A DNA stretch of 64,000 nucleotides, from NCBI RefSeq assembly GCF_031127815.1, contig NZ_JARXHY010000005.1, forward strand, positions 186,001 through 250,000. The letters are read 5' to 3'. Of the stretch, positions 1 through 64,000 are shown piece after piece. Position numbers and translations under genes: made by a program. This stretch comes from Pelagicoccus sp. SDUM812003 (lineage in GTDB: Bacteria > Verrucomicrobiota > Verrucomicrobiia > Opitutales > Opitutaceae). The notes under the pieces are model-generated. The model worked only from the letters and a program-made list of their open reading frames with translations. It made no database searches and was not told where the DNA came from. The number at the start of each line of letters is the position of its first letter. The stretch's first letter is position 1.

Positions 1-442
1 TGGCCAGGGAGTCGAGGAAACAAGCCGCCAATCGCCCGAGACCTCCGTTGCCCAGTCCCATGTCGAGCTCCTCGTTGTAGACCGCTTCCCATTCCAGACC
101 CAGCTCCTCCACCGCCTCGCGCACTTCGTCGTAGATGCCGGCGCTGTACATGTTGTTCACCAGCATTCGTCCCATGAGGTATTCCATGGACAGGTAGTAG
201 ATGCGCCGCGAGTTCTTCTCGAAATGCGTCTTTTGCGTGGCGATCATGTTGTCCACGATGCGGTCGCGCACGGCGAGCGAGACGCAAGTCCACCAGTCGC
301 GACTGGTGGCGAGTTTCGGGTTGTGGGCCAAGGTATACTTCAGGTGATCGAGTATCGCCTGCTTCATGCAATCGGTCGAAATCTTAGTGGATTTCGAGGC
401 CGACTTCTTAGCGTTGGACTTCTTTTTAGCAGCAGTTGTCAT
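1..442 (-). CDS. glgP: Glycogen/alpha-glucan phosphorylase, N-terminal part (runs off the window)
   Basis: Reading the minus strand from an ATG at 442 gives about 147 residues. The start is a Lys/Ala/Ser-rich tail (about residues 2-20). It is followed by hallmark phosphorylase sequence: RIYYLSMEYLMGRML near residues 80-94 and LGNGGLGRLAACFLDSLA at the truncated end. The family uses pyridoxal phosphate to release glucose-1-phosphate from alpha-1,4-glucans in the cytoplasm. The catalytic C-terminal half and the PLP lysine lie outside the window. The basic N-terminal tail is an extension relative to E. coli GlgP. No clear Shine-Dalgarno precedes the ATG. The gene is divergent from the sugar symporter at 755. 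The family call is firm; the maltodextrin versus glycogen preference cannot be told. Confidence 0.93.
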   Translation of the reverse strand, partial: MTTAAKKKSNAKKSASKSTKISTDCMKQAILDHLKYTLAHNPKLATSRDWWTCVSLAVRDRIVDNMIATQKTHFEKNSRRIYYLSMEYLMGRMLVNNMYSAGIYDEVREAVEELGLEWEAVYNEELDMGLGNGGLGRLAACFLDSLA

Positions 443-754
443 GGAATTCAAAAACGGTTGGTTATGAGACTGTTGATATACGATCGGTCTCGATAAACTG
501 ACAAAGGGAAAATACCCGAAACCGTGTTTTGCGCCATAAAATCTAAGACTTTTCGCATCGTGCGACCGCTAGCACAGTCCGCGCCGACGATGCCACTCTT
601 CCCGCTTTCCCTCAGGACGTTGCAAAGCCCAAGTTAAACGTCTAATTGTTTAAGCTTCCGATTTGAGGCCCCCTCTTCATTGTCACCGAGTCCGTTGATG
701 AGCGAACGCACTCCCTCGCCCCAACCTCCCCAAACAAAGGATCTATCCTGATTT
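443..754. other. Divergent intergenic region, glgP / xylan operon
   Basis: This 312-bp stretch between two divergent genes must carry both promoters. I see no convincing sigma-70 hexamer pair. Its only clear structure is the inverted repeat described at 634-653. A GACGTTGCAAA string near 615-625 resembles one half of the TTGCAACGTTGCAA palindrome found near 38464, but a single half-site is weak evidence. Confidence 0.4.
634..653. promoter_or_regulatory. Inverted repeat TTAAAC-N8-GTTTAA, candidate operator
   Basis: Perfect 6-bp arms separated by 8 bp lie about 100 bp upstream of the sugar-symporter ATG, in the glgP/symporter divergent gap. The size and position fit a dimeric regulator site for the xylan-oligomer operon. 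No regulator gene is adjacent, so the protein is unknown. Confidence 0.3.
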
Positions 755-2251
755 ATGAGCACCTCTCACTTCACTCAAAAACTCTCTTTCCGAGAAAAGG
801 TCGGATACAGCCTTGGCGACGCCTCCGCCAACTTTGTCTTCCAGACCATGATCTTCTATCAGTTCACGTTCTACGTGGACGTATTCGGCATGTCGGCCGC
901 GGCCGCGGGCACCATGTTCCTCATCGGACGCCTCTTCGACGCCATCACCGACCCGGCCATGGGCATCATCGCCGACCGCACGGAAACCCGCTGGGGAAAA
1001 TTCCGTCCATGGCTGGTCTGGTCCGCCGGTCCCTTCGCGTTCGCCTTCTGGCTCGCCTTCACCACGCCGGACTGGTCTGATAACTGGAAGACCGCCTACG
1101 CCTTCATCATGTACTTCATGCTCTGGGGGGCCTACACCGTCAACAACGTCCCCTACAGCGCCCTCAACGGCGTGCTCACCGGCGACGTCAACGAGCGCAC
1201 CACACTTTCCACCTACCGCTTCGTTTCCGCCATGGCGGCCACCTTCATGGTTCAAGGCCTCACCTGGCCGCTGGTGGCCAAGTTCGGCGACGGAGACGAC
1301 GCGAAGGGCTGGTCCGCCACCATCGCCATTTTCGCCGCCATCTCAGTGGTCTTTTTCATCATCTCCTTCTTCAGCGTGAAGGAGCGCGTGAAGCCCGACC
1401 CGGAACAGAAGAGCTCCGTCAAGACCGACCTCAGCGACTGCTTCAAGAACAAGGCATGGGTGGTACTCTTCATCGCCACGCTCTTCATCTTCATCAATCT
1501 CGCCACCCGCGGCGGCGCATTGACGCTCTTCACCCAGTACTACGTCGACCAGGATGAACTCTTCGCCTTCATCACCCACTTCGGCGTGGTGGTTCCGGAA
1601 GGCCAGGACATGACCCTCTGGCAGAAGTGGCTCGATATCTTTGGATACATCATCAACGAGGGACGCACCAACGTTCACAACGTGGGCTTCGGTCTCTTCG
1701 GCATGATCGGAAACGCGGTCACGATCATCGGCGTGGTGCTCTCCAAGCCGCTCTCGACCGTTTTCGGCAAGAAAGCCGTCTTCTGCGGCTCCATGTTCGC
1801 CACCGCCGTCACCACCGGCTGGCTCTTCTTCCTGCCCGCGGAAAACATCACCATGCAGTTCCTGCAGGGCATCGCCTGGTCCGCTAGCTACGGCCCTTCC
1901 ATCCCGCTGCTCTGGTCCATGATCGCTGACGCAGCCGACTGGTCGGAATGGAAAACTGGACGACGCGCCACCGGCATCGCCTACGCGGGCGTCGTTTTCG
2001 CCCTCAAAGCAGGACTCGGCATCGGCGGTTTCGTCGGCTCCCTCATCCTCGGTTTCTACGGCTTCCAAGGTGGAGGCGAAGCCGCTTCCCAGGACGCGCT
2101 GCTCGGCATTCGCGTCACCGCGGGCATGTTCCCAGCAGTCCTGTTCGCGGTCGCTGGCGGCATCATGCTATTCTACCCGATCAGCAAGGAGCTCAACCTT
2201 CAGATCGGCGACGAGCTGGCGGCTCGACGTCGCGAACGCAGCGGCGACTAG
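755..2251 (+). CDS. GPH-family (MelB-like) sugar:cation symporter
   Basis: A 498-residue inner-membrane transporter. The N-terminus is typical of the glycoside-pentoside-hexuronide family: GYSLGDASANFVFQ near residues 17-30, then RLFDAITDPAMGIIADRT near residues 61-78, the loop carrying the cation- and sugar-binding aspartates. About twelve hydrophobic segments follow. A longer hydrophilic stretch near residues 270-310 is larger than in E. coli MelB. It stands 88 bp upstream of a GH8 exo-oligoxylanase and a GH67 glucuronidase on the same strand. The natural substrate is therefore probably xylo-oligosaccharide or an aldouronic acid, as for XynT-type members. That is inferred from context; the family assignment is firm. 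Confidence 0.88.
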   Translation: MSTSHFTQKLSFREKVGYSLGDASANFVFQTMIFYQFTFYVDVFGMSAAAAGTMFLIGRLFDAITDPAMGIIADRTETRWGKFRPWLVWSAGPFAFAFWLAFTTPDWSDNWKTAYAFIMYFMLWGAYTVNNVPYSALNGVLTGDVNERTTLSTYRFVSAMAATFMVQGLTWPLVAKFGDGDDAKGWSATIAIFAAISVVFFIISFFSVKERVKPDPEQKSSVKTDLSDCFKNKAWVVLFIATLFIFINLATRGGALTLFTQYYVDQDELFAFITHFGVVVPEGQDMTLWQKWLDIFGYIINEGRTNVHNVGFGLFGMIGNAVTIIGVVLSKPLSTVFGKKAVFCGSMFATAVTTGWLFFLPAENITMQFLQGIAWSASYGPSIPLLWSMIADAADWSEWKTGRRATGIAYAGVVFALKAGLGIGGFVGSLILGFYGFQGGGEAASQDALLGIRVTAGMFPAVLFAVAGGIMLFYPISKELNLQIGDELAARRRERSGD

Positions 2252-2339
2252 CGGTCGGCTCCTAATTGTATTCAAAAACTTGTTATCAGAGGGGGTGCCG
2301 CTTCGGCGCCTCCTCTTTTGCCACCCCACTCCATCCGTC

Positions 2340-3527
2340 ATGATCGGCCAAACGATTCTTGCATTCTCGATCTCGTCTCTCGCTTTCACGGGTCTGGCTG
2401 CCACGCCCGAACCGCATACCGCGCCAAACCTCTTCGCCGACTACCTAGGCAAAACGCAATCGGAGGTCGACGCCAAGGTCGACGGCGCCTTCCAGCAGCT
2501 CTTTTACGGCGATGAAATGACCGAGCGCCTCTACTACCCGGTCGAAGGCGACATGGCCTACATATGGGACGTGGCCAGCGACGACGTTCGCTCCGAAGGC
2601 ATGTCCTACGGCATGATGGTCGCAGTGCAGCTCGACAAGAAACAGGAGTTCGACCGCCTCTGGAAATGGAGCTACACCTACATGCGCCTCGATTCCGGAC
2701 CTTTCGAAGGCTACTTCAATTGGCAGAACGCCACCGATGGCACGAAGCTCGCGCCAGGCTCCGCCCCGGACGGCGAGGAGTGGTTCGCCACCGCCCTTTA
2801 TTTCGCAGCGAATCGTTGGGGAAACGGCCAGGGGATCTACGACTACCAGAGGCAGGCCGACGACATTCTACGCCACATGCTTCACAAGCAGAGCACCGAA
2901 AAGACCCTCCCCATCATCGACCGAGAGTACAATCAGGTGCGCTTCGTGCCTTGGCAGGATTGGGACGGTGTGACCGACGCCTCCTACCACCTGCCCGCCT
3001 TCTACGAAATCTGGGCCAAGCAGGCCTCGGCCGACAACGACTTCTGGGCGGCGATGGCGGATCATAGCCGAGCCTTCTTCAAAGAGGTCGCCCATCCGGA
3101 TACAGGGCTCATGCCAGACTATTCCTACTACAAGGAAACCGATCGCGAAATCGGCGACCACAAGGACTTTCGCTTCGACGCCTGGCGCGTCATGTCAAAC
3201 GTGGCTCTCGACCATGCTTGGTGGGGAGAGGATCCCCAATGGCAAGTCATGCAAAGCAACCGCATCCTAAGCTTCCTCTCCCAGTTCGAGCCTAACATTC
3301 CCAACCAGTTTTCCGTCGATGGCACGCCACTCGACCGCACCAGCTCGCCAGGACTCTACGCCATGGCGGCCAGCGCCGCCCTTGCCGCCGACCGTGAGAT
3401 AGGAGAACCTTTCGTAGAGCGTCTTTGGGAAACGGATACGCCATCCGGCCACTGGCGCTACTACGACGGCATCATATACATGCTCGGCCTACTACAGGTC
3501 AGCGGAAACTTCCAAGTCATCGAATAA
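2340..3527 (+). CDS. GH8 reducing-end xylose-releasing exo-oligoxylanase (Rex-like)
   Basis: The protein has 395 residues with a signal peptide (about residues 1-21, cleavage after GLAA), so it should act in the periplasm. The GH8 motif DDVRSEGMSYGMM puts the catalytic acid at Glu86. FRFDAWRVMSN carries the probable base, Asp280. The surrounding text (EGMSYGMMVAVQLDKK, PDGEEWFATALYFAANRWG) matches Rex enzymes (EC 3.2.1.156), which remove xylose from the reducing end of xylo-oligomers, better than cellulases. The frame is open upstream to 2070 inside the symporter gene, but the signal peptide fixes the ATG at 2340. It lies in an operon with the GPH symporter and GH67. Endo-xylanase activity is possible but less likely. 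Confidence 0.87.
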   Translation: MIGQTILAFSISSLAFTGLAATPEPHTAPNLFADYLGKTQSEVDAKVDGAFQQLFYGDEMTERLYYPVEGDMAYIWDVASDDVRSEGMSYGMMVAVQLDKKQEFDRLWKWSYTYMRLDSGPFEGYFNWQNATDGTKLAPGSAPDGEEWFATALYFAANRWGNGQGIYDYQRQADDILRHMLHKQSTEKTLPIIDREYNQVRFVPWQDWDGVTDASYHLPAFYEIWAKQASADNDFWAAMADHSRAFFKEVAHPDTGLMPDYSYYKETDREIGDHKDFRFDAWRVMSNVALDHAWWGEDPQWQVMQSNRILSFLSQFEPNIPNQFSVDGTPLDRTSSPGLYAMAASAALAADREIGEPFVERLWETDTPSGHWRYYDGIIYMLGLLQVSGNFQVIE

Positions 3528-3567
3528 CCGTCGCTCATCCAACGCCAACCCCCAACGCGCCTACGTC

Positions 3568-5727
3568 ATGCTCACGCAACTACGTAAACTCATCATAACG
3601 CTATCCCTCGTACTCGCGACGCAGATCTTCGCGGAAGACGGATACCGTCTCTGGCTTCGCTACGATGCGATTTCGGACAATGCTCTCGCCTCCCGCTACG
3701 CCAGCCGGATCGCTGCCCCTCGCGCATCTGCGGAAGCCAGCGAAACCATGAAGATAGCGACAGAGGAGCTGCAGCGTGGGCTTTCCGGCCTTTTGGGCGA
3801 ACAATATAGCGACGGCGCTCCCGCCCTTCTTCTCATCACCCCGGACTCCCCAAGCGAGCTGGCCGAGCTGCTGAACGACGAGGAGCAGGACGGGCTTGGC
3901 ACGGAAGGATACCTGATCAAGGAAATCGATTTCAAAGAAAACAGCCACATCGCCATCGCCGCGAATTCAGACCAAGGAATACTCTACGGCGCATTCGCAT
4001 TTCTAAGACACTTGCAGACGAACCAATCCCTCGAGGGCATCCGAATCGTTAGCTCTCCAAAGATCGGCCATCGTCTCCTGAACCATTGGGACAACCTCAC
4101 CCGCACCATCGAGCGCACCATGGTGGGGGCTTCCATCTGGAACTGGTTCGACCTGCCATACTACATCGAACCCTACTACCACGACTACGCTCGGGCCTGC
4201 GCCTCCGTGGGAATCAACGGGACGGTGCTCACCAACGTGAACGCGAACGCCACCGTGCTGCGGCCGCAGTTTCTGGAAAAGGTCGCGGCGCTGGCCGACA
4301 CCTTTCGCCCCTACGGCATCAGAGTCTACCTCACCGCCCGCTTTTCCGCTCCCGTAGAAATCGGAGGTCTCGAAACGGCCGATCCGCTCGATCCCGCCGT
4401 CATAAAGTGGTGGACCGACAAGATCGACGAGATCTACACCTACGTTCCAGACTTCGGCGGCTTCGTAGTCAAAGCCAATTCCGAAGGCCAACCGGGTCCC
4501 CAGAACTACGGCCGCGACCACGCCGACGGAGCTAATCTGCTGGCCCGCGCCCTCAAACCGCACGGCGGCATCGTCATGTGGCGGGCCTTCGTCTACGACT
4601 TCGAAGTCAAGGAAGACCGACACAAGCAAGCCTACACAGAGTTCACCGAACTCGACGGACGCTTCGAATCCAATGTTTCGATACAGACCAAGAACGGCGC
4701 CATCGACTTCATGCCGCGCGAGCCGTTTCATCCGCTTTTCGGCGCCACCCCCGAAACGCCGCACACGCTGGAGCTGCAAATCACTCAGGAATACCTCGGC
4801 GGCGACGTCCATCTCGCTTTTCTCGCTCCCATGTGGAAAGAGACGCTCGAGTCCGACACCTTCGCCAGAGGCCCTGGCTCCACCGTGGCCAAGATCGTAG
4901 ACGGCACCGTTTTCGACCATGATCTTACCGCCATCGCTGGCGTGGCCAACATCGGAAACGAGCGAAATTGGACCGGTCACCCGCTCGCCGCGGCCAACTG
5001 GTACGCCTTCGGTCGCCTCGCTTGGGACCATCAAATCTCCTCCGAGCAAATCGCCGACGAATGGACCCGCATGACCTTCGGAAACGACGAAGAGGTCGTC
5101 TCCACCATTGAGTCCCTCCTTCTTGGATCCCACCAGACCGTGGTCGACTACTCCATGCCGCTCGGACTGCATCACATCATGTACCCAGGCCACCACTACG
5201 GACCCGCTCCCTGGTGGAATCAAGGTCGTCCGGACTGGACCTCCGTCTACTACCACCGGGCGGACCAGGAAGGCATCGGCTTCGACCGAACCGCCAGCGG
5301 CACCGACGCCCTCGGCCAGTATGCGCCCGAAGTTCAGGAAGCTTGGGGAACGCCCGAGTCCATCCCGCACAAGTACCTGCTCTGGTTCCATCATGTGAAG
5401 TGGGACTACGAAATGCCCTCCGGTCGCACGCTCTGGGATGAGCTATGCTACACCTACCAGCAAGGCGTGGAGGAAGCAGGTGAAATGGTCGAAAAATGGA
5501 AAACCCTCGAGGGCGAGATCGATCAGCAACGCTTCGCTCGCACGCTGGCGCTGCTGAAACGCCAGCACAGCGACGCCGCGTTCTGGCGCGACGCCTGTCT
5601 GGCCTATTTTCAGACCTTCAGCGATCGTCCGATTCCGGAAGGCGTTCCCAAACCCGAGCACGATCTTGAGTACTATAAAAACTTCGAGCTCTACCACGTG
5701 CCTGGACATCCAGGAGAACAGTGGTAG
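3568..5727 (+). CDS. aguA: GH67 alpha-glucuronidase
   Basis: A 719-residue protein with an N-terminal signal peptide (about residues 1-22, ending TQIFA), so it is exported. GH67 enzymes release 4-O-methyl-glucuronic acid from the non-reducing end of glucuronoxylo-oligosaccharides (EC 3.2.1.139). The acid motif KANSEGQPGPQ gives Glu306. KNGAIDF gives Asp380 and ITQEYLG gives Glu408; their 28-residue spacing equals that of the two catalytic carboxylates in characterised GH67 enzymes. The length matches the family (about 680-720). It lies 40 bp after the GH8 gene. Together with GH8 and the symporter it would dismantle decorated xylo-oligomers in the periplasm. Many GH67 enzymes are cytoplasmic, so the signal peptide is worth noting. 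Confidence 0.95.
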   Translation: MLTQLRKLIITLSLVLATQIFAEDGYRLWLRYDAISDNALASRYASRIAAPRASAEASETMKIATEELQRGLSGLLGEQYSDGAPALLLITPDSPSELAELLNDEEQDGLGTEGYLIKEIDFKENSHIAIAANSDQGILYGAFAFLRHLQTNQSLEGIRIVSSPKIGHRLLNHWDNLTRTIERTMVGASIWNWFDLPYYIEPYYHDYARACASVGINGTVLTNVNANATVLRPQFLEKVAALADTFRPYGIRVYLTARFSAPVEIGGLETADPLDPAVIKWWTDKIDEIYTYVPDFGGFVVKANSEGQPGPQNYGRDHADGANLLARALKPHGGIVMWRAFVYDFEVKEDRHKQAYTEFTELDGRFESNVSIQTKNGAIDFMPREPFHPLFGATPETPHTLELQITQEYLGGDVHLAFLAPMWKETLESDTFARGPGSTVAKIVDGTVFDHDLTAIAGVANIGNERNWTGHPLAAANWYAFGRLAWDHQISSEQIADEWTRMTFGNDEEVVSTIESLLLGSHQTVVDYSMPLGLHHIMYPGHHYGPAPWWNQGRPDWTSVYYHRADQEGIGFDRTASGTDALGQYAPEVQEAWGTPESIPHKYLLWFHHVKWDYEMPSGRTLWDELCYTYQQGVEEAGEMVEKWKTLEGEIDQQRFARTLALLKRQHSDAAFWRDACLAYFQTFSDRPIPEGVPKPEHDLEYYKNFELYHVPGHPGEQW

Positions 5728-5735
5728 GCAGCTCT

Positions 5736-5761
5736 CCAGCTTCTCGATGACCTGAAGCTGG
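5736..5761. terminator. Hairpin between convergent genes
   Basis: CCAGCTTC and GAAGCTGG form an 8-bp stem with a 10-nt loop just after the GH67 stop and just before the end of the convergent MBL gene. There is no T-run on either side, so an intrinsic terminator is only a guess from position and stem. Confidence 0.35.
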
Positions 5762-5766
5762 GCGGC

Positions 5767-6465
5767 CTAAAATCCGCTCGGCTTCATGATGCGCTTCCAG
5801 AAACGCCTTCGCTGCGTCTCGGGCTTGGACAGATCGCAGTGGTTCGAGAGCATGCGCTTCGGGTTGAGCTGGGCCACTCGGTCCAAGGACTTCTCGAACA
5901 GTTCGGGACAGCTGTTGAGCGGCGCCCAGGGAACCACGGTGCCGAACCAGCCAGTGGCGAACAGGTCACCGCTAAAGAGCAAATCCCGCTCCTTGCTGTA
6001 GAAGCCGCAATGGCCAAATGTGTGCCCGGGCAGGTGGACCACCTCAAGCCCTCCCCAAAGGTTGATGATTTGACCGTCCTTCAGAGCCCAATCCTCCGAA
6101 ATCGGTTCGTAGGAGGAGAGCAGCTTGCCGAGGCGCTCCATCGCTCCGCAGATCCGATTGATGCCTCGATAGGAGTACCGCCCTTCGAAATGCGACTCGT
6201 CAGCCATGTGCCCGTAAACCCGCGCCCCGCTTCGTCGAACGATTTCCGCAACGTTGTAGCAGTGGTCCAAATGACCATGGGTCAACAGCACCGCTTTCAC
6301 GTGGGACCAATCCAGCCCCTCGCGGAGCAGCGCCCTTTCGATCTTCCGCAAGTGCCCCCAGAATCCGCCATCGATCAAGGTCGCCTTCCCGTTTTCCACG
6401 AGGAGGTAGCTGCTGACCAGCGAACCACGCACCTGATAAAGACCTTTCTCCAACTTGCGGATCAT
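5767..6465 (-). CDS. MBL-fold metallo-hydrolase
   Basis: About 232 residues from an ATG at 6465. The frame is open to a TTG at 6573, but the residues before the ATG do not look like the fold. The five metallo-beta-lactamase motifs are visible: the THGHLDH metal site near residue 65, PGHTFGHCG, SGDLF and NHCD near the C-terminus. Such proteins bind two metal ions. Members with this short plain layout are mostly glyoxalase-II-like or lactonase-like hydrolases, and the substrate cannot be inferred here. The gene is convergent with the xylan operon and divergent from the VOC gene. No signal peptide, so it is cytoplasmic. Confidence 0.82.
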   Translation of the reverse strand: MIRKLEKGLYQVRGSLVSSYLLVENGKATLIDGGFWGHLRKIERALLREGLDWSHVKAVLLTHGHLDHCYNVAEIVRRSGARVYGHMADESHFEGRYSYRGINRICGAMERLGKLLSSYEPISEDWALKDGQIINLWGGLEVVHLPGHTFGHCGFYSKERDLLFSGDLFATGWFGTVVPWAPLNSCPELFEKSLDRVAQLNPKRMLSNHCDLSKPETQRRRFWKRIMKPSGF

Positions 6466-6596
6466 GCTTCGAGCAAACAAGCTGAAGCAACTCAGGTCAA
6501 TGACATGGCCCTTGCCTAGCCGCTCAAAATCCGTTTTCCTCGCTACGACAACGCCCTTTTGGGACGCGAGCAACCAACTCTAACGCCATTGCACCT

Positions 6597-6965
6597 ATGA
6601 AAGCTAATCCCGTCGGATGGTTCGAACTCTACGTGGACGACATGCAGCGCGCTCAACGCTTCTACGAAGCCGTTTTTCAAACAAAGCTCCAATCCCTCCC
6701 GTCACCGCAAATCGAAATGATGGCCTTCCCCATGGACCCCGAAACGACGGGCTGCGCCGGCGCCATCGTCAAAGCGCCTGGCGTAAAACCTGGCGGCTCC
6801 ACAATGGTCTACTTCACCTGCGATGACTGCGCTGTGGAAGCGGCTCGCGTCACGGAAGCGGGCGGCTCCATCAGCCGCCCAAAAATGTCCATCGGCGAGT
6901 ACGGATACATCGCCCTCGTGGTCGACACGGAAGGAAACATGTTCGGCCTCCACTCCAACAAGTAG
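6597..6965 (+). CDS. VOC-family (glyoxalase/bleomycin-resistance fold) protein
   Basis: A 122-residue cytoplasmic protein with one vicinal-oxygen-chelate module. WFELYVDDMQRAQRFYEAVF at the start is the usual first beta-alpha unit, and GYIALVVDTEGNMFGLHS at the end is the usual last one. Homologues of this length are often annotated as glyoxalase-like, but the catalytic chemistry varies widely (lyases, dioxygenases, binding proteins), so no reaction is assigned. It begins 131 bp from the divergent MBL-fold gene. A glyoxalase I/II-like pairing of the two is conceivable but unsupported by residues. Confidence 0.8.
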   Translation: MKANPVGWFELYVDDMQRAQRFYEAVFQTKLQSLPSPQIEMMAFPMDPETTGCAGAIVKAPGVKPGGSTMVYFTCDDCAVEAARVTEAGGSISRPKMSIGEYGYIALVVDTEGNMFGLHSNK

Positions 6966-6983
6966 AGGCCGCGCATTTTGCAT

Positions 6984-7011
6984 CGCCCGGTGCGTTCGTC
7001 GCGATCGGGCG
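6984..7011. terminator. GC inverted repeat between VOC and clpB ends
   Basis: CGCCCG and CGGGCG arms with a 16-nt spacer lie in the 63-bp gap between two convergent stop codons. There is no T-run. It may act as a shared weak terminator. Confidence 0.25.
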
Positions 7012-7028
7012 GCGAGAAGCCTGGCTTG

Positions 7029-9617
7029 TTACTCGACTACCAGGGAGAGTTGATCGTCGCGCACGGCGAAACGAGCCGTATCCCCATCCTGGATATCGCC
7101 CGAGATGATGGCTTTGGCCAGGTCGGTCTGGATCGACCGCTGCATGAAGCGACGTAAGGGACGAGCTCCATAAACCGGATCGAAGCCCTTGAGGGCGACC
7201 CAAGCGATCGCTTCCTGATCGAGCTCGACCGTGATGCGGCGCTCCTCCAAGGTCTTGTTCAGGTCGACCAGCAGCAATCCCACGATGCGCTCGATGTCCT
7301 CCAGCTCCAGCGGTTTGAAGATGACCGTCTCGTCCACTCGATTCAAAAACTCCGGGCGGAAATGACGGCGCAGTTCGCTCAATACCGACTCCTTGACCGA
7401 CTCGTTGATCTGCGAACCGGCGTTCTCCAAAAGGAACTGGCTGCCGATGTTGGACGTCATGATGACGATCGTATTCTTGAAATCCACCACACGCCCCTGG
7501 GAATCGGTCACCCGACCATCGTCAAGGATTTGTAACATGATGTTGAATACGTCTGGATGAGCCTTTTCGACTTCGTCGAACAGGATGACGGAATAGGGCT
7601 TGCGACGCACCGCTTCCGTGAGCTGCCCGCCTTCCTCATAGCCGACGTAGCCCGGCGGCGCTCCGATCAAGCGAGCCACCGCATGGCGCTCCATGTATTC
7701 GCTCATGTCGATACGGATGATGGCATCTTCGCTGTCGAAAAGCGTGTAGGCCAAGGTCTTTACGAGCTCAGTCTTACCGACACCCGTGGGACCGAGAAAT
7801 ATGAAACTGCCAATGGGCCGCTTGGGATCCTTGATGCCGGCACGCGCCCGTAGTATGGCTTCGGATACATAGCGTACCGCTTCCGGCTGGCCGATCACGC
7901 GCTCCTGCAAGGCATCCTCAAGCTGCAGCAGCTTCTGACGCTCGCCCTCGATCAAACGCGTCACCGGCACGCCGGTCCATCGCGAAACGATGTCGGCGAT
8001 TTCCTCCTGCGACACTTCCTCCTTGAGGAGATGCGTCTCGCTGCTCTTCGACTCGGCGGCGGCTAGCTGAGCTTCGAGCTGCGGCAAGCGTCCATGCTTC
8101 AGCTCGGCGGCCTTGTTGAGGTCGTATGCTCGCTCCGCCCGCTCGATTTCCGATTTGGTGGTCTCGATCTGCTCGCGCAAACGCTGCAGCTGGGCGATGC
8201 CTTCCTTCTCGTTTTCCCAAATCTGTCGCTGGGCTTGCTCTTGCTCGCGCAGGTCCGCGATTTCCTTCTGCACACCGGTCAAGCGCTCCTTGGACTGGCT
8301 ATCCTTTTCCTGCAGCAGGGCAGCCTCTTCGATTTCCAGCTGCATCAAGCGGCGCGTCAGGTTGTCGAGCTCTTCGGGCAAGCTGTCCATTTCGGTGCGG
8401 ATGCTGGCGCAGGCTTCGTCCACCAGGTCGATAGCCTTGTCCGGCAGAAAGCGGTCCGTGATGTATCGGTTGGACAATACAGTTGCAGTCACCAAGGCGT
8501 TGTCCTGGATGCGCACCCCGTGGTGCACTTCGAAGCGCTCCTTCAGGCCACGCAAAATGGAAATCGTGTCCTCCACGCTGGGCTGATCAACGAGCACGCT
8601 TTGGAAACGGCGCTCCAAGGCGGCGTCCTTTTCGATGTACTTGCGGTATTCGTCCAAGGTGGTGGCACCGATGCAATGCAACTCGCCGCGGGCCAACATG
8701 GGTTTCAGCAAATTTCCCGCGTCCATGGCGCCGTCGGTCTTGCCCGCGCCCACGATGGTGTGCAGCTCGTCGATGAAGAGCAGGATGCGCCCATCGCTGG
8801 ACTTCACTTCCTGCAGCACCGCTTTGAGACGTTCCTCAAACTCGCCGCGAAACTTCGCTCCAGCGATCAATGACCCCATATCCAAAGAGAAAACGGTCTT
8901 GTCCTTGAGCCCTTCCGGCACGTCGCCGCGCACGATGCGCTGAGCCAAGCCTTCCGCAATGGCGGTCTTGCCCACGCCTGGCTCGCCGATGAGCACCGGG
9001 TTGTTTTTTGTCTTACGGGAAAGGATACGGATCACACGGCGAATCTCGTCATCGCGTCCAATCACCGGATCCATCTTGCCCGACCGGGCTCGCTCCACCA
9101 AATCGCTGCCGTACTTCTCCAGCGCCTGGTAGGTGCTCTCGGGATTCTGCGAGGTCACGCGCTGGTTTCCGCGCACCTTGCGCAGAGCTCCCAGCAACTT
9201 GTCGCGGTCGATGCCAAAGCTTTTGAATACGCTCGCTAGAGAGCTCGGTTTGCCCACCGTCGCCAAGGCCAGCAGCAAGTGCTCGACGCTGATGTATTCA
9301 TCTTTCAAAGACGCGGCTTCCTTCTCGGCCTTGGTGAACACTTCGTTCATGGCCTGCGTAACGTAGATCTTGGAGCTGTCCACGCTGCCGCTCACCTTCG
9401 GCAAGCGGTCGATCTCGCGTTCCAGAGCCAGGCTCAAACCGCTGCTAGGTATCTCCAGTTTCTTCAAGACGCCCTGCACCACGCCTTGCTCCTGATCGAC
9501 CAAGGCGGCAAGCAGGTGCAAGGTCTCAACCTCGTTGTTCTGCTTTCGGCGAGCGATCGCCTGCCCTTCAGTGAGGGCGTTACGCGCCATTTCGGTTAGT
9601 CTGTTCGGATCAATCAT
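7029..9617 (-). CDS. clpB: ATP-dependent disaggregase ClpB
   Basis: An 862-residue hexameric AAA+ chaperone that works with DnaK to extract proteins from aggregates. Visible in order: two Clp N repeats (about residues 1-145); the first AAA domain with Walker A GEPGVGKT at 211-218 and Walker B near LLFIDELHT; a long coiled-coil middle domain (about 400-530) full of Glu/Gln/Arg heptads, which separates ClpB from ClpA/ClpC; and the second AAA domain with Walker A GPTGVGKT at 609-616. The start is supported by a strong GGAGGA ten bases upstream of the ATG. No HrcA/CIRCE element and no clear sigma-32 promoter are visible in the 216 bp upstream. Confidence 0.98.
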
Positions 9618-9834
9618 CTAAATTCGTTCCTCCAAAGCGACTCTTTCGCACAAATCATTCCGTTTAGCCTAGTCGAGCATCGACAGCACATGCAATGGCT
9701 TAAGTCACTCGTTTTCTGAACGTTGCAAAAACAGCACACCATTGTCCTTCTGCCGTCGCGCATCCAGCCCGTGACAGTTTGTCCATGCCGAGCAAGCCAT
9801 TGCCGAGCGTTTGTCACACTTAACCTAGAATAGC

Positions 9835-9863
9835 AAAAGGCCCCGAGCGCAACGCCCGGAGCC
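9835..9863 (-). terminator. Intrinsic terminator of the symporter operon
   Basis: On the minus strand a 10-bp GC stem (GGCTCCGGGC / GCTCGGGGCC, with G-T pairs) with a 5-nt loop is followed by TTTT. It lies 30 bp beyond the stop of the symporter gene at 9894. Confidence 0.75.
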
Positions 9864-9893
9864 TAGAAAATGCGCCTCGCGTGGCGAATCGGG

Positions 9894-11753
9894 CTAGATG
9901 CCTTCCCCGCCTACGCCAGCCTTCTCCTCTTCGTCGTCGCCCATGCTGAGCAGGTCGCCGCTGGGCATGTGGATGTTGGCCACCATTTCCTGAATCTCCT
10001 TGGGCGGCGGCGGCGTTACGGCGCTCACCATGAAAGTCACCACGAAGTTGATCAACATGCCGATGAACCCAATGCCTTCCGGCGTGATGCCGAAGAGATA
10101 CTGGCTCTTGGTGCCGCCAAGAAACTGGAAGTAGACGATATAGCTGATGGTGAAAACGATGCCGCACAGCATGCCCGCGATGGCCCCATGCTTGTTCACT
10201 CGCTTGGAAAAAATGCCAATCAGCAGCGTCGGGAAGAAGGACGAGGCCGCGAGACCGAAGGCGAAGGCCACGGTTTTAGCGATGAAGGCCGACGGAGGAT
10301 TGATGCCGAAATACGCCGCTACCGCCAAAGCGATGAAAGACGCGGCCCGCGCATAGTTCACCTCTTCCTTATCGGAAAGCCCGGGCTTAATGATCTTCTT
10401 CATCAAGTCGTGCGAGATCGAGGTGGATAGCACCAGCAGCAGTCCTGCCGCAGTGGAGAGAGCCGCCGCGATGCAACCCGCCATCAGCAACGCGATCACC
10501 CATTTGGGCAATCCTGCCATGTGAGGATTCGCCATCACCATGATGTCGTTGCCGAACCAGAGCTCGTTCGGGTTGGTCATGTCCTCCTTGTTGGCGAGCA
10601 AGCGCTGACCATGAACGCCTCGGAGCTGACTGATCGGAGCATCGTCTTCCGGATAGGTCGGCCCTTTCCCGATGAATACCGCGTTTGTATTCAGATCCGA
10701 CTTACCGGGTCCGAAATACTGGATTTTCCCGTCGTTGTTCTTATCCACCCAAACCATCTGTCCAGTCGATTCGAATTCCTTGAACCAGTCCGGAGCATCG
10801 ACGTAGGAAGCGTTGTGCAAGGTGGTGATCAAATTCACTCGAGCGAAGGAACCGATAGTCGGGGCGGTCAGGTAGATCACCGCGATGAAGGCCAAAGTCC
10901 AGCAGGCTGACTTGCGCACGGAAGCGACGTTCTTGACGGTGAAAAAGCGCACGATCACATGCGGCAGACCAGCCGTACCGCACATCAAGGCCGCGGTGAT
11001 GCAGAACATGTTTACCTTGTCCAGACTTCCGGAGGTGAACTCGCTGAACCCAAGCTCCGTATTGATATTGTTGAGCTTCTGCAAAAACGGTATTGTTGGC
11101 TCCACTACAGTGAAATCGCCAATCAAACCGAGCTGCGGTATCACATGGTTGGTCAACGCGATGGCGATGAAGACCGCTGGTATAGTATAGGCGAAGGCCA
11201 TCACGCAGTACTGGGCGACCTGCGTGTAGGTGATGCCTTTCATGCCGCCAAGGCCTGCGTAGAGAAACACGATGCTCGCCCCCACCAGCACTCCCGACTG
11301 GATGCGGATGCCGAAGAGCTGGGAAAACACCACGCCCACCCCACGCATCTGGCCCATGATGTACGTCATGCAAATGAAGATGGCGCAAACCACCGCCACG
11401 CCACGGGCAACTCTGGAGTAGTAGCGGTCCCCGATGAAGTCTGGCACCGTCGGCTTGCCGAACTTGCGCAGGTACGGGACCATCAACACCGTCAGCAATA
11501 CGAAACCGCCCGTCCATCCCATCAAGAAGCGGGAGGCGTCGTAGCCGCTGATGGCCACCGTGCCCGCCATGGAGATGAAGGTCGCCGCCGACATCCAGTC
11601 CGCCGCGGTCGCCATACCGTTCGCGAAGGGCGAGACGCCTCCGCCTGCGGTGTAGTATTCCTTGGTCGAAGAAGCCCGCGAAGTGACGGCGATGAAGATG
11701 TAGATGCCAAAGCTGGCCCCGATGAAGAGAAAATTGTATACGTCCTGTGACAT
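9894..11753 (-). CDS. Sodium:solute symporter, large subunit (VC_2705-type SSS family)
   Basis: A 619-residue multispanning transporter. The N-terminal half is typical of the acetate/sodium symporter branch ([25 protein letters not shown] near residues 36-60, [13 protein letters not shown] near 106-118). A hydrophilic insert of about 100 residues lies near 310-420 and contains [10 protein letters not shown], an EF-hand-like loop. This architecture plus the adjacent DUF4212 gene identifies the two-component subfamily first annotated from Vibrio VC_2705. The substrate is not established; acetate or other short carboxylates are guesses from ActP similarity. The gene starts 10 bp after the small-subunit stop, and the two surely share a transcript ending at the terminator at 9835-9863. 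Confidence 0.86.
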
Positions 11754-11763
11754 AAGCGGATCC

Positions 11764-12087
11764 TTAGACTTTTTCGATCGGACGATACTTGCGATCCAGA
11801 CGCTTCATCCAAACCGCGTAAACGATGAGCAAGAGCACGAAACAAATGATGGATCCTTGCTGAGCCATCCAAAATCCGAAGGGAGCGTTTCCGACGGAAG
11901 GGGCATGCTCGTCTAGCCAATCGCGAAACAGGATGCCGCAGCCATAGCTGACCAGAAACCAGAATGGCAGAAGGCAGAAAATCACATTCAGACTCGCGCG
12001 AAAGTAGGCCCGCTGATTGCGGACTTCTTCGCTGAGAGTGGACGCGGCACGGCTTTGGCCGTCACCAGCAGAGGTGGGATCACTCAT
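11764..12087 (-). CDS. DUF4212 symporter small subunit
   Basis: About 107 residues from the ATG at 12087. The frame continues to an ATG at 12150, but the extra 21 residues look unstructured. The protein has a polar N-terminus, then two hydrophobic helices (around [18 protein letters not shown] and [15 protein letters not shown]), and ends in the basic tail [13 protein letters not shown]. That two-helix plan with an ARQxxYxxxN-like entry (here RAYFRASLN) is typical of DUF4212 proteins encoded directly before VC_2705-type symporters. Presumed role: an accessory helix pair of the transporter. The first gene of the operon. Confidence 0.82.
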
Positions 12088-12291
12088 AGGGCAGATACAG
12101 TTGGTAGGGGCAATTAGGCAAGGAGGGGAAGCTTCCAGTGAACCCATCAAACCTGAGCCAGCAAGGGAAAAGTCTCATCCCCTTCCCCGCTTTGTGGATA
12201 CGCCTCCCACTCAGTAATCGTTGCGCTCCAGCGCCCTCCAGACATCACCGTTGCTTATGAGCATGACTCAAACGCTCCGCGGTCCGATATG

Positions 12292-12323
12292 AAAAAAGGA
12301 GAGACCCGCGGGACTCTCCTTTT
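12292..12323 (-). terminator. Terminator downstream of the 645-residue protein gene
   Basis: GGAGAG-A-CCCGCGGG-A-CTCTCC (12298-12319) forms a strong self-complementary hairpin. On the minus strand it is followed by TTTTTT. On the plus strand it is followed by TTTT, so it could stop both directions. It lies about 30 bp after the stop of the gene ending at 12352. Confidence 0.82.
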
Positions 12324-12351
12324 GCTGTATCGAAATTTATGTGACGCGTGA

Positions 12352-14289
12352 CTACGCCTTTTCCGGCTGCTTCGGCTCCTCCGGTTCATCGTCGCTTGAC
12401 GATGCCTCGGGCGCTTCGGCCGCCTTCTCTTCCGGTTTCGCTTCACCAGGAGCGGCTTCTGGGGCGGCTTCAGCTGGAGAGGTCGACGTTTCGTCGGTCG
12501 CAGGTGGTTCCGAGGGGCTGGCAGTTTCTTGCTTGGCCTCGGGTTCCGCAGGGCTGGCGGTTTCTTGCTCGGCCGCTGGTTCCGCAGGCTCGACCGGCGG
12601 CGCATCCGCAGCCAGAGCCGCTACTTCCTCCGAAATCTCGGCGGCCACCTTCGGGCTTTCTTCAGCTGGTTTCGCTTCGGGAGCGTCCGCGCTCGCTGCG
12701 GCCTCCGGAGCCTCAGGACTGGGCTCGGCAGGCGAATCGTCGCTGGTCGAACGCTCGTCCGGCTTCGCAGCTGCCTCCGGCTTGGAAGCCGGAGCCGCCG
12801 ATGCGCCCTCCTTGTTCTTGGAAGGCTTGGCAGACGATTTCGCGGAGGCGTTCCCGGTTTCGAGAACGGGTTGCACGAAAAGCGAGTCGTCTTCGAAATG
12901 GCTTACGTAGCCATCGGCGATCAGCCAGTGCAGATCGCGCTGCAAACGCTTCTCGTCGAACGCCACTTCGCTGTGCTCCGCCGCCATCCATTCCTGGTAC
13001 GCGGGGGCCAGCTCCTTGGCCTTGATCATCTGGTTCTTCTCCAGAAAGGCGATGAGACGATCGAGCTCAGGCGACATCACCTGACCAGGGCTGCGGAAAT
13101 TGCGCTTGGTGGAGCAGACGTAGGTAACTCCTTTGGAGCCCTTCTTATAGATGCTGAACTTCTCGCGACGCATGCGGCCACGAATGGCGTTAGCGGTGTC
13201 CAATGGAAATCTCAGCTGTCGCTGGCGTTCGCCTTCCATCGCCTTGAACGCCTCGGAATCCTTGAACGCCTCGAGCACGGTACCCGTCACCCGGGCGTAG
13301 TTGACCTGCTTGACTACCTTGGCACGGAGCGAGGTCCTCAGGTAGCCAACCGCGTCCTCCAACGAATCGAAACTCTGCGGAGCGGCGCCCTCTTCGACTT
13401 CCTTGGCCGTGTAGCGCGTCGCGGTCTTCTGGCTTTCCAGCCATTGGTTGACCACTTCCTCCTCGCGCACGGTTTCCACCGAGGTCTGCAGCTTCTCGAA
13501 ATCCATGTTCGGCAAGCGCGTGCGGTGGTGGTTGCGAAGGGTTTCCTGATACTTGTGGTAATTGGGCGGACCCAGCAGCTCCTTGGTGAAAGGGCAGCGG
13601 CTGACGAAGGTGAAGTTGCCCGAAGGCGGCTCCACCTCGATCTGCTCTACATTGAAATACTTGTCGGCGTGGTGGGCCACCGAATGAGAGATCGCTTCCT
13701 CCTCCGTCACGAAAGGCATGTTGTCAGCCAAGGCGATGAACACCTTCTCCGGCTTTTCGCCCTTTTCCGCCTTGCGGGTGATGCTGGCGATGAAGCGGTC
13801 CGGCTTCTCCATGAAGAGCTTCGCCACGTGGAAAAGCTCGTAGGTGGTGTGATTTGCCCGCATGGCCTTGATGATGGCAGAGAAGCAGTTGTCCTCCGGA
13901 TAAAAGCACACGTCGAAGACCTGGCTTTCATAGGGCTGGAAAACCGGCTTGCCACGGCCATGTCCCTGTTCGCGCTGGAAACGACGGCCGCCGCCTCCAC
14001 CTTGACCTTCACGACGCCCGACCTGGGCCGCGTCGGATTCAGCTGGGGCGTCGCCGCGCGGACCGCGAGCGGGCCGACGGTCTCGCCGAGCTGGAGCTCC
14101 CCCTTTGCGACGATCAGGACGATCTCCACCGCGAGGGCCACCACGTCCCGGCTTGCCGGAGCCAGCAGTTCGAGAGGATTTTGAGGCTTCCGTCCACTGA
14201 GTACCGAAGCTGAAGCTAGAGAGGGAGGAGAGGTCGACGGACTTTTCAGCCTCGTCTTTATTTGGTTCCTGGGAACTGGAATCGGGCAT
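12352..14289 (-). CDS. Uncharacterised 645-residue protein with disordered basic N-terminus and Ala/Glu/Pro-rich C-terminus
   Basis: Not assigned to a named family by me. Residues about 30-115 are Gly/Arg-rich with RGG-like clusters (GKPGRGGPRGGDRPDRRKGG), as in RNA-binding tails. A folded core (about 115-485) contains YESQVFDVCFYPEDNCF, KKGSKGVTYVCSTKR and a helical segment resembling a winged-helix (LDRLIAFLEKNQMIKAKEL...RLQRDLHWLIADGYV). The last 160 residues are low-complexity Ala/Glu/Pro/Ser repeats (PAEPEAKQETASP type). There is no signal peptide and no membrane segment. I infer a cytoplasmic nucleic-acid-associated protein; no function is shown. It is monocistronic with its own terminator. 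Confidence 0.85.
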   Translation of the reverse strand: MPDSSSQEPNKDEAEKSVDLSSLSSFSFGTQWTEASKSSRTAGSGKPGRGGPRGGDRPDRRKGGAPARRDRRPARGPRGDAPAESDAAQVGRREGQGGGGGRRFQREQGHGRGKPVFQPYESQVFDVCFYPEDNCFSAIIKAMRANHTTYELFHVAKLFMEKPDRFIASITRKAEKGEKPEKVFIALADNMPFVTEEEAISHSVAHHADKYFNVEQIEVEPPSGNFTFVSRCPFTKELLGPPNYHKYQETLRNHHRTRLPNMDFEKLQTSVETVREEEVVNQWLESQKTATRYTAKEVEEGAAPQSFDSLEDAVGYLRTSLRAKVVKQVNYARVTGTVLEAFKDSEAFKAMEGERQRQLRFPLDTANAIRGRMRREKFSIYKKGSKGVTYVCSTKRNFRSPGQVMSPELDRLIAFLEKNQMIKAKELAPAYQEWMAAEHSEVAFDEKRLQRDLHWLIADGYVSHFEDDSLFVQPVLETGNASAKSSAKPSKNKEGASAAPASKPEAAAKPDERSTSDDSPAEPSPEAPEAAASADAPEAKPAEESPKVAAEISEEVAALAADAPPVEPAEPAAEQETASPAEPEAKQETASPSEPPATDETSTSPAEAAPEAAPGEAKPEEKAAEAPEASSSDDEPEEPKQPEKA

Positions 14290-14503
14290 GCGAACTGTGG
14301 AAAAGGCGCCGGCGACTCGGCCAACATCCTGTGGTTTATGGTTTGAACAAAGCTAAGTCTCTACAATTCAGGGGAAAAGTGATCGAGTATTAACTGCGTT
14401 GCTGGTCGAGAATCAATCCTATACGCAGAAAACTGAAATTTGTTCATTTTGGCGCTTTACAAAGCCCCAAAAGTTTCCATTTCTTTGCGACCTCAATCAC
14501 ATT

Positions 14504-14588
14504 GCTCAGGTGGTGGAATTGGTAGACACGTACGCTTGAGGGGCGTATGCCGCAAGGCGTGGAGGTTCGAGTCCTCTTCTGAGCACCA
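14504..14588 (+). tRNA. tRNA-Leu (anticodon GAG)
   Basis: An 85-nt tRNA with encoded CCA. The acceptor stem GCTCAGG pairs with TCTGAGC. The D-arm contains GGTGGAATTGGTAGAC. The anticodon loop CTTGAGG gives anticodon GAG (reads CUC/CUU). The long variable arm is typical of class II leucine tRNAs, and the T-arm is GGTTCGAGTCC. It is followed by a hairpin and an intrinsic terminator. Confidence 0.97.
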
Positions 14589-14589
14589 A

Positions 14590-14642
14590 CTCTTTGACCT
14601 TCAAAGAGCGCACGAAATCAGCTCCGTTACGGAGCTTTTTTT
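14590..14642 (+). terminator. Tandem hairpins ending tRNA-Leu transcription
   Basis: A first hairpin CTCTTTG/CAAAGAG at 14590-14608 lies directly behind the tRNA. The second, AGCTCCG-TTA-CGGAGCT at 14620-14636, is followed by seven T residues and is a classical intrinsic terminator. Confidence 0.85.
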
Positions 14643-14810
14643 GTGCCAATTTCCGTCGAGTAAAATAAAGCGCCGATGGTCGGAACGGGGTATTCGGGAA
14701 ACAGATACCCAAGGCGACCGCAGATCGAAGCGAGCCCGCCGAGATCGCCTTGGGCACCCTGCGTCCAAAACCCGAATGAACGAGTCCCGAGCGCGGCTTT
14801 TGAGCGAAAA

Positions 14811-15791
14811 CTAGTTCACCTTGACGACCACACGCCCTCGCACCTGCCCATCGAGCATCCGAGGAGCGGTCTCGATCAAACGGTCGAACTCAATCTCCGT
14901 CACAACCTGCTCCAGCTTCTCCATATCCAATTCTCGCGCCAAGCGTTGCCAGGCGATGTACCGCCGCTCCCTTTCGCACATCACGCTATCCACCCCGACC
15001 AGCGTCACGCCGCGCAGGATAAAAGGAGCCACTGATGTCGGAAGATCCATACCGCCCGCCAGGCCGCAAGCCGCCACCACGCCCCCGTATTTCATTTCCG
15101 ACAATACGTTGGCAAGCACCGAGGATCCCACTACATCGATAGCCCCAGCCCATTTCTCCTTGGAAAGAGGTCGAGCTTGCTTGGCGTACTCGGCTCGGTC
15201 GATCACCGAGCTCGCTCCGAGCATCCTCAAATAATCCGCTTCCTCGGTCCGACCCGATACAGCGCTAACGCTGTATCCATTTTTCGCTAGCAACGCGGTG
15301 GCAACGCTCCCCACCCCACCTGCGGCTCCAGTCACCAGCACGTCGCCATCCTCCGGCTTCAAACCGCTTCTTTCCAGAGCCATCACGCAGAGCATGGCCG
15401 TCAAGCCCGCCGTACCGATCGACATGGCCTGGCGCAGACTCATCCCTTCCGGCAGCGGAACCAGCCAATTTCCATCCACGCGGGCCTTCGAGCTGTAGCC
15501 GCCCCAATGCGTCTCTCCCACTCCCCAGCCAGTCAGGATCACCTTGTCTCCCGGACGCAGCGAGGGATTTCCGCTACGCTCGACGACACCTGCGAAATCG
15601 ATGCCCGGCACCATCGGGAAACGCCTCACCACCGGAGCCTTTCCAGTGAGCGCGAGCGCATCTTTATAATTGAGCGTCGTCCACTCCACCCTCACCACGA
15701 CGTCGCCCTCGGGCAGATCGCTCTCGCTCAACTGGGCGAACGAGACTGCCTGCCCCGAATCGCTCTTATCAATTCTGATCGCTTCAAACAT
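14811..15791 (-). CDS. acuI: Acrylyl-CoA reductase family (YhdH/AcuI) NADPH oxidoreductase
   Basis: A 326-residue zinc-independent medium-chain dehydrogenase. The sequence follows E. coli YhdH/AcuI closely: SLNYKDAL-type motif (here [23 protein letters not shown]), [21 protein letters not shown] and the nucleotide-binding loop [10 protein letters not shown] near residues 155-164. The characterised members reduce acrylyl-CoA to propionyl-CoA with NADPH and protect against toxic acrylate, for example from DMSP breakdown. It is cytoplasmic. It begins 7 bp after the stop of the TetR gene on the same strand, forming a TetR-acuI pair controlled from the palindrome at 16458-16471. Other quinone/enal substrates remain possible. 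Confidence 0.9.
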
Positions 15792-15798
15792 GATTTCA

Positions 15799-16452
15799 TT
15801 ATCCTCGTTTTGGATTTATCAAATCGAAAAAGCTCTGGGCGAAGGCTTCCAAAGGCTGGGCGCATCGCTCCAGCTTCGCCCGCAACACCGCCCCTTCCCA
15901 GCCGATCCAAAAGAATCGAGCCATGCGTTCCGTATCCACGCTTCCCGATACGGATCCCTCCGACTGTCCCTCGCTAAGACACTTGGCGGTCCGGCGTTCC
16001 CAATCCGCGATCGTGGCCACCAGCTTCGCTCGAAACGGCTCCGGCAAAGCGTTCATCTCCTGCCCTAGGTTTCCTACCAGGCATCCCCTGCGAAATCCGT
16101 ATTTGGACATGCCCGACGCCGCTTCGTCGACGAAGGCCCGCAGCCGTTGCGGGGCGCTCCGGCTTTCGTCCTGAAAGCAGCGGTCAAGCTTGCGACAGAA
16201 ATACCCGCTGTACGCTTCGATCAACTGAAGCCCGAAATCCTCCTTGTCGCGAAAGTAGTGGTAGAAAGCGCCCTTCGGCACGCCCGCTTCCCGCAGCACC
16301 GCATTCAGGCCGGTAGGCGAGTAGCCCTTCTCAGTCAAATAAGCCAATCCCACGCGAACGAGCCGATTTCTCGCTTCCGATTCTTCAGGCCGCCGGGCCG
16401 GCCGACCTCTCCCACGCTTCGCTTTCGCCTCTTGCTGATCCAATGGATTCAT
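15799..16452 (-). CDS. TetR-family repressor (AcuR/NemR-like)
   Basis: A 217-residue regulator with a very basic N-terminal tail, then a TetR helix-turn-helix (about residues 28-75). Its recognition region reads [27 protein letters not shown]. The C-terminal ligand domain contains [11 protein letters not shown] near residues 120-130, the motif where NemR- and AcuR-type sensors carry a reactive cysteine. It is co-transcribed with acuI, and an operator-like palindrome lies 5 bp upstream of its ATG. I infer an electrophile or acrylate sensor that represses its own operon. Confidence 0.88.
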
Positions 16453-16457
16453 TTTCT

Positions 16458-16471
16458 AGACCGTACGGTCT
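16458..16471. promoter_or_regulatory. Palindromic operator AGACCGTACGGTCT
   Basis: A perfect 14-bp palindrome immediately upstream of the TetR start codon. Its outer half-sites (TAGACC...GGTCT) equal the core of the E. coli NemR box, TAGACC-N4-GGTCTA. The position is right for autorepression of the tetR-acuI operon. Confidence 0.75.
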
Positions 16472-16836
16472 GTTATTTACAAGCGAGGTCCTCCATGCAA
16501 GTCAAGACCTGAGGGAACGTTTCTCGCCTTTCAGCTGGCTCGCTGACCAGGCGGGCGCCTCCATTTCGCGCTGCGGCTCGACTTTTCCTACACAGATATA
16601 GGAGATGAAAAACCGGGATGCCCATCGAGTGGCGGTTCGCTCGCCATGCTCCAAGAAAGGGTATGTATTCTTTTTCCTGATACATTGACACTATGTCCCT
16701 TACGCCTTGATCAGGCCATCCCCCACCGACGGTCGATCGCGGTCCCCATGGGGCTTCGTCACACTACCGTCGCTTTCGTCATTGTATTGACACATAAATA
16801 CACCCATACATTGTCGGTGATCGTATTCACTGAACA
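16472..16836. other. Divergent intergenic region, tetR / kinase-like gene
   Basis: About 365 bp with no supportable gene. TTGACA-like strings occur at about 16684 and 16790, but neither has a good -10 at the right distance. The short open frame on the plus strand here (ending 16840) has no coding signature. Confidence 0.4.
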
Positions 16837-17601
16837 ATGATCCGTCGCCTCATCGCTCCATCCTTCGACCCCGCCTGGAGCGCCTGGATGGATTCATTGC
16901 CGGTAAGATGCGACGAGGCTGGCCCTGAGCAGCGGCTTCCGGGCGGACGAAACGAACTCCTCCTATTCGAGAACCAAGGGCGCTTGGTAGTGGTGAAGCG
17001 CTTTCGGAATCGTGGCGCTTGGAAAAAGATCGCCTATCGCATCTCGTCGAGCAAGGCCCGCCGTTCCTACGAGCATTCGCTGCGCTTGATTGAAGCAGGG
17101 CTCCACAGTCCAACTCCCATCGGATGGCTGGAGGTATGGCGCGGGCCTTGGCTTCACCAGAGCTTCTATGTCTGCGACTTTCTTGAGTTCGCCCACGACG
17201 CCTCCTCCTTGCAGGACCCGGAACTGCCAAACCGAATCGAAAAAGCAGACCTTCTCGGACGAAACCTGGCTCGACTGCATGAATCGGGCATCGCCCATTT
17301 GGACCTCAATTCCGGCAACCTCCTCTTTAGCCAAAGCTCAGTTGGAGAGTGGAAAATCCACATCATCGACAACAACCGCATGCGCTTTGGCCCCATCTCC
17401 CCAAAACTGGCCTGCTCTCTCATCGCGAGGGCCAGTCTGCAAGACGACATCCTCGATATCGCCCTGAACACATATGCCCAACAACGATCCTACCCCTGCG
17501 ACAGCTTCAGAGCTCGCTACCTTGCCACACGCTCGTGCTTTCTCCTCAAACGGCGAATCCGCGACGCCACCCGACCTTGGCGAAAGCGCATCGGTCTGTA
17601 G
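16837..17601 (+). CDS. Lipopolysaccharide-kinase-like (WaaP/InaA/Kdo-kinase fold) protein
   Basis: A 254-residue cytoplasmic protein with a protein-kinase-like fold. VVVKRF carries the probable ATP lysine (Lys54). HLDLNSGNLLF gives the catalytic loop Asp156 and Asn161. IIDNNRMRF gives the metal-binding Asp178, the DFG equivalent. The residues are intact, so it is likely active. Kinases of this type phosphorylate Kdo or heptose in LPS core. The substrate here is unknown. It is followed after 73 bp by a membrane-anchored glycosidase-like protein, suggesting a joint role in the cell envelope. The basic C-terminus (LLKRRIRDATRPWRKR) may contact the membrane. Confidence 0.75.
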   Translation: MIRRLIAPSFDPAWSAWMDSLPVRCDEAGPEQRLPGGRNELLLFENQGRLVVVKRFRNRGAWKKIAYRISSSKARRSYEHSLRLIEAGLHSPTPIGWLEVWRGPWLHQSFYVCDFLEFAHDASSLQDPELPNRIEKADLLGRNLARLHESGIAHLDLNSGNLLFSQSSVGEWKIHIIDNNRMRFGPISPKLACSLIARASLQDDILDIALNTYAQQRSYPCDSFRARYLATRSCFLLKRRIRDATRPWRKRIGL

Positions 17602-17674
17602 CGACTCCTTCGCCGAAATCCCATGGGATCACCATAGCGAACAGCCTTACCCCATCCGCCATCGAAGAGGAATT

Positions 17675-18694
17675 TTGACGCGGTTGCGGTACGCTTGGCT
17701 CGACTACCTGAAAACCGGCCTGCTCGCTCTCCTATTCCTGCCCCTCATCGCTATCACGCAACTGGGGCTCACCAGCGGATACCGCCCACGGTCCTGGATT
17801 CGCCCTCGTCAGGAACCCGCCGACTTCGCCGGACTTGCCGTCGCCCTGCACTCCTGCGACGGTCCTCGACTGGCCGAGGAGATCAACGAGCTCGGAGTGC
17901 GTCGCATCCTCCTTCGCATTCCCACCTGGGAGCTCGACCGGCTGGACGAGTACCTCGCCTTCATGGATGCCATACCCGACTGCCACATCGTGGTTTGCAT
18001 CATGCAGAATCGCTCCGACGTCACCGAGCTCGATCGCTGGCGCCGCCAGCTGCGAACCATCATAGAAGCGTGCTGGCCGCGCGTGACCGAGTTTCAGATC
18101 GGTCAGGGCTCGAACCGCTCCAAATGGGGATTTTTCAGCACCGAAGAGTACCTTCGCTTCGCAAGCGTGGCGGAGGAGCTACGCTCCGACTTCCCTGAAA
18201 TCGCCTTCGTCGGTCCAGGCACGCTGGACTTCGAAACCATGCCCCTTCTCCGGGCTCTCGTTCACGGCTACCCGATCCGATGGGACGCCGTCGGCTGCGC
18301 CCTCTACATCGATCGACGAGGGTCTCCCTCGGGTCGCCAACTTCTCTTCTTCAACCTCCGCCAAAAGATCCTGCACTTCGCTTCCTGCGTACGCCTCGCG
18401 AATAAAGCCGAGCGACGCTTCTGGATCACCGAAGTCAACTGGCCGCTCGAAAACCAAGGTCCCTACTCGCCAACCGGAGAAGAGGATTGCATCAGCGAAG
18501 AGGCGACAGCTGCGTATTTGACCGAATACTACAAAACGGCAATGGATACCGGCCTGGTAGAGCGCGTCTATTGGTGGCAGCTGGTATCGAAGGGCTTCGG
18601 TCTGATCGACGTCGAAGACGACGGCTCCCTGCGCCGCAGACCCGCCTACTACGCTTTCAAGGCCCTTCTCGAAGAAGAGAACGCGCGAACGTAA
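17675..18694 (+). CDS. Membrane-anchored glycoside-hydrolase-like (clan GH-A-like) protein
   Basis: About 339 residues from a TTG at 17675, which has a good GAGGA five bases upstream. The frame is open to an ATG at 17474, but that would overlap the kinase gene by 128 bp. One transmembrane helix (about residues 12-33) is followed by a TIM-barrel-like domain: GVRRILLRIPTWELDRLDEY, FQIGQGSNRSKWGFFS, and WITEVNWPLENQG near the C-terminus. The last resembles the nucleophile strand of GH39/GH5-type enzymes. The position where such enzymes have the acid/base NE pair reads GQGSN, so hydrolase activity is uncertain. It probably lies on the outer face of the inner membrane. Paired with the kinase-like gene. 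Confidence 0.68.
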   Translation: MTRLRYAWLDYLKTGLLALLFLPLIAITQLGLTSGYRPRSWIRPRQEPADFAGLAVALHSCDGPRLAEEINELGVRRILLRIPTWELDRLDEYLAFMDAIPDCHIVVCIMQNRSDVTELDRWRRQLRTIIEACWPRVTEFQIGQGSNRSKWGFFSTEEYLRFASVAEELRSDFPEIAFVGPGTLDFETMPLLRALVHGYPIRWDAVGCALYIDRRGSPSGRQLLFFNLRQKILHFASCVRLANKAERRFWITEVNWPLENQGPYSPTGEEDCISEEATAAYLTEYYKTAMDTGLVERVYWWQLVSKGFGLIDVEDDGSLRRRPAYYAFKALLEEENART

Positions 18695-18781
18695 CAAGCA
18701 AAATCGCGAGCTAAATCCCGCGCTGCCCTCGCGCAGAAAAAAAAGAGGCTGCCTTCGGAGCACGCTTTTACATTTTACCAT

Positions 18782-18793
18782 ATAGTTAACTAT
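18782..18793. promoter_or_regulatory. Palindrome ATAGTTAACTAT, candidate ArsR-family operator
   Basis: A perfect 12-bp palindrome about 70 bp before the ArsR-type gene. A TTGACA begins at its last base (18793-18798), so a bound repressor would cover a -35 element. A GGTTAA half-like string occurs at 18824. ArsR-type repressors commonly autoregulate through such AT-rich dyads. Confidence 0.55.
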
Positions 18794-18860
18794 TGACAGG
18801 CGTAGGGTTTCATTTCACCTTTTGGTTAATTCTGAAACATCGATCAGACTTGCAGGCCCT

Positions 18861-19247
18861 ATGCCACGAACGACCAAAGAAGAGAACCGGAGCGAAACGC
18901 TTCGAGACAAAGTATTCCAGGCGCTGTCCGATCCGACGCGCCGCTCGATCTTGTCTCAAATCGCTCGGTGCGATCTGACTGTCGCGGAACTCAGAGAGCC
19001 CTATTCCCTGTCCGCCCCCGCCATATCCAAGCACTTGAAGGTGCTGGAATCCGCCAGCCTCATCGAGCGTGTAAAGGACGGGAAGCAGCGTAGGTTCAAA
19101 CTGAATACCGAACCGCTGCGCGATGCCAAGACAGTCATCGATCAACTCGCCTCGTTCTGGAGCGAACGCCTAAGCCATTTGCAATCGTTTCTCGATACGG
19201 AAGCGAAACGCCAAACCAAGAAAAACAACCAAACCAAAAGACCATGA
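18861..19247 (+). CDS. ArsR-family winged-helix regulator
   Basis: 128 residues from the ATG at 18861; an in-frame TTG at 18822 adds 13 unlikely residues. The winged-helix domain is clear: ALSDPTRRSILSQIA, then the recognition helix LSAPAISKHLKVLESASLIERVKDGKQRRFKL. The metal-binding ELCVCDL motif of ArsR/SmtB metal sensors is replaced by RCDLTVAEL. This is the non-metal subgroup usually encoded next to an AHSA1/SRPBCC protein, as here. The C-terminus is a Lys/Gln/Asn-rich tail. The stop overlaps the next start by 4 bp, so translation is coupled. Probably autoregulated at 18782-18793. Confidence 0.9.
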   Translation: MPRTTKEENRSETLRDKVFQALSDPTRRSILSQIARCDLTVAELREPYSLSAPAISKHLKVLESASLIERVKDGKQRRFKLNTEPLRDAKTVIDQLASFWSERLSHLQSFLDTEAKRQTKKNNQTKRP

Positions 19248-19717
19248 CTAAAGCGCCGGAAATCCAACTCGCCGTCTTATCCATTCACCATGACTTCGAT
19301 GCCCCGATCCAGCGGGTGTTCGAAGCCTTCACCGATCCACACAAGATGAGCCAATGGTTCTTCGGCTATCCGGGCGGGTCGGCGAAAGTGGAGAATGAAC
19401 TGGTCGTCGGCGGCAAATACCGCATTGAAATGATACACCCGTCGAAGCAGCTCGCGGATTCGAAAGACAGCTGCGATTCGCCTGTACACTATGGCGAATA
19501 CTTGGAGATAGATCCGCCAAAGCGCCTTCGTTTCACCTGGATAAACGACGGCTTCGTCAGCTACAGCGAAGTGGCCATCGAGTTTCAGTCGATCGACACC
19601 GGGACTCGGATTCACCTCGCCCACAAGCTGCCAGCGGACCTGCAGTCGATTCACCAGGAAGGCTGGAACGCCTGCTTCTCGAATCTGCGTATCGCACTCT
19701 CGGAAAGAAAGATCTGA
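19244..19717 (+). CDS. SRPBCC/AHSA1-domain protein
   Basis: A 157-residue protein of the START-like/AHSA1 fold with a hydrophobic cavity. The opening strand HHDFDAPIQRVFEAFTDPHKMSQWFFG and the later EYLEIDPPKRLRFTWIND are signature stretches of this family. Members paired with ArsR regulators are widespread, and their ligand is generally unknown; a ligand-binding or detoxification role is assumed. Translationally coupled to the ArsR gene. Its stop is only 10 bp from the convergent end of the GH43 gene. Confidence 0.88.
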   Translation: MTKAPEIQLAVLSIHHDFDAPIQRVFEAFTDPHKMSQWFFGYPGGSAKVENELVVGGKYRIEMIHPSKQLADSKDSCDSPVHYGEYLEIDPPKRLRFTWINDGFVSYSEVAIEFQSIDTGTRIHLAHKLPADLQSIHQEGWNACFSNLRIALSERKI

Positions 19718-19727
19718 ATCGCGTATC

Positions 19728-21329
19728 CTATTCGCTGAGACGATCGTCGATGCGGTAGAAATCGAAATCTACAAATCCGCCGGTCTCTTCAGTCGCTTGA
19801 TTGAAGAGGCCGAAGCGATACCCCATGAAATGGGGAAGCGTGTAGCGCATGTGAAGGACGTCTCCGATGCGCCGCCAACGCTTTCCATCCAGACTGTAGT
19901 AGAAGTACGCCTTGTCCACGTGCTCCCGAAAGTCGCATTCGATCTTTAGAAAGACCGAATCCTGATCCAGCGGAAGGCGCGCCACCTCGACTGGACTGTC
20001 GCCTCCAGCGTTCACCATAACGAGCGACCTTTCGTCCGCTGTTTGCCGAACGCCCACGTATCCATAATGTCGTTGCAATGCGATCAGGCCAGCGACATCC
20101 CCGTTTTTCATCCCGCCCACATCGAGCTTGGTCATAGCGGAGCTGATCGGGCCAAAGGTACGCTGGGTTAGCATGTTGCGCGTCTGAAGAACGCTCTCGT
20201 CAACGCGACCCGTAGCGATGCGAAGGTGGCCTTTGCGCGTTCCGATCGACCAGTCGCTCGCCACAGGATTGTGATTCCACTGCCACGCCAAGGGCAACGG
20301 GCTTCCTTCCTTGCGATTGAACTCGTCGGAAGCGACGATGTTGGCGAGCCCTTCCTCGTTGTCATCGATATTCAAATACATCGGAGCCTTGCCTTCGAGG
20401 CCGAGCACCGGCCAGCCGTCCTCCCACGTCACCGGCACCAGCCAAGGCGATCGTCCTACGGCGCCGTTGTCTTGAAATAGGACCGCATACCAATCGCCAT
20501 CTGGAGTATCGATCAAACACCCTTGGGCGACGCCCTTGTCCTGCAAAGCCATGCGGCCCTCGTAGGGACCAGTGATCTTGTCCGCCCGATGAACGGTCTG
20601 CGTGCGCATCCCGCCCCGCGGCCAACAAATGTTCATCACATAGTATTTGCCATCGACCTTCAACATCTGCGTGCCCTCCGCATGCAGCATCACGTCGTCA
20701 GTCACCACGGAATGGGCATCTTCGATCACGATTTCATCGAAGCCACCTTCCTTGATGCCGGAGAGATCGGACTCGAGCTCCCTCAGGCGTAGGTCGCCAC
20801 CGCCATACAGAAAGTAAACTCGACCGTCGTCATCGAAGAAAAGGCTGTGGTCGTGCATCGAGGGCTCGAAGGAGATCTCCTCCCACTCGCACTTTTCGAT
20901 GTCTTTCGTCATGTAAATATGGGTACGGCCACTGGTGGCGGAAAAGGTGGAAACGTAGAACGTCCCGTCGTGGTAGCGAAGACTGCTGGCCCATGACCCG
21001 GCGCCATAGGCGTTTTGCCCGTCCTCCAGCCTCATCTTATCGTTGTCGACCAACGTGTCGTAGGCGTAGCCCAACAAGGACCAATTGACGAGGTCCTTCG
21101 ACTTCATGATCGGCAGCCCTGGACTCATGTGCATCGTGGTGCTGCTCATGTAGTAGGTGCCGCCTACTCGAATCACAGCCACATCCGGAACATCCGCCCA
21201 GATGAACGGATTGGTAGCCTTTGCAGCCACGACGGAGCGCGGCGCGAACAGTCCCAGCAGGAGCGCTAGCAGCGCAAGAAACCGATTCGAATCCAGCATC
21301 GTTTTCATCATCCGGAACGAGGTACTCAT
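19728..21329 (-). CDS. GH43 beta-xylosidase/alpha-L-arabinofuranosidase with C-terminal beta-sandwich
   Basis: A 533-residue exported enzyme with a signal peptide up to about residue 36. The N-terminal five-bladed GH43 propeller carries base Asp49 (DVPDVAVIR), pKa modulator Asp160 (HDHSLFF) and acid Glu218 (LHAEGTQML). The C-terminal part (about 340-530) resembles the concanavalin-like GH43 C2 domain (YGYVGVRQTADERSL, KAYFYYSLDGKRWRRIG, MGYRFGLFNQA). This layout is common in enzymes acting on xylo- or arabino-oligosaccharides. Its ATG overlaps the stop of the upstream GH43-GH51 gene by 4 bp, so both are made from one message for the same polysaccharide. The exact specificity cannot be read from sequence. 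Confidence 0.88.
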   Translation of the reverse strand: MSTSFRMMKTMLDSNRFLALLALLLGLFAPRSVVAAKATNPFIWADVPDVAVIRVGGTYYMSSTTMHMSPGLPIMKSKDLVNWSLLGYAYDTLVDNDKMRLEDGQNAYGAGSWASSLRYHDGTFYVSTFSATSGRTHIYMTKDIEKCEWEEISFEPSMHDHSLFFDDDGRVYFLYGGGDLRLRELESDLSGIKEGGFDEIVIEDAHSVVTDDVMLHAEGTQMLKVDGKYYVMNICWPRGGMRTQTVHRADKITGPYEGRMALQDKGVAQGCLIDTPDGDWYAVLFQDNGAVGRSPWLVPVTWEDGWPVLGLEGKAPMYLNIDDNEEGLANIVASDEFNRKEGSPLPLAWQWNHNPVASDWSIGTRKGHLRIATGRVDESVLQTRNMLTQRTFGPISSAMTKLDVGGMKNGDVAGLIALQRHYGYVGVRQTADERSLVMVNAGGDSPVEVARLPLDQDSVFLKIECDFREHVDKAYFYYSLDGKRWRRIGDVLHMRYTLPHFMGYRFGLFNQATEETGGFVDFDFYRIDDRLSE

Positions 21330-24295
21330 TTTCGCATGCGGAGAACTGTCAACGAGTTTGCTGGCGCGAAGTAGTCCTTCCCGAGATCGAGCGTGAGCTC
21401 CTTCGTCACTGGGGCAACCGCGGGCGGAGCTCCATCGACGTTGACGGCATCGGCTCCAGGACCAGTCAGAACGGTTTCCGTGACCTCAAGGTGGGCATCC
21501 GCTTCCCAGCCCACAAAGGAAAGCGCGAGCTGCAGGCCGGCGTTTTCTCCGTTCACAATCTTGAGCAGCAGATCCCCGGAGTCCGTATCCTCAGTCGCGG
21601 ATACAGCGATCTTACGATCCTCAACTCCTTGGAGCGTGGATGGAATGTAGACGTTTCCTGCATTCCGTCCGAAAAGCTTCTGCACGTAGTAGTTGGGAGT
21701 TAGATACACTGAGTCCGCGTCGAAATAGATCATGTCCGGAGTCCATTGGGTGTGCCCTCTGCGAGCGAGCAAGGGGGCATAGGAAACGAATCTCACGATG
21801 TCGCCATTTCTCTCATAGCTGGTCAAGCCAGCCGCTTCCGCCAAAGCGGAGCGCAAGGTGTTTCGTCGATCGGGCTCGTGGGCGGCGTACTCGCCGAGAT
21901 AGACAGCAGCCTCGTCGCGATCGTAGCTGTCGTAGCGATCCAGGTTGTCCCAAAACCATTGCGGGCTCACGTAATAATGCTCGTCGACCATCTCCAGATC
22001 CAGCTCGCGGGCAAACTCCCAGCCCCTGTCGTAGTCCTCGCCGCTGGCAAAAGGTCCAACCGTCCCGATGACTACGATTTCTGGATACGCTTCGGCGATG
22101 GCATCGCGGATCATTTGAAAGCGGACTTTGAAAATGCTGGTGATGGCGTCCTCGTTTCCAACGCCAATGTATTTCAAGCCGAATGGCTCCGGATGCCCTG
22201 CCGCGGCGCGAACCGCCCCCCACTGCGAATCCGCGGGCCCATTGGCCCACTCTATCAGGTCCAGCACATCCTGGATGTAGCCGGGCATCTCCTCCATTGG
22301 CAGGCCCTCCTGTCCCAGATGAGGACTATCCCCAGCATGTTGACAGCAGACGCCCGCCGACACCACTGGGATGGGGATGGCGTCGATATCCTCGCAGAAC
22401 TGGAAGTACTCGTGGTACCCTAGTCCCAAGGTCTGATGATAGCCCCAGGAATTTCGCTGCCCCTCACGCGTCTCCACCGGGCCCACGCTGTCCTTCCAAT
22501 CGTAGTAGTGGCGCACGCCCTGTCCATGAACAAGACACCCGCCCGGGAACCGCATGAACTTGGGGTTGATGTCGGCGATGGCCTGAGCCAGATCGCGCCT
22601 CAAACCATTCTCCCTGCCCATGAAAGTATCGTTGGGAAAGAGAGAAACCATGTCTACGGCCAGGCCTCCCGCCTTCTTGGCCAGCAACACCAGGCGCGAC
22701 TTGTCGACGCTCCTGCTTGGTACCAGCTCCGCCTGGTGCTGCGTCCACTCGCGCCCCTTGACCGTGAAATCGGCTCGGGCGAGGACCTGCCCGAGCTCGT
22801 CCACAAGCTTCAGCTCGACTGGCATCGGCTGGTTCTCCTCCTCCCTATCGCCTCCCCACTTTCGCCCCATATAGGTCTGATAGGCCCAGAAGGAAGCTTG
22901 ATAGGATTCTCCAGCAACCAGCGGAATCTCATCGAAGCCGCCGTTCGACACCCCTACGCCATCTCCGGCATTTTCCACGTTGAGCAGCAGATAGTGAGGG
23001 TTCTTGACGTGTACCGGACGGGCGTTCCCGAGACCGAGGTATCCGGTTCCTTCGCCTTCGGTCACCAAATCCCAAAAGGAAAGCGGACCCCATGAGGCTT
23101 GCTCGGTTGCGCTGTATTCGAAGGAGCGGTTTTGAATCAGCTCCGCGTAGAGGCCGCCGTCCGCGGCGTAGTTGAGATCCTCATAGAAAATGCCAACGAG
23201 GTCGCGACTGATCGCTTTCCCGGGCGCTTCCAGATCGACCTCCAAGGACGCCTTTAGCGGCTCGACTTCGTAGCGATACGGGCCGTCCGCAACCGGTGAA
23301 GCGAAAATCGGATTTCCCTGGGCATCCCACTCCAGCGCTTGAGCGCGGGTGGCCCGATCGGGATTCGCCAAGGCTTCGCCTTCGATCCGTTTGTAGTCGC
23401 GAGAGTGATACACGATAATGTCGACGGATCCATCCTTGCTGGTCGTGAAGGAGTTGTGTCCAGGACCGTATTGGCTAGTCGTCTCGTCGCTCTTGAAAAC
23501 AGGTTCCGCCGCCTTGCTCCATGAATCCGGGTCCAGCAGATCCGCATCCGCGTCCGCGGTCAGCAGCCCCAGGCAATAGTTGTGATCGGTGGCGCTTGCC
23601 GAGTAGGTGACGAACACCTTGCCATTCCTCACCAGAACCGCCGGCGCCTCGTTCACGGCGTAAACCTGCTTCTCCCAATCGTATTCAGGGCGGGTCAGGA
23701 TGGTCTGTTCACCGGTCAAGCTGAGCGGCGTATCCATTTTTGAAATCAGGACGCTGGTGCCTTCGACTCCCGGCACCGCTTGCGTCCAGAGATAATAACG
23801 CTCCCCCTGATGCTCGAACACCGTAGCGTCCAACGAGAAGGACTCCCAATTGGTCACAATCGGCCCGCGCTCGATCCACTCCCCACGCATGGGGTCCGGG
23901 GAATCGTTTTCCAAAGCGTATACCCGAAAGCTTCGCCAGTCCTCGCCTTCGATGCCCGAGGTCACGTAAATGTACCAGCTGCCATCGAGGTAGTGCAGCT
24001 CCGGGGCCCAGATCGGTCCGCTCAACGGTCCGGACTCGTTCTTGCGCCACACGGTTTTCGCCTCGGCAGTAGCCAGCCCCGCGATGCTCTTTGAGCGACG
24101 AATCTCGATCCGATCGTACTCCGGGGCCGTGGCTAGAAGGTAGTAATAACCGTCGCTGCGCAAAGCGACATGAGGATCGGCTCGCTGAGCGATCAGCGGG
24201 TTTGTCCAACTCAAATCAGTATCCGCGCGGACAAGCGAGCAGAGCGAGACAATGATCGTCAGCAGGTAGGTAGCGGTGCGAAAACGGCTTTTCAT
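21326..24295 (-). CDS. Bimodular GH43-GH51 alpha-L-arabinofuranosidase
   Basis: 989 residues from the ATG at 24295, chosen because a signal peptide (about residues 1-24) begins there; the open frame extends further upstream. Residues about 30-350 are a GH43 propeller of the exo-1,5-arabinofuranosidase type (subfamily-26-like), with base Asp40 (QRADPHVAL), SFSLDATVFEHQG and acid in YAVNEAPAVL. Residues about 385-989 are a GH51 module beginning DLVGIFYEDLNYAADGGLYAEL. Its acid/base Glu715 is in GVGNED, its nucleophile Glu802 in YLGEYAAH, and a beta-sandwich follows. Both halves should release arabinofuranose, from arabinan backbone and side chains respectively. It is the first gene of a two-gene operon with the GH43 at 19728. 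Confidence 0.9.
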   Translation of the reverse strand: MKSRFRTATYLLTIIVSLCSLVRADTDLSWTNPLIAQRADPHVALRSDGYYYLLATAPEYDRIEIRRSKSIAGLATAEAKTVWRKNESGPLSGPIWAPELHYLDGSWYIYVTSGIEGEDWRSFRVYALENDSPDPMRGEWIERGPIVTNWESFSLDATVFEHQGERYYLWTQAVPGVEGTSVLISKMDTPLSLTGEQTILTRPEYDWEKQVYAVNEAPAVLVRNGKVFVTYSASATDHNYCLGLLTADADADLLDPDSWSKAAEPVFKSDETTSQYGPGHNSFTTSKDGSVDIIVYHSRDYKRIEGEALANPDRATRAQALEWDAQGNPIFASPVADGPYRYEVEPLKASLEVDLEAPGKAISRDLVGIFYEDLNYAADGGLYAELIQNRSFEYSATEQASWGPLSFWDLVTEGEGTGYLGLGNARPVHVKNPHYLLLNVENAGDGVGVSNGGFDEIPLVAGESYQASFWAYQTYMGRKWGGDREEENQPMPVELKLVDELGQVLARADFTVKGREWTQHQAELVPSRSVDKSRLVLLAKKAGGLAVDMVSLFPNDTFMGRENGLRRDLAQAIADINPKFMRFPGGCLVHGQGVRHYYDWKDSVGPVETREGQRNSWGYHQTLGLGYHEYFQFCEDIDAIPIPVVSAGVCCQHAGDSPHLGQEGLPMEEMPGYIQDVLDLIEWANGPADSQWGAVRAAAGHPEPFGLKYIGVGNEDAITSIFKVRFQMIRDAIAEAYPEIVVIGTVGPFASGEDYDRGWEFARELDLEMVDEHYYVSPQWFWDNLDRYDSYDRDEAAVYLGEYAAHEPDRRNTLRSALAEAAGLTSYERNGDIVRFVSYAPLLARRGHTQWTPDMIYFDADSVYLTPNYYVQKLFGRNAGNVYIPSTLQGVEDRKIAVSATEDTDSGDLLLKIVNGENAGLQLALSFVGWEADAHLEVTETVLTGPGADAVNVDGAPPAVAPVTKELTLDLGKDYFAPANSLTVLRMRK

Positions 24296-24607
24296 GATAG
24301 GAAGGCGAAGGTGCGTCAGATTTTGTAAACGGAATATGGATACTCGTAGCGAAATGGATAGCATCAGCTTCGAGTTCAGGGGTGATAAAACGTCTTTTTT
24401 GGGGGTCAACGAAACGTGAAGGGTCGAATCCCTTTCATGGAGCAACGAACGAGGACAATGCCTCCGGAAACACTCACCATAATCCCGTCAGGATTCCGAG
24501 CTATACTTTCGGAATTTTACCGTTACACCGGCAACCACTAAGGGCGACGCTGCAACGCTCGGCCAAACGCCTTTACAGATCGCTGCTCCATCGCTCTGCT
24601 CTACCCG
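24296..24607. other. Divergent intergenic region, GH43-GH51 / ABC-class ATPase
   Basis: 312 bp with no supported gene. It holds the inverted repeat at 24493-24515 and, at 24416-24440, a short tRNA T-arm-like string without the rest of a tRNA. Confidence 0.4.
24493..24515 (+). promoter_or_regulatory. Inverted repeat ATTCCGA-N9-TCGGAAT over a TATACT box
   Basis: Perfect 7-bp arms flank TATACT (24502-24507), a good -10 hexamer, about 100 bp before the ABC-class ATPase start. No good -35 stands 17 bp upstream. It may be an operator overlapping a promoter, or a transcribed hairpin. Confidence 0.4.
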
Positions 24608-26326
24608 ATGACCAGCGAAGACCTTTCCCACGAACTCCGTCGCCTCGATGGCCGTCCCTACCCGGCCTACAAAGATCTGCGGGGCCGGTACACCTTTTCT
24701 CGGTTCGACCTGAGCATCGATCGCGTGCAAGGCGACCCCTTTGCCGCTCCCTCCCGGCTTTCGCTGCGCATCGCCCACGCCGTGTCCGCTTTGCCCCCCT
24801 CCGCCTGGTCGACGCCTTCCCGTCGCATCGGTTCGGAAAACGCCATCGCTATGGCCTTCGCCCACTCCTGCAGACGTCACCAGAGCCGCGATGGCTCTGG
24901 CAAATCGGGCCTCATCGCCATCGACGAGCCGGAGCAGGAAATCCTCGCCCGCACCTGCGTGCAGATTTCCGAATCGGAAACCATAGTGCGCTTCGCGGTC
25001 GGATTGCCCGCGAGCGGCCGGCGAATCCTCGGCCGGGCTGCAGATCGTCTTCTGGTGGACATCGTTTCACTCGTGGCGCAGGACGCCCTCGATTTCGAAC
25101 AGCCAGAGCTGCTGCAAAGCGTGGAGGCGTTCGCTACAGCGAACGAAACCGGAGACCACTTGCGCAAACAGCTCGGCGAGCAGAAGCTGGTGGCCTTCAT
25201 CGCCGATGGGGCCATCCTGCCACGAGCATCCGGGGTCGACCAACGCCCCTTGAAAGACGCCATACCCTTTCGTTCCCCAGCGTCGATGCGAAGGGTTTTG
25301 AAGCTTCCAAACGGCGAGACGATCGCGGGCTTGGGCATCCGGGAGGGCGTCACGCTCATCGTGGGCGGCGGCTACCATGGAAAGTCCACCCTGCTCAACG
25401 CCATCGAGCGAGGCGTCTACAATCATCGTCCCGGCGACGGCAGGGAGCGGGTGGTGACGCGAGCCGATGCCTGTAAGATCCGAGCTGAGGACGGCCGCTC
25501 GGTCGCATCGGTCGACTTGTCGGCCTTCATCAGCGATCTTCCGGGGGGCAAGCAAACGAGCAGCTTCTCCACGGAAAACGCTTCCGGGTCCACCTCTCAA
25601 GCAGCCGCGATCATCGAGAGCCTGGAAAGCGGCTGCCGAGCCCTCCTGATCGACGAGGATATCTCCGCCACCAATTTTCTGATACGCGATCGACGCATGC
25701 AGCAGCTGATCTCGGCAGACAAGGAGCCTATCACGCCGCTGGCCCAACGCGTCAAAGGGCTGCACCGACAGCATGGCGTATCCACCTTGTTGGTACTTGG
25801 CGGATCGAGCGACTATTTCGAACCGGCTGACGCTGTTATCGCTATGGAGAATTTCCTGCCGTTCGACCTTACCAACGAAGCCAAAGCCCTGTGCGAGCAC
25901 ACTACGGAAGAAACGACGCCCTTCCCCTTGCCCGAGGACAAACGCTTCGCCCAAGGGAAATCGATCTATCCATACAGGTCCGCGCCGGCCTACCGCGGAC
26001 GGAAGCAGGCCGGTACGCGTCCGCCGCGCAAGAACATCAAAGCCCACGAAACGCGCTCGCTTTCCTTTGGAACCGAAGAAATCGATCTATCGCTGCTTGC
26101 CCAACTTGTTTCCCCCTCCCAGACGCGAGCGATCGGCGCCCTGCTGGAAGTCGCCTGCGATGAAAGCCTTTTCGAGCAGCGATCGTTGATCGAGGCCCTC
26201 GAAGCCGCGTTGGAAACTGCCCACTCCAACGGCTGGTCGAGCCTGCCCGGAAACGATCTGGCAGCTGTTCGCTTGCAGGAGCTTGCCGCCTGCCTGAACC
26301 GACTACGATCCCTGCGGATCCGTTGA
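24608..26326 (+). CDS. Predicted ATPase of the ABC class (PF09818-type)
   Basis: A 572-residue soluble protein. The N-terminal domain (LSHELRRLDGRPYPAYKDLRG) and the ATPase core match the stand-alone ABC-class ATPase family. It has an unusual P-loop, GGGYHGKST at residues 253-261, then SGSTSQ as a signature-like motif and ALLIDEDISATNFLIRD carrying Walker B with the catalytic acid. There are no membrane spans, so it is not a transporter. A distant relative in trypanosomes (MRB1590) is linked to RNA editing; the bacterial role is unknown. Coding begins at an ATG with no evident Shine-Dalgarno. It is monocistronic, and its end faces the convergent FKBP gene. Confidence 0.9.
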   Translation: MTSEDLSHELRRLDGRPYPAYKDLRGRYTFSRFDLSIDRVQGDPFAAPSRLSLRIAHAVSALPPSAWSTPSRRIGSENAIAMAFAHSCRRHQSRDGSGKSGLIAIDEPEQEILARTCVQISESETIVRFAVGLPASGRRILGRAADRLLVDIVSLVAQDALDFEQPELLQSVEAFATANETGDHLRKQLGEQKLVAFIADGAILPRASGVDQRPLKDAIPFRSPASMRRVLKLPNGETIAGLGIREGVTLIVGGGYHGKSTLLNAIERGVYNHRPGDGRERVVTRADACKIRAEDGRSVASVDLSAFISDLPGGKQTSSFSTENASGSTSQAAAIIESLESGCRALLIDEDISATNFLIRDRRMQQLISADKEPITPLAQRVKGLHRQHGVSTLLVLGGSSDYFEPADAVIAMENFLPFDLTNEAKALCEHTTEETTPFPLPEDKRFAQGKSIYPYRSAPAYRGRKQAGTRPPRKNIKAHETRSLSFGTEEIDLSLLAQLVSPSQTRAIGALLEVACDESLFEQRSLIEALEAALETAHSNGWSSLPGNDLAAVRLQELAACLNRLRSLRIR

Positions 26327-26367
26327 CCATCGCGACCGCAAAAGCTCGGCGGATGCGGGAGCGGAAC

Positions 26368-26880
26368 CTAGCGCTTCACATCGAGTATCGTGATTTCGAA
26401 TACGACCGTCGAAAAAGGAGGCACCTGACCGGGACGTCCCTTTTCGCGATAGGCGAACTGCGATGGGATGGCAATTTTGTAGCGTCCTCCATTCTGCATA
26501 TACGGCATCGCCATCTCCCAACCGCGAATGATCTCGCGCGGCTCGGCCCCGACCTCGAATCGGTAGGTGTGAAAGCGTCCGGTTTTCCGATTGAAAACAG
26601 TGCCATCGAGCAAGGTTCCCGTATAAATCGCTTCGACTCGGTCTCCGTTTTCGATGAATGGCCCTTCTCCCTTCTCAAGCTCCAAAAAGCGGATACCGCC
26701 TTCGATCACCGAGGCGTCGGGCATCTGCTCCGACACGATTTCCGCGTGAGCGGGGGGCATGTAGTCGAGGGCAAGGGTTTCATCCTGAGCCGAGAGCAGC
26801 GGCCCGAAACACGATAGCGCAAGGACGAGACGCCATGCAGAGGCGATGGCGCGACGAGACAGGGAAGAGAGGAACGGCAT
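26368..26880 (-). CDS. FKBP-type peptidyl-prolyl isomerase, exported
   Basis: 170 residues from the ATG at 26880. The frame opens earlier, but a signal peptide (SRRAIASAWRLVLALSCFGPLLSAQ) starts here, so the enzyme is periplasmic. The FKBP domain occupies the C-terminal two thirds: GDRVEAIYTGTLLDGTVFNRKTG, IIRGWEMAMPYMQNGGRYKIAIPSQFAYRE and VPPFSTVVFEITILDV are standard substrate-pocket strands. It catalyses cis-trans prolyl isomerisation in folding exported proteins. The single domain without a long dimerisation region resembles FkpA/Mip C-terminal halves. Confidence 0.93.
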   Translation of the reverse strand: MPFLSSLSRRAIASAWRLVLALSCFGPLLSAQDETLALDYMPPAHAEIVSEQMPDASVIEGGIRFLELEKGEGPFIENGDRVEAIYTGTLLDGTVFNRKTGRFHTYRFEVGAEPREIIRGWEMAMPYMQNGGRYKIAIPSQFAYREKGRPGQVPPFSTVVFEITILDVKR

Positions 26881-27006
26881 GACCGGAAGACGGACGAAGC
26901 CGAGGTTCGAATGCCAAGGGGGAAGACATCTTGCCGGATTTTCGGACGGTCTGACGACTTCTTTCCTATCCCAGCTCATCGAAGTCTCAGAGAATGAAGG
27001 TTTTCG

Positions 27007-28236
27007 ATGATCCGCATCCCCGCTACGCTCAAAACGCTCTTCGCTCAGCCAAACTTCACCGGCCTGCTCGGCTCGTCCTTTGTGCTAGGTGTCGCGTTTT
27101 CCTTCGTGGCGCCCTTTCTTTCGAAATGGGGCACGGAGGAACTGGACCTGACGCCGAGCCGGTTCAGCCTCTTCATGACGCTGGTCTCGCTGGCGGCGAT
27201 CGTCGTCAGCACCGTGCTGGCCCGACTATCGGACACCCAGTTTTCGCGCCGACAGATGCTGGCCGCGGGAAGCGTTTCGGGCGTGCTCGGGTTTGTTGGA
27301 TACGCCTTCGTTCGCGATATCTGGCTGCTGCTTTTCATCGGCTGCACCGTGCAGGCGATCGCCAGCGTCTGCTTCGCGCAACTGTTCTCGCACGCCCGAG
27401 AAGTCTACGGAGCGCCGCCGGCAAGCGGCCCAGATCGCTCCTCCTTCACCATGAGCGTGGTGCGGGTCTGCTTTTCCTTCGCATGGACTCTAGGTCCCGC
27501 CCTGGGCGCCTTCGCCCTGCTCGCCTTCGGGTTCCAAGGACTCTTCGTTTCTGCCGCGGCGCTGTACCTGCTGTTTTTTCTCGGGACCCTTCGTTTCGTT
27601 CCCCATCGGCCCGCGTCCAAGCCAGTAGCGAACGTATCCACACCTTCACTACTGAGCACCCTCCGCGATCCTAGGCTTCTGCTTCCCTTCGTGGCTTTCG
27701 CTTCGCTCTTCGCCGCGAACTCGATCAACATGATGAATCTTCCGCTCGCTATCACGCTGAACTTCAACGGCACCGAGAGGGACTTTGGCATCGTGTTCGG
27801 GATCGGTCCCTTGGCGGAAATCCCCCTAATGCTGCTGTTCGGCCATCTGGCGAGCCGTGGCTATCAGTTTCTCCTCATAAAACTCGGTTTTTTCATCACG
27901 CTGAGCTACTTCATCCTGCTTTTCGTGGCGACTCAGCCATGGCACGTCTACCTGATTCAGATCCTCAGCGGAGCCGCGTTCGCGATCCTGACCAACATCG
28001 CCATCGGCTACTTTCAAGATCTCGCTCCGAAACAGATGGGACTCGCCACCTCGCTTTTTTCGAATTCAGGAGCGGTGGGAAACCTAGTGGGCCTGCTGTC
28101 GTTCGGCTTCATCGTCGAAGCCCTAGGAAACCGCAACGCCTTCCTTGTCTGCGCCGCTTTGACCGCAGTCGGTCTCGCCCTGATCCCCTTCGCGAAACCC
28201 AAGACCGCCAGCGCTCGCCCCTGCCTCACGGCTTAA
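27007..28236 (+). CDS. MFS transporter, sugar-efflux (SetA)-like
   Basis: A 409-residue inner-membrane protein with about twelve transmembrane helices. The loop LARLSDTQFSRRQMLAAG between helices 2 and 3 is the MFS signature. The overall course (LGPALGAFALLAFGFQGLF, QDLAPKQMGLATSLFSNSGAVGNLVGLL) resembles the Set sugar-efflux branch. It would export sugars or related small molecules by proton antiport; the substrate is inferred only from similarity. It lies divergent from the FKBP gene, about 126 bp apart, and convergent with the Gfo/Idh/MocA gene. Confidence 0.8.
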   Translation: MIRIPATLKTLFAQPNFTGLLGSSFVLGVAFSFVAPFLSKWGTEELDLTPSRFSLFMTLVSLAAIVVSTVLARLSDTQFSRRQMLAAGSVSGVLGFVGYAFVRDIWLLLFIGCTVQAIASVCFAQLFSHAREVYGAPPASGPDRSSFTMSVVRVCFSFAWTLGPALGAFALLAFGFQGLFVSAAALYLLFFLGTLRFVPHRPASKPVANVSTPSLLSTLRDPRLLLPFVAFASLFAANSINMMNLPLAITLNFNGTERDFGIVFGIGPLAEIPLMLLFGHLASRGYQFLLIKLGFFITLSYFILLFVATQPWHVYLIQILSGAAFAILTNIAIGYFQDLAPKQMGLATSLFSNSGAVGNLVGLLSFGFIVEALGNRNAFLVCAALTAVGLALIPFAKPKTASARPCLTA

Positions 28237-28245
28237 GCAAGCGGC

Positions 28246-29385
28246 TCAACCGGCGACTTCGCCCGCCCGTCGAGTCCGATCCGCCATGGCCTGGGCCTTG
28301 AGGGACAGCTCAGCTGCCTTCAGAGCATGAGCCTGTGTCATAGCCGTTTCAGTACCATTGAGACAATCCAGAATGAACGCCCCGAAGAACGGGCGACCGA
28401 CCTTTCCCCGACAATCGATCACATGCTCTCCCTCGTCGTTCACCAGATAGATGCGATCCGAGCCGCCTATGCCGATGTCGCGGTACTTGCGGATCTCCAG
28501 ATAGCCCTTGGTTCCGAGGACGAAACAACGACCATCGCCCCAGACCTTCGCCCCCTCAGGAGTGAACCAATCGAGCCGACAGTAGCCCGTAGAGCCATCG
28601 CTTAGGACGACATTGGCTTCTCCATAGTCCTCAAATTCCGGATACATCGGGTGGGCGACGTTGTCGACCCGAGCGTACTGAACAGCTCCATCGACAGCTC
28701 CGGAATAGGCCAAGAACTGCTCGCACTGATGCGATCCGATATCGGTCAAGATACCTCCGGCTATCTCTTTGCGAAAGAACCAATCCGGTCGCGACTCCGC
28801 AGAAAGGCGATGCGGAGCGAGATTCGCCACTTGTATCACCTTTCCAATGGCCCCCTCCTTGATCAGCTCACCCGCATGCCAAGACGCTTCGTTCGCCAAG
28901 CGTTCCGAATAATAGACCATGTAGCGACGGCCGGTTCTCACGATGGCGGCTTTCGCCGTATTTAGCTGCTCGATACTAGTGAACGGAGCCTTATCGGTCA
29001 GGTAGTCCTTCCCTGACTCCATAACTTGGATACCGATGAGGCAGCGTTCATTGGGGATAGCCGCCGCGGTGACCAGGCGCAGGTCCGAGTCGTCGAGAAT
29101 CTCCCCGAAGCTGGAGGCCGGCCTAGCGTTCGGGTACCGTTTCAGCACCCTCTCATATCGACTGGGTTCGGGGTCGTAAACATAGCGCAGCTGAGCGCCA
29201 GCTTCGACCAGAGCGTCGATCTGCCCGTAGATGTGACCGTGATTGAAGAAGGCGGCGGCGATGGGAAACTCGCCCTCCTCCACCACTGGCTTGATGTCGC
29301 CGCCTTGCGGGGCGTAGCTACTCTCGTTTCTGCTCATGGCTTTGGCTTGGACTTGGAGGGGCGATTTGAAAGGCCGGGCAAGCAT
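28246..29385 (-). CDS. Gfo/Idh/MocA-family oxidoreductase
   Basis: A 379-residue cytoplasmic NAD(P)-dependent enzyme. The ATG at 29385 is preferred over the one at 29337 because AGGAG lies five bases before it. The Rossmann part has an atypical entry (AAAFFNHGHIYGQIDALVEAG instead of GxGxxG). The catalytic-site motif is DKAPFTS, equivalent to the EKP lysine motif, followed by YYSERLANEA and GGILTDIGSHQCEQFLAY in the C-terminal sheet domain. Such proteins act on sugars, inositols or uronates. In verrucomicrobial carbohydrate regions they often finish monosaccharide conversion. Substrate unknown. Confidence 0.88.
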   Translation of the reverse strand: MLARPFKSPLQVQAKAMSRNESSYAPQGGDIKPVVEEGEFPIAAAFFNHGHIYGQIDALVEAGAQLRYVYDPEPSRYERVLKRYPNARPASSFGEILDDSDLRLVTAAAIPNERCLIGIQVMESGKDYLTDKAPFTSIEQLNTAKAAIVRTGRRYMVYYSERLANEASWHAGELIKEGAIGKVIQVANLAPHRLSAESRPDWFFRKEIAGGILTDIGSHQCEQFLAYSGAVDGAVQYARVDNVAHPMYPEFEDYGEANVVLSDGSTGYCRLDWFTPEGAKVWGDGRCFVLGTKGYLEIRKYRDIGIGGSDRIYLVNDEGEHVIDCRGKVGRPFFGAFILDCLNGTETAMTQAHALKAAELSLKAQAMADRTRRAGEVAG

Positions 29386-29492
29386 TTCAGCTCCTTTCGC
29401 GGAGGAAAACCAAATTCAGTCCACAGCAGGCTCTGACTGTCAGCCCAAGCTGGAAAAGCCAAGCTTTGACCCTTCGAACGCGCAGCGATTCA

Positions 29493-30845
29493 ATGATTCC
29501 CATGAATTGTCTTCGCCTCACTACCCCACTGGCGGCCTGCTTCGCCTTGACCCTCGCCAGCTTCTCCCAAGCTCAGATCGGCACCCGCCTTCCTTCGGAA
29601 AAAAAGCTCATCCAAGACCCCGTCACCGGAGTGGAGCTGGCCTTTTTGACCAGCGAGCCGCACGGGGACTCCAAGATCTACCAAACGCACCCGCAGTGGA
29701 CCTCCGATGGAGAGTGGCTCGTCTTCCGCTCGGACCGCATTCCCGGCGAGGCCCTCGCAGTCAACGAGGACACGGGCGATATCGTTCAGGTCACCGAAGG
29801 AGGCTACTTCGGCATGCTCACCCTGGCCCAAAACGACATGAAACTCTACGTCATGCGCGATCCCGCCTCGCCCGCCGACCAGCAGCCGCGCTATGGCAGC
29901 AACGACGCGGACAAGGCCATCGTCGAGGTCGACCTAGCCCAGCTCTTCGCCGACAGCGCCGCCGGCTCGCTCGGACAAGCGTCGAAATACCAGCGCACCG
30001 TGGGCATCGTACCTGCGAGCATGGGAGCCGGCGGGGATATGACCATCGACGCGGAAGACGACCTGATCTATTTTCGCATCGGACGCGAGGAAGCGGCCCG
30101 GCACATCGCCCCGGATGTCGAAATCGAGGACGACTTCGGTCCACGCAATATGGGAGCGGGCCCGACCGGTATCGCCAGCATGGACATCGCCACCGGAGAA
30201 ATCGAAATCGTCACCGCGCTTCCCTTCCAACTGGGACACATCCAGAGCAACCCTTGGGTCTCGCGCGAGCTGGTCTTTTGCTGGGAAACCGGAGGCAAAT
30301 CGCCCCAGCGCACCTGGACCATGAAAGTGGGCGAGGAACCCAAGATCCTGTATCCCGAAGCCGAATACGAGTGGGTCACCCACGAAGCGATCATCACCAA
30401 GGACGAGGTCGCCATCGCCATCATGGGGCACCGCAAGCCAGGCACCGTCGACGCCTGGGGACCTTCCGCCACTCGCGAAAAGCCGACCGGACTCGGCATC
30501 GTCAACCTGCGCACCGGAGAAATGCGACTCGCAGGACAGACCCGTAGCGGCAGCGGCCTGTGGCACGTGCACGGTTCGCCCGATGGACGCTGGGCGGTGG
30601 GAGACGACTTCTCTCGCAGCCTCTACCTGATCGACCGCACCACGGACGAGATGATGCTGCTGACCACGGGACACAAGCCTACCGCCCGCGACCACGTGCA
30701 TCCGACTTTCAGTCGAGATGGCACCAAAATTCAAATACAGTCAGCCATGCTTTCAGAAGACGATCGCTCCATGAGCATCTGCGTCGTCTATCTTCCCGAC
30801 GAACTGCTCGAACGAGACTACTCGGACGTGCACCGCGTCGACTGA
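29493..30845 (+). CDS. Oligogalacturonate-lyase-like (PL22-like) beta-propeller protein, exported
   Basis: 450 residues from the ATG at 29493 with a signal peptide (about residues 1-27, ending SQAQ). Seven-bladed TolB/PL22-type repeats are visible: THPQWTSDGEWLVFRSD, WHVHGSPDGRWAVGDDF and HPTFSRDGTKIQIQS. Two stretches match oligogalacturonate lyase blades carrying the manganese histidines: EYEWVTHEA and ARDHVHP. The glutamine three residues before the second His pair in characterised PL22 appears replaced by Ala, so activity is uncertain. PL22 enzymes are normally cytoplasmic, while this one is exported. It may cleave unsaturated galacturonate oligomers or only bind them. It precedes a terminator and opens the pectin-type region. 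Confidence 0.68.
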   Translation: MIPMNCLRLTTPLAACFALTLASFSQAQIGTRLPSEKKLIQDPVTGVELAFLTSEPHGDSKIYQTHPQWTSDGEWLVFRSDRIPGEALAVNEDTGDIVQVTEGGYFGMLTLAQNDMKLYVMRDPASPADQQPRYGSNDADKAIVEVDLAQLFADSAAGSLGQASKYQRTVGIVPASMGAGGDMTIDAEDDLIYFRIGREEAARHIAPDVEIEDDFGPRNMGAGPTGIASMDIATGEIEIVTALPFQLGHIQSNPWVSRELVFCWETGGKSPQRTWTMKVGEEPKILYPEAEYEWVTHEAIITKDEVAIAIMGHRKPGTVDAWGPSATREKPTGLGIVNLRTGEMRLAGQTRSGSGLWHVHGSPDGRWAVGDDFSRSLYLIDRTTDEMMLLTTGHKPTARDHVHPTFSRDGTKIQIQSAMLSEDDRSMSICVVYLPDELLERDYSDVHRVD

Positions 30846-30864
30846 TTCTGGGGATATCATCGAA

Positions 30865-30896
30865 GCCTCGCCGCTCTTCGCGGCGGGGCGCTTTCT
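30865..30896 (+). terminator. Terminator after the PL22-like gene
   Basis: GCCTCGCCGC and GCGGCGGGGC form a 10-bp stem with a TCTTC loop, followed by GCTTTCT. It is 20 bp after the stop and faces the end of the convergent LacI gene. Confidence 0.6.
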
Positions 30897-30954
30897 CACC
30901 CTGTCTACTCCTTGGGCGCGAGGCTCCGCCCCCCACCAAAACCTCGTCTACGCT

Positions 30955-31971
30955 CTAGTCCTGAACGCGCGTGGTCGGCCCGTCGACCCAGACCGCCGGA
31001 ACTGTGGTGGTGGAAGCGGTCTCGGGCACTCCGTAGTCGTTTCGGTGCAGCTGCCCGACCAAAAGCTCCGTTGCGCGGCGTCCCAAAAGGCGCGGACAGA
31101 GGTCCAGACCGCTCACCGGGATGTCGGTCATGCGCGTGTTCAAGGAGCAGAACCCATGCGTCTCCGGGATCTTCGCTCCGAGTTCGAGCATCCACTCCAT
31201 CGCCTGGACGCGATGGCAAAGCACCACGTCCGGCTTCTGCTGCTCGAACCACTCCGCGAAACCCTCCTTCTTGAACTCCTTCAGCAGCAAGGGCTCAAGC
31301 GCCTCGCAGCCCGGCGTGTGCTCGTTGTGCATGTGAAAGGCCGCTTCCCAACGATAGAGCAGGCGAGCGTCGTGCTCCTCGTGCAGCACCAGCCCCAGCC
31401 GCTTGTAGCCCAGCTCCTGCAGCTTGCGAAGCGCGATGACCATGGAGCGAAAGTGATCCGAGCAAACCGAGTCCAAGGCGGGCTTTTCGATGATGTAGTC
31501 GGTGTACACGCCCGCGTAATCCTCCCAGGGGAGCTGGCTGATGTTTGGCGTGGACGCCGGCAGCAAAATGATCCCACGAATCCCGCGGGACCGCAGGATG
31601 GTGTCCAAGCGGGAAACGCTCAAATGCTCCGCCCCCATGACGAAGGTTTCCGTCTTGAAACCCAACTCGTTCGCCTTCTCCCGGCAGCCCTCGGAAATCT
31701 CGCTGTGATAGCGCTTGGCCCCTGGCACGCGTCCCTTGGAGCTCTCCAAATCCACCACCGCGAGCACCCCTTGGAAAACGCCCACCGAGGAGCGGCGCAT
31801 CTCGGACATCAGCGCTCCCGCCAGGGGATTGTAACGGTAGCCAGCCTTTTCGGCGGCAGCCAGCACACGCTCGCGCGTGGCTTTCTTTACACGGGGTTTG
31901 TTTCTCAAGGCGTCGGATACGGTGGTATGCGACAACCCGAGTTCTCGGGCCAATTCTCTAACGGAACTCAT
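30955..31971 (-). CDS. LacI-family transcriptional regulator
   Basis: A 338-residue DNA-binding sugar sensor. The N-terminal helix-turn-helix and hinge are clear (VRELARELGLSHTTVSDALRNKPRVKKATRERV, then GYRYNPLAGAL). A periplasmic-binding-protein-like effector domain follows (GIRGIILLPAS, QELGYKRLGLVLHEEHDARL). The hinge continues into SEMRRSS instead of the usual nucleotide-sugar pattern; I believe this is seen in verrucomicrobial members. It is divergent from the PL26/Kelch-SSS/GH43 operon across 430 bp, so it probably controls that operon and itself. The effector is likely a rhamnogalacturonan-derived sugar, by context only. Confidence 0.93.
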   Translation of the reverse strand: MSSVRELARELGLSHTTVSDALRNKPRVKKATRERVLAAAEKAGYRYNPLAGALMSEMRRSSVGVFQGVLAVVDLESSKGRVPGAKRYHSEISEGCREKANELGFKTETFVMGAEHLSVSRLDTILRSRGIRGIILLPASTPNISQLPWEDYAGVYTDYIIEKPALDSVCSDHFRSMVIALRKLQELGYKRLGLVLHEEHDARLLYRWEAAFHMHNEHTPGCEALEPLLLKEFKKEGFAEWFEQQKPDVVLCHRVQAMEWMLELGAKIPETHGFCSLNTRMTDIPVSGLDLCPRLLGRRATELLVGQLHRNDYGVPETASTTTVPAVWVDGPTTRVQD

Positions 31972-32401
31972 AAGGGGGATAACGAACTAAGGGTTTCTAC
32001 TTTTTGGGGGCACGAGCGAGTGACGCTCCATTCTTACCGTCAGAAAACTCCCGATTCGCTCGCGAAGGCAAGAAAGAATTTGATCATCATCTCAACAGCG
32101 GGCGACGATCCTCGCTCTTCGCCTCGCGAAATCCCCCCAAAAAGTTATTCCCTTACGCCAAATGATTTCCTGCACCGACGGACCGACCAAGGCTCCTAGC
32201 GTCAACGCCGGCCAAGAGGCCTCGGACCGCAAGGCCACCCCCGAACCCCCGTGCGCATCCGTTTTTTAGATACATTTTCCCTGCGGATTCGAACCCGCCA
32301 CGGCCATGCCGATATCGAAGAGGCGATCGCTCGGATCGAAAATCGCCCAGAAGCATTCCCAATCGACTGACAACCCCGCTTATCAAACACCCCTACCATT
32401 C
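31972..32401. other. Divergent control region, lacI / PL26 operon
   Basis: 430 bp without a supported gene. Two similar short dyads, TTCGC-N2-GCGAA at 32055-32066 and TTCGC-N3-GCGAA at 32118-32130, are about 63 bp apart and are candidates for LacI operator contacts; each could also be chance in GC-rich DNA. The open frame of the downstream gene extends back to 32306, but the Tat-type leader fixes the start at 32402. Confidence 0.4.
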
Positions 32402-35098
32402 ATGAACAGACGCGACTTTGTCCTGAAAAGCGCCTTCGCAGCCGCATTGCCACTGGCAGCGAATGTGGCCAGCACGAAACTCATGGCTCGCCCAGCGCCC
32501 AAGGAAGCCGGTCCGGGAGAGCGCGCCATAAGCTGGCTCGACGGTTCCGCCCCCGAGGCCCAAACCGGTTCCGTTTGGGGACTGCCGTGGCCACAAGGCG
32601 AACTGAAAAAACATGACAGCCTGACCTTGAAAAACGAGTCCGGCGACACGCTTCCGCTACAGACCTGGCACACCGCCTATTGGCCGGACGGCTCCATCAA
32701 ATGGACCGCTCACGCCATCCCAGCAGAGGTCAAGGCGAGCGACACCCTCTTCGTGGCCAAGGGCGATCTCGTGCCTCCAGCCTCCCCCGTAGTCGTCACC
32801 GATCGCGGGGCGTATGTCACGGTGGATACAGGAAAAATCCGCTGCGTCATCCCTGCCTCTGGTGATCATGTATTCACTTCGATCGAACGCGCCGGAAAGG
32901 CCACCGTGGAAAACGCCCGCTTGGTCGGCTACCGCCAAAGCAAAGCTGAATTCGAAGCGGACGAAATCCCGGACAAGGAGAGCTTCCAGGGAGTGACGCA
33001 ATCCATCGAAATCGAGCAAAGCGGCCCCGTTCGGGCCGTGGTGAAGGTGAAGGGCGTACATCAAACGCCTTCCGGCCGCCAATGGCTACCCTACACCATG
33101 CGCCTGGTTTTCTTCGCAGGTGGCGAAGCCGCTCGCATCTCCCATACCTTCGTCTACGACACGGATGGGGAAAAAGACTTCATCAAGGGGCTCGGGCTTC
33201 GCTTCGACGTGCCGCTGAGCGACGAGCTGCACAATCGCCACATCCGCTTTGTCGGCGAAGGCGACGGTCTTTGGGGCGAGGCAGTGCGCGGCATCACCGG
33301 CTTGCGTCGCGATCCAGGCGAAGCAGCCAGAGACGCCCAGATCGCAGGCGTCCCCACCCCACCCGTCGAGGAGTGGCAGCCGCGGGCGGGCCAGCGCGTT
33401 CGCTTCATTCCGACTTGGGGCGACTTCTCCCTTTCGCAGCCCTCGGCCAACGGATTCACCATCCGCAAGCGCACCAAGCCCGGGCATGGATGGATCGATT
33501 CGGATCAGGGCGGGCGCTCCTCAGGCGTCGCCTACCTCGGCGGCATTTCCGGCGGGGCGCTTTTCGGCATGCGCGACTTCTGGCAGCTCCATCCGACCCA
33601 GATCGATATCCGAAACGCCAATACGGACCTCGGACAAGCGACCATATGGATCTGGTCGCCGGAAGCCCCTGCCATGGACACCCGTTTCTACCACGATGGC
33701 CTGGGAATGGACACCTACGAGGAACAGTACGATGGCGGACTGGCCATCACCTACGAAGACTACGAGCCAGGTTTCGGAACCGCCTACGGCGTGGCCCGCA
33801 CCAGCGACTTCACCATCATGGCAGTCGACGCCACTCCCAGCCGGGAAGAGACTGTATCCATCGCGGCGACCATCCGCGAACCCGCTCTGCTCACCGCCAC
33901 TCCAGAGGATTTCCTGGCCTCCGGCGTTTTCGGCCAGCTCTGGAGTTTGCCGGATCGTTCCACGCCAGAAAAGGCGGAAATCGAGGACCGTCTCGACTGG
34001 TCCGTGCAGTACTACCGCGATCAAGTCGATCAGCGACACTGGTATGGATTTTGGAACTACGGAGATGTCATGCACACCTATGACTCCGACCGGCACGTCT
34101 GGCGCTACGACGTAGGCGGATACGCTTGGGACAACTCCGAACTCTCCCCCGACCTGTGGCTTTGGTATTCGTTTCTACGCACGGGTCGGCGCGACGAGTT
34201 TCGCTTGGCGGAAGCCATGACGCGCCACAATCGAGACGTCGACATCTACCACATGGGCGAATTCGCCGGCCTCGGCACCCGCCACAACGTGCAACATTGG
34301 GGCTGCAGCGCCAAGCAGCTGCGCATCAGCACCGCTGCGTATCGACGTTTCCACTACTTCCTGACCGCGGACGAGCGAACTGGCGATGTCCTTTGGGAGG
34401 TCTCGGAAGCGGACCGCCAGCTGGCCAATCTCGTCCCAACTCGAAAGCTCAAAGGCCGCACCGCCACACCTTCCGCCACCCGCATGGGCATTGGCACCGA
34501 TTTCGGTTCAGCCGCGGCAAATTGGCTCACCGCCTGGGAACGCACCGGAGACCCCAAATACGGAGACTGGCTGAAAAACGCCATGGCCGCGATCGGCAGC
34601 CACCCGCTTGGTTTCTTCGCAGGAGATTTTGGATACAATCCGGACACCAAAGAGATGCTCCCCCCCGAGCACAACACCCCGGGAGTGTCGCACCTCAGCG
34701 CAGTCTTTGGACTGGTGGAGATCTGCGCCGAGCTGATCGAGCTGATCGACAACCCTGAGTTCAAGGACGCCTGGCTGCAGTACTGCACACTCTACAACGC
34801 GCCAGAAGAGGAGCAGGAAGCGGTTCTCGGAACCAGTTTCCGACCCAACCTGATGCAAGCCCACTCTCGCCTGACCGCTTTCGCAGCGCATCAAAAGGGA
34901 GATTCCGAGCTTGGCCAGCGGGCCTGGAAGGAGTTCTCCCGCGAATGGGGCGGGAAGAAAACGATCGGGACCATACGTATCGAAGGTCCTGATACGCTCA
35001 ACCCCATCGACGAAGCGGCTTGGGTTTCCACCAACGATTCATCCCAATGGGGATTGGCCGCCATCCAGAACCTCGCCTTGGTTTCGAACGCATTATAA
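32402..35098 (+). CDS. Exo-rhamnogalacturonan-lyase-like protein (PcRGLX/YetA, PL26-like)
   Basis: 898 residues from the ATG at 32402, which begins a Tat-like leader: MNRRDFVLKSAFAAALPLAA, with the RR-D-F motif at residues 3-6. The N-terminal region (ISWLDGSAPEAQTGSVWGLPWPQGEL, LPLQTWHTAYWPDGSIKWTAHA) is typical of the PcRGLX/YetA family, whose fungal member is an exo-acting rhamnogalacturonan lyase (PL26). The central part holds a large beta-sandwich and the C-terminal part a helical toroid (HNVQHWGCSAKQLRISTAAYRRF). Predicted to cut rhamnogalacturonan I oligomers by beta-elimination in the periplasm. It is followed after 8 bp by a transporter, then a GH43. Confidence 0.8.
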   Translation: MNRRDFVLKSAFAAALPLAANVASTKLMARPAPKEAGPGERAISWLDGSAPEAQTGSVWGLPWPQGELKKHDSLTLKNESGDTLPLQTWHTAYWPDGSIKWTAHAIPAEVKASDTLFVAKGDLVPPASPVVVTDRGAYVTVDTGKIRCVIPASGDHVFTSIERAGKATVENARLVGYRQSKAEFEADEIPDKESFQGVTQSIEIEQSGPVRAVVKVKGVHQTPSGRQWLPYTMRLVFFAGGEAARISHTFVYDTDGEKDFIKGLGLRFDVPLSDELHNRHIRFVGEGDGLWGEAVRGITGLRRDPGEAARDAQIAGVPTPPVEEWQPRAGQRVRFIPTWGDFSLSQPSANGFTIRKRTKPGHGWIDSDQGGRSSGVAYLGGISGGALFGMRDFWQLHPTQIDIRNANTDLGQATIWIWSPEAPAMDTRFYHDGLGMDTYEEQYDGGLAITYEDYEPGFGTAYGVARTSDFTIMAVDATPSREETVSIAATIREPALLTATPEDFLASGVFGQLWSLPDRSTPEKAEIEDRLDWSVQYYRDQVDQRHWYGFWNYGDVMHTYDSDRHVWRYDVGGYAWDNSELSPDLWLWYSFLRTGRRDEFRLAEAMTRHNRDVDIYHMGEFAGLGTRHNVQHWGCSAKQLRISTAAYRRFHYFLTADERTGDVLWEVSEADRQLANLVPTRKLKGRTATPSATRMGIGTDFGSAAANWLTAWERTGDPKYGDWLKNAMAAIGSHPLGFFAGDFGYNPDTKEMLPPEHNTPGVSHLSAVFGLVEICAELIELIDNPEFKDAWLQYCTLYNAPEEEQEAVLGTSFRPNLMQAHSRLTAFAAHQKGDSELGQRAWKEFSREWGGKKTIGTIRIEGPDTLNPIDEAAWVSTNDSSQWGLAAIQNLALVSNAL

Positions 35099-35106
35099 TT
35101 CATCCG

Positions 35107-37554
35107 ATGTTTAGACTCTTCACCTTCCTCGCTGGCGTCGCTCTAGCGGTTTCCCTAACCGCGCAGACCGAAGTCCAGCAACTCAAACAAGAAACGGAGC
35201 AAAACGAACTTCCCGCCGCCCCGCGTTCCCTGGAAAACGCATACCTCGCAAAGCTGGGCGACGTCGTTCTCGCTGTGGTTCCAGTCTCGCCAAGCGCATC
35301 CGGACAAGCGGAGGTTTTCCTGCTGGATCTAGCCGCCAAGTCCTGGCGGCAGCTCGAATCCCTCGAAGGCGTTTCCAGCAAAGCGGGCGTCGCCTCCTCG
35401 AACGACGAGCTCTATCTGGTAGGTGGGCTTCTAAACGGGTCCGCTACTGACCAAGTGCTGCAGATCAGCCTCGATGGGGATCAGCCGGTGAAAACGGAGC
35501 TGCAACCGCTGCCTCAGGCTGTCGTTTCACCTGCAGCCACGCTGACAAGCGGCACCCTATACGTGGCGGACGGATCGAAGGATTCGGCCCCGGCGAACGC
35601 CGTTTCACAATACCTCAGCCTGGACCCGGATAGCGCCGACGCCAAGTGGCAAACGCTCGACGCTCCGCTAGGCGAGCCAAAGGCAGAGGGATTTCTCATA
35701 AAGTCGGTGGAATCCATCGCCTACCTGGGAGGTTCCGAATCCAACGGAGCGCCCACCCGCAACACGCCGTCCTACCACGCTCGATACGGATGGAGCGATG
35801 CCTCCCCCCAGGCGATCGGTACAGGCAAGATCGTCGACGCGGCGAAGCTCGGCGATTCGCACGCCATCGCTCTGGTCCAAAACCCGGACAACTCCCTGCA
35901 AGCGGCCCTCTATCACATGATCGGCCAAACGTGGGTAACCATCGACCCTCGCCTGTCCCGATTGCCCTCCGACAGCCGCGTCATTCCGGAGTCGAACGGA
36001 TTCCTCATTCTCTCCTCCTCGCAATCGCTTGAAGTCAGCTTCTCGGCTCCAGAAACCAACTACGGCTGGTGGGACCACCTCTCAGTCGCCCTCTACTTCG
36101 CGGTCATGCTCTGGGTCGGCTTCCACTTCGCCAAGCAAAGCAAGAACTCGGCGGACTACTTCCGAGGCGGGCACAAGATCCCTTGGTGGGCCACAGGCAT
36201 GAGTCTTTTCGCCACTGGGGCGAGCGCCATGAGCCTGATGGCCATGCCGGGAAAATCGTACTACAGCAACTGGACCTTCTTCGCCATCAGCATCTACTCG
36301 ATTCTGGCCCTGCCCATCGCCATGTACTTCTTCGCTCCGATCATTCGAAAGCTCAACTTCGGCACGGCGTTCGAGTACCTGGAAGAACGTTTCGGCCTAT
36401 CCGTTCGCTTGATCGGCAGCACCATTTTTGCGGTGTATCAGATTCTTGGGCGCATGGGGGGCGTTCTACTGCTGCCTTCCTTCGCCCTGGAAGCGATCGC
36501 GGGCATTCCCATGCACGTCAGCGTGCCGATCATGGGTCTCGTCACCATCGCCTACACCTTCCTCGGCGGGCTGTCGGCCGTAATCTGGACCGACACCATT
36601 CAGGGATTGGTCATGGTATCGGCTGTGAGCGGATGCTTGCTGCTCGTTTTCTTCCGCATCGACATGCCGTTCTCCGAAATGTGGAGCGTCGTCAACGCCC
36701 AGGACAAGTTGCACACCTTCGACTGGGGCTTCACCCTCACGGAAGAAAACGTCTTCACGGTCTTCCTCGGCATCATACTTGTCACGCTGCTAGGCATCGG
36801 CGATCAGAACTTCGTGCAGCGCGTGCAGTGCGGTCCGTCACTCAGCAGCACCCGCAAGGCGATCGCCACTCAGATGGCCGTCGCGGTACCCATCAACATC
36901 CTGCTCTTCTCCCTCGGAACGGCGCTCTTTCTCTTCTACAAGCAAGCTCCGGCTGAGCTCAACCCGACCATGCGAAACGATGGGATCTATCCCTTCTTCG
37001 CCGCTCAGCAGCTGCCGCCCGGCGTTTCGGGTCTGGTCATCGCAGCCCTGCTGGCCGCTACCATGTCCACCATCTCGAGCAGCATTTGCAGCGTCTCCAA
37101 CCTCGCGGTGGACGATGTCTACAAGCGCTTCTTCGCCAGCGCCACCGATACGCAAGGCGTTTTCGTCGGACGGATCGTTACGGTGCTCGTCGGCCTCTTC
37201 GGTATCGGTTCCGCGTTCTTCCTCAACTTTTTCGAAACGCCATCGATATGGGACCTCGCTCTCCGAGTCGTCAGTATCGTTACCTCCACTACAGTTGGAA
37301 TCTACTTCCTCGGGCTCTTCACTCAGCGCAGCAACGAAATCGGCGTTCTTGCCGGCATCGTAGCCGGTATGGCAGTGACCTATTGGGTATCCGTCGAAGG
37401 GATACTGGTGTTCTGGCTCTATCCCGCAGCAGGCTCTCTGGTCACCATCGCCGTCGGATACGCAGTGAGTCTCGCCACTGGTGGAAACAAGAAAAACATC
37501 GACGGCCTGACCTTGGCATCTCTGCAGAACCGTACTGGCGGTCTCGATGACTGA
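35107..37554 (+). CDS. Kelch-domain / sodium:solute symporter fusion
   Basis: 815 residues from the ATG at 35107. A signal sequence (about 1-19) leads a Kelch-like beta-propeller of about 300 residues (repeats such as KAGVASSNDELYLVGGLLN and KSVESIAYLGGS). From residue 321 the chain becomes an SSS-family transporter: WWDHLSVALYFAVMLWVGFHFAKQ, KNSADYFRGGHKIPWWATGMSLFATGASAMSLM, and AALLAATMSTISSSICSVSNLAVDDVYKRF, the sodium-site helix 8 region. The propeller should sit in the periplasm and may bind the sugar before uptake; that is inference. The fusion joins functions usually encoded separately (NanM-like plus NanT/SSS). The start is 8 bp after the PL26-like gene, and its end overlaps the GH43 start by 8 bp. 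Confidence 0.85.
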   Translation: MFRLFTFLAGVALAVSLTAQTEVQQLKQETEQNELPAAPRSLENAYLAKLGDVVLAVVPVSPSASGQAEVFLLDLAAKSWRQLESLEGVSSKAGVASSNDELYLVGGLLNGSATDQVLQISLDGDQPVKTELQPLPQAVVSPAATLTSGTLYVADGSKDSAPANAVSQYLSLDPDSADAKWQTLDAPLGEPKAEGFLIKSVESIAYLGGSESNGAPTRNTPSYHARYGWSDASPQAIGTGKIVDAAKLGDSHAIALVQNPDNSLQAALYHMIGQTWVTIDPRLSRLPSDSRVIPESNGFLILSSSQSLEVSFSAPETNYGWWDHLSVALYFAVMLWVGFHFAKQSKNSADYFRGGHKIPWWATGMSLFATGASAMSLMAMPGKSYYSNWTFFAISIYSILALPIAMYFFAPIIRKLNFGTAFEYLEERFGLSVRLIGSTIFAVYQILGRMGGVLLLPSFALEAIAGIPMHVSVPIMGLVTIAYTFLGGLSAVIWTDTIQGLVMVSAVSGCLLLVFFRIDMPFSEMWSVVNAQDKLHTFDWGFTLTEENVFTVFLGIILVTLLGIGDQNFVQRVQCGPSLSSTRKAIATQMAVAVPINILLFSLGTALFLFYKQAPAELNPTMRNDGIYPFFAAQQLPPGVSGLVIAALLAATMSTISSSICSVSNLAVDDVYKRFFASATDTQGVFVGRIVTVLVGLFGIGSAFFLNFFETPSIWDLALRVVSIVTSTTVGIYFLGLFTQRSNEIGVLAGIVAGMAVTYWVSVEGILVFWLYPAAGSLVTIAVGYAVSLATGGNKKNIDGLTLASLQNRTGGLDD

Positions 37555-38401
37555 TACCACCTACCTTTTTGCATACTTCACAGGAAACGGTCAGAGCGGC
37601 ATGCATCTGGCCCATAGCGAAGACGGACTGAGCTGGAGGCCGCTCTCGGACAAAGCGTACATCAGCCCCATGCAAGGGCTGATGCGCGATCCGTTTCTCG
37701 CCTGTGGGCCCGATGGCGTTTTTCGCCTTGTCTGGACGACCGACTGGGAGTCACAAGAAATCGGATACGCTTCCTCTCGTGACCTTCTTCACTGGAGCGA
37801 GCAGCGAAAGCTCCCGGTGATGGCCGAACACCCCGCCACCCGCAACTGCTGGGCGCCGGAGATGGTCTACGACGCGATCCGCTCCGACTATCTCATCTTC
37901 TGGGCGTCCACCATCGAAGGTAGATTCATAAACGAAGGAGAAACCTCAGAAGACGGATACAATCACCGCATGTGGAGTGTCCGCACCAAGGATTTTGAGA
38001 CCTTCTCGTCTCCGGAAATCTTCTTCGACCCCGGCTACAGCGTTATCGACGCTACGCTCCTGCAGCTACCCGACCATACCTGGAGATTGATCTGCAAGGA
38101 CGAGCGCCTTTCGCCTGAGCGGAAAAGCCTGTTCGTTTGCCAAGCTCCAAGCCCGAGCGGGCCGTTCTCCAAACCGTCGAAACCGTTCACCAAAGCTTGG
38201 GTCGAAGGTCCTGCTTGCCTTCAGATAGACGGATGGACGCACGTCTACTACGACGTTTATCGAGATGGTCGCTACGAAGGGAAACGCACCAAGGATTTCG
38301 AGACCTGGGAGGACATTTCGGATCGGATCAGTTTCCCCGAAGGAGCCCGTCACGGCAGCATCATCTCAGCTCCGCGGTCGCTAGTCGACGCCCTGCAATA
38401 G
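37547..38401 (+). CDS. GH43-like glycosidase, cytoplasmic
   Basis: A 284-residue single five-bladed propeller without a signal peptide. The three GH43 carboxylates appear in order: Asp48 (GLMRDPFLA), Asp168 (YSVIDATLL) and Glu220 (AWVEGPACLQ). The NCWAPEMVYD motif is typical of GH43/32/68-like propellers. It probably acts on arabinose- or galactose-containing fragments that enter through the preceding transporter. The 8-bp overlap with that gene indicates coupled translation. Subfamily cannot be fixed. Downstream lies the long palindrome at 38444-38484. Confidence 0.8.
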   Translation: MTDTTYLFAYFTGNGQSGMHLAHSEDGLSWRPLSDKAYISPMQGLMRDPFLACGPDGVFRLVWTTDWESQEIGYASSRDLLHWSEQRKLPVMAEHPATRNCWAPEMVYDAIRSDYLIFWASTIEGRFINEGETSEDGYNHRMWSVRTKDFETFSSPEIFFDPGYSVIDATLLQLPDHTWRLICKDERLSPERKSLFVCQAPSPSGPFSKPSKPFTKAWVEGPACLQIDGWTHVYYDVYRDGRYEGKRTKDFETWEDISDRISFPEGARHGSIISAPRSLVDALQ

Positions 38402-38443
38402 TCCCCCATAACCCACGCCCGCAACGTTTCCTTGGGTAAGGCC

Positions 38444-38484
38444 GCGCAACTCTTTTTTGCAACGTTGCAAAAAAAGAGTTGCGC
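38444..38484. repeat. 41-bp near-perfect palindrome with TTGCAACGTTGCAA core
   Basis: GCGCAACTC-T6-GCAAC and GTTGC-A7-GAGTTGCGC are mirror complements except for one extra A. It sits between convergent stop codons (38401 and 38540). As RNA it would form a long stem in both directions, but no T-run follows on either strand, so it is an atypical terminator. Its centre TTGCAACGTTGCAA has the CG-centred symmetry of LacI-family operators, which gives a second reading. Confidence 0.8.
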
Positions 38485-38539
38485 AAAAAACGCTGGGGTT
38501 GGGCAGCCGGGAATCTTGGCGTGGCAGTGGTGTGTCGCC

Positions 38540-39634
38540 CTACTTGAAGCTGACTTCCCAAACCTTGGAGCGCTTGGAGGTCACTCCTCCGCTTGAGACG
38601 GTGAGCGTCACGACGTAGTGCCCAGGCTCCTGATACCTGTGGATCGGATCCTTTTCGGATGACGTTTCGCCGTCCCCAAACTCCCAATACCAGGAATCAA
38701 TCGATTCCCCGAACGAATCGTCGAAAAACGCGACCCTACGAAGCTCGCGATCGAGTATCTTCACTTTCCAATCAGCCTGAAGCTCGGGCTGAAACTCCGG
38801 CTCGAGCGGCATCAGGCGAAAGGCGACCAGCTCATTGGCCTTGCCGTACATGGTATGGCTGCGAGACAGGTTCCAAAAGCCATTGTTTCGGTCGCTATCG
38901 ACATCATCGTAGTCGATGATCGCCCAGCAAAGGCCGATGAGCTTATTCTCTTCAAGGATGCTCGGCACCGAGCGTTCCGGTCCTTCGGCACCCGCGTAAT
39001 CGAAAGGAGTGATCCAGAATTCCAAGGTCAGCTTTCCGCTTTCTCCAGGCTGAAAATCGTAGTCGTACGCGTAATTCGAATACGGTAGCTCCTTCAGCCA
39101 TTGAGCCGGCCCCCAAAGCATGGTCCAATCCTTGTCCTTGGCTGGCGTAAAGATATGGTAGTTCTGAGCGTGGACTCCATGCATCGACCGCCAAGCGTCG
39201 GCTTCGCTCAAACGGTCTTCATTTTCGCGAAAGCGAGTGATCAGCGGTCCGCCGCTCAGATCGCCATCCACCACAATCTCGAAGGTGTCGTTCTTGAGTC
39301 CAGGTAGAGAAAAATCCCAATAGTCGTCGTATGCCTCGTACAGGAAGTAGAGCCGGTTCAGCCCCTTCACCCAGCCAACCTTGACGCTGATGTCCAGCGA
39401 TTCAGGCTTAAGTCCCTCATGCTTGCCTGAGTCTTCCCACAGCTCCGCGGTTCCCACCACGTAGCGCTCCGGAACCATGGACCAATCCTCGCCATCTCCA
39501 TCGATGCGCGGGATCGCGTCGGCGGGAAACTGGAAGATGGGAAACTCCGTCTTCGGTCTCTCCAACGAGAAACTTGTCGCGGCGATCCAAAGACCCGCCG
39601 TTGCCACGGACGCCTGCAGGAAGTGTCGCTTCAT
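38540..39634 (-). CDS. Exported CBM9-like / PKD-domain protein
   Basis: 364 residues with a signal peptide (about 1-23). Residues about 35-280 resemble the CBM9-like sugar-binding beta-sandwich seen in carbohydrate-associated proteins ([11 protein letters not shown] at the start, [29 protein letters not shown]). Residues about 290-362 are a PKD module: [34 protein letters not shown]. No catalytic motif is seen. Probably a polysaccharide-binding accessory protein at the cell surface or in the periplasm. It begins 4 bp inside the upstream DUF6250-like gene, so the two are coupled and probably handle the same ligand. Confidence 0.8.
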
Positions 39635-40341
39635 TCTCCCGCTCCTTTCTCCAGTCGTTCAACCTTGAAGTCGCTGATGATCGTCTTGCTCCAGACCGTG
39701 CGGAATCCGAACCAGCCACTGCTCAGCGGCTGCGGATCTTCGTATTCAAAAACCAATTCTCCATCGCGATAGTAGCGAGCTCCGTTTTCGTCGGCTACCA
39801 ATTCGATCTCGTAGGTGTGGTCCGCTTTGAGAAGGTGCTGCTCGCCTCGCAGGTCGTAGCCTTCGAGAAGCGGTTTTTCACCCTTGCCCAGATAGCGGCG
39901 AAATCGAGTGGTCGAATTGTGGTTGCCACCATAGCCCACGTAGTAGAGCTGCAGATCGTCGTAGGTTGCGAAGGCGCCCGTGCGACCATGTCCCTGAGCG
40001 AAAAGGTCGTCCGGGTGGTCCGGGTCGCTCGCCATCCAAAAGCAGTTCATATCCGACACCCGTTGATCGGCGGAAAGCGTCACATGATATCGGATACGCA
40101 CTGGGGCATGCAGCTCGCGTTTGAACCACACCGTGCAGCCTTTCTCGTCGTCGATGACTAGGTTTCCGTCCTTCACCTCCACGGTCCCGCCGGGCTGCTG
40201 CTCAACAACCCAGTTTTCCAGTCCATTTTCAAAGTCGTCTTGATAGATCACGCTCGTCGGTCGGTCGTCTCTGGCAGGTTCGGCTCCGCAAGCCCAGACG
40301 GCGAGGCAGAGCAAGGCAAGGAGCAGGGGTTTGCTAATCAT
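39631..40341 (-). CDS. DUF6250-like / YesU-related lipoprotein
   Basis: About 236 residues from the ATG at 40341, where a lipoprotein-like signal ([17 protein letters not shown]) begins; Cys19 would be lipidated although Trp at -2 is unusual. The concanavalin-like fold shows [33 protein letters not shown], then [36 protein letters not shown] and [20 protein letters not shown]. Those stretches resemble the YesU family found in rhamnogalacturonan loci. Catalysis has not been demonstrated for the family that I know of. First gene of a two-gene unit with the PKD protein, divergent from the CE7 esterase. Confidence 0.75.
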
Positions 40342-40508
40342 ACGGTCAGATTCGCGCCTGATTGTTCCCGCACGCAAGGGTTCGCAAGAGTTGACCGTCT
40401 GATATCCGACTTCGCTTGCGCTTGTCAAACTGGCCTTGCCTTGGTTGTTTCGTGGCAAATCGGCTTCCGCCGGCGTCACGGACCAAGCAAAGCGAATTCC
40501 CCCCTCAA

Positions 40509-41474
40509 ATGCCCATTCTCGACAAACCTCTTTCCGAGCTAAAAGCCTATCAAGGAACCAATCCCCGCCCAGCGGACTTCGACGCGTATTGGAGCGAAGC
40601 GCTCGCGGAGCTGGAGGCGGTCGACCCCGAGGTGAGACTCGAGCCCTGCTCAGCGCTGAACAGCCGCAACGTGGAGCTGTTTCACCTGAGTTTCACCGGT
40701 GTGGGCGGAGCAAGAGTCTACGCCAAGTTCCTCCGGCCCAAAGGAGCTGAACGCGCTCCCGCCTTGCTGATGTTTCACGGCTACAGCGCCAACAGCGGCG
40801 ACTGGAGCGAAAAGCTCGGCTACGTCAACGAAGGATTCTGCGTGGCGTCCATGGACTGTCGAGGACAAGGGGGTCGTTCGGAGGACGTCGGCGGCGTACG
40901 AGGCACCACCCTGAGAGGCCACATCATTCGCGGGCTCGAAGCGGACGATCCCCAGCAGTTGCTCTATCGCTCCATCTTTCTGGATACAGCCCAGCTGGCC
41001 CGTATCGTGATGGCCATGCCCGAGGTGGACCCCGCGCGTGTCGCCTCTACCGGTGGATCCCAAGGTGGAGCCCTCTCGCTGGCTTGCGCCGCCTTGGAGC
41101 CTCAAATCGCTCTTTGCTCCGCCGCCTTCCCCTTTCTCTGCGATTACAAGCGCGTCTGGGAAATGGATCTCGCCGCCAAGGCCTACGAGGAGCTTTCCTA
41201 CTATCTGCGTCGCAGAGACCCCTTGCACCAGAGGGTTGACGCTATGTTCGAGAAACTTGGATACATCGACATCCAAAATCTCGTCCCGCGCATCAAAGCC
41301 CCTGTTTTGATGGCCACTGGCTTGATGGACGACATCTGCCCGCCATCGACCCAGTTCGCCGCATACAACAAGATCGTCTCCGAGAAGGAGATGGCGCTCT
41401 ATCCGGATTTCGGCCACGAGGATCTTCCGGGCTTTTCGGATTCCGTTTTCAACTTCAACATGCGACTGAGATGA
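40509..41474 (+). CDS. CE7-family acetyl esterase (cephalosporin-C deacetylase / acetylxylan esterase)
   Basis: 321 residues from the ATG at 40509, no signal peptide, so cytoplasmic. The alpha/beta hydrolase triad is visible: Ser184 in GGSQGG, Asp274 in GLMDDICPPST and His303 in FGHED. The spacing matches Bacillus CAH (Ser181, Asp269, His298), and the length equals the family standard. CE7 enzymes remove acetyl groups from short oligosaccharides after import. Here it may deacetylate xylo- or rhamnogalacturonan oligomers. It precedes the double-propeller GH43 by about 120 bp on the same strand. Confidence 0.93.
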   Translation: MPILDKPLSELKAYQGTNPRPADFDAYWSEALAELEAVDPEVRLEPCSALNSRNVELFHLSFTGVGGARVYAKFLRPKGAERAPALLMFHGYSANSGDWSEKLGYVNEGFCVASMDCRGQGGRSEDVGGVRGTTLRGHIIRGLEADDPQQLLYRSIFLDTAQLARIVMAMPEVDPARVASTGGSQGGALSLACAALEPQIALCSAAFPFLCDYKRVWEMDLAAKAYEELSYYLRRRDPLHQRVDAMFEKLGYIDIQNLVPRIKAPVLMATGLMDDICPPSTQFAAYNKIVSEKEMALYPDFGHEDLPGFSDSVFNFNMRLR

Positions 41475-41595
41475 TTCAGAAAACAACTACAGTCCGCGGC
41501 CGATCGAAGGTTCGCCAGATAGAAACAACGACAGACGCTGCCCTCGCTAGCTATACCAACTAGACTCCGCCACCAACCCCTCTCCGTATTCCATC

Positions 41596-43554
41596 ATGAT
41601 CCGCGCTTTTCTCATTTCGTTTTTCCTAATGACCACCCTCTCCTTCGCATCCGAATCGCCCTTCCCGAATCCGCTGATTCCTCAGCGAGCTGACCCATGG
41701 GTGTACAAGCACGACGACGGCTACTACTATTTCATCGCCACCTCGCCCCAGTACGAGCAGATCGAGCTTCGCCGGGCCAAGACGCTCGAGGGGCTGATGT
41801 GCGCCGAGCCAAAGGTCATCTGGGAGAAGCACGAGGAAGGCGTCATGGGCGCCCACATCTGGGCCCCGGAACTTCACTACATCGACGGCAAGTGGTACGT
41901 CCACTTCGCAGCAGGCGAAGCGGAGGAGATTTGGAAAATCCGCATGTGGGTGCTGGAAAACGATTCCGCGAATCCGCTCGATGGCCAATGGAGAGAGAAA
42001 GGCAAAATCAACGCCGCCTGGGACTCCTTTTCCCTCGACGCCACCACCTTCGAACACCAAGGGAAACGCTACCTAATCTGGGCTCAAAGCGCCCCCGAAT
42101 TCGATGGAAACTCCAGCCTCTTCATCGCGGAAATGGATACGCCCTGGTCCATCACCGGAAAGCCGGTATTGATCACTCGCCCCGAGTACGAATGGGAGAA
42201 CCGCACGTACAAGGTGAACGAAGGAGCGGCTGTCCTAAAACGGCACGGTCGCGTCTTCGTGGCCTACTCAGGCAGCGCCACCGACCACGACTACGCCATG
42301 GGACTGCTTTGGGCGGATGAGGAGGCCGACCTTCTCGATCCGGCTTCCTGGACGAAGTCGCCCGGACCAGTGTTCGTGAGTTCGGAGGAAAATGGAATCT
42401 ACGGCCCTGGCCATAACAGCTTCACCACGGACGAGCACGGAAACGACGTAATCATGTACCATGCTCGCAACTACAAAGAGATCGCCGGACCATCGCTACG
42501 CGACTGGAATCGCCATGCCCGCATCCAGCGCTTCGGCTGGACCTCCGACGGGTTTCCCGACTTTGGCCAACCCGCTCCGGACACTCCAGCCAAGGAAGCT
42601 CCCAAGCCCCTCTTCCGCGATCCCCTGTACGACGGCACCGCGGATCCCGTGGTGATCTGGAACGAGGATCGCGGACGCTGGTGGATGTTCTACACCAACC
42701 GCCGAGCGAAGGCGGAAGGACTTTCCGGCGTCGCTTGGGTGCATGGCACCCACATCGGCATCGCGGAATCCTGCGACCTGGGACACAGCTGGGAGCGCTT
42801 CGGCCAAGCGAACATAAACCTGCCCGAGGAAATCGACGTCGCCGATCCGACCCATTGGGCGCCGGAAGTCATGCGCGGGCCCGACGGCACCTATCACATG
42901 TACCTGACCTTCGTTCCAGGCGTATTCGAAAACTGGGGTCACCCGCGAAGCATCTTGCACCTCACCAGCGACAACCTTCTGGACTGGGAGTACCAATCGA
43001 CTCTCGATCTTTCCTCCGACCGCGTGATCGACGCCTGCGTCGCCCGCCTCCCGGACGGCTCCTGGCGCATGTGGTACAACAACGAGCGCGACGGGAAATC
43101 CATTTACTATGCCGACAGCGATGACCTCTACAACTGGGAAGACCAGGGCAAGGCGGTCGGTGATCAGGCAGGCGAAGGCCCCAAGGTCGTGTATTGGAAA
43201 AACAGCTACTGGATGGTCACTGACGTGTGGGATGGCCTCGGCGTTTATCGTTCCGACGACGCCCTCGCTTGGGAAAGACAGGAAGGGGCGAACCTCCTGA
43301 AAGAGCCGGGCTCAGGCGAGGACGATCAAGTGATCGGCGGACATCCGGACATCGTTCTCCAAGGCGATCAGGCCTTCCTCTTCTATTTCACCCATCCTGG
43401 ACGCGTCGAGCCGGGGCTGCCCGATTCCTACCAAACGCGTCGAAGCTCCATCCAAGTCGTCGAGCTCAAGTACGAAGACGGAAAACTGACCGCCAATCGC
43501 GACGAGCCCACCTACCTGAAGCTCGATCCTCAGTTCAGCTACCCGCTACGATAG
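41596..43554 (+). CDS. Double beta-propeller GH43 exo-arabinofuranosidase-like enzyme
   Basis: 652 residues with a signal peptide (about 1-18). Residues about 23-325 form a GH43 domain of the exo-1,5-alpha-L-arabinofuranosidase type: base Asp33 (QRADPWVYK), MGAHIWAPELHYIDGKWYV, SFSLDATTFEHQG and acid Glu in YKVNEGAAVL. It is clearly paralogous to the N-terminal half of the GH43-GH51 protein at 21326. Residues about 330-650 form a second propeller (DGTADPVVIWNEDRGRWWMFYTN, DPTHWAPEVMRGPDGTYHMYL, DDQVIGGHPDIVLQ) that is GH43/GH32-like and retains acidic residues, so it may be a second catalytic unit or a binding domain. Exported. Likely trims arabinan side chains of pectin. Confidence 0.85.
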   Translation: MIRAFLISFFLMTTLSFASESPFPNPLIPQRADPWVYKHDDGYYYFIATSPQYEQIELRRAKTLEGLMCAEPKVIWEKHEEGVMGAHIWAPELHYIDGKWYVHFAAGEAEEIWKIRMWVLENDSANPLDGQWREKGKINAAWDSFSLDATTFEHQGKRYLIWAQSAPEFDGNSSLFIAEMDTPWSITGKPVLITRPEYEWENRTYKVNEGAAVLKRHGRVFVAYSGSATDHDYAMGLLWADEEADLLDPASWTKSPGPVFVSSEENGIYGPGHNSFTTDEHGNDVIMYHARNYKEIAGPSLRDWNRHARIQRFGWTSDGFPDFGQPAPDTPAKEAPKPLFRDPLYDGTADPVVIWNEDRGRWWMFYTNRRAKAEGLSGVAWVHGTHIGIAESCDLGHSWERFGQANINLPEEIDVADPTHWAPEVMRGPDGTYHMYLTFVPGVFENWGHPRSILHLTSDNLLDWEYQSTLDLSSDRVIDACVARLPDGSWRMWYNNERDGKSIYYADSDDLYNWEDQGKAVGDQAGEGPKVVYWKNSYWMVTDVWDGLGVYRSDDALAWERQEGANLLKEPGSGEDDQVIGGHPDIVLQGDQAFLFYFTHPGRVEPGLPDSYQTRRSSIQVVELKYEDGKLTANRDEPTYLKLDPQFSYPLR

Positions 43555-43744
43555 AGGCTGCTGCACCCCCATGCAGAGCGGCAGATGGAGTCCTACCTTC
43601 TGTCGCCTTCGGGCTTCGCCCTCCCCGTGGCTCCGTTTGAATTTTCACACTCGTATTTGCAAAAACCCTCTCCACAATCGAACTGCTTCCTACCCTAAGG
43701 AACGTGCCTTTCCTCCACCCCTATACCCCTGACCCAGCTGCCCC

Positions 43745-45157
43745 ATGAGCGACGCGACCTCCTCCGCCAGCGCGGAATTCGAGAGAGAACCTGTACCCAA
43801 ATCTTCACGACTCGGCTTCAAGAGCTTCATCGGCCAGTATGCCGGAGAGCACACCGCCGGCACCGAGCTGATGATCGGCCCGCTCTTCGTGGCCGGCGGA
43901 GTCAGCATGATCGACCTCATCTGGGGGCTGCTGCTAGGCAACCTTCTAGCGGTACTGAGCTGGACTTTGCTCACCGCCCCTATCGCCACGCGGGCCCGCC
44001 TCACGCTATACTATCAACTCGAGCAAATCTGTGGACGCCACCTGGTGCTGGTCTACAATTTCCTAAACGGAATCATGTTCTGCTTGCTCGCCGGAGCGAT
44101 GATAACCGTTTCGGCTACGGCGATCGGGGTTTGGTTCGACTTTCCTATGCCGAAGCTGACAGACGTCTATCCGAGCAGCCTCCCATGGGTCATCGCCACC
44201 CTCAGTGTGGGAGCTCTTGTGGCCCTCGTCGCCGCCACTGGCTACCGCTTCGTGTCGCGCTTTGCCAACTACGCTGCTCCCTGGATGGTCTTGCTGTTTA
44301 TCGCTTTCGGACTCATCGGACTGCGCGATTTCATCAACGAAACCGGCGTCAGCATAAACGGATTCTCCGACATCGTCGCCCTGGCGGAAACCTCGATATG
44401 GAAGGGCGGCGACCCGCTTCCCGGCCAAAGCAAGATGACCTTTTGGCACGTCCTGTTTTTCGCTTGGTTCGCCAACATGGCCATGCACATCGGCATGTCG
44501 GACCTTTCGGTTTTTCGTTTCGCCAAAAAGAGCTGGTACGGCATCGCCTCGGCCACCGGCATGTACCTCGGTCACTTTCTCGCTTGGATCGCCGCCTCAA
44601 TTCTCTACGCGCTGCAGATCCATCGCGAACCGTCCAACACCGATGTCCTGCCCGGTCCCATGGTCGCGAGCGCTTGCGGGGTCGCAGGACTGATCTGCGT
44701 CATCATCGCTGGCTGGACCACCGCAAACCCCACCATCTACCGAGCGGGTCTGGCCTTCCAGGCGATCGCCCCGAAAGCCAGCCGATTCAAGGTGACGTTC
44801 ATCACCGGCATGATCGCCGCGGTCGCCGGCACCTTTCCCGCCATCGCCATGCAGCTGCTCGATTTCGTCGCCCTGTACGGTCTTCTTCTGATGCCCATGG
44901 GGGCCGTGATCTTCTGCGACTTTTGGCTCATGCCCAAACTGGGCCTGAGATCCAGCTTCGCCCGCGAGCGCGGTCTCGGCATCAACTGGGCGGCGGCGCT
45001 CGCATGGGGCGTGACCCTCGGCCTTTGCTGCTACTTCGTGCTCACTGGTCGCATCGGCATTTTCTTCGTCAGTCTGCCAGGCTGGTTCCTTGCAAGCGCC
45101 ATCTACCTGGGCGCCAGCAAGCTGGTGCAATCCCAGTCAGCCAAAGCCCTTCGATAG
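43745..45157 (+). CDS. NCS1-family permease (purine/cytosine-permease-like)
   Basis: 470 residues with about twelve transmembrane helices. The opening IGQYAGEHTAGTELMIGPLFVAGGVSMIDLIWGLLLGNLLAVLSW matches helix 1-2 of nucleobase:cation symporter-1 proteins, and IIAGWTTANPTIYRAGLAFQAI matches their helix 8 region. Family members carry nucleobases, hydantoins or vitamins. The setting among pectin/arabinan genes suggests either an unusual carbohydrate-related substrate or simple proximity; the sequence cannot decide. A 57-residue membrane protein follows 19 bp later on the same message. Confidence 0.87.
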   Translation: MSDATSSASAEFEREPVPKSSRLGFKSFIGQYAGEHTAGTELMIGPLFVAGGVSMIDLIWGLLLGNLLAVLSWTLLTAPIATRARLTLYYQLEQICGRHLVLVYNFLNGIMFCLLAGAMITVSATAIGVWFDFPMPKLTDVYPSSLPWVIATLSVGALVALVAATGYRFVSRFANYAAPWMVLLFIAFGLIGLRDFINETGVSINGFSDIVALAETSIWKGGDPLPGQSKMTFWHVLFFAWFANMAMHIGMSDLSVFRFAKKSWYGIASATGMYLGHFLAWIAASILYALQIHREPSNTDVLPGPMVASACGVAGLICVIIAGWTTANPTIYRAGLAFQAIAPKASRFKVTFITGMIAAVAGTFPAIAMQLLDFVALYGLLLMPMGAVIFCDFWLMPKLGLRSSFARERGLGINWAAALAWGVTLGLCCYFVLTGRIGIFFVSLPGWFLASAIYLGASKLVQSQSAKALR

Positions 45158-45176
45158 CCCTCAACCGATTCACCCC

Positions 45177-45350
45177 ATGAAGTTCGTTCTCCCCGCTGTT
45201 TCCTACCTGGCGCTCGCCACTATCTTCGTATCCACTTTGTCTTACCTTTTCGGAGCCATCGATCGCGACCTGCTAGAACGAAGCCTGCTCACCGCCACCA
45301 TCGCCTGGTTCGCCACCGCCCCTTGCTGGATGGGACGCAGCAACGCGTAG
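45177..45350 (+). CDS. 57-residue two-helix membrane microprotein behind the NCS1 permease
   Basis: The start at 45177 is 19 bp after the permease stop and before the terminator at 45381, so both share a transcript. Two hydrophobic segments (about residues 4-27 and 37-51) flank the charged link DRDLLERS. There are no recognised motifs. The size, topology and position resemble small accessory subunits of other transporters, such as the DUF4212 subunit at 11764. A role as permease partner is inference. The open frame extends upstream inside the permease gene, but those residues are unlikely. Confidence 0.65.
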   Translation: MKFVLPAVSYLALATIFVSTLSYLFGAIDRDLLERSLLTATIAWFATAPCWMGRSNA

Positions 45351-45380
45351 CCCGCTTCGCTGATCAGTCGACCTGAGCGA

Positions 45381-45409
45381 CGAAACGCGTAGCAGCGTTT
45401 GCGTTTTTT
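45381..45409 (+). terminator. Terminator after the permease/microprotein pair
   Basis: AAACGC-GTAGCA-GCGTTT stem followed by GCG and TTTTTT, about 30 bp after the microprotein stop. Confidence 0.65.
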
Positions 45410-45909
45410 CAGCTCAATCAGGCGAAGAGACGGCGCTCTCGGCGGCCTATCGGAGTAGAGAGAGCGTTCTTACATTCGTAACGCAAATCTCACCTGTTTT
45501 GCGTCATGTTCACGCGGATACACGAAAACTACGCGGACACCCTTAATAGCTTGTTGCAATCGAGAACAAGGGTTTAACCAGCCACTCGTAGCATGGTCCT
45601 GCAAATGCCGTTCTAGCGTCCCTCAAGCCCCTCGCTACCGGCGGGTTAAGCGCTTCCTATCTTACTGTCAGAGTGCGCCTGCGTTGGAAATTGGAACAAT
45701 TGATTTACAGCTAAAGGAAATATTCTCCCCGACTATTTTCCCCAATCAAGACCGACCAAGTGACCTATATCCCCACGCTGTTTCCGCGGCCCCAAGACCC
45801 CGCATAAAACACGCCCACAACAGACGTTCCCCGCCTACGGACGATGCTGCGTTCCCCTACCCTGTCAGGACGCCGCCCAGTCTTTCTTTATCCATAAACT
45901 ACTACTCGA
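45410..45909. other. Upstream region of the TonB-dependent receptor
   Basis: 500 bp without a supported gene. It contains an inverted repeat ACGCAAA/TTTGCGT (45481-45504), a direct repeat of ACGCGGAYAC with 19-bp period (45512-45540) and an inverted repeat CTTGTT-N9-AACAAG (45551-45571). These clustered motifs mark a probable control region. No clear -35/-10 pair or Shine-Dalgarno is seen before the receptor ATG. Confidence 0.45.
45512..45540 (+). promoter_or_regulatory. Direct repeats ACGCGGAYAC, period 19 bp
   Basis: ACGCGGATAC at 45512-45521 and ACGCGGACAC at 45531-45540 differ at one base and lie just under two helical turns apart. This suggests two same-face contacts for an activator about 370 bp before the receptor start. 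Confidence 0.35.
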
Positions 45910-48900
45910 ATGAATAGAAAAAACACCCCTAACTATCCCCGGTTTCGTACCGCGCTCGCGCTAGCATTGCTACTGCAGGCAGGTTCGACCGGCTTTGCCC
46001 AAGAGGAAGACGACGAAGAGATCTTCGAACTCTCTCCTTTTGAGGTAACCTCATCGGACGACGATATCGGTTACCACTCGGAAAACACCCTGATGGGTAC
46101 GCGCCTCAACAGCAATATCGGCGACCTTGCAGCGTCGATCACGCTGGTCACCAAGCAGCAGATGGAAGACACTGCGGCGGTCGACATCAACGACGTGTTC
46201 CTTTACGAAGCGAATACAGAAGGCGCCCACAACTACACTGCTTACCACGTCAACCGCGGCTACCTTAAGGATGAAGCTGCCGGTATTTCGCAGGACAACG
46301 GTACGGTCTACTCTCACGCCACTTCCAACCGTATCCGCGGTCTCGGAGCGGCTGACACCTCGCTGAACAACTACCCGACGATCAGCAGAGTTCCGTTCGA
46401 TACCTACAATACCAACTCGGTAGAAATCAACCGTGGTCCGAACTCCATGCTCTTCGGTATGGGTAGCCCAGCAGGTATCGTCAATCAGACCACCGCTTCC
46501 GCTATCATCGGCCAGGAGAGCTCGGAAATCAGCGCTCGCGTGGACAGCTTCGGTGGCTGGAGAGCAAGCGCTAGCCACAACCAAACCATCATCGAGGACA
46601 AGCTCGCCGTATTCGTGGCAGCCCTACATGATGAGCGTGGTTTCGAACGCAAGCCTTCCTACGACAAGACCGATCGTCAGTACCTCGCTTTCAGGTTCCA
46701 GCCAGCTGAGAACACCACCTTCCGCGCTAGCTTCGAAAACTACGAAAACGAGAGCCGTCGCCCGAACACCATCGCTCCTCGCGACACCATCACACCATGG
46801 CTCCAGTCCGGACGCCCTGTATGGGACAGCCGCCGCAAGATGATGGTCTATCTCGACAGTGGCAAGGAAGTCGGCCCGTACCTCTTCAATCGAGACGGCT
46901 GGGACTCCGAAACTGGGCCCTACGCAGGATACTCGGACGCCAACGTTACGAATCCAGACGGCGCCTACTACTATGGAGACAACGACCTCTGGAGAACCGA
47001 TTCCGCACTATTCATTGGCACAATTGGTCCGATGTCTGGAACCGCTACGATTCATGTTCAGCCAGACGGAACATACTCCGCGCGTGAAACGAATCTCTGG
47101 CGGGATCGCCCTGCGCCAGCTGATGTCGCTGAGGCCAATCTAGACGCCTACTGGAACACGCGTGAAACGCGCATGATGCAGACTATCGTTCCTTGGACGG
47201 ACGAGTTCTATCCAGGCGCCAGCACCATGAACCCCTTCTACCCAACCGGTCTCATCAATCCCGATGTGTACGATTGGTCCGAAGTCAATATCACCGCTCC
47301 AAACTTCCAGAGCCTCGATAACAAGACCTACAACTTCGAGTTCGAGCAAAAGCTTGCAGAGAATCTCTACTTCTCCGCCGGCTGGTTCCGTCAAGACGCT
47401 GATTCCCTCGAGAACAACCCGATCTCGAACACCAGCCCGACCACGGTCTCGCTCGACGTGAACATGTACCTGCCGGACGGTTCGGAGAATCCGAACTACC
47501 TGAAGCCGTTCATCGACGACTACCGCGCCGACGCCTTCACTCACCCTGAAGAGAACGAAACGCTTCGCGCCCAGATCGCCTACCAGTTCGACTTCACCGA
47601 TAGCGACAACTGGACCAAGTGGCTCGGTCAGCATCAGCTGATGGGACTGTACAGCGACAACGAACGCAACCGCTACGGCACACGCAGTCGTATCGCCTAC
47701 TTCGATGAGCCAAACGGCGGCTACCACTACGCCCACAGCCCTGAGCGTCGGGCGGAAATCAACGCCAACTACAGCCTTGGCGCCGACAACTCCGCGATCC
47801 GTCGCTACTACTACATCGGTGAGAACGCAAAGGTGACTCAAGGCAACTCGGGTATCGGAGCGGCAGGCTCACTCGAAAACTGGGGTACCGGAGGTCCAAC
47901 CGACTTCAACTTCGACACCTTCTTCTGGGAAAGCGATACCGGCGGCACCTGGAGAGACGTCCCGGTTGAAATCGGAACGGCGCTTTGGTGGCCAAGCACC
48001 AGCCGCAGCCAAATCGAAGTCGAATCGACCAGCGCGGCCCTGCAGAGTCGCTTCTGGGAAAGCCGCATCGTCACTACCCTCGGATTCCGCGAAGACAAGT
48101 ACGTCGGAAACTCCTACTGGGGCGGACGCGAGGAGCCAGGTTACGAAAACGGTCTTCCGATTGGTGGAACTGACTACTACTTCAACAACAACACCGGCAC
48201 CGAAGAGCTCTCTGGCAGCACCTCGACCCGCGGTATCGTGTTCAAGGTCACTGAAAACATCAGCTTGACCTACAACGAATCGGACAACTTCAACCCGCCA
48301 AATGGAAACTCCACCGACTTCTACGGCAATCCGCTCCCGAAGCCGACTGGTGAAGGCAAGGACTACGGTATCCGCTTCAAGCTGCTGGAAAACAAGCTCC
48401 ACGCCAGCTTCAACTGGTTCGAGACCACCTCGGCCAACGCTCGTGGCGTTCCAGGCGTATTCGTAGACCGCACCAACCGTATCGACTACAAGTTCATGTT
48501 CGCATGGGCCGAAAACGTCGTTCGTATCCGCGACGGCCAAGACCCAACGTCCGAAGATTGGCGCGATGGAGACATCTACCCGCTGACCGACGATCAGAGA
48601 GCTCGTATCTGGGACATCATCGGATTGGAAGAAGACTACTTCGACAATATCAACGTCCAGGGTACTCAGGACACCGAGGCCAAGGGCTTCGAGTTCCAGA
48701 TGGTATACAACCCGATCCCGAACTGGACCATGAAGCTGTCCGGAGGCAAGCAGAACACTTCCTTCAACAACGTCGCTCCACAATGGGAGCCATGGGCCAG
48801 CGCTCGCGAGGCCGTTTGGGCCAACGCCACTGCGACAGATATGGCTGAATCCTACACCCTCTTCAATGGAGAGGAGCTCAAGATTCGCAACTTCTGGACC

Positions 48901-49413
48901 GGCACGAACTACATCAGCGAACTAGACCCGGCCAGCAACAACGGCTGGTTCACCACTGCTGACTACTACCGTCTGACCGTTACCAACGAAATCGCGACTA
49001 TCCGTAACAAGGAAGGTCAGATCGTTCCAGGTCAGCGCGAATGGCGCGCCAACTTCCTCACGAACTACAAGTTCACCGACGGCAAGCTCAAGGGCTTCGG
49101 TATCGGTGGCAGCGCTCGTTGGGAAGAAGCGGCCGCGATCGGCAACTACGGAATCGTTGAGGAGGATGGCGTCATGCGCCAGCCGGACATCAGCCGTCCG
49201 ATCTACGGTGACTCCGAGTTCCACGTGGACTTCTGGGCTTCCTACGAAATGCCAATCGGCGAGGACAAGAACCTCAAGCTTCAGCTCAACGTTCGCGACG
49301 CCCTCGAAGACGGTGGTTTGCAGAAGGTTGCTGCCAACTTCGACGGTTCCGTCTACGGCTACCGCTACCTCGATCCACGTCAGATCTTCCTGACGACCAC
49401 GCTCGAGTTCTAG
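45910..49413 (+). CDS. TonB-dependent outer-membrane receptor
   Basis: 1167 residues. A signal peptide (cleavage near Ala30) is followed by an acidic stretch and ELSPFEVTS near 40-48, which looks like the TonB box typical of Opitutae receptors. The plug domain (about 60-230) includes GTRLNSNIGDLAASITLVTKQ and VEINRGPNSMLFGMGSPAGIVN. The remaining 900 residues alternate amphipathic strands and end in TTTLEF with a terminal Phe, as outer-membrane barrels do. There is no SusD gene and no anti-sigma-interacting STN domain. The neighbouring enzymes suggest an oligosaccharide ligand derived from pectin or arabinan. It is monocistronic, closed by the terminator at 49459. Confidence 0.95.
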   Translation: MNRKNTPNYPRFRTALALALLLQAGSTGFAQEEDDEEIFELSPFEVTSSDDDIGYHSENTLMGTRLNSNIGDLAASITLVTKQQMEDTAAVDINDVFLYEANTEGAHNYTAYHVNRGYLKDEAAGISQDNGTVYSHATSNRIRGLGAADTSLNNYPTISRVPFDTYNTNSVEINRGPNSMLFGMGSPAGIVNQTTASAIIGQESSEISARVDSFGGWRASASHNQTIIEDKLAVFVAALHDERGFERKPSYDKTDRQYLAFRFQPAENTTFRASFENYENESRRPNTIAPRDTITPWLQSGRPVWDSRRKMMVYLDSGKEVGPYLFNRDGWDSETGPYAGYSDANVTNPDGAYYYGDNDLWRTDSALFIGTIGPMSGTATIHVQPDGTYSARETNLWRDRPAPADVAEANLDAYWNTRETRMMQTIVPWTDEFYPGASTMNPFYPTGLINPDVYDWSEVNITAPNFQSLDNKTYNFEFEQKLAENLYFSAGWFRQDADSLENNPISNTSPTTVSLDVNMYLPDGSENPNYLKPFIDDYRADAFTHPEENETLRAQIAYQFDFTDSDNWTKWLGQHQLMGLYSDNERNRYGTRSRIAYFDEPNGGYHYAHSPERRAEINANYSLGADNSAIRRYYYIGENAKVTQGNSGIGAAGSLENWGTGGPTDFNFDTFFWESDTGGTWRDVPVEIGTALWWPSTSRSQIEVESTSAALQSRFWESRIVTTLGFREDKYVGNSYWGGREEPGYENGLPIGGTDYYFNNNTGTEELSGSTSTRGIVFKVTENISLTYNESDNFNPPNGNSTDFYGNPLPKPTGEGKDYGIRFKLLENKLHASFNWFETTSANARGVPGVFVDRTNRIDYKFMFAWAENVVRIRDGQDPTSEDWRDGDIYPLTDDQRARIWDIIGLEEDYFDNINVQGTQDTEAKGFEFQMVYNPIPNWTMKLSGGKQNTSFNNVAPQWEPWASAREAVWANATATDMAESYTLFNGEELKIRNFWTGTNYISELDPASNNGWFTTADYYRLTVTNEIATIRNKEGQIVPGQREWRANFLTNYKFTDGKLKGFGIGGSARWEEAAAIGNYGIVEEDGVMRQPDISRPIYGDSEFHVDFWASYEMPIGEDKNLKLQLNVRDALEDGGLQKVAANFDGSVYGYRYLDPRQIFLTTTLEF

Positions 49414-49458
49414 CACGATCCTCGTTTACGCACTATTGTTTGATTAGATTTGTTCATT

Positions 49459-49487
49459 GCCCCTCGCTTCGGCGAGGGGCTTTTTTT
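49459..49487 (+). terminator. Terminator of the TonB-dependent receptor gene
   Basis: GCCCCTCGC-TTCG-GCGAGGGGC, a perfect 9-bp stem with a UUCG tetraloop, followed by seven T residues. Confidence 0.95.
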
Positions 49488-49523
49488 GTCGTCGAAATGC
49501 GTCCGCGCCGTTGCTCGGATCTT

Positions 49524-49550
49524 CTGCAAGGCGGCGCGCTGAACCGCCGA
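49524..49550 (+). repeat. Dispersed palindromic repeat, divergent copy
   Basis: CTGCAAGGCGG then CGCGCTGA then ACCGCCG follows the layout of the family detailed at 56738-56875 (CTGTAGG, GC stem, GCGYYGA core, GC stem). It lies between two terminators in a gene-free spacer. It is the weakest match among the copies. Confidence 0.45.
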
Positions 49551-49603
49551 TTTCGACTCGGCCCGATCGAGTGTCGACTCGGCGCGGCGACCTGCAGCCA
49601 GCG

Positions 49604-49636
49604 CAAAAAAAAGCCCGACGGTTCACGCCGGGCTTT
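49604..49636 (-). terminator. Terminator of fucI
   Basis: On the minus strand AGCCCGGCG and CGTCGGGCT pair around a 5-nt loop, followed by eight T residues, about 24 bp beyond the fucI stop. Confidence 0.9.
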
Positions 49637-49659
49637 TCGCTTATAAACTCTTATTTGGA

Positions 49660-51462
49660 CTATCGATACAGCGGACCGTAGTTCGCGCAGGCACGGAAAT
49701 CAGCGCCTTCCAGGTCGGCTGTACCAAATGCCTTCCAGCTGCTTGGCCGCAAGATGCGTTCCTCATCCACGTTGTGCATGTACACGGGAATTCGCAGGAT
49801 GCTGGCAAGGGTTATGAATCGGTGGCCGACATGGCCGCTGCAGAACGCTCCGTGGTTGGCGCCCCAGCTGTTCATCACTTCATAGCAACTCCGAAACGCG
49901 CCTTCGCCTGTTAAACGTGGAGCGAACCAAGTGGTGGGCCAGGTCGGATTCGTGCGCTCGTCCAAGGCAGCGTGAGCAGTCTCAGGCAACTCAACGGTCC
50001 AGCCTTCCACAAGCTGCAGCGCCGGGCCAAGCCCTTTGATCAGATTGATCCGCGCCATGGTCACCGGCATGCCTCCTCGCGTGCAGTAGCGCGTGCTCCA
50101 ACCACCGCCCGGAAAGTACTCCGTGATCGATGGATGCCAGGTGGTCGCTTTCAGACAAGCCTCCACCTCGCTGTCATCGATTTCCCAATACGGCTTCATG
50201 GTGGGGTTTCCATCCGCGTCGCTTTGCTGGCCACTGCCATCCAAGGCTGCCGGCCCCGAGTTGATGAGATGCAAGATGCCGTCGCTTGCTTTTCCGTCCA
50301 AGACATACCCCGTCACCCGCTTCACCGCCTCCGGGCTCCAGTAGGTGCGCACGTCGGCGAAGACTTGAGCGGTATTGGTGAGCAAGTGACCGAACAGCAT
50401 CGTGGCTCCGTTCAAAGCATCGTTTTCGGTGGCCACGATATACGGAGCGCGCCTGCCGTTCCAATCGAAGGACGTGTTTAAGATAGCCTCCATGAAATCG
50501 CCGTTTGGGAAATAGTCGGTCCACTGGCGCTGTCCTTGAAAACCGCTCGCAATGGCCCCGTGTCCTTGGGCTTGCTCCGGAAAGCCGAGTTTCGCGAGAC
50601 GAGGATTCCCCACCATCAGATCACGCGCGATCAGCGCCATCTTGACCGAATCCTGCCATTCGCTGTCGAGGGCTTCGCGACTTCTGGTTTTATCGGGCGC
50701 GTTGTAGTCGGCGCCTTCGAGGCAGTTTTCTTTCGCCCAAGCAAGAGCCCGTTCGTATTCATCCTGATCATACAATCCAACCTTCATGCGACCGGCGAAC
50801 TCCGCCATGTCAATCGTCTCCACCCGCATGCCCAGATAGGACTCCCAGAAGTCGGAATCGACCATCGATCCCGCAATGCCCATGGACGTGCCTCCCATCG
50901 AAAGATAAGAGCGCCCTCGCATCAGGGCCACCGCCAGGCCTGCTCGGCAAAACTCGACGATCTTGTCCTTCACATCATCCGGAATGCAGTCGTCGCTCGC
51001 TTCCTGCACCTCCCGTCCATAGATGCCAAAGGCGGGCAGGCCCTTTTGAGCGTGGCCCGCAAGCGTGGCGGCTAGATAAACCGCTCCCGGCCGCTCGGTG
51101 CCATTGAAGCCCCAAACCGCCTTGGGCAGGGTGGGATCCATGTCCATGGTTTCCGAGCCGTAGGCCCAGCAGGGCGTGACGGTGAGTGAAACGCCGACCC
51201 GCTCCTTGCGAAAGACTTCCGCGCAGGCCTGAGCCTCCGCCACCCCACCGATGCAGGTGGGAGCGATCACGCACTGCACAGGAGAGCCGTCCGGATAGCG
51301 CAGCTCTTCACTCAACAGCTTCGCCACGAGCTCAGCCTGTTTCTGGGTTTGCTCTTCCAGGCTTTCCCGAACGCCGCCATAGCGACCATCGATCGCTGGG
51401 CGGATGCCGATACGGGGCAGATTCTGAAAAGCGTTCACGGTTGGGGATGCTTCAAGGGGCAT
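49660..51462 (-). CDS. fucI: L-fucose isomerase
   Basis: A 600-residue cytoplasmic Mn-dependent enzyme that converts L-fucose to L-fuculose (EC 5.3.1.25; also D-arabinose). The chain follows E. coli FucI throughout: [25 protein letters not shown] at the start, [19 protein letters not shown] and the preceding [13 protein letters not shown], which carry the metal-binding Glu and Asp, and [16 protein letters not shown], which carries the metal-binding His. The length matches the family. It has its own terminator. An AraC regulator is divergent 80 bp away, with the short dyad TGATT-CGA-AATCA at 51481-51493 between them. No fuculokinase or fuculose-phosphate aldolase is in the window. Confidence 0.96.
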
Positions 51463-51542
51463 GTCAGGAGTTTCTCAAATTGATTCGAAATCAGGAATAG
51501 TCATTCCTTGCATACCTGCCAATTTCTGATCTTTCTTGCTTT

Positions 51543-52409
51543 GTGCTTCTGACCAAAGGCCAACGCAGCCCCGTCGAGTTCGCGACCAAGGTCGCGGAGT
51601 CCCGGTATTTCTGCGTCCCTAGCAAACACAGCCGCGACGAGTTCGTCTACCTTGGAGGATTCGAGAAATGCGAGCGCGACTTTCTGCTGGAACGCGATAC
51701 CTTTCCATTCTTAACCTTGGAGCTCATCACCAGCGGCAGCGGATCACTTTCCTTGGGGGATAGAAAACACCAGGCGAGCCCTGGCATGTGCTTCTGCGGC
51801 GGTCCGGACATCGCCTTCCAGCTTCAATCGGACAACAAGGATCCACTGGAGAAGTTTTTCATCGTCTTCGGTCGCGACGCCTTCCCAGCGCGCACCCACC
51901 CTAAAGAATTGTATCCAGGTTGCGTATACCAGGGCGTGGATCCGATGGTGCTTCGAAAATGGGGCGAGCTCATATTGGAGGAAGGCATCTCACAATCCTC
52001 GCGCTGCTCGGAAAACGTCTCCTCGCTGATCGACGTGCTTATCCGCAAGATCAGCGACGATGCTGAGGAATCGCTGCCCGCCCAAGGGACCGACGCTCTG
52101 GTCGCGAAAGCCCTACGCGTCATCGACAGCGGCTTTCAAACCATTCGCAGCGCTCAAGAGCTCGCCGACCTGCTCGGCGTCTCCCCCGAGCACCTTTGCC
52201 GCGCCTTTCGCCGCAGTCAGCACGCCACTCCCTATCAGGTGCTGACGCGGCGCAAGATGGCCCATGCCTGCACGTTGCTCAAACTCAGCCCGCTCACCAT
52301 CCAGGAAATCGCCGACTCTGTGGGCTTCAGTGACGCCTTTCATTTCTCGCGGGCCTTCAAGAAGCAATACGGCATGCCGCCCAGCGGGATGCGCCGCAGT
52401 GTGAAATAG
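51543..52409 (+). CDS. AraC-family transcriptional regulator
   Basis: 288 residues starting at GTG 51543. The N-terminal half is a cupin-like sensing domain (FPFLTLELITSGSGSLSLGDRKHQASPGMCFCGGPD). The C-terminal half has the two AraC helix-turn-helix motifs: SAQELADLLGVSPEHLCRAFRRSQHATPYQVLTRRKMAHACTLLKL split over two helices, and IQEIADSVGFSDAFHFSRAFKKQYGMPPSGMRR. It sits between fucI and fucU-fucP and is divergent from fucI, so it probably activates fucose genes in response to fucose or fuculose. That assignment is contextual. Confidence 0.88.
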   Translation: MLLTKGQRSPVEFATKVAESRYFCVPSKHSRDEFVYLGGFEKCERDFLLERDTFPFLTLELITSGSGSLSLGDRKHQASPGMCFCGGPDIAFQLQSDNKDPLEKFFIVFGRDAFPARTHPKELYPGCVYQGVDPMVLRKWGELILEEGISQSSRCSENVSSLIDVLIRKISDDAEESLPAQGTDALVAKALRVIDSGFQTIRSAQELADLLGVSPEHLCRAFRRSQHATPYQVLTRRKMAHACTLLKLSPLTIQEIADSVGFSDAFHFSRAFKKQYGMPPSGMRRSVK

Positions 52410-52435
52410 AGATCCCCGCCGAAAACAATCCCCTT

Positions 52436-52462
52436 CTGTATGGCGGGGCGTTGACCCGCCAC
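52436..52462 (+). repeat. Dispersed palindromic repeat copy
   Basis: CTGTATGGCGGGGCG-TTG-ACCCGCCAC lies between the convergent ends of the AraC and fucU genes. It aligns with the reverse complement of the 35-bp units at 56738. GGCGGG/CCCGCC forms the hairpin, and an upstream CCCCGCC (52414-52420) can pair alternatively. Confidence 0.7.
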
Positions 52463-52526
52463 TCTGGCTTGTCACCTCAATGCGGCGACCCTCAGAGCCT
52501 CATTTGCAATCGTAGTTATTTCTCGC

Positions 52527-52961
52527 CTACGCGACCGGCGTCACACCCTTTTTTACCAGAATGTTTCCGTACTTCGCCAACTCGCCAGTCATGACCACTG
52601 CGAACGCGCTCTTGGCTCGTTCGTAAAATGCGAAGCGATCGATTCGCTCCGGAGCCAAGGCGTTGGGATGGCTTTTTCTCACCGCGGCAAGGTAGCGCGC
52701 TTCCACCGCTGGCTCGAGCTGGTCACCCTCCACAGCGCTCATCATGGCCAGCGGGCGTTCCACGTATTGGTCCAAGGCCAGCAATGGCATTACTCCCTCC
52801 AGCAGCGCGGCGATGGGCAAGCCATCCGCCCTCAACACCGGGGGCCCCAAGCTGTGCCCGGGGAAATGGGCGTCCGCGAAGACGATTTCATCGCCATGCC
52901 CCATGCGATGCAGGGCGGCCAGCAATTCGGGAGAAACGAGCGGAGAGATTCCTATCAGCAT
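52527..52961 (-). CDS. fucU: L-fucose mutarotase (RbsD/FucU family)
   Basis: 144 residues from the ATG at 52961; the frame runs further upstream into fucP and those residues are not real. RbsD/FucU signature: [34 protein letters not shown], with the family His (HRMGHGD) and Asp. It interconverts alpha and beta anomers of L-fucose so that the isomerase gets its preferred form. It ends with [21 protein letters not shown], as in FucU. It starts 20 bp after the fucP stop and must be co-transcribed. Confidence 0.94.
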
Positions 52962-52981
52962 TTTGAATACAATAGCTAAAG

Positions 52982-54412
52982 CTAAGCTGCGCTTCGATTG
53001 GCGCTCTTGCCAATCAACCGCTGGGCGAAGAAGCCGTAGAGAGCGATGATCACGAAGCAAACCAAGGGCAAGACGAAGGAAACGCGAACCGACTCCAGCA
53101 TACGCCCCCCGATCTCCATTCCCTCGCCATCGATCAAGGCTCCCTGCCAATTCGGCATGAGAGCTCCCCCCACGATCGCGAAGATCAGGCCTGCCGAGCC
53201 GAGCTTGGCGTCATTGGGCGTCAGCCCGTCCAAGGCGATGCCGTAGATGGTGGGAAACATAAGCGACATGCATCCCGAGACGCCCACCAGACAGTAGAGG
53301 CCCGGCATTCCATGAAGAAAGATGGCTCCGAGAATCAAGCAGCAGGCGCCGACGGCCAAGCAGCCGAGCAGCAAGCCAGGCTGCAGGAAGCGTAGCAAAA
53401 AGGTGCAGATGAATCGGCTGGTGAGAAACAGCACCATGGCCACGATGTTGTAGTTTTGCGCTTGGGCCGCAGACAGTCCCACCAAGGTCATCCCGTAGTG
53501 GATGATGAAGGTCCAGCACATGATCTGCGCCCCGACATAAAAGGTCTGGGCGACCACTCCTCCGAGATACCTGAAGTTGCAGAGATGCCGCACAAGAGGA
53601 CCGAGGGCCAACTGCTCCTTCTCCTCGCCCATGTCAGGCAGTTTGGATACAGCGAAAATCGCGAAGATGATCGCCACGACGCAAGCGATGGCGATGTACG
53701 GCATGGTGACGACGCCCAAGTCGTGCGACACGATTTCCTGATAGGCTTCCGGGTTCGCTTGGGTGAAGGTTTCCCACGCCTCGTTAATTCTTCCATCAAC
53801 CTCGCTAGGCAGCATTTCAGCGTACTCCGGGTGGGCTTCCCGTTCCACGTTTCGAAATTCCGCCACCTGCAGGCTGGGCAGCACGAACATGCTCGCGACC
53901 ACCATGCCGGTGAGCGAACCCATCGGGTTGAAGGCTTGGGCGAGGTTCAAGCGCTGCGTGGCGGTGCGGGAGTCTCCCAAGGCCAAGACGTACGGATTGG
54001 CGCTGGTCTCCAGAAACGCCAGCCCGAAGGTCAGCACGTAAAAACCCACCAGGAATACGTTGAAGCTCATGAAATGGCTGGCCGGCAAGGTCAGCAACGC
54101 CCCGATCGCGTACAGACCCAGGCCGATCAGGATGCCGGATTTGTAGGAGATTTTACGAATCACCAAGGCCGCTGGGATGGCCATGGTCGCGTAGCCCCCG
54201 TAAAACGCCCGCTGCACCCAGGCGCTTTGCTCGTTGCTGATGATGAAGATCTCCTTGAAGGCCCGCACCAAGGGGTTCGTCACGTCGTTGGCGAAGCCCC
54301 ATAAGGCGAAGAGCGTGGTGACCAGGATAAATGGGTAGATGAATTGGGCAGGCACCACGCGAGGCTTAGCTGCAGTTTCTGCGTCAGGACGAGGCGGAGG
54401 GGCGATCGACAT
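52982..54412 (-). CDS. fucP: L-fucose:H+ symporter
   Basis: 476 residues from the ATG at 54412; an upstream extension of the open frame is Arg/Ser/Pro-rich and unlikely. Twelve hydrophobic helices of the MFS FucP branch. [23 protein letters not shown] near residue 30-50 contains the Asp-Asn motif used in proton/fucose binding (Asp46 in E. coli). [18 protein letters not shown] with the family Glu and Asn, and [13 protein letters not shown], follow. It imports L-fucose across the inner membrane. Forms an operon with fucU; with fucI and the AraC gene this is a compact L-fucose uptake locus. Confidence 0.94.
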
Positions 54413-54738
54413 ATCGGTATTTCGGGGCTTCTTGGTGGTAGGGAAAAGGGACTTTCGCGATCCCAGCGGGATGCTGCGTCGGGGCGAGGGCGAAAAGCGG
54501 GGGGTCCTCCGCGAGGGCAACTGGGAAAACGATTAAAAAAAAGGGGGGGCGACGCTCCATCAAGACTATCCGAATTGCCCCGCGAATGGAATAGCCGCTT
54601 TTGACCTGGGCATGGACAAATTTGCTTCCGCGAGCTTTGCGCCATTATGTAGAAGAATGCCCCGATAGGCGCTATCCGCTCTTGCCAAACGAAGAAACTC
54701 GCTGCATTCGTTGCCGCTTTTGCCACCAAGGACCATCC
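54413..54738. other. Divergent intergenic region, fucP / typA
   Basis: 326 bp with no supported gene. An A8-G7 homopolymer run occurs at about 54534-54547. I see no convincing promoter hexamers. The typA frame is open across the right half, but the ATG at 54739 has the only good ribosome-binding site (AAGGA). Confidence 0.4.
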
Positions 54739-56547
54739 ATGAAACGCAACGACGACATTCGCAACATCGCCATCATCGCCCACGTCGACCACGGGAAAAC
54801 CACGCTCGTCGACCGGCTCATGCAGGAAGGCGGAGTCTACCGCGAAAATCAAGCGGTGGCGGAGCGGGCCATGGACTCCATGGACTTGGAGCGCGAAAAA
54901 GGCATCACCATCAAGGCCAAGAACACTTCCGTGCACTGGCGTGGCAAGACCATCAATATCGTGGACACCCCGGGGCACGCCGACTTCGGCGGCGAAGTCG
55001 AGCGCGTGATGAAGATGGTGGACGGCGTGCTGCTACTGGTGGACGCCAAGGACGGACCGCAGGCTCAGACCCGTTTCGTGCTGCGCAAGGCCCTCAGCCA
55101 CGGGCTCAAGCCCATCGTGGTCATCAACAAGCTGGACCGCGAACACGCCGACCCGCACCGCGTGCACGACCTGGTGCTGGAGCTCTTCCTCGCTCTCGAC
55201 GCGGACGAGGACCAGTTCAACGCTCCCTTCATCTACGGCTCCGCCAAAAACGGGTTCGCGGTTCGCGATCTTGACGACGAGCGCAAGGACATGACTCCAC
55301 TTTTCGAGACCATTCTCGAACACATTCCCGCCCCCGAAGCGGACACCGACGGCGAGTTCAAGATGCTGGTTTCCAACATCGACTGGGACGACTACGTAGG
55401 CCGCGTGGCCATCGGCAAGATCCTCAGCGGCAAGGTCGCGAAAGGCAACACCATCTACCGCGTGAAGGAAGACGGCTCCCGCGAGCGCATCAAGGTCACC
55501 AAGGTGTTCGAATACAGCGGCATGGCCTCCAGCGAGTCCATCGAGGGCTTCGCCGGCACGATCGTGGGCGTGGCGGGATTCGAGGAAGTGGATATCGGCG
55601 AAACGCTCTGCAAGACCGAATCCCAGGAGCCCCTTCCCTTCATGGAGATCGACCCGCCGACCATCATGATGCAATTCGCGGTCAACGATGGTCCATTGGC
55701 AGGCCGCGACGGCAAGCTTGTCACTTCCCGCCAGATTCGCGAGCGCCTGATGCGCGAGATGAAGACCAATATCTCCATCCTGGTGGAAGACGGCGAGACC
55801 AGCGGCGTGTTCAACGTTTCCGCCCGCGGCGCCATGCAGATCGCGGTGCTAGTCGAAACCATGCGCCGCGAAGGCTACGAAGTGCTGGTTTCCCGCCCCA
55901 CCGTCATCACCAAGAAGGTCGACGACGTGACTTGCGAGCCGTTCGAAACCCTCTGGATCGAGCTGCCGGAAGACTGCATGGGCGGCATCATGGAAAACCT
56001 CAACAACCGCCGCGGCATCATGACCAACATGGAGACCCGCAACGGCATCGTCTTCATCGAGATGGAAATCCCCACCCGAGGCATCATCGGTTTCGAAATC
56101 GACCTGGTGAACGCCACCAGCGGACACGGCATCATGTCGCATCTTTTCCTCGAGTACCGCCCCATGGTTGGCGAAATCGTCACCCGCAAGACCGGCACCC
56201 TCGTCTCCATGGACAACGGAAAAACCACCGCCTACTCGCTGGCGGCCCTGGAAGACCGCGGCAAGCTCTTCGTCGGCGCCGGGGCCGAAGTCTACGAAGG
56301 CATGATCGTGGGCGAAAACCCGCGCCAGGGCGAGATCCCGGTCAATCCGACCAAGGCCAAGCAGCTGACCAACTTCCGCTCGCAAGGCGAAGGAAAGGGC
56401 ATCCAGCTCAGCCCGCCGATCCAGTTTTCGCTGGAACGCTCCATCGAATACATCGCTAACGACGAATTCGTGGAAGCGACGCCCAGCCACATCCGGCTGC
56501 GCAAGCGCATCCTCAACGCCACCCTGCGCAAGCGGGCAGCGCGCTAG
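54739..56547 (+). CDS. typA: Ribosome-associated GTPase TypA/BipA
   Basis: 602 residues from the ATG at 54739, preceded by AAGGA at 7-nt spacing. Translational GTPase with G1 [10 protein letters not shown] (residues 15-24), the G2 Thr in [13 protein letters not shown]3 DTPGHADF and G4 NKLD. The C-terminal domain V and the BipA-specific end ([37 protein letters not shown]) are complete. BipA binds the ribosomal A-site and helps 50S assembly and cold or stress adaptation. The length is within the family range. Confidence 0.97.
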
Positions 56548-56737
56548 AGTAGCGCAAGGCAGATTAGCTACATAGCTGCGTTCGAGAGCGACGCCGTCAG
56601 GGAAGGCGCGTCTCCATCGATTTCCATAGCGGCGTTGTCTTCGAGTGTCGTCGAGCACTCGCTCCTCGGTACTGCGAAACGCGCTCAATCCTCTGCGGCT
56701 GGGCAGGCGAGCGTCTCGCTCGACTTCGCTAACGGGA
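56548..56737. other. Spacer between typA and the repeat block
   Basis: Together with the repeats that follow, this gives 335 gene-free bases after typA. This first part shows no ORF, terminator with T-run or other structure I can support. Confidence 0.4.
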
Positions 56738-56875
56738 GATTTGGCGGGTCGGCGCCCCGCCCTACAGAAGGCGATTTAGCAGGTCGGCGCCTCATCCTAC
56801 AGATGGCGATTTGGCGGGTCGGCGCCCCGCCCTACAGAAGTCCAAGAATCTGTAGGTCGCCGCGTCGAGGCGACA
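56738..56875. repeat. Three 35-bp tandem units plus one inverted copy of a palindromic repeat family
   Basis: Units begin at 56738, 56773 and 56808, exactly 35 bp apart. Units 1 and 3 agree over almost all positions; unit 2 differs at several. Each unit contains GGCGGGTCGGCGCCCCGCC and then CTACAG. Read on the minus strand this is CTGTAGG, a GC stem, a GCGCCGA core and the returning stem. A further copy in the opposite orientation lies at 56850-56875: CTGTAGGTCGCC, GCGTCGA, GGCGA. The 5-bp to 7-bp stems change base identity between copies while keeping complementarity, which suggests the hairpin is what is maintained. Other copies are at 49524, 52436 and 58881-58975. Confidence 0.85.
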
Positions 56876-56882
56876 TCCTACC

Positions 56883-57872
56883 CTAGCGGATCTCCTTGGC
56901 GATCAGGGAGTCCTCGGCGGAGTAGTTGAAGGTTTTTCCGGCATATTCCGGCGGCGGATTCTTGCGGTACCATTCCACTGATTCGGCGAGCCCGTCGTAG
57001 TAGTCGCCTACTTCCTTGTATTCGAGCTCGCTGCGAATGAGGTGGGAATCGATCTCCAGGTCCTGAGCGAAATCGCCAGGCGTTTTCATGTAGTCGGGCA
57101 ACTCCTCGTCGGAAACCACACCAACGCGCCCTTCCCAGCCAAACACGGTGCCGAGGTGCTCGATGCGCTCCAACATGGTGGGCGTTTTCAGCTCCGCCAC
57201 ATTGTAGATCCGCTTCTTGTCGCTTACGCTGGCGGCCGCCAAGGCCACCGCTCGGGCCGCGTCCTTCACGAAAAGATGACTCCATTTCCAGTTGGCCTGG
57301 CAGGCCCCTACGATGACGTGCGGCCGCTCGTCGATCATGCGAACCAACATCGGGTAGAAGCGGCGTCGAAAGTCGTTTGGCCCATAGAGCGGCGCCAACC
57401 GCAGGATGGTGCTGGGAATGCGACAGTTTTTGATGATCTTTTCCACCGCCAGCTTGTCGCCGGAGTCTTCCTCCTTCAAGGGCGCCGTGCGCAGCGGAGA
57501 GCTTTCGTCGATCGGCACCGCCACCGAAGGTCCGGGCTCGGTTTCCCGCAGTCGGGCGTGAGCGAGATAGACGTTGGTATTGCTGGTGACGACGATCTGC
57601 GAAACCACGCCATCAAAGGTCTCCACGAAGGCACGAGCCTCGTCGGCGTTGTTGGCGGAAAGATGAATCGCCACGTCCGGTTCGAACTCGACGCACTCTT
57701 CCCGATAGAAACCCAAGGAGGCCTTGTCGCCCATGATATGCGTCACATTCGGCGCCACACCAGCGGGAGGAGGATTGTTATCGAGGAAAGCGACCTCGTG
57801 CTTGGCGTACACGAGCTCTTCGACGACTTTGGGACCGAGGAATTGTCCACTACCGATTATCAGGCACTTCAT
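56883..57872 (-). CDS. NAD-dependent epimerase/dehydratase-like extended SDR (catalytic Tyr missing)
   Basis: A 329-residue cytoplasmic Rossmann protein. The nucleotide loop is GSGQFLG (residues 7-13), a variant of GxxGxxG. SANNADEARAFVE and IVVTSNTNVYLAHARLRE correspond to the usual extended-SDR strands. Where YxxxK is expected the sequence reads DSGDKLAVEK, so the catalytic tyrosine is replaced by Asp while the Lys is kept. LRLAPLYGPNDFRRRFYP and SHLFVKDAARAVALAA match the substrate-side region. It may be a binding or regulatory relative, or have altered chemistry. It starts divergent from the cyclophilin gene. Confidence 0.8.
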   Translation of the reverse strand: MKCLIIGSGQFLGPKVVEELVYAKHEVAFLDNNPPPAGVAPNVTHIMGDKASLGFYREECVEFEPDVAIHLSANNADEARAFVETFDGVVSQIVVTSNTNVYLAHARLRETEPGPSVAVPIDESSPLRTAPLKEEDSGDKLAVEKIIKNCRIPSTILRLAPLYGPNDFRRRFYPMLVRMIDERPHVIVGACQANWKWSHLFVKDAARAVALAAASVSDKKRIYNVAELKTPTMLERIEHLGTVFGWEGRVGVVSDEELPDYMKTPGDFAQDLEIDSHLIRSELEYKEVGDYYDGLAESVEWYRKNPPPEYAGKTFNYSAEDSLIAKEIR

Positions 57873-58003
57873 TCGCGGGGTGTCACTGTTGGAGTAATGC
57901 TTTGGTAAAGTGCAGCGGGGGGCACGCTATCGCAACTTCATATTTCCCCTTATCGACCAGCTTTCTCGTTGAATAAGGCCCCGACCCGATTATCTCCCAC
58001 CAA

Positions 58004-58867
58004 ATGGCGAAATTCCCCAAATCAATCTCCCTCATCATCTTGTCGAGCGCCTTGCTCGCTCTCCTCTCCGGCTGCGCCAAGAAGGAAACCCAGCTGCATG
58101 CCACCATCGAAACCAGCATGGGCGACATCGTGGTAAAGCTGCTCGACCAGCAGGCCCCAAAGACCGTGGCCAACTTCGTAGGCCTGGCGGACGGCACGCG
58201 ATTGCTGGAGGATGGACAGCCGGTTTCCGAAGCGGAGCCCTTCTACGACGGACTGATCTTCCACCGCGTCATACCCGACTTCATGATCCAAGGCGGTTGT
58301 CCGCAGGGAAACGGCATGGGCGGCCCGGGATACACCTTCGAGGATGAGACCTATACCGAAGGCGAGCCCATCACCGGCCCCATCCCCGACATCGACACCG
58401 CGGAATACGTTTTCGAACAACTCGTGGTGCCGCACCTGCGTCAGCATCAGGGCAACAGCCCCATACCGGAAATCGCCGAGCTGTTTGGAAAACTCCGTGA
58501 AGCCCAGTCTTTCGAGCCGATGGTCGGGATGGAAATGGCGGACATCGCCAAGCCGCTCGGCTTCGAGGGCGAGCTCAAGACCCGAGGCGAGCTCATCGAC
58601 AGCGTGCGCTACGGCACCCTTTGCATGGCCAACGCCGGTCCCAATACCAACGGCTCCCAGTTCTTCATCGTGACCAAGGAAGGCGGCGCCCCGTGGCTCG
58701 ACGGCAAACACACCGTATTTGGCGAGGTCATCTCCGGCATGGACGTGGCTCTGGCCATCCAAAACGTGGAGCGCGGTCCCCAGGACAAGCCGCTGGAAGA
58801 CGTGGTCATCAAGAGCATCAGCGTGGAAACGGTCAAAGTGAAGGTCGAGGAGCCCGAGAAGGAATAG
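58004..58867 (+). CDS. Cyclophilin-type peptidyl-prolyl isomerase lipoprotein
   Basis: 287 residues. Lipoprotein signal with lipobox LLSGC puts the lipidated Cys near residue 24. The cyclophilin domain starts at HATIETSMGDIVVKLLDQQAPKTVANFVGLA, continues FYDGLIFHRVIPDFMIQGGCPQGNGMGGPGYTFEDE, and ends LCMANAGPNTNGSQFFIVT...WLDGKHTVFGEVISGMD. About 75 residues (near 125-200) are inserted between the two halves; they include EYVFEQLVVPHLRQHQ and are predicted helical. It acts in folding at the inner or outer membrane surface of the periplasm. The catalytic Arg (FHRV) and the Gln/Phe pocket residues are present. Confidence 0.93.
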   Translation: MAKFPKSISLIILSSALLALLSGCAKKETQLHATIETSMGDIVVKLLDQQAPKTVANFVGLADGTRLLEDGQPVSEAEPFYDGLIFHRVIPDFMIQGGCPQGNGMGGPGYTFEDETYTEGEPITGPIPDIDTAEYVFEQLVVPHLRQHQGNSPIPEIAELFGKLREAQSFEPMVGMEMADIAKPLGFEGELKTRGELIDSVRYGTLCMANAGPNTNGSQFFIVTKEGGAPWLDGKHTVFGEVISGMDVALAIQNVERGPQDKPLEDVVIKSISVETVKVKVEEPEKE

Positions 58868-58880
58868 GATCTCACCCAGG

Positions 58881-58975
58881 TTCGCCGCCTCAACGCGGCG
58901 ACCTACAGATTTCCCCCAAACGCCGCCTCAGCGCGGCGTTCTACCCCCCTGTAGACCGGGGCGTCGACCCGGCCA
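58881..58975. repeat. Three further copies of the palindromic repeat family
   Basis: Copies at 58881-58908 and 58919-58944 (minus orientation: CTGTAGGTCGCCGCGTTGAGGCGG-type and GTAGAACGCCGCGCTGAGGCGG-type) and 58949-58975 (plus: CTGTAGACCGGGGCGTCGACCCGG-type, split here for length). They fill most of the 142 bp between the convergent ends of the cyclophilin and mutL genes. Stems again differ but stay complementary, and the GCGYYGA/GCGTCGA core is kept. Confidence 0.8.
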
Positions 58976-59009
58976 ATCCATCGTCAAGCCCCACCCACAC
59001 GCCTGCTCG

Positions 59010-60881
59010 CTAGAACAGCTCGTCTCCGCGGTTCCTGTTTCGTCGCTGAAAGCGGCGGTCGATTTCCCCTGCCCCGATCTCGATAAGCGACGGGCGTCCG
59101 TCGGGATCGGTCAGAGGTTTCTGGCAGGCGAAGAGCCGCTCCAGCAGCCGGTCGAGATCCTCAGAGCGCGGCTCCTCCCGCAGGCGACGCACCTTGGCCG
59201 CAGCCCGCTTGGCGATCAGATCCACCGCCACGCCTTCCTTATCCGGCGAAAGCGAGCCTTGACGCAGCATGGCGACCAGCTCCTTGAGAAACTCCTCCGC
59301 ATCCTTCTCCTCCAGCCAGGTCGGCACGCCTTCGATACGAAAGAAATTTCGCCCGAAGGGAGCCACCTCGAAGCCGAGGCGCTCGAAGAAGGGCAAGGCC
59401 TCCTCCAAGGCTGCCGACGAAACGGGATCCAGCTCCACGGGCTGAGCCAAGAGCAATTTCTGGCAGTGAACCTTGTGGGTTTCGAAGTCCGTCAAGAGCC
59501 CTTCGTACAAGACGCGCTGCTGAGCGGCCTTCACGTTGAGTAGCACCACGCCAGAGCCAGTGTCAAAAACTGCGAATTCACCCTGAGCCCACCCCAAATA
59601 GCTCCAGTTTCTTTCCTGGCGCACGGATTCCGCTTCGCTCGGCGACTCGACTTTCCGGTCCTTTCCAAGCGACGGCTGGGGGGCCGCAGGCGGCTTGTTC
59701 CCTTCCGGAGCTTTCTTCGCTGGAGCGGGCGGGTCCGATTGAACTAGGCGACGGCGAGCGGGAGGTGGCGAAGACGACGCTTTTCGGGCTGGCGTTTCGG
59801 AGGAGGTCACGTCGCGCGCCTCGTCCAGCCTCTTCGGCAGTCGCGGCGCCGCCGGCTTGGTTTCGACCCTCGTGAAGTCTCCCAAGCTCTCGGTCTCGTC
59901 CTTGAGAGCGTTCAGTATGGTCCGCACCGCGAATCCGCGAGCTTTGGCCTCCTCGCGAAAACGGATTTCCTTTTTGGCCGGATGCACGTTCACATCGACC
60001 CGCTCCGGCGCGATCTCCAAAAACAGGAACGCCACGGGGTAGCGGCCTTTGGGAATGTGACCGTAGTAGGACTCCACCAAGGCGTAGCTTAACGTCTTGT
60101 TTTCCACCGGCCGATTGTTGACGAAAAACAGCATCTCGTGGCGACTGGAGCGTGAAAAGTTCGGCTTGCCGATCAGTCCGCGCAGCCGCATCCCATCCTC
60201 CTCCGCGTCGATCTCCAGCACCGAATTCGCGATCTGCCTGCCAAAGATCGCTCCCACCCGACTCTTGAGGCTGTCCCCTGCAGCGGATTCGAACAGGATC
60301 CTCCCATCGTCCAGCAAGGTGAATCCAACATTTGGATGCGCCAGCGCGTAGAGACGCACGCAATGAACGATGTGGGCAGCTTCGGTAGCCACGCTTTTCA
60401 AGAACTTTCGCCGAGCAGGAACAGTGTTGAAAAGCTTGCTGATCGACATGCGAGTCCCTTGCGGCATGCCGCAGTCACGGGTGTGCAGCATCCGCCCCCC
60501 ATCGATCAGGATCTCCGTCCCTGCCTCGTTCTCCGCATCTCGCGTCTGCATCTGAAATCTGGATACGGACGCGATAGAGGGAAGAGCTTCGCCGCGAAAC
60601 CCCATGGTGGTCAGGCAGTCGAGATCTTTCGCCAGGCGGATCTTGCTGGTGGCATGGCGCTCGAGGGACAGCAAGGCGTCCTCGCGGCTCATGCCGCAGC
60701 CGTTGTCTTCGATGCGCATCAAGCTGGTGCCGCCATTGCGAAACTCCACCTCGATGCGCGTAGCCCCTGCGTCGATACTGTTCTCCACCAGCTCCTTCAC
60801 CACCGAAGCCGGGCGCTCGATCACCTCGCCCGCCGCGATCTGGTTGGCTACCTGATCTGGGAGTACCTGTACTTTAGCCAT
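59010..60881 (-). CDS. mutL: DNA mismatch repair protein MutL, endonuclease motif lost
   Basis: 623 residues. The N-terminal GHKL ATPase is intact: ELVENSIDAGAT, IEDNGCGM, TMGFRGEALPSI and the later NNRPV loop. A Pro/Lys-rich linker (about 340-420) follows, then the C-terminal dimerisation domain. There the usual metal motif DQHAxxERxxYE reads NVKAAQQRVLYE (Asp to Asn, His to Lys, first Glu to Gln). The ACxxAVK motif reads AKRAAAK, and CPHGRP reads DPDGRP. All metal-ligand positions are therefore changed, so nicking activity is probably absent, as in E. coli MutL. It couples MutS to later steps of mismatch repair. It lies 54 bp downstream of argH on the same strand. Confidence 0.95.
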   Translation of the reverse strand: MAKVQVLPDQVANQIAAGEVIERPASVVKELVENSIDAGATRIEVEFRNGGTSLMRIEDNGCGMSREDALLSLERHATSKIRLAKDLDCLTTMGFRGEALPSIASVSRFQMQTRDAENEAGTEILIDGGRMLHTRDCGMPQGTRMSISKLFNTVPARRKFLKSVATEAAHIVHCVRLYALAHPNVGFTLLDDGRILFESAAGDSLKSRVGAIFGRQIANSVLEIDAEEDGMRLRGLIGKPNFSRSSRHEMLFFVNNRPVENKTLSYALVESYYGHIPKGRYPVAFLFLEIAPERVDVNVHPAKKEIRFREEAKARGFAVRTILNALKDETESLGDFTRVETKPAAPRLPKRLDEARDVTSSETPARKASSSPPPARRRLVQSDPPAPAKKAPEGNKPPAAPQPSLGKDRKVESPSEAESVRQERNWSYLGWAQGEFAVFDTGSGVVLLNVKAAQQRVLYEGLLTDFETHKVHCQKLLLAQPVELDPVSSAALEEALPFFERLGFEVAPFGRNFFRIEGVPTWLEEKDAEEFLKELVAMLRQGSLSPDKEGVAVDLIAKRAAAKVRRLREEPRSEDLDRLLERLFACQKPLTDPDGRPSLIEIGAGEIDRRFQRRNRNRGDELF

Positions 60882-60935
60882 CTAAGCGAAAGCGTTTCTC
60901 TTGGGTAAAACGACGTGAGCGGGAGGAGCTCGGGC

Positions 60936-62336
60936 CTAGCCGAGACTCTTCTTCCACTTGGCAAGCTGCTTGCGGATCTGCTTGGGACCTGGCATGCCAG
61001 CGCCTTCGCGGGCTTTCATGGCGCGCTGCAGATCGAAGACCTCCATCCAGTCGTCGCCCATCTTCGGGTGCAAAGCCTTGGCTTGATCGTTGGGAATCTC
61101 GTTCAGCGGGCAATCCAGCTTCTCGCCCAAGGCCACCAGAGCGCCGACCACGTGATGCGCCTCGCGGAACGCCACTCCCTTGTTGACCAGATAGTCCGCG
61201 AGATCCGTAGCGAGTAGTGCCGGATCGGATACGGCAGCAGCGCACTTTGCCTCGCGAAACTCCATGCCCTCGACCGTGCCGGTGAGCACGTCCAGAGAGA
61301 TGGAGAGCTGATCGAAGCTGTCGAAGACCTGCGGCTTGTCCTCCTGCAGGTCGCGATTGTAGGTCAGCGGCAAGCCCTTCACCATGACGAAGAGGCTTTG
61401 CTCGTTGCCGATGATGCGGCCAGACTTGCCGCGCAAGAGCTCCAGAGAGTCTGGATTCTTCTTCTGCGGCATCAGGCTGGAGCCCGTACAAAAGGCATCC
61501 GGGAGAGAGACGTAGGAAAACTCTGACGAATTCCAGATGATCACGTCTTCCGCCACGCGTGAGATGTGAGTGGCCGTCACCGAGCAGGCATGAGCGAAAT
61601 CGAGAAACAGGTCGCGATCCGCCACCGCGTCCATGCTGTTTGGGGTCACCTGCGGCTTGCCGCGAGCGTCGACGAAGCCGAGGGCCTTGGCGGTGAACTC
61701 GCGATCGATAGGCAAGGTAGTGCCCGCGATGGCTCCGGATCCGAGCGGGCACCAGTTGGCATTCTCGTAGACGCGCACGAAACGCCCGATGTCGCGGCCG
61801 AACATTTCCACGTACGCCAGCAAGTGATGAGCGACTGATACCGGCTGAGCGCGTTGGAGATGCGTGTATCCAGGTATGAATACATCCTGATTCTTCTCGG
61901 CGATGGTCAGCAAGGCCCCGAGGAGCCGTTCCAGCTTAGCCACCATTTGGCCGCAGGCATCCTTGAAGAACAAGCGAACATCCGTAGCCACTTGATCATT
62001 ACGACTGCGAGCGGTATGCATCTTCGCCGCGGCGGGAGTGATCTTGGTCAGCAGCTGCTCGATGTTCATATGAACGTCCTCGAACTCCGCCTTCCACTCG
62101 ACCTCGCCCTTGGCGATCCTTTTCGCCAGAACCTCGAGTCCCTTGTGAATATCGCGCAGCTCCTTCTTGGTAAGCAGGCCGATGCTTTGCAGCATCGCGG
62201 TGTGAGCCTTGTTCACCTCGATATCGTAGGGAGCCAATCGCTTGTCGAACGACACGGATTCGCCGAAGGCCAGCATCAATTCCGCTGGCCCTTTCGAAAA
62301 ACGTCCACCCCAAGTTGCTTGAGCTTTCTTCGCCAT
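60936..62336 (-). CDS. argH: Argininosuccinate lyase
   Basis: A 466-residue cytoplasmic tetrameric enzyme that cleaves argininosuccinate to arginine and fumarate (EC 4.3.2.1). It begins [40 protein letters not shown] is conserved region 1, [20 protein letters not shown] region 2 with the catalytic His, and the fumarase-superfamily signature [12 protein letters not shown] includes the catalytic Ser loop. The length is standard. It follows the exbD genes by about 70 bp and precedes mutL; it is not with other arginine genes in this window. Confidence 0.98.
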
Positions 62337-62405
62337 GCAGCACAGGCTTCGAATCGCTCCACGTTTAGCAACAGGAAAGTTTCGCTTAACTCGCCGTGCC
62401 CGAGC

Positions 62406-62861
62406 TCAGTCCGTGGCGAAGCTCACCGATTCCAGGCCCGCCATCGCGCAGGCGTCCAAAACCTTGACCACGCTCTGGTGCGGCGTCTGGTCCGCGGGAG
62501 CTAGCGTGACTTTCGCCTCCGCCCCTCCCAATTCGGAGGCTTCGCGAAAGCGACTCAGCATTTTCGCCAGCTCCCAATAGCGAGCTGCGTCGGCGCCGTC
62601 GTAGGGGTAGCCATTCACCCAGGCCCGCCCTTCGGCGTCGACCTCCACCACCTGATCGTCCGGAAAATCGATCGGTTCGCTTGCAGCCACTTTAGCCGGG
62701 AGAGCGAAGCCCACGTCCGCCTCCTGCCGCTGGATGCTGGAACTGACCATGAAATAGACCAGCAGGAGGAAAACCACATCGATCATGGGGGCGATAGGCA
62801 GCTCCCCGAGGCTGGCCCGTGTCCGTTTTCCTTTGATCGATACCGCCATCGCTCTGCTCAC
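62406..62861 (-). CDS. exbD: ExbD/TolR-family protein 2
   Basis: 151 residues; an internal ATG at residue 5 is an alternative start. A short basic N-terminus is followed by one transmembrane helix with the essential membrane Asp28 in IAPMIDVVFLLLVYFMV, then a periplasmic TolR-like domain (DQVVEVDAEGRAWVNGYPY...KVTLAPADQTPHQSVVKVLDACAMAGLESVSFAT). With ExbB/TolQ it uses proton flow to energise TonB or Tol. It overlaps the preceding exbD by 4 bp. Probably powers outer-membrane receptors such as the one at 45910; that link is inferred. Confidence 0.92.
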   Translation of the reverse strand: MSRAMAVSIKGKRTRASLGELPIAPMIDVVFLLLVYFMVSSSIQRQEADVGFALPAKVAASEPIDFPDDQVVEVDAEGRAWVNGYPYDGADAARYWELAKMLSRFREASELGGAEAKVTLAPADQTPHQSVVKVLDACAMAGLESVSFATD

Positions 62862-63283
62862 CCCTCTCCTTGATAGGTGGCGTAAAGGTAGTGTTCCACG
62901 CCCGCCTCCGCAGCCCGCTTCATGGCCGACTTGATGTGGAGAAACGGCGTGTCCTTGGCCGCCCGGATGCGCAGTTTCGCCGCAGGCGTCTCTTGGCGAA
63001 ACCGAACCAGCAGCTGGTCCAGCTCCTCCTCGGCCAACGGTTTTCCGCCCAGGAAGTAGCGCCCTTGCGAATCGATGCTCAAGATGAAGCGATGCGAAAG
63101 GTCCTTCGGCACTTCGCTGCTGGGCGATTCCGGCAGATCGAGCTCGAGCTTGCTGCCGGCCTGCGACATGGCGCTAGCCGTCATGAAGAAGACCAGCAAG
63201 AGAAACACCATGTCGATCATGGGAGCCATGGAAACGCCGGCGATGCCTCGGGAGCGCTTACGATTTCGTATCCGGACCGCCAT
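62858..63283 (-). CDS. exbD: ExbD/TolR-family protein 1
   Basis: 141 residues. The basic N-terminus MAVRIRNRKRSRG precedes one transmembrane helix, with the proton-carrying Asp24 in MAPMIDMVFLLLVFFMTA. The periplasmic domain has FILSIDSQGRYFLGGKPL and KLRIRAAKDTPFLHIKSAMKRAAEAGVEHYLYAT. It is a close paralogue in layout to the next gene. Tandem exbD genes are usual in the Verrucomicrobiota and Bacteroidota, but the expected exbB is not upstream here: an SDR gene is. It lies 9 bp after that SDR stop. Confidence 0.92.
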   Translation of the reverse strand: MAVRIRNRKRSRGIAGVSMAPMIDMVFLLLVFFMTASAMSQAGSKLELDLPESPSSEVPKDLSHRFILSIDSQGRYFLGGKPLAEEELDQLLVRFRQETPAAKLRIRAAKDTPFLHIKSAMKRAAEAGVEHYLYATYQGEG

Positions 63284-63292
63284 GACAATAGC

Positions 63293-63985
63293 CTACCAAG
63301 GCAGCGGCTCGCCGTTGTAGTCGATGAAACGTCCGCTGTCTTCAAGCGTCAGCTTCTCGAAGCTGGCCCGCAGGGAGCTGACCGACTCCTCGACATCCAG
63401 AGCGGCTTCCTGACCGCCCATGTCCGTCTTGACCCAACCGGGATTGAAAGCCACCACCGTGATCCCCTTCTCGCGAAATCGCGGAGCCATCTGGGCCACC
63501 ACCATGTTCAGACCGGCTTTGCTCGCGGCGTAGGTCCCAGTGGGGCCGCCAAAGTCGATTCCCATGCCGAAAGAGCCGAGACCGGACGAGATGTTCACTA
63601 CCTTCGCCCCTTTCGCTAGCAAGGAGGCGAAGGACTGCATGACCATGGCAGGTCCCACCACGTTGGTGCGCAGGGTGCGGGTGAAGGTTTCGCATCCCCA
63701 TTCCCCTACTGGCTCCGGATATAGCACGCCTGCGTTGTTGATGAGCAGATCGATGGATACGCGACGCTCCTTCAGCAAGGATACCAAGGAAGCGATCGAA
63801 ACCGGATCGGTCACGTCCAAGGCGGCGATATCCACCCCCTGATGGCTTTGCTTGAGGTGCAGAAGCGCGTTGGCGGCTTCGGGTTCGCGACAGGTGGCGA
63901 TCACGTAATCTCCAGCTTCCACATACTGGCAAGCCAACTCCAGGCCAATGCCGCGATTGGCCCCGGTTACAAGAATGGTTCCCAT
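63293..63985 (-). CDS. Short-chain dehydrogenase/reductase
   Basis: 230 residues from the ATG at 63985; an in-frame GTG at 63994 would add three residues. Classical SDR: TGANRGIG cofactor loop (residues 7-14), LDVTDP, LLINNAGVL, catalytic Ser in VVNISSGLGSFG, YAASK carrying the catalytic Tyr and Lys, and NPGWVKTDMGG. It resembles the CsgA/C-factor-like subgroup of short SDRs. Substrate unknown. It is transcribed ahead of the two exbD genes with only 9 bp between, an unexplained association. The gene appears complete, beginning 15 bp from the window edge. Confidence 0.9.
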   Translation of the reverse strand: MGTILVTGANRGIGLELACQYVEAGDYVIATCREPEAANALLHLKQSHQGVDIAALDVTDPVSIASLVSLLKERRVSIDLLINNAGVLYPEPVGEWGCETFTRTLRTNVVGPAMVMQSFASLLAKGAKVVNISSGLGSFGMGIDFGGPTGTYAASKAGLNMVVAQMAPRFREKGITVVAFNPGWVKTDMGGQEAALDVEESVSSLRASFEKLTLEDSGRFIDYNGEPLPW

Positions 63986-64000
63986 GTCGCTCACGCTAGA

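Follow-up and report, generated by a model that had tools for sequence, protein, structure and literature searches.

In organisms that lack MutH, DNA is nicked by MutL itself, as stated in excerpts of three papers (PMC12733681, PMC8744996, PMC8034640). The zinc/manganese ligands of such MutLs lie in the DQHA(X)2E(X)4E, ACR, and CPHGRP motifs, the last of which has an Arg reported to be catalytic (excerpt of PMC10366529). An Asp-to-Asn exchange equivalent to the one described below abolishes the endonuclease activity of Bacillus subtilis MutL (excerpt of PMC2965676), and the D472N variant of Caulobacter MutL gives a mutation rate nearly equal to that of a mutL deletion (excerpt of PMC8034640). 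Mismatches can also be handled without MutH in a clamp-coupled manner by NucS/EndoMS (excerpt of PMC8228993). Here, we compare these systems with the MutL encoded in the window, i.e., the 64,000-nucleotide stretch of DNA from Pelagicoccus sp. SDUM812003 that was analyzed (Table 1).

The mutL frame of the window encodes a full-length MutL that matches TIGR00585 over residues 4-540 (531.6 bits; cut-off, 180), Pfam MutL_C (80.5 bits), and DNA_mis_repair (130.6 bits), and these matches, together with the predicted fold of its C-terminal domain (CTD), place it in the MutL family. In the N-terminal domain (NTD), residues E30, N34, D59, G61, G63, and G94-A99, which we take to be those of the GHKL ATPase, are unchanged across 19 MutLs that have lost the metal site (alignment A2). 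The argH gene adjoins mutL in 8 loci of the window's order, the window counted, and on the side away from argH a gene for a cyclophilin-type peptidyl-prolyl isomerase is convergent with mutL. No nuclease family was found with Pfam among the 10 ORFs neighboring mutL, 8 of which match non-nuclease families and 2 of which match nothing. Neighborhoods were clustered for 41 mutL loci, 7 of them from MutLs with an intact site.

Table 1. Positions of mutL, its domains and motifs, and argH in the window, and of paired RNase HII-family genes in genomes of the window's order
Feature	Position	Strand	Description
mutL	59010..60881	(-)	623 aa, ATG start; GHKL ATPase N-terminus, linker, C-terminal dimerization domain without metal site
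MutL N-terminal ATPase domain	59880..60881	(-)	Residues 1-334
NVKAAQQRVLYE	59502..59537	(-)	Residues 449-460; replaces DQHA(X)2E(X)4E; ligand His to Lys, ligand Glu to Gln, Asp to Asn
AKRAAAK	59193..59213	(-)	Residues 557-563; at ACR motif; ligand Cys to Ala
DPDGRP	59091..59108	(-)	Residues 592-597; at CPHGRP; ligand Cys to Asp, ligand His to Asp; catalytic Arg kept
QKLLLA	59445..59462	(-)	Residues 474-479; at presumed beta-clamp motif; Pro to Ala, with Q and L-L unchanged
DELF, C-terminal tail of MutL	59013..59024	(-)	Putative clamp-motif-like; window and Pelagicoccus L103
argH (argininosuccinate lyase)	60936..62336	(-)	PF00206, PF14698; 54 bases upstream of mutL, same strand
RNase HII pair, G099	C1:2690361-2691851		
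RNase HII pair, G018	C1:2769109-2770511		
RNase HII pair, G075	C9:8255-9668		
RNase HII pair, G001	C13:50125-51464		
RNase HII pair, G088	C1:718869-721054		

An earlier note on this DNA had described all three endonuclease motifs of the protein as altered, and this is borne out by alignment: the window strings fall on DQHA(X)2E(X)4E, ACR, and CPHGRP, with the Asp-to-Asn change at a non-ligand position. Among the residues that characterize a nuclease-type MutL, the ligand His and Glu of the first motif are absent from NVKAAQQRVLYE, the Cys of ACR from AKRAAAK, and the Cys and His of CPHGRP from DPDGRP. The wording that every motif is altered holds for the motifs as such, yet several residues survive in the window protein: R456 and E460, both the P and the G of PxG, and the catalytic Arg. 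From these residues and the published mutants, we infer that the window MutL would be unable to nick DNA. Its nearest named relative among the best 80 of at least 583 candidates, the MutL of Pelagicoccus sp. SDUM812002 (L103), is 72% identical (71% over the CTD) and reads NLRAAQQRILYE, AKRAAAK, and DPEGRP at the three motifs. The genus Pelagicoccus is placed by NCBI in Puniceicoccales, Opitutia, and both His are absent in all 18 MutLs compared from the window's order (the window, 14 genomes, and the tree-placed L103, L104, and L112). That the altered motifs stem from faulty sequencing or assembly is therefore a negligible explanation, since the L103 protein carries the same changes; other relatives from the window's order have identical or parallel substitutions, which fall in motifs lying apart from one another, and the frame is open.

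The host genome (5.75 Mb, 88 contigs, 97.5% complete) was searched for MutH, Dam, and a second MutL, as the same note had proposed. The MutL_C profile found a single match, which excludes a second MutL with a CTD, and there is one MutS1 (TIGR01070, 870.7 bits) with FYEM, GPNMAGKS, and the clamp-like tail ENQLGLF, so that an intact MutS1 is available for MutS-MutL repair. Neither MutH (PF02976) nor a Dam-type adenine methylase of the D12 family, the methylase family searched (PF02086), had a match in this 97.5% complete genome; among 14 control genomes, PF02976 matches that of Escherichia coli only. NucS_C (PF01939) gave a weak partial match of 31.2 bits (cut-off, 24) that covers profile positions 30-87 of 124 in a 208-aa frame. 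The argument that, if MutH is absent, either nicking or the choice of strand has to proceed in another way is thus supported as reasoning.

Loss of the site is common to several groups of Verrucomicrobiota and is not the oddity of one genome. MutL_C was matched in 281 of the 288 genomes drawn from the phylum and in 99/103 from the class. From the 99 CTDs of the class, 70 were read, 28 were not read, and 1 was broken; the site was lost in 33/70 and kept in 37/70, the latter including L009, which is truncated at the third motif. Keepers outside the class and three named loci were added to the class readings, and L009 was taken out, giving a state table of 98 sequences, from which L002 and L077 were also left out for their broken frames. 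All four Cys/His ligands are kept in 62 of the 98 (hereafter keepers), and the remaining 36/98 (losers) do not represent a prevalence because 40 of the loci read were picked from low scorers; families f4-f6 of the window's order, which score equally low, were not read. In L077 (genome G111, family f7), mutL is spread over two frames, a 422-residue N-terminal ORF and a 318-residue C-terminal one, pointing to a frameshift or assembly error. Two f10 genomes of 0.9 Mb (G036 and G057) have no match to MutL_C or MutS1, which fits reduced genomes without mismatch repair.

The D, Q, H, A, and E of the first motif, both Cys, and the second His are present in 62/62 keepers. Both His are gone in 36/36 Verrucomicrobiota losers, and in 30 of these an Arg or a Lys stands in place of the first His; the ACR Cys is missing in 34, the CPHGRP Cys in 27, and the bridging Glu in 8, including the window, being retained in 28. 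All 36 losers keep the clamp Q/L/L, the helix R and E (E460), and both the P and the G of PxG. At the catalytic Arg, 35 of them have Arg or Lys. In the losers of f71, D, Q, E, and both Cys are still in place, and the departure from the full motif is mainly at the two His; the named locus L114 is intermediate, with the first His kept and the second lost. The position of QKLLLA is presumably that of the beta-clamp motif, and the clamp-MutL structures 6e8d and 6e8e match this region of the window MutL; its P-to-A change is likewise found in 6/36 losers and 2/62 keepers. The window and Pelagicoccus L103 MutLs end in a basic extension with DELF that resembles a clamp tail, the internal motif of the window being without Pro, and no other aligned MutL of the window's order has the DELF tail.

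A named sample across many phyla (the best 80 of at least 583 confirmed candidates) gave 77 readable CTDs, with L145, L157, and L179 lacking one. Bacteria without MutH had been expected to keep these residues normally, which is correct for most of this sample, where both His are kept in 68/77 CTDs, and incorrect for several Verrucomicrobiota groups and the five Bacteroidales read. Both His are lost in 8 CTDs, from Pelagicoccus (L103), Opitutae (L104), L112, Spartobacteria (L123), Akkermansia (L133), Akkermansiaceae (L151), Puniceicoccales (L171), and Odoribacter (L174), and one His is lost in L114. The site is kept in Prosthecobacter (L110) and other Verrucomicrobiaceae (L105, L108, and L163), and the keeper Prosthecobacter and the loser Akkermansia belong to one order according to NCBI. 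Five Bacteroidales MutLs were read, that of Odoribacter and four from a plasmid collection (Parabacteroides distasonis, Bacteroides finegoldii, Phocaeicola massiliensis, and Prevotella sp. oral taxon 299). All five are without the Cys of ACR and the Cys and His of CPHGRP (TPDGK-like), the Glu is missing in four, and the first His is kept in three. The control genome of Bacteroides ihuae has MutL_C and MutS1 matches and none to MutH, D12, or NucS_C. The Parabacteroides and B. finegoldii records (L265 and L266) are annotated "DNA mismatch repair endonuclease MutL" despite most ligands being missing; this name, which is also that of TIGR00585, is probably wrong for such proteins.

The Verrucomicrobiota MutLs were also aligned with regard to the loss of the motif, another check that had been suggested, and on a MutS+MutL-NTD tree of 54 genomes five separate changes are required to account for the lost/kept label, each of them forced by starred branches. 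The loser branches are the window's order, f7, f10/13/15/79, f71, and f83; f7 is sister to the single f11 keeper of the tree, f71 stands beside the keepers of f69, and f83 stands beside a keeper of f80. Family f7 is regarded as Akkermansia-like because the named Akkermansia MutL (L133) shares its helix string and length with L084 of f7. Near copies (G310, G319, G315, and G324) and long rows (G008 and G312) were dropped from this tree, and f74 lies outside the count of five because of the latter. Uniting the three main loser groups in one clade costs 43 log units with MutS+NTD, where it is rejected at the 0.05 level (p-AU 0.031), and is not clearly rejected with the NTD alone (p-AU 0.065), in quick trees with SH-aLRT support only, and p-AU is not a clean test here because the groups were named after the motif was seen. 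A single loss event is disfavored by the MutS+NTD value and the five forced changes. Near copies and most rows from other classes were dropped from the NTD tree (74 rows), and the long rows L151, L171, L064, L048, and L114 were also dropped from the second NTD analysis, which gave the value of 0.065. Unlike the MutS+NTD tree, the full-length MutL tree groups f7 with f10/13/15/79, and CTD convergence or long branches may be behind this grouping. We infer that the changes are losses and not gains, given that the motif is usually intact and that an identical regain of several ligands is implausible.

AlphaFold2 predicts the standard MutL CTD fold for the window (pLDDT 90.3) and the same order of elements for a Prosthecobacter keeper (pLDDT 87.6). 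The window model is closest to the CTDs of B. subtilis and Neisseria (VIA Z 16.9-17.5; B. subtilis, 16.9-17.1), with a VIA Z of 13.5 to the E. coli CTD (1x9z). With saturated pairs omitted (2/9 loser pairs, window-L103 among them, and 1 keeper pair), CTD dN/dS ranges from 0.026 to 0.173 across 7 loser pairs and from 0.011 to 0.168 across 6 keeper pairs; five of the six keeper pairs are below 0.05, and loser values tend to be higher. Both the CTD and the NTD of the loser groups are under purifying selection. The ratio of CTD to NTD divergence is 1.1-2.3 in losers versus 0.8-1.5 in keepers, and the faster loser CTDs with their higher dN/dS could reflect weakened constraint. Helix II carries a net charge of -2 in 62/62 keepers; the means for the three main loser groups are +0.2, +0.9, and -0.2.

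The MutS partner carries F-x-E and GPNMAGKS in 30/30 loser and 30/30 keeper genomes and a clamp-like tail, Q[LMF]x[LM][LF], in 26/30 and 23/30, respectively. Its MutS1 scores are 822-871 bits in the window's order, 948-973 in f7 losers, and 838-908 in f8 keepers. As a substitute for the lost nuclease, MutH was rejected: its family is matched in 3/288 genomes of the phylum (L100, L101, and L102), all in loser groups (f1, f3, and f7), and each gene adjoins one or two DNA methylase genes (PF02086, PF01555), which points to restriction-modification and not to mismatch repair. Smr, found in 16/33 losers (one under the cut-off) versus 5/37 keepers, does not track the loss, being present in 12/15 genomes of the window's order, 0/8 of f7, and the f11 keeper sister of f7. 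Neither do NucS_C (3/33 losers versus 7/37 keepers, some under the cut-off) and the D12 methylase (17/33 versus 13/37), the latter matched in 8/8 f7 losers and 7/15 of the window's order, the host not among them. Smr within the window's order and D12 within f7 do lean toward losers. RNase HII, found in 102/103 class genomes including the host, does not track the loss, and its near-universal presence does not discriminate losers. Among the matches listed, several genomes of the window's order have two adjacent RNase HII-family genes, and pairs in other families, compared by eye, lie far apart. In one keeper genome (G296), a small Smr-domain ORF (C9:21138-21365) follows mutS (C9:21467-23977) on the same strand, about 100 bases further downstream.

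Overall, we favor break-directed repair with a nuclease-free MutL and place a nickase outside the known families second. The specific proposal, that MutL is here a nuclease-free, clamp-tethered matchmaker and that strand choice is made via pre-existing nascent-strand breaks, has in our judgment an even chance of being right. MutL would no longer incise; MutS and MutL would load at the replication clamp, and the clamp-tethered, ATP-switched MutL would direct helicase and exonucleases to existing nascent-strand breaks, for which Okazaki-fragment ends, RNase HII nicks at ribonucleotides, and the 3' end at the fork are candidates. The strand would then be chosen from the position of breaks and clamp and not from a MutL cut. 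Judged by its residues, the two-metal site has been taken apart, its two His, its two Cys, and the bridging Glu all being replaced, with the ATPase residues and Q/L/L kept, and the CTD fold is predicted to be kept. Arg or Lys in the former pocket may replace the positive charge of the metals and hold the helix against the remaining acidic residues; against this, f83 and f74 do not follow fully, having Glu and Leu, respectively, at the first His, with the f83 helix charge still at -2. Okazaki ends and RNase HII nicks are discussed as possible starts in MutH-less bacteria in an excerpt of PMC8744996, which supports no more than the plausibility of break-directed repair. Against the matchmaker reading, a nickase not yet seen fits equally well, and there is no tie between the loss and existing nicks. 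Caulobacter, in which the nuclease residues are present, loses repair without the Asp (excerpt of PMC8034640), so pre-existing breaks alone are insufficient there.

The same Caulobacter dependence suggests that losing the residue would need a substitute, i.e., that a separate, unrecognized endonuclease nicks beside a nuclease-dead MutL in a MutH-like role, possibly a different one in each lineage. We consider this rather unlikely, because the known families tested (MutH, NucS_C, Smr, and D12) do not track the loss and the ten mutL neighbor ORFs, two of them without a Pfam match, include no nuclease family; in its favor are the E. coli-like CTD fold predicted for the window (Z 13.5 to 1x9z) and, in the 8/8 f7 losers, D12 methylases as candidates for strand marking. 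It also has one well-known precedent, E. coli, where a metal-less MutL coexists with MutH. Degenerate mismatch repair, with MutL kept for another job such as blocking the recombination of diverged DNAs, could account for the faster evolution of loser CTDs relative to their NTDs and for the lower MutS1 scores of the window's order compared with f7 losers; f8 keepers, however, also score low, and losers can therefore not be told by low scores. This reading is improbable given that the mismatch and ATPase motifs of MutS are intact in 30/30 loser genomes, that both MutL domains are under purifying selection, and that loser lineages are old and species-rich, whereas repair-deficient mutators are usually short-lived. 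More doubtful still is a remodeled site that remains able to cut by using other metals or another acidic cluster, as might be read from the residues that losers retain (Arg/Lys at the catalytic Arg in 35/36, E460 in 36/36, the bridging Glu in 28/36) and from f71, where D, Q, E, and both Cys stay and the two His are changed. The window has both Glu-to-Gln and Asp-to-Asn, the second of which alone kills B. subtilis activity and Caulobacter function according to the excerpts cited above, and both His are lost in 36/36 losers; among the named loci with a loss, one, L114, keeps the first.

Break-directed repair and a separate nickase share a broader conclusion, which we hold to be probable: at least five Verrucomicrobiota lineages, including Opitutales/Puniceicoccales and relatives of Akkermansia, and separately the Bacteroidales, have a third start of MutS-MutL repair that uses neither MutH nor a MutL nuclease, with nascent-strand breaks read via the clamp by a dead MutL or with an unnamed nickase. 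If true, this third way of starting repair would include dominant human gut bacteria. The rule that MutH-less organisms nick by MutL is broken by lineages without MutH that have repeatedly lost the site while keeping MutS and the remainder of MutL, and the loser lineages are natural experiments on how the new strand is recognized; genetics exists for Bacteroides. Among the matches listed from open-license literature (titles and the starts of abstracts), there was no report of a nuclease-dead MutL in MutH-less Verrucomicrobiota or Bacteroidota. A survey of MutL motifs, reportedly by Banasik and Sachadyn in 2014, may bear on the novelty.

Compared with the MutLs of B. subtilis (3gab, 3kdg, and 3kdk) and Neisseria (3ncv), the nearest solved CTDs by both profile and fold, the window MutL has all metal ligands replaced and also carries the Asp-to-Asn exchange that, in the excerpt cited above, abolishes B. 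subtilis activity. The NucS-bearing control, Corynebacterium glutamicum, has no match to MutL_C or MutS1, whereas the host genome has both. Eukaryotic MLH1 and Mlh2 are MutL homologues without a metal site of their own that act beside or within a catalytic complex. MLH1 chains are among the structural matches of the window CTD, and the window MutL is likewise without a metal site; unlike in the MLH1 and Mlh2 complexes, the single MutL of the host genome implies a homodimer without a catalytic subunit. The MutH-dependent, non-catalytic MutL of E. coli shares with the window MutL a metal-less CTD of the same fold (1x9z), a QxLL clamp-type motif, and a GHKL ATPase; in control searches, E. coli has both MutH and the D12 methylase, neither of which was found in the host genome. 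The motif regions are unlike: E. coli has SLPVAERWLRQ, whereas the window MutL keeps the nuclease-type helix, PxGRP, and the spacing, and therefore reads as a worn-down nuclease CTD.
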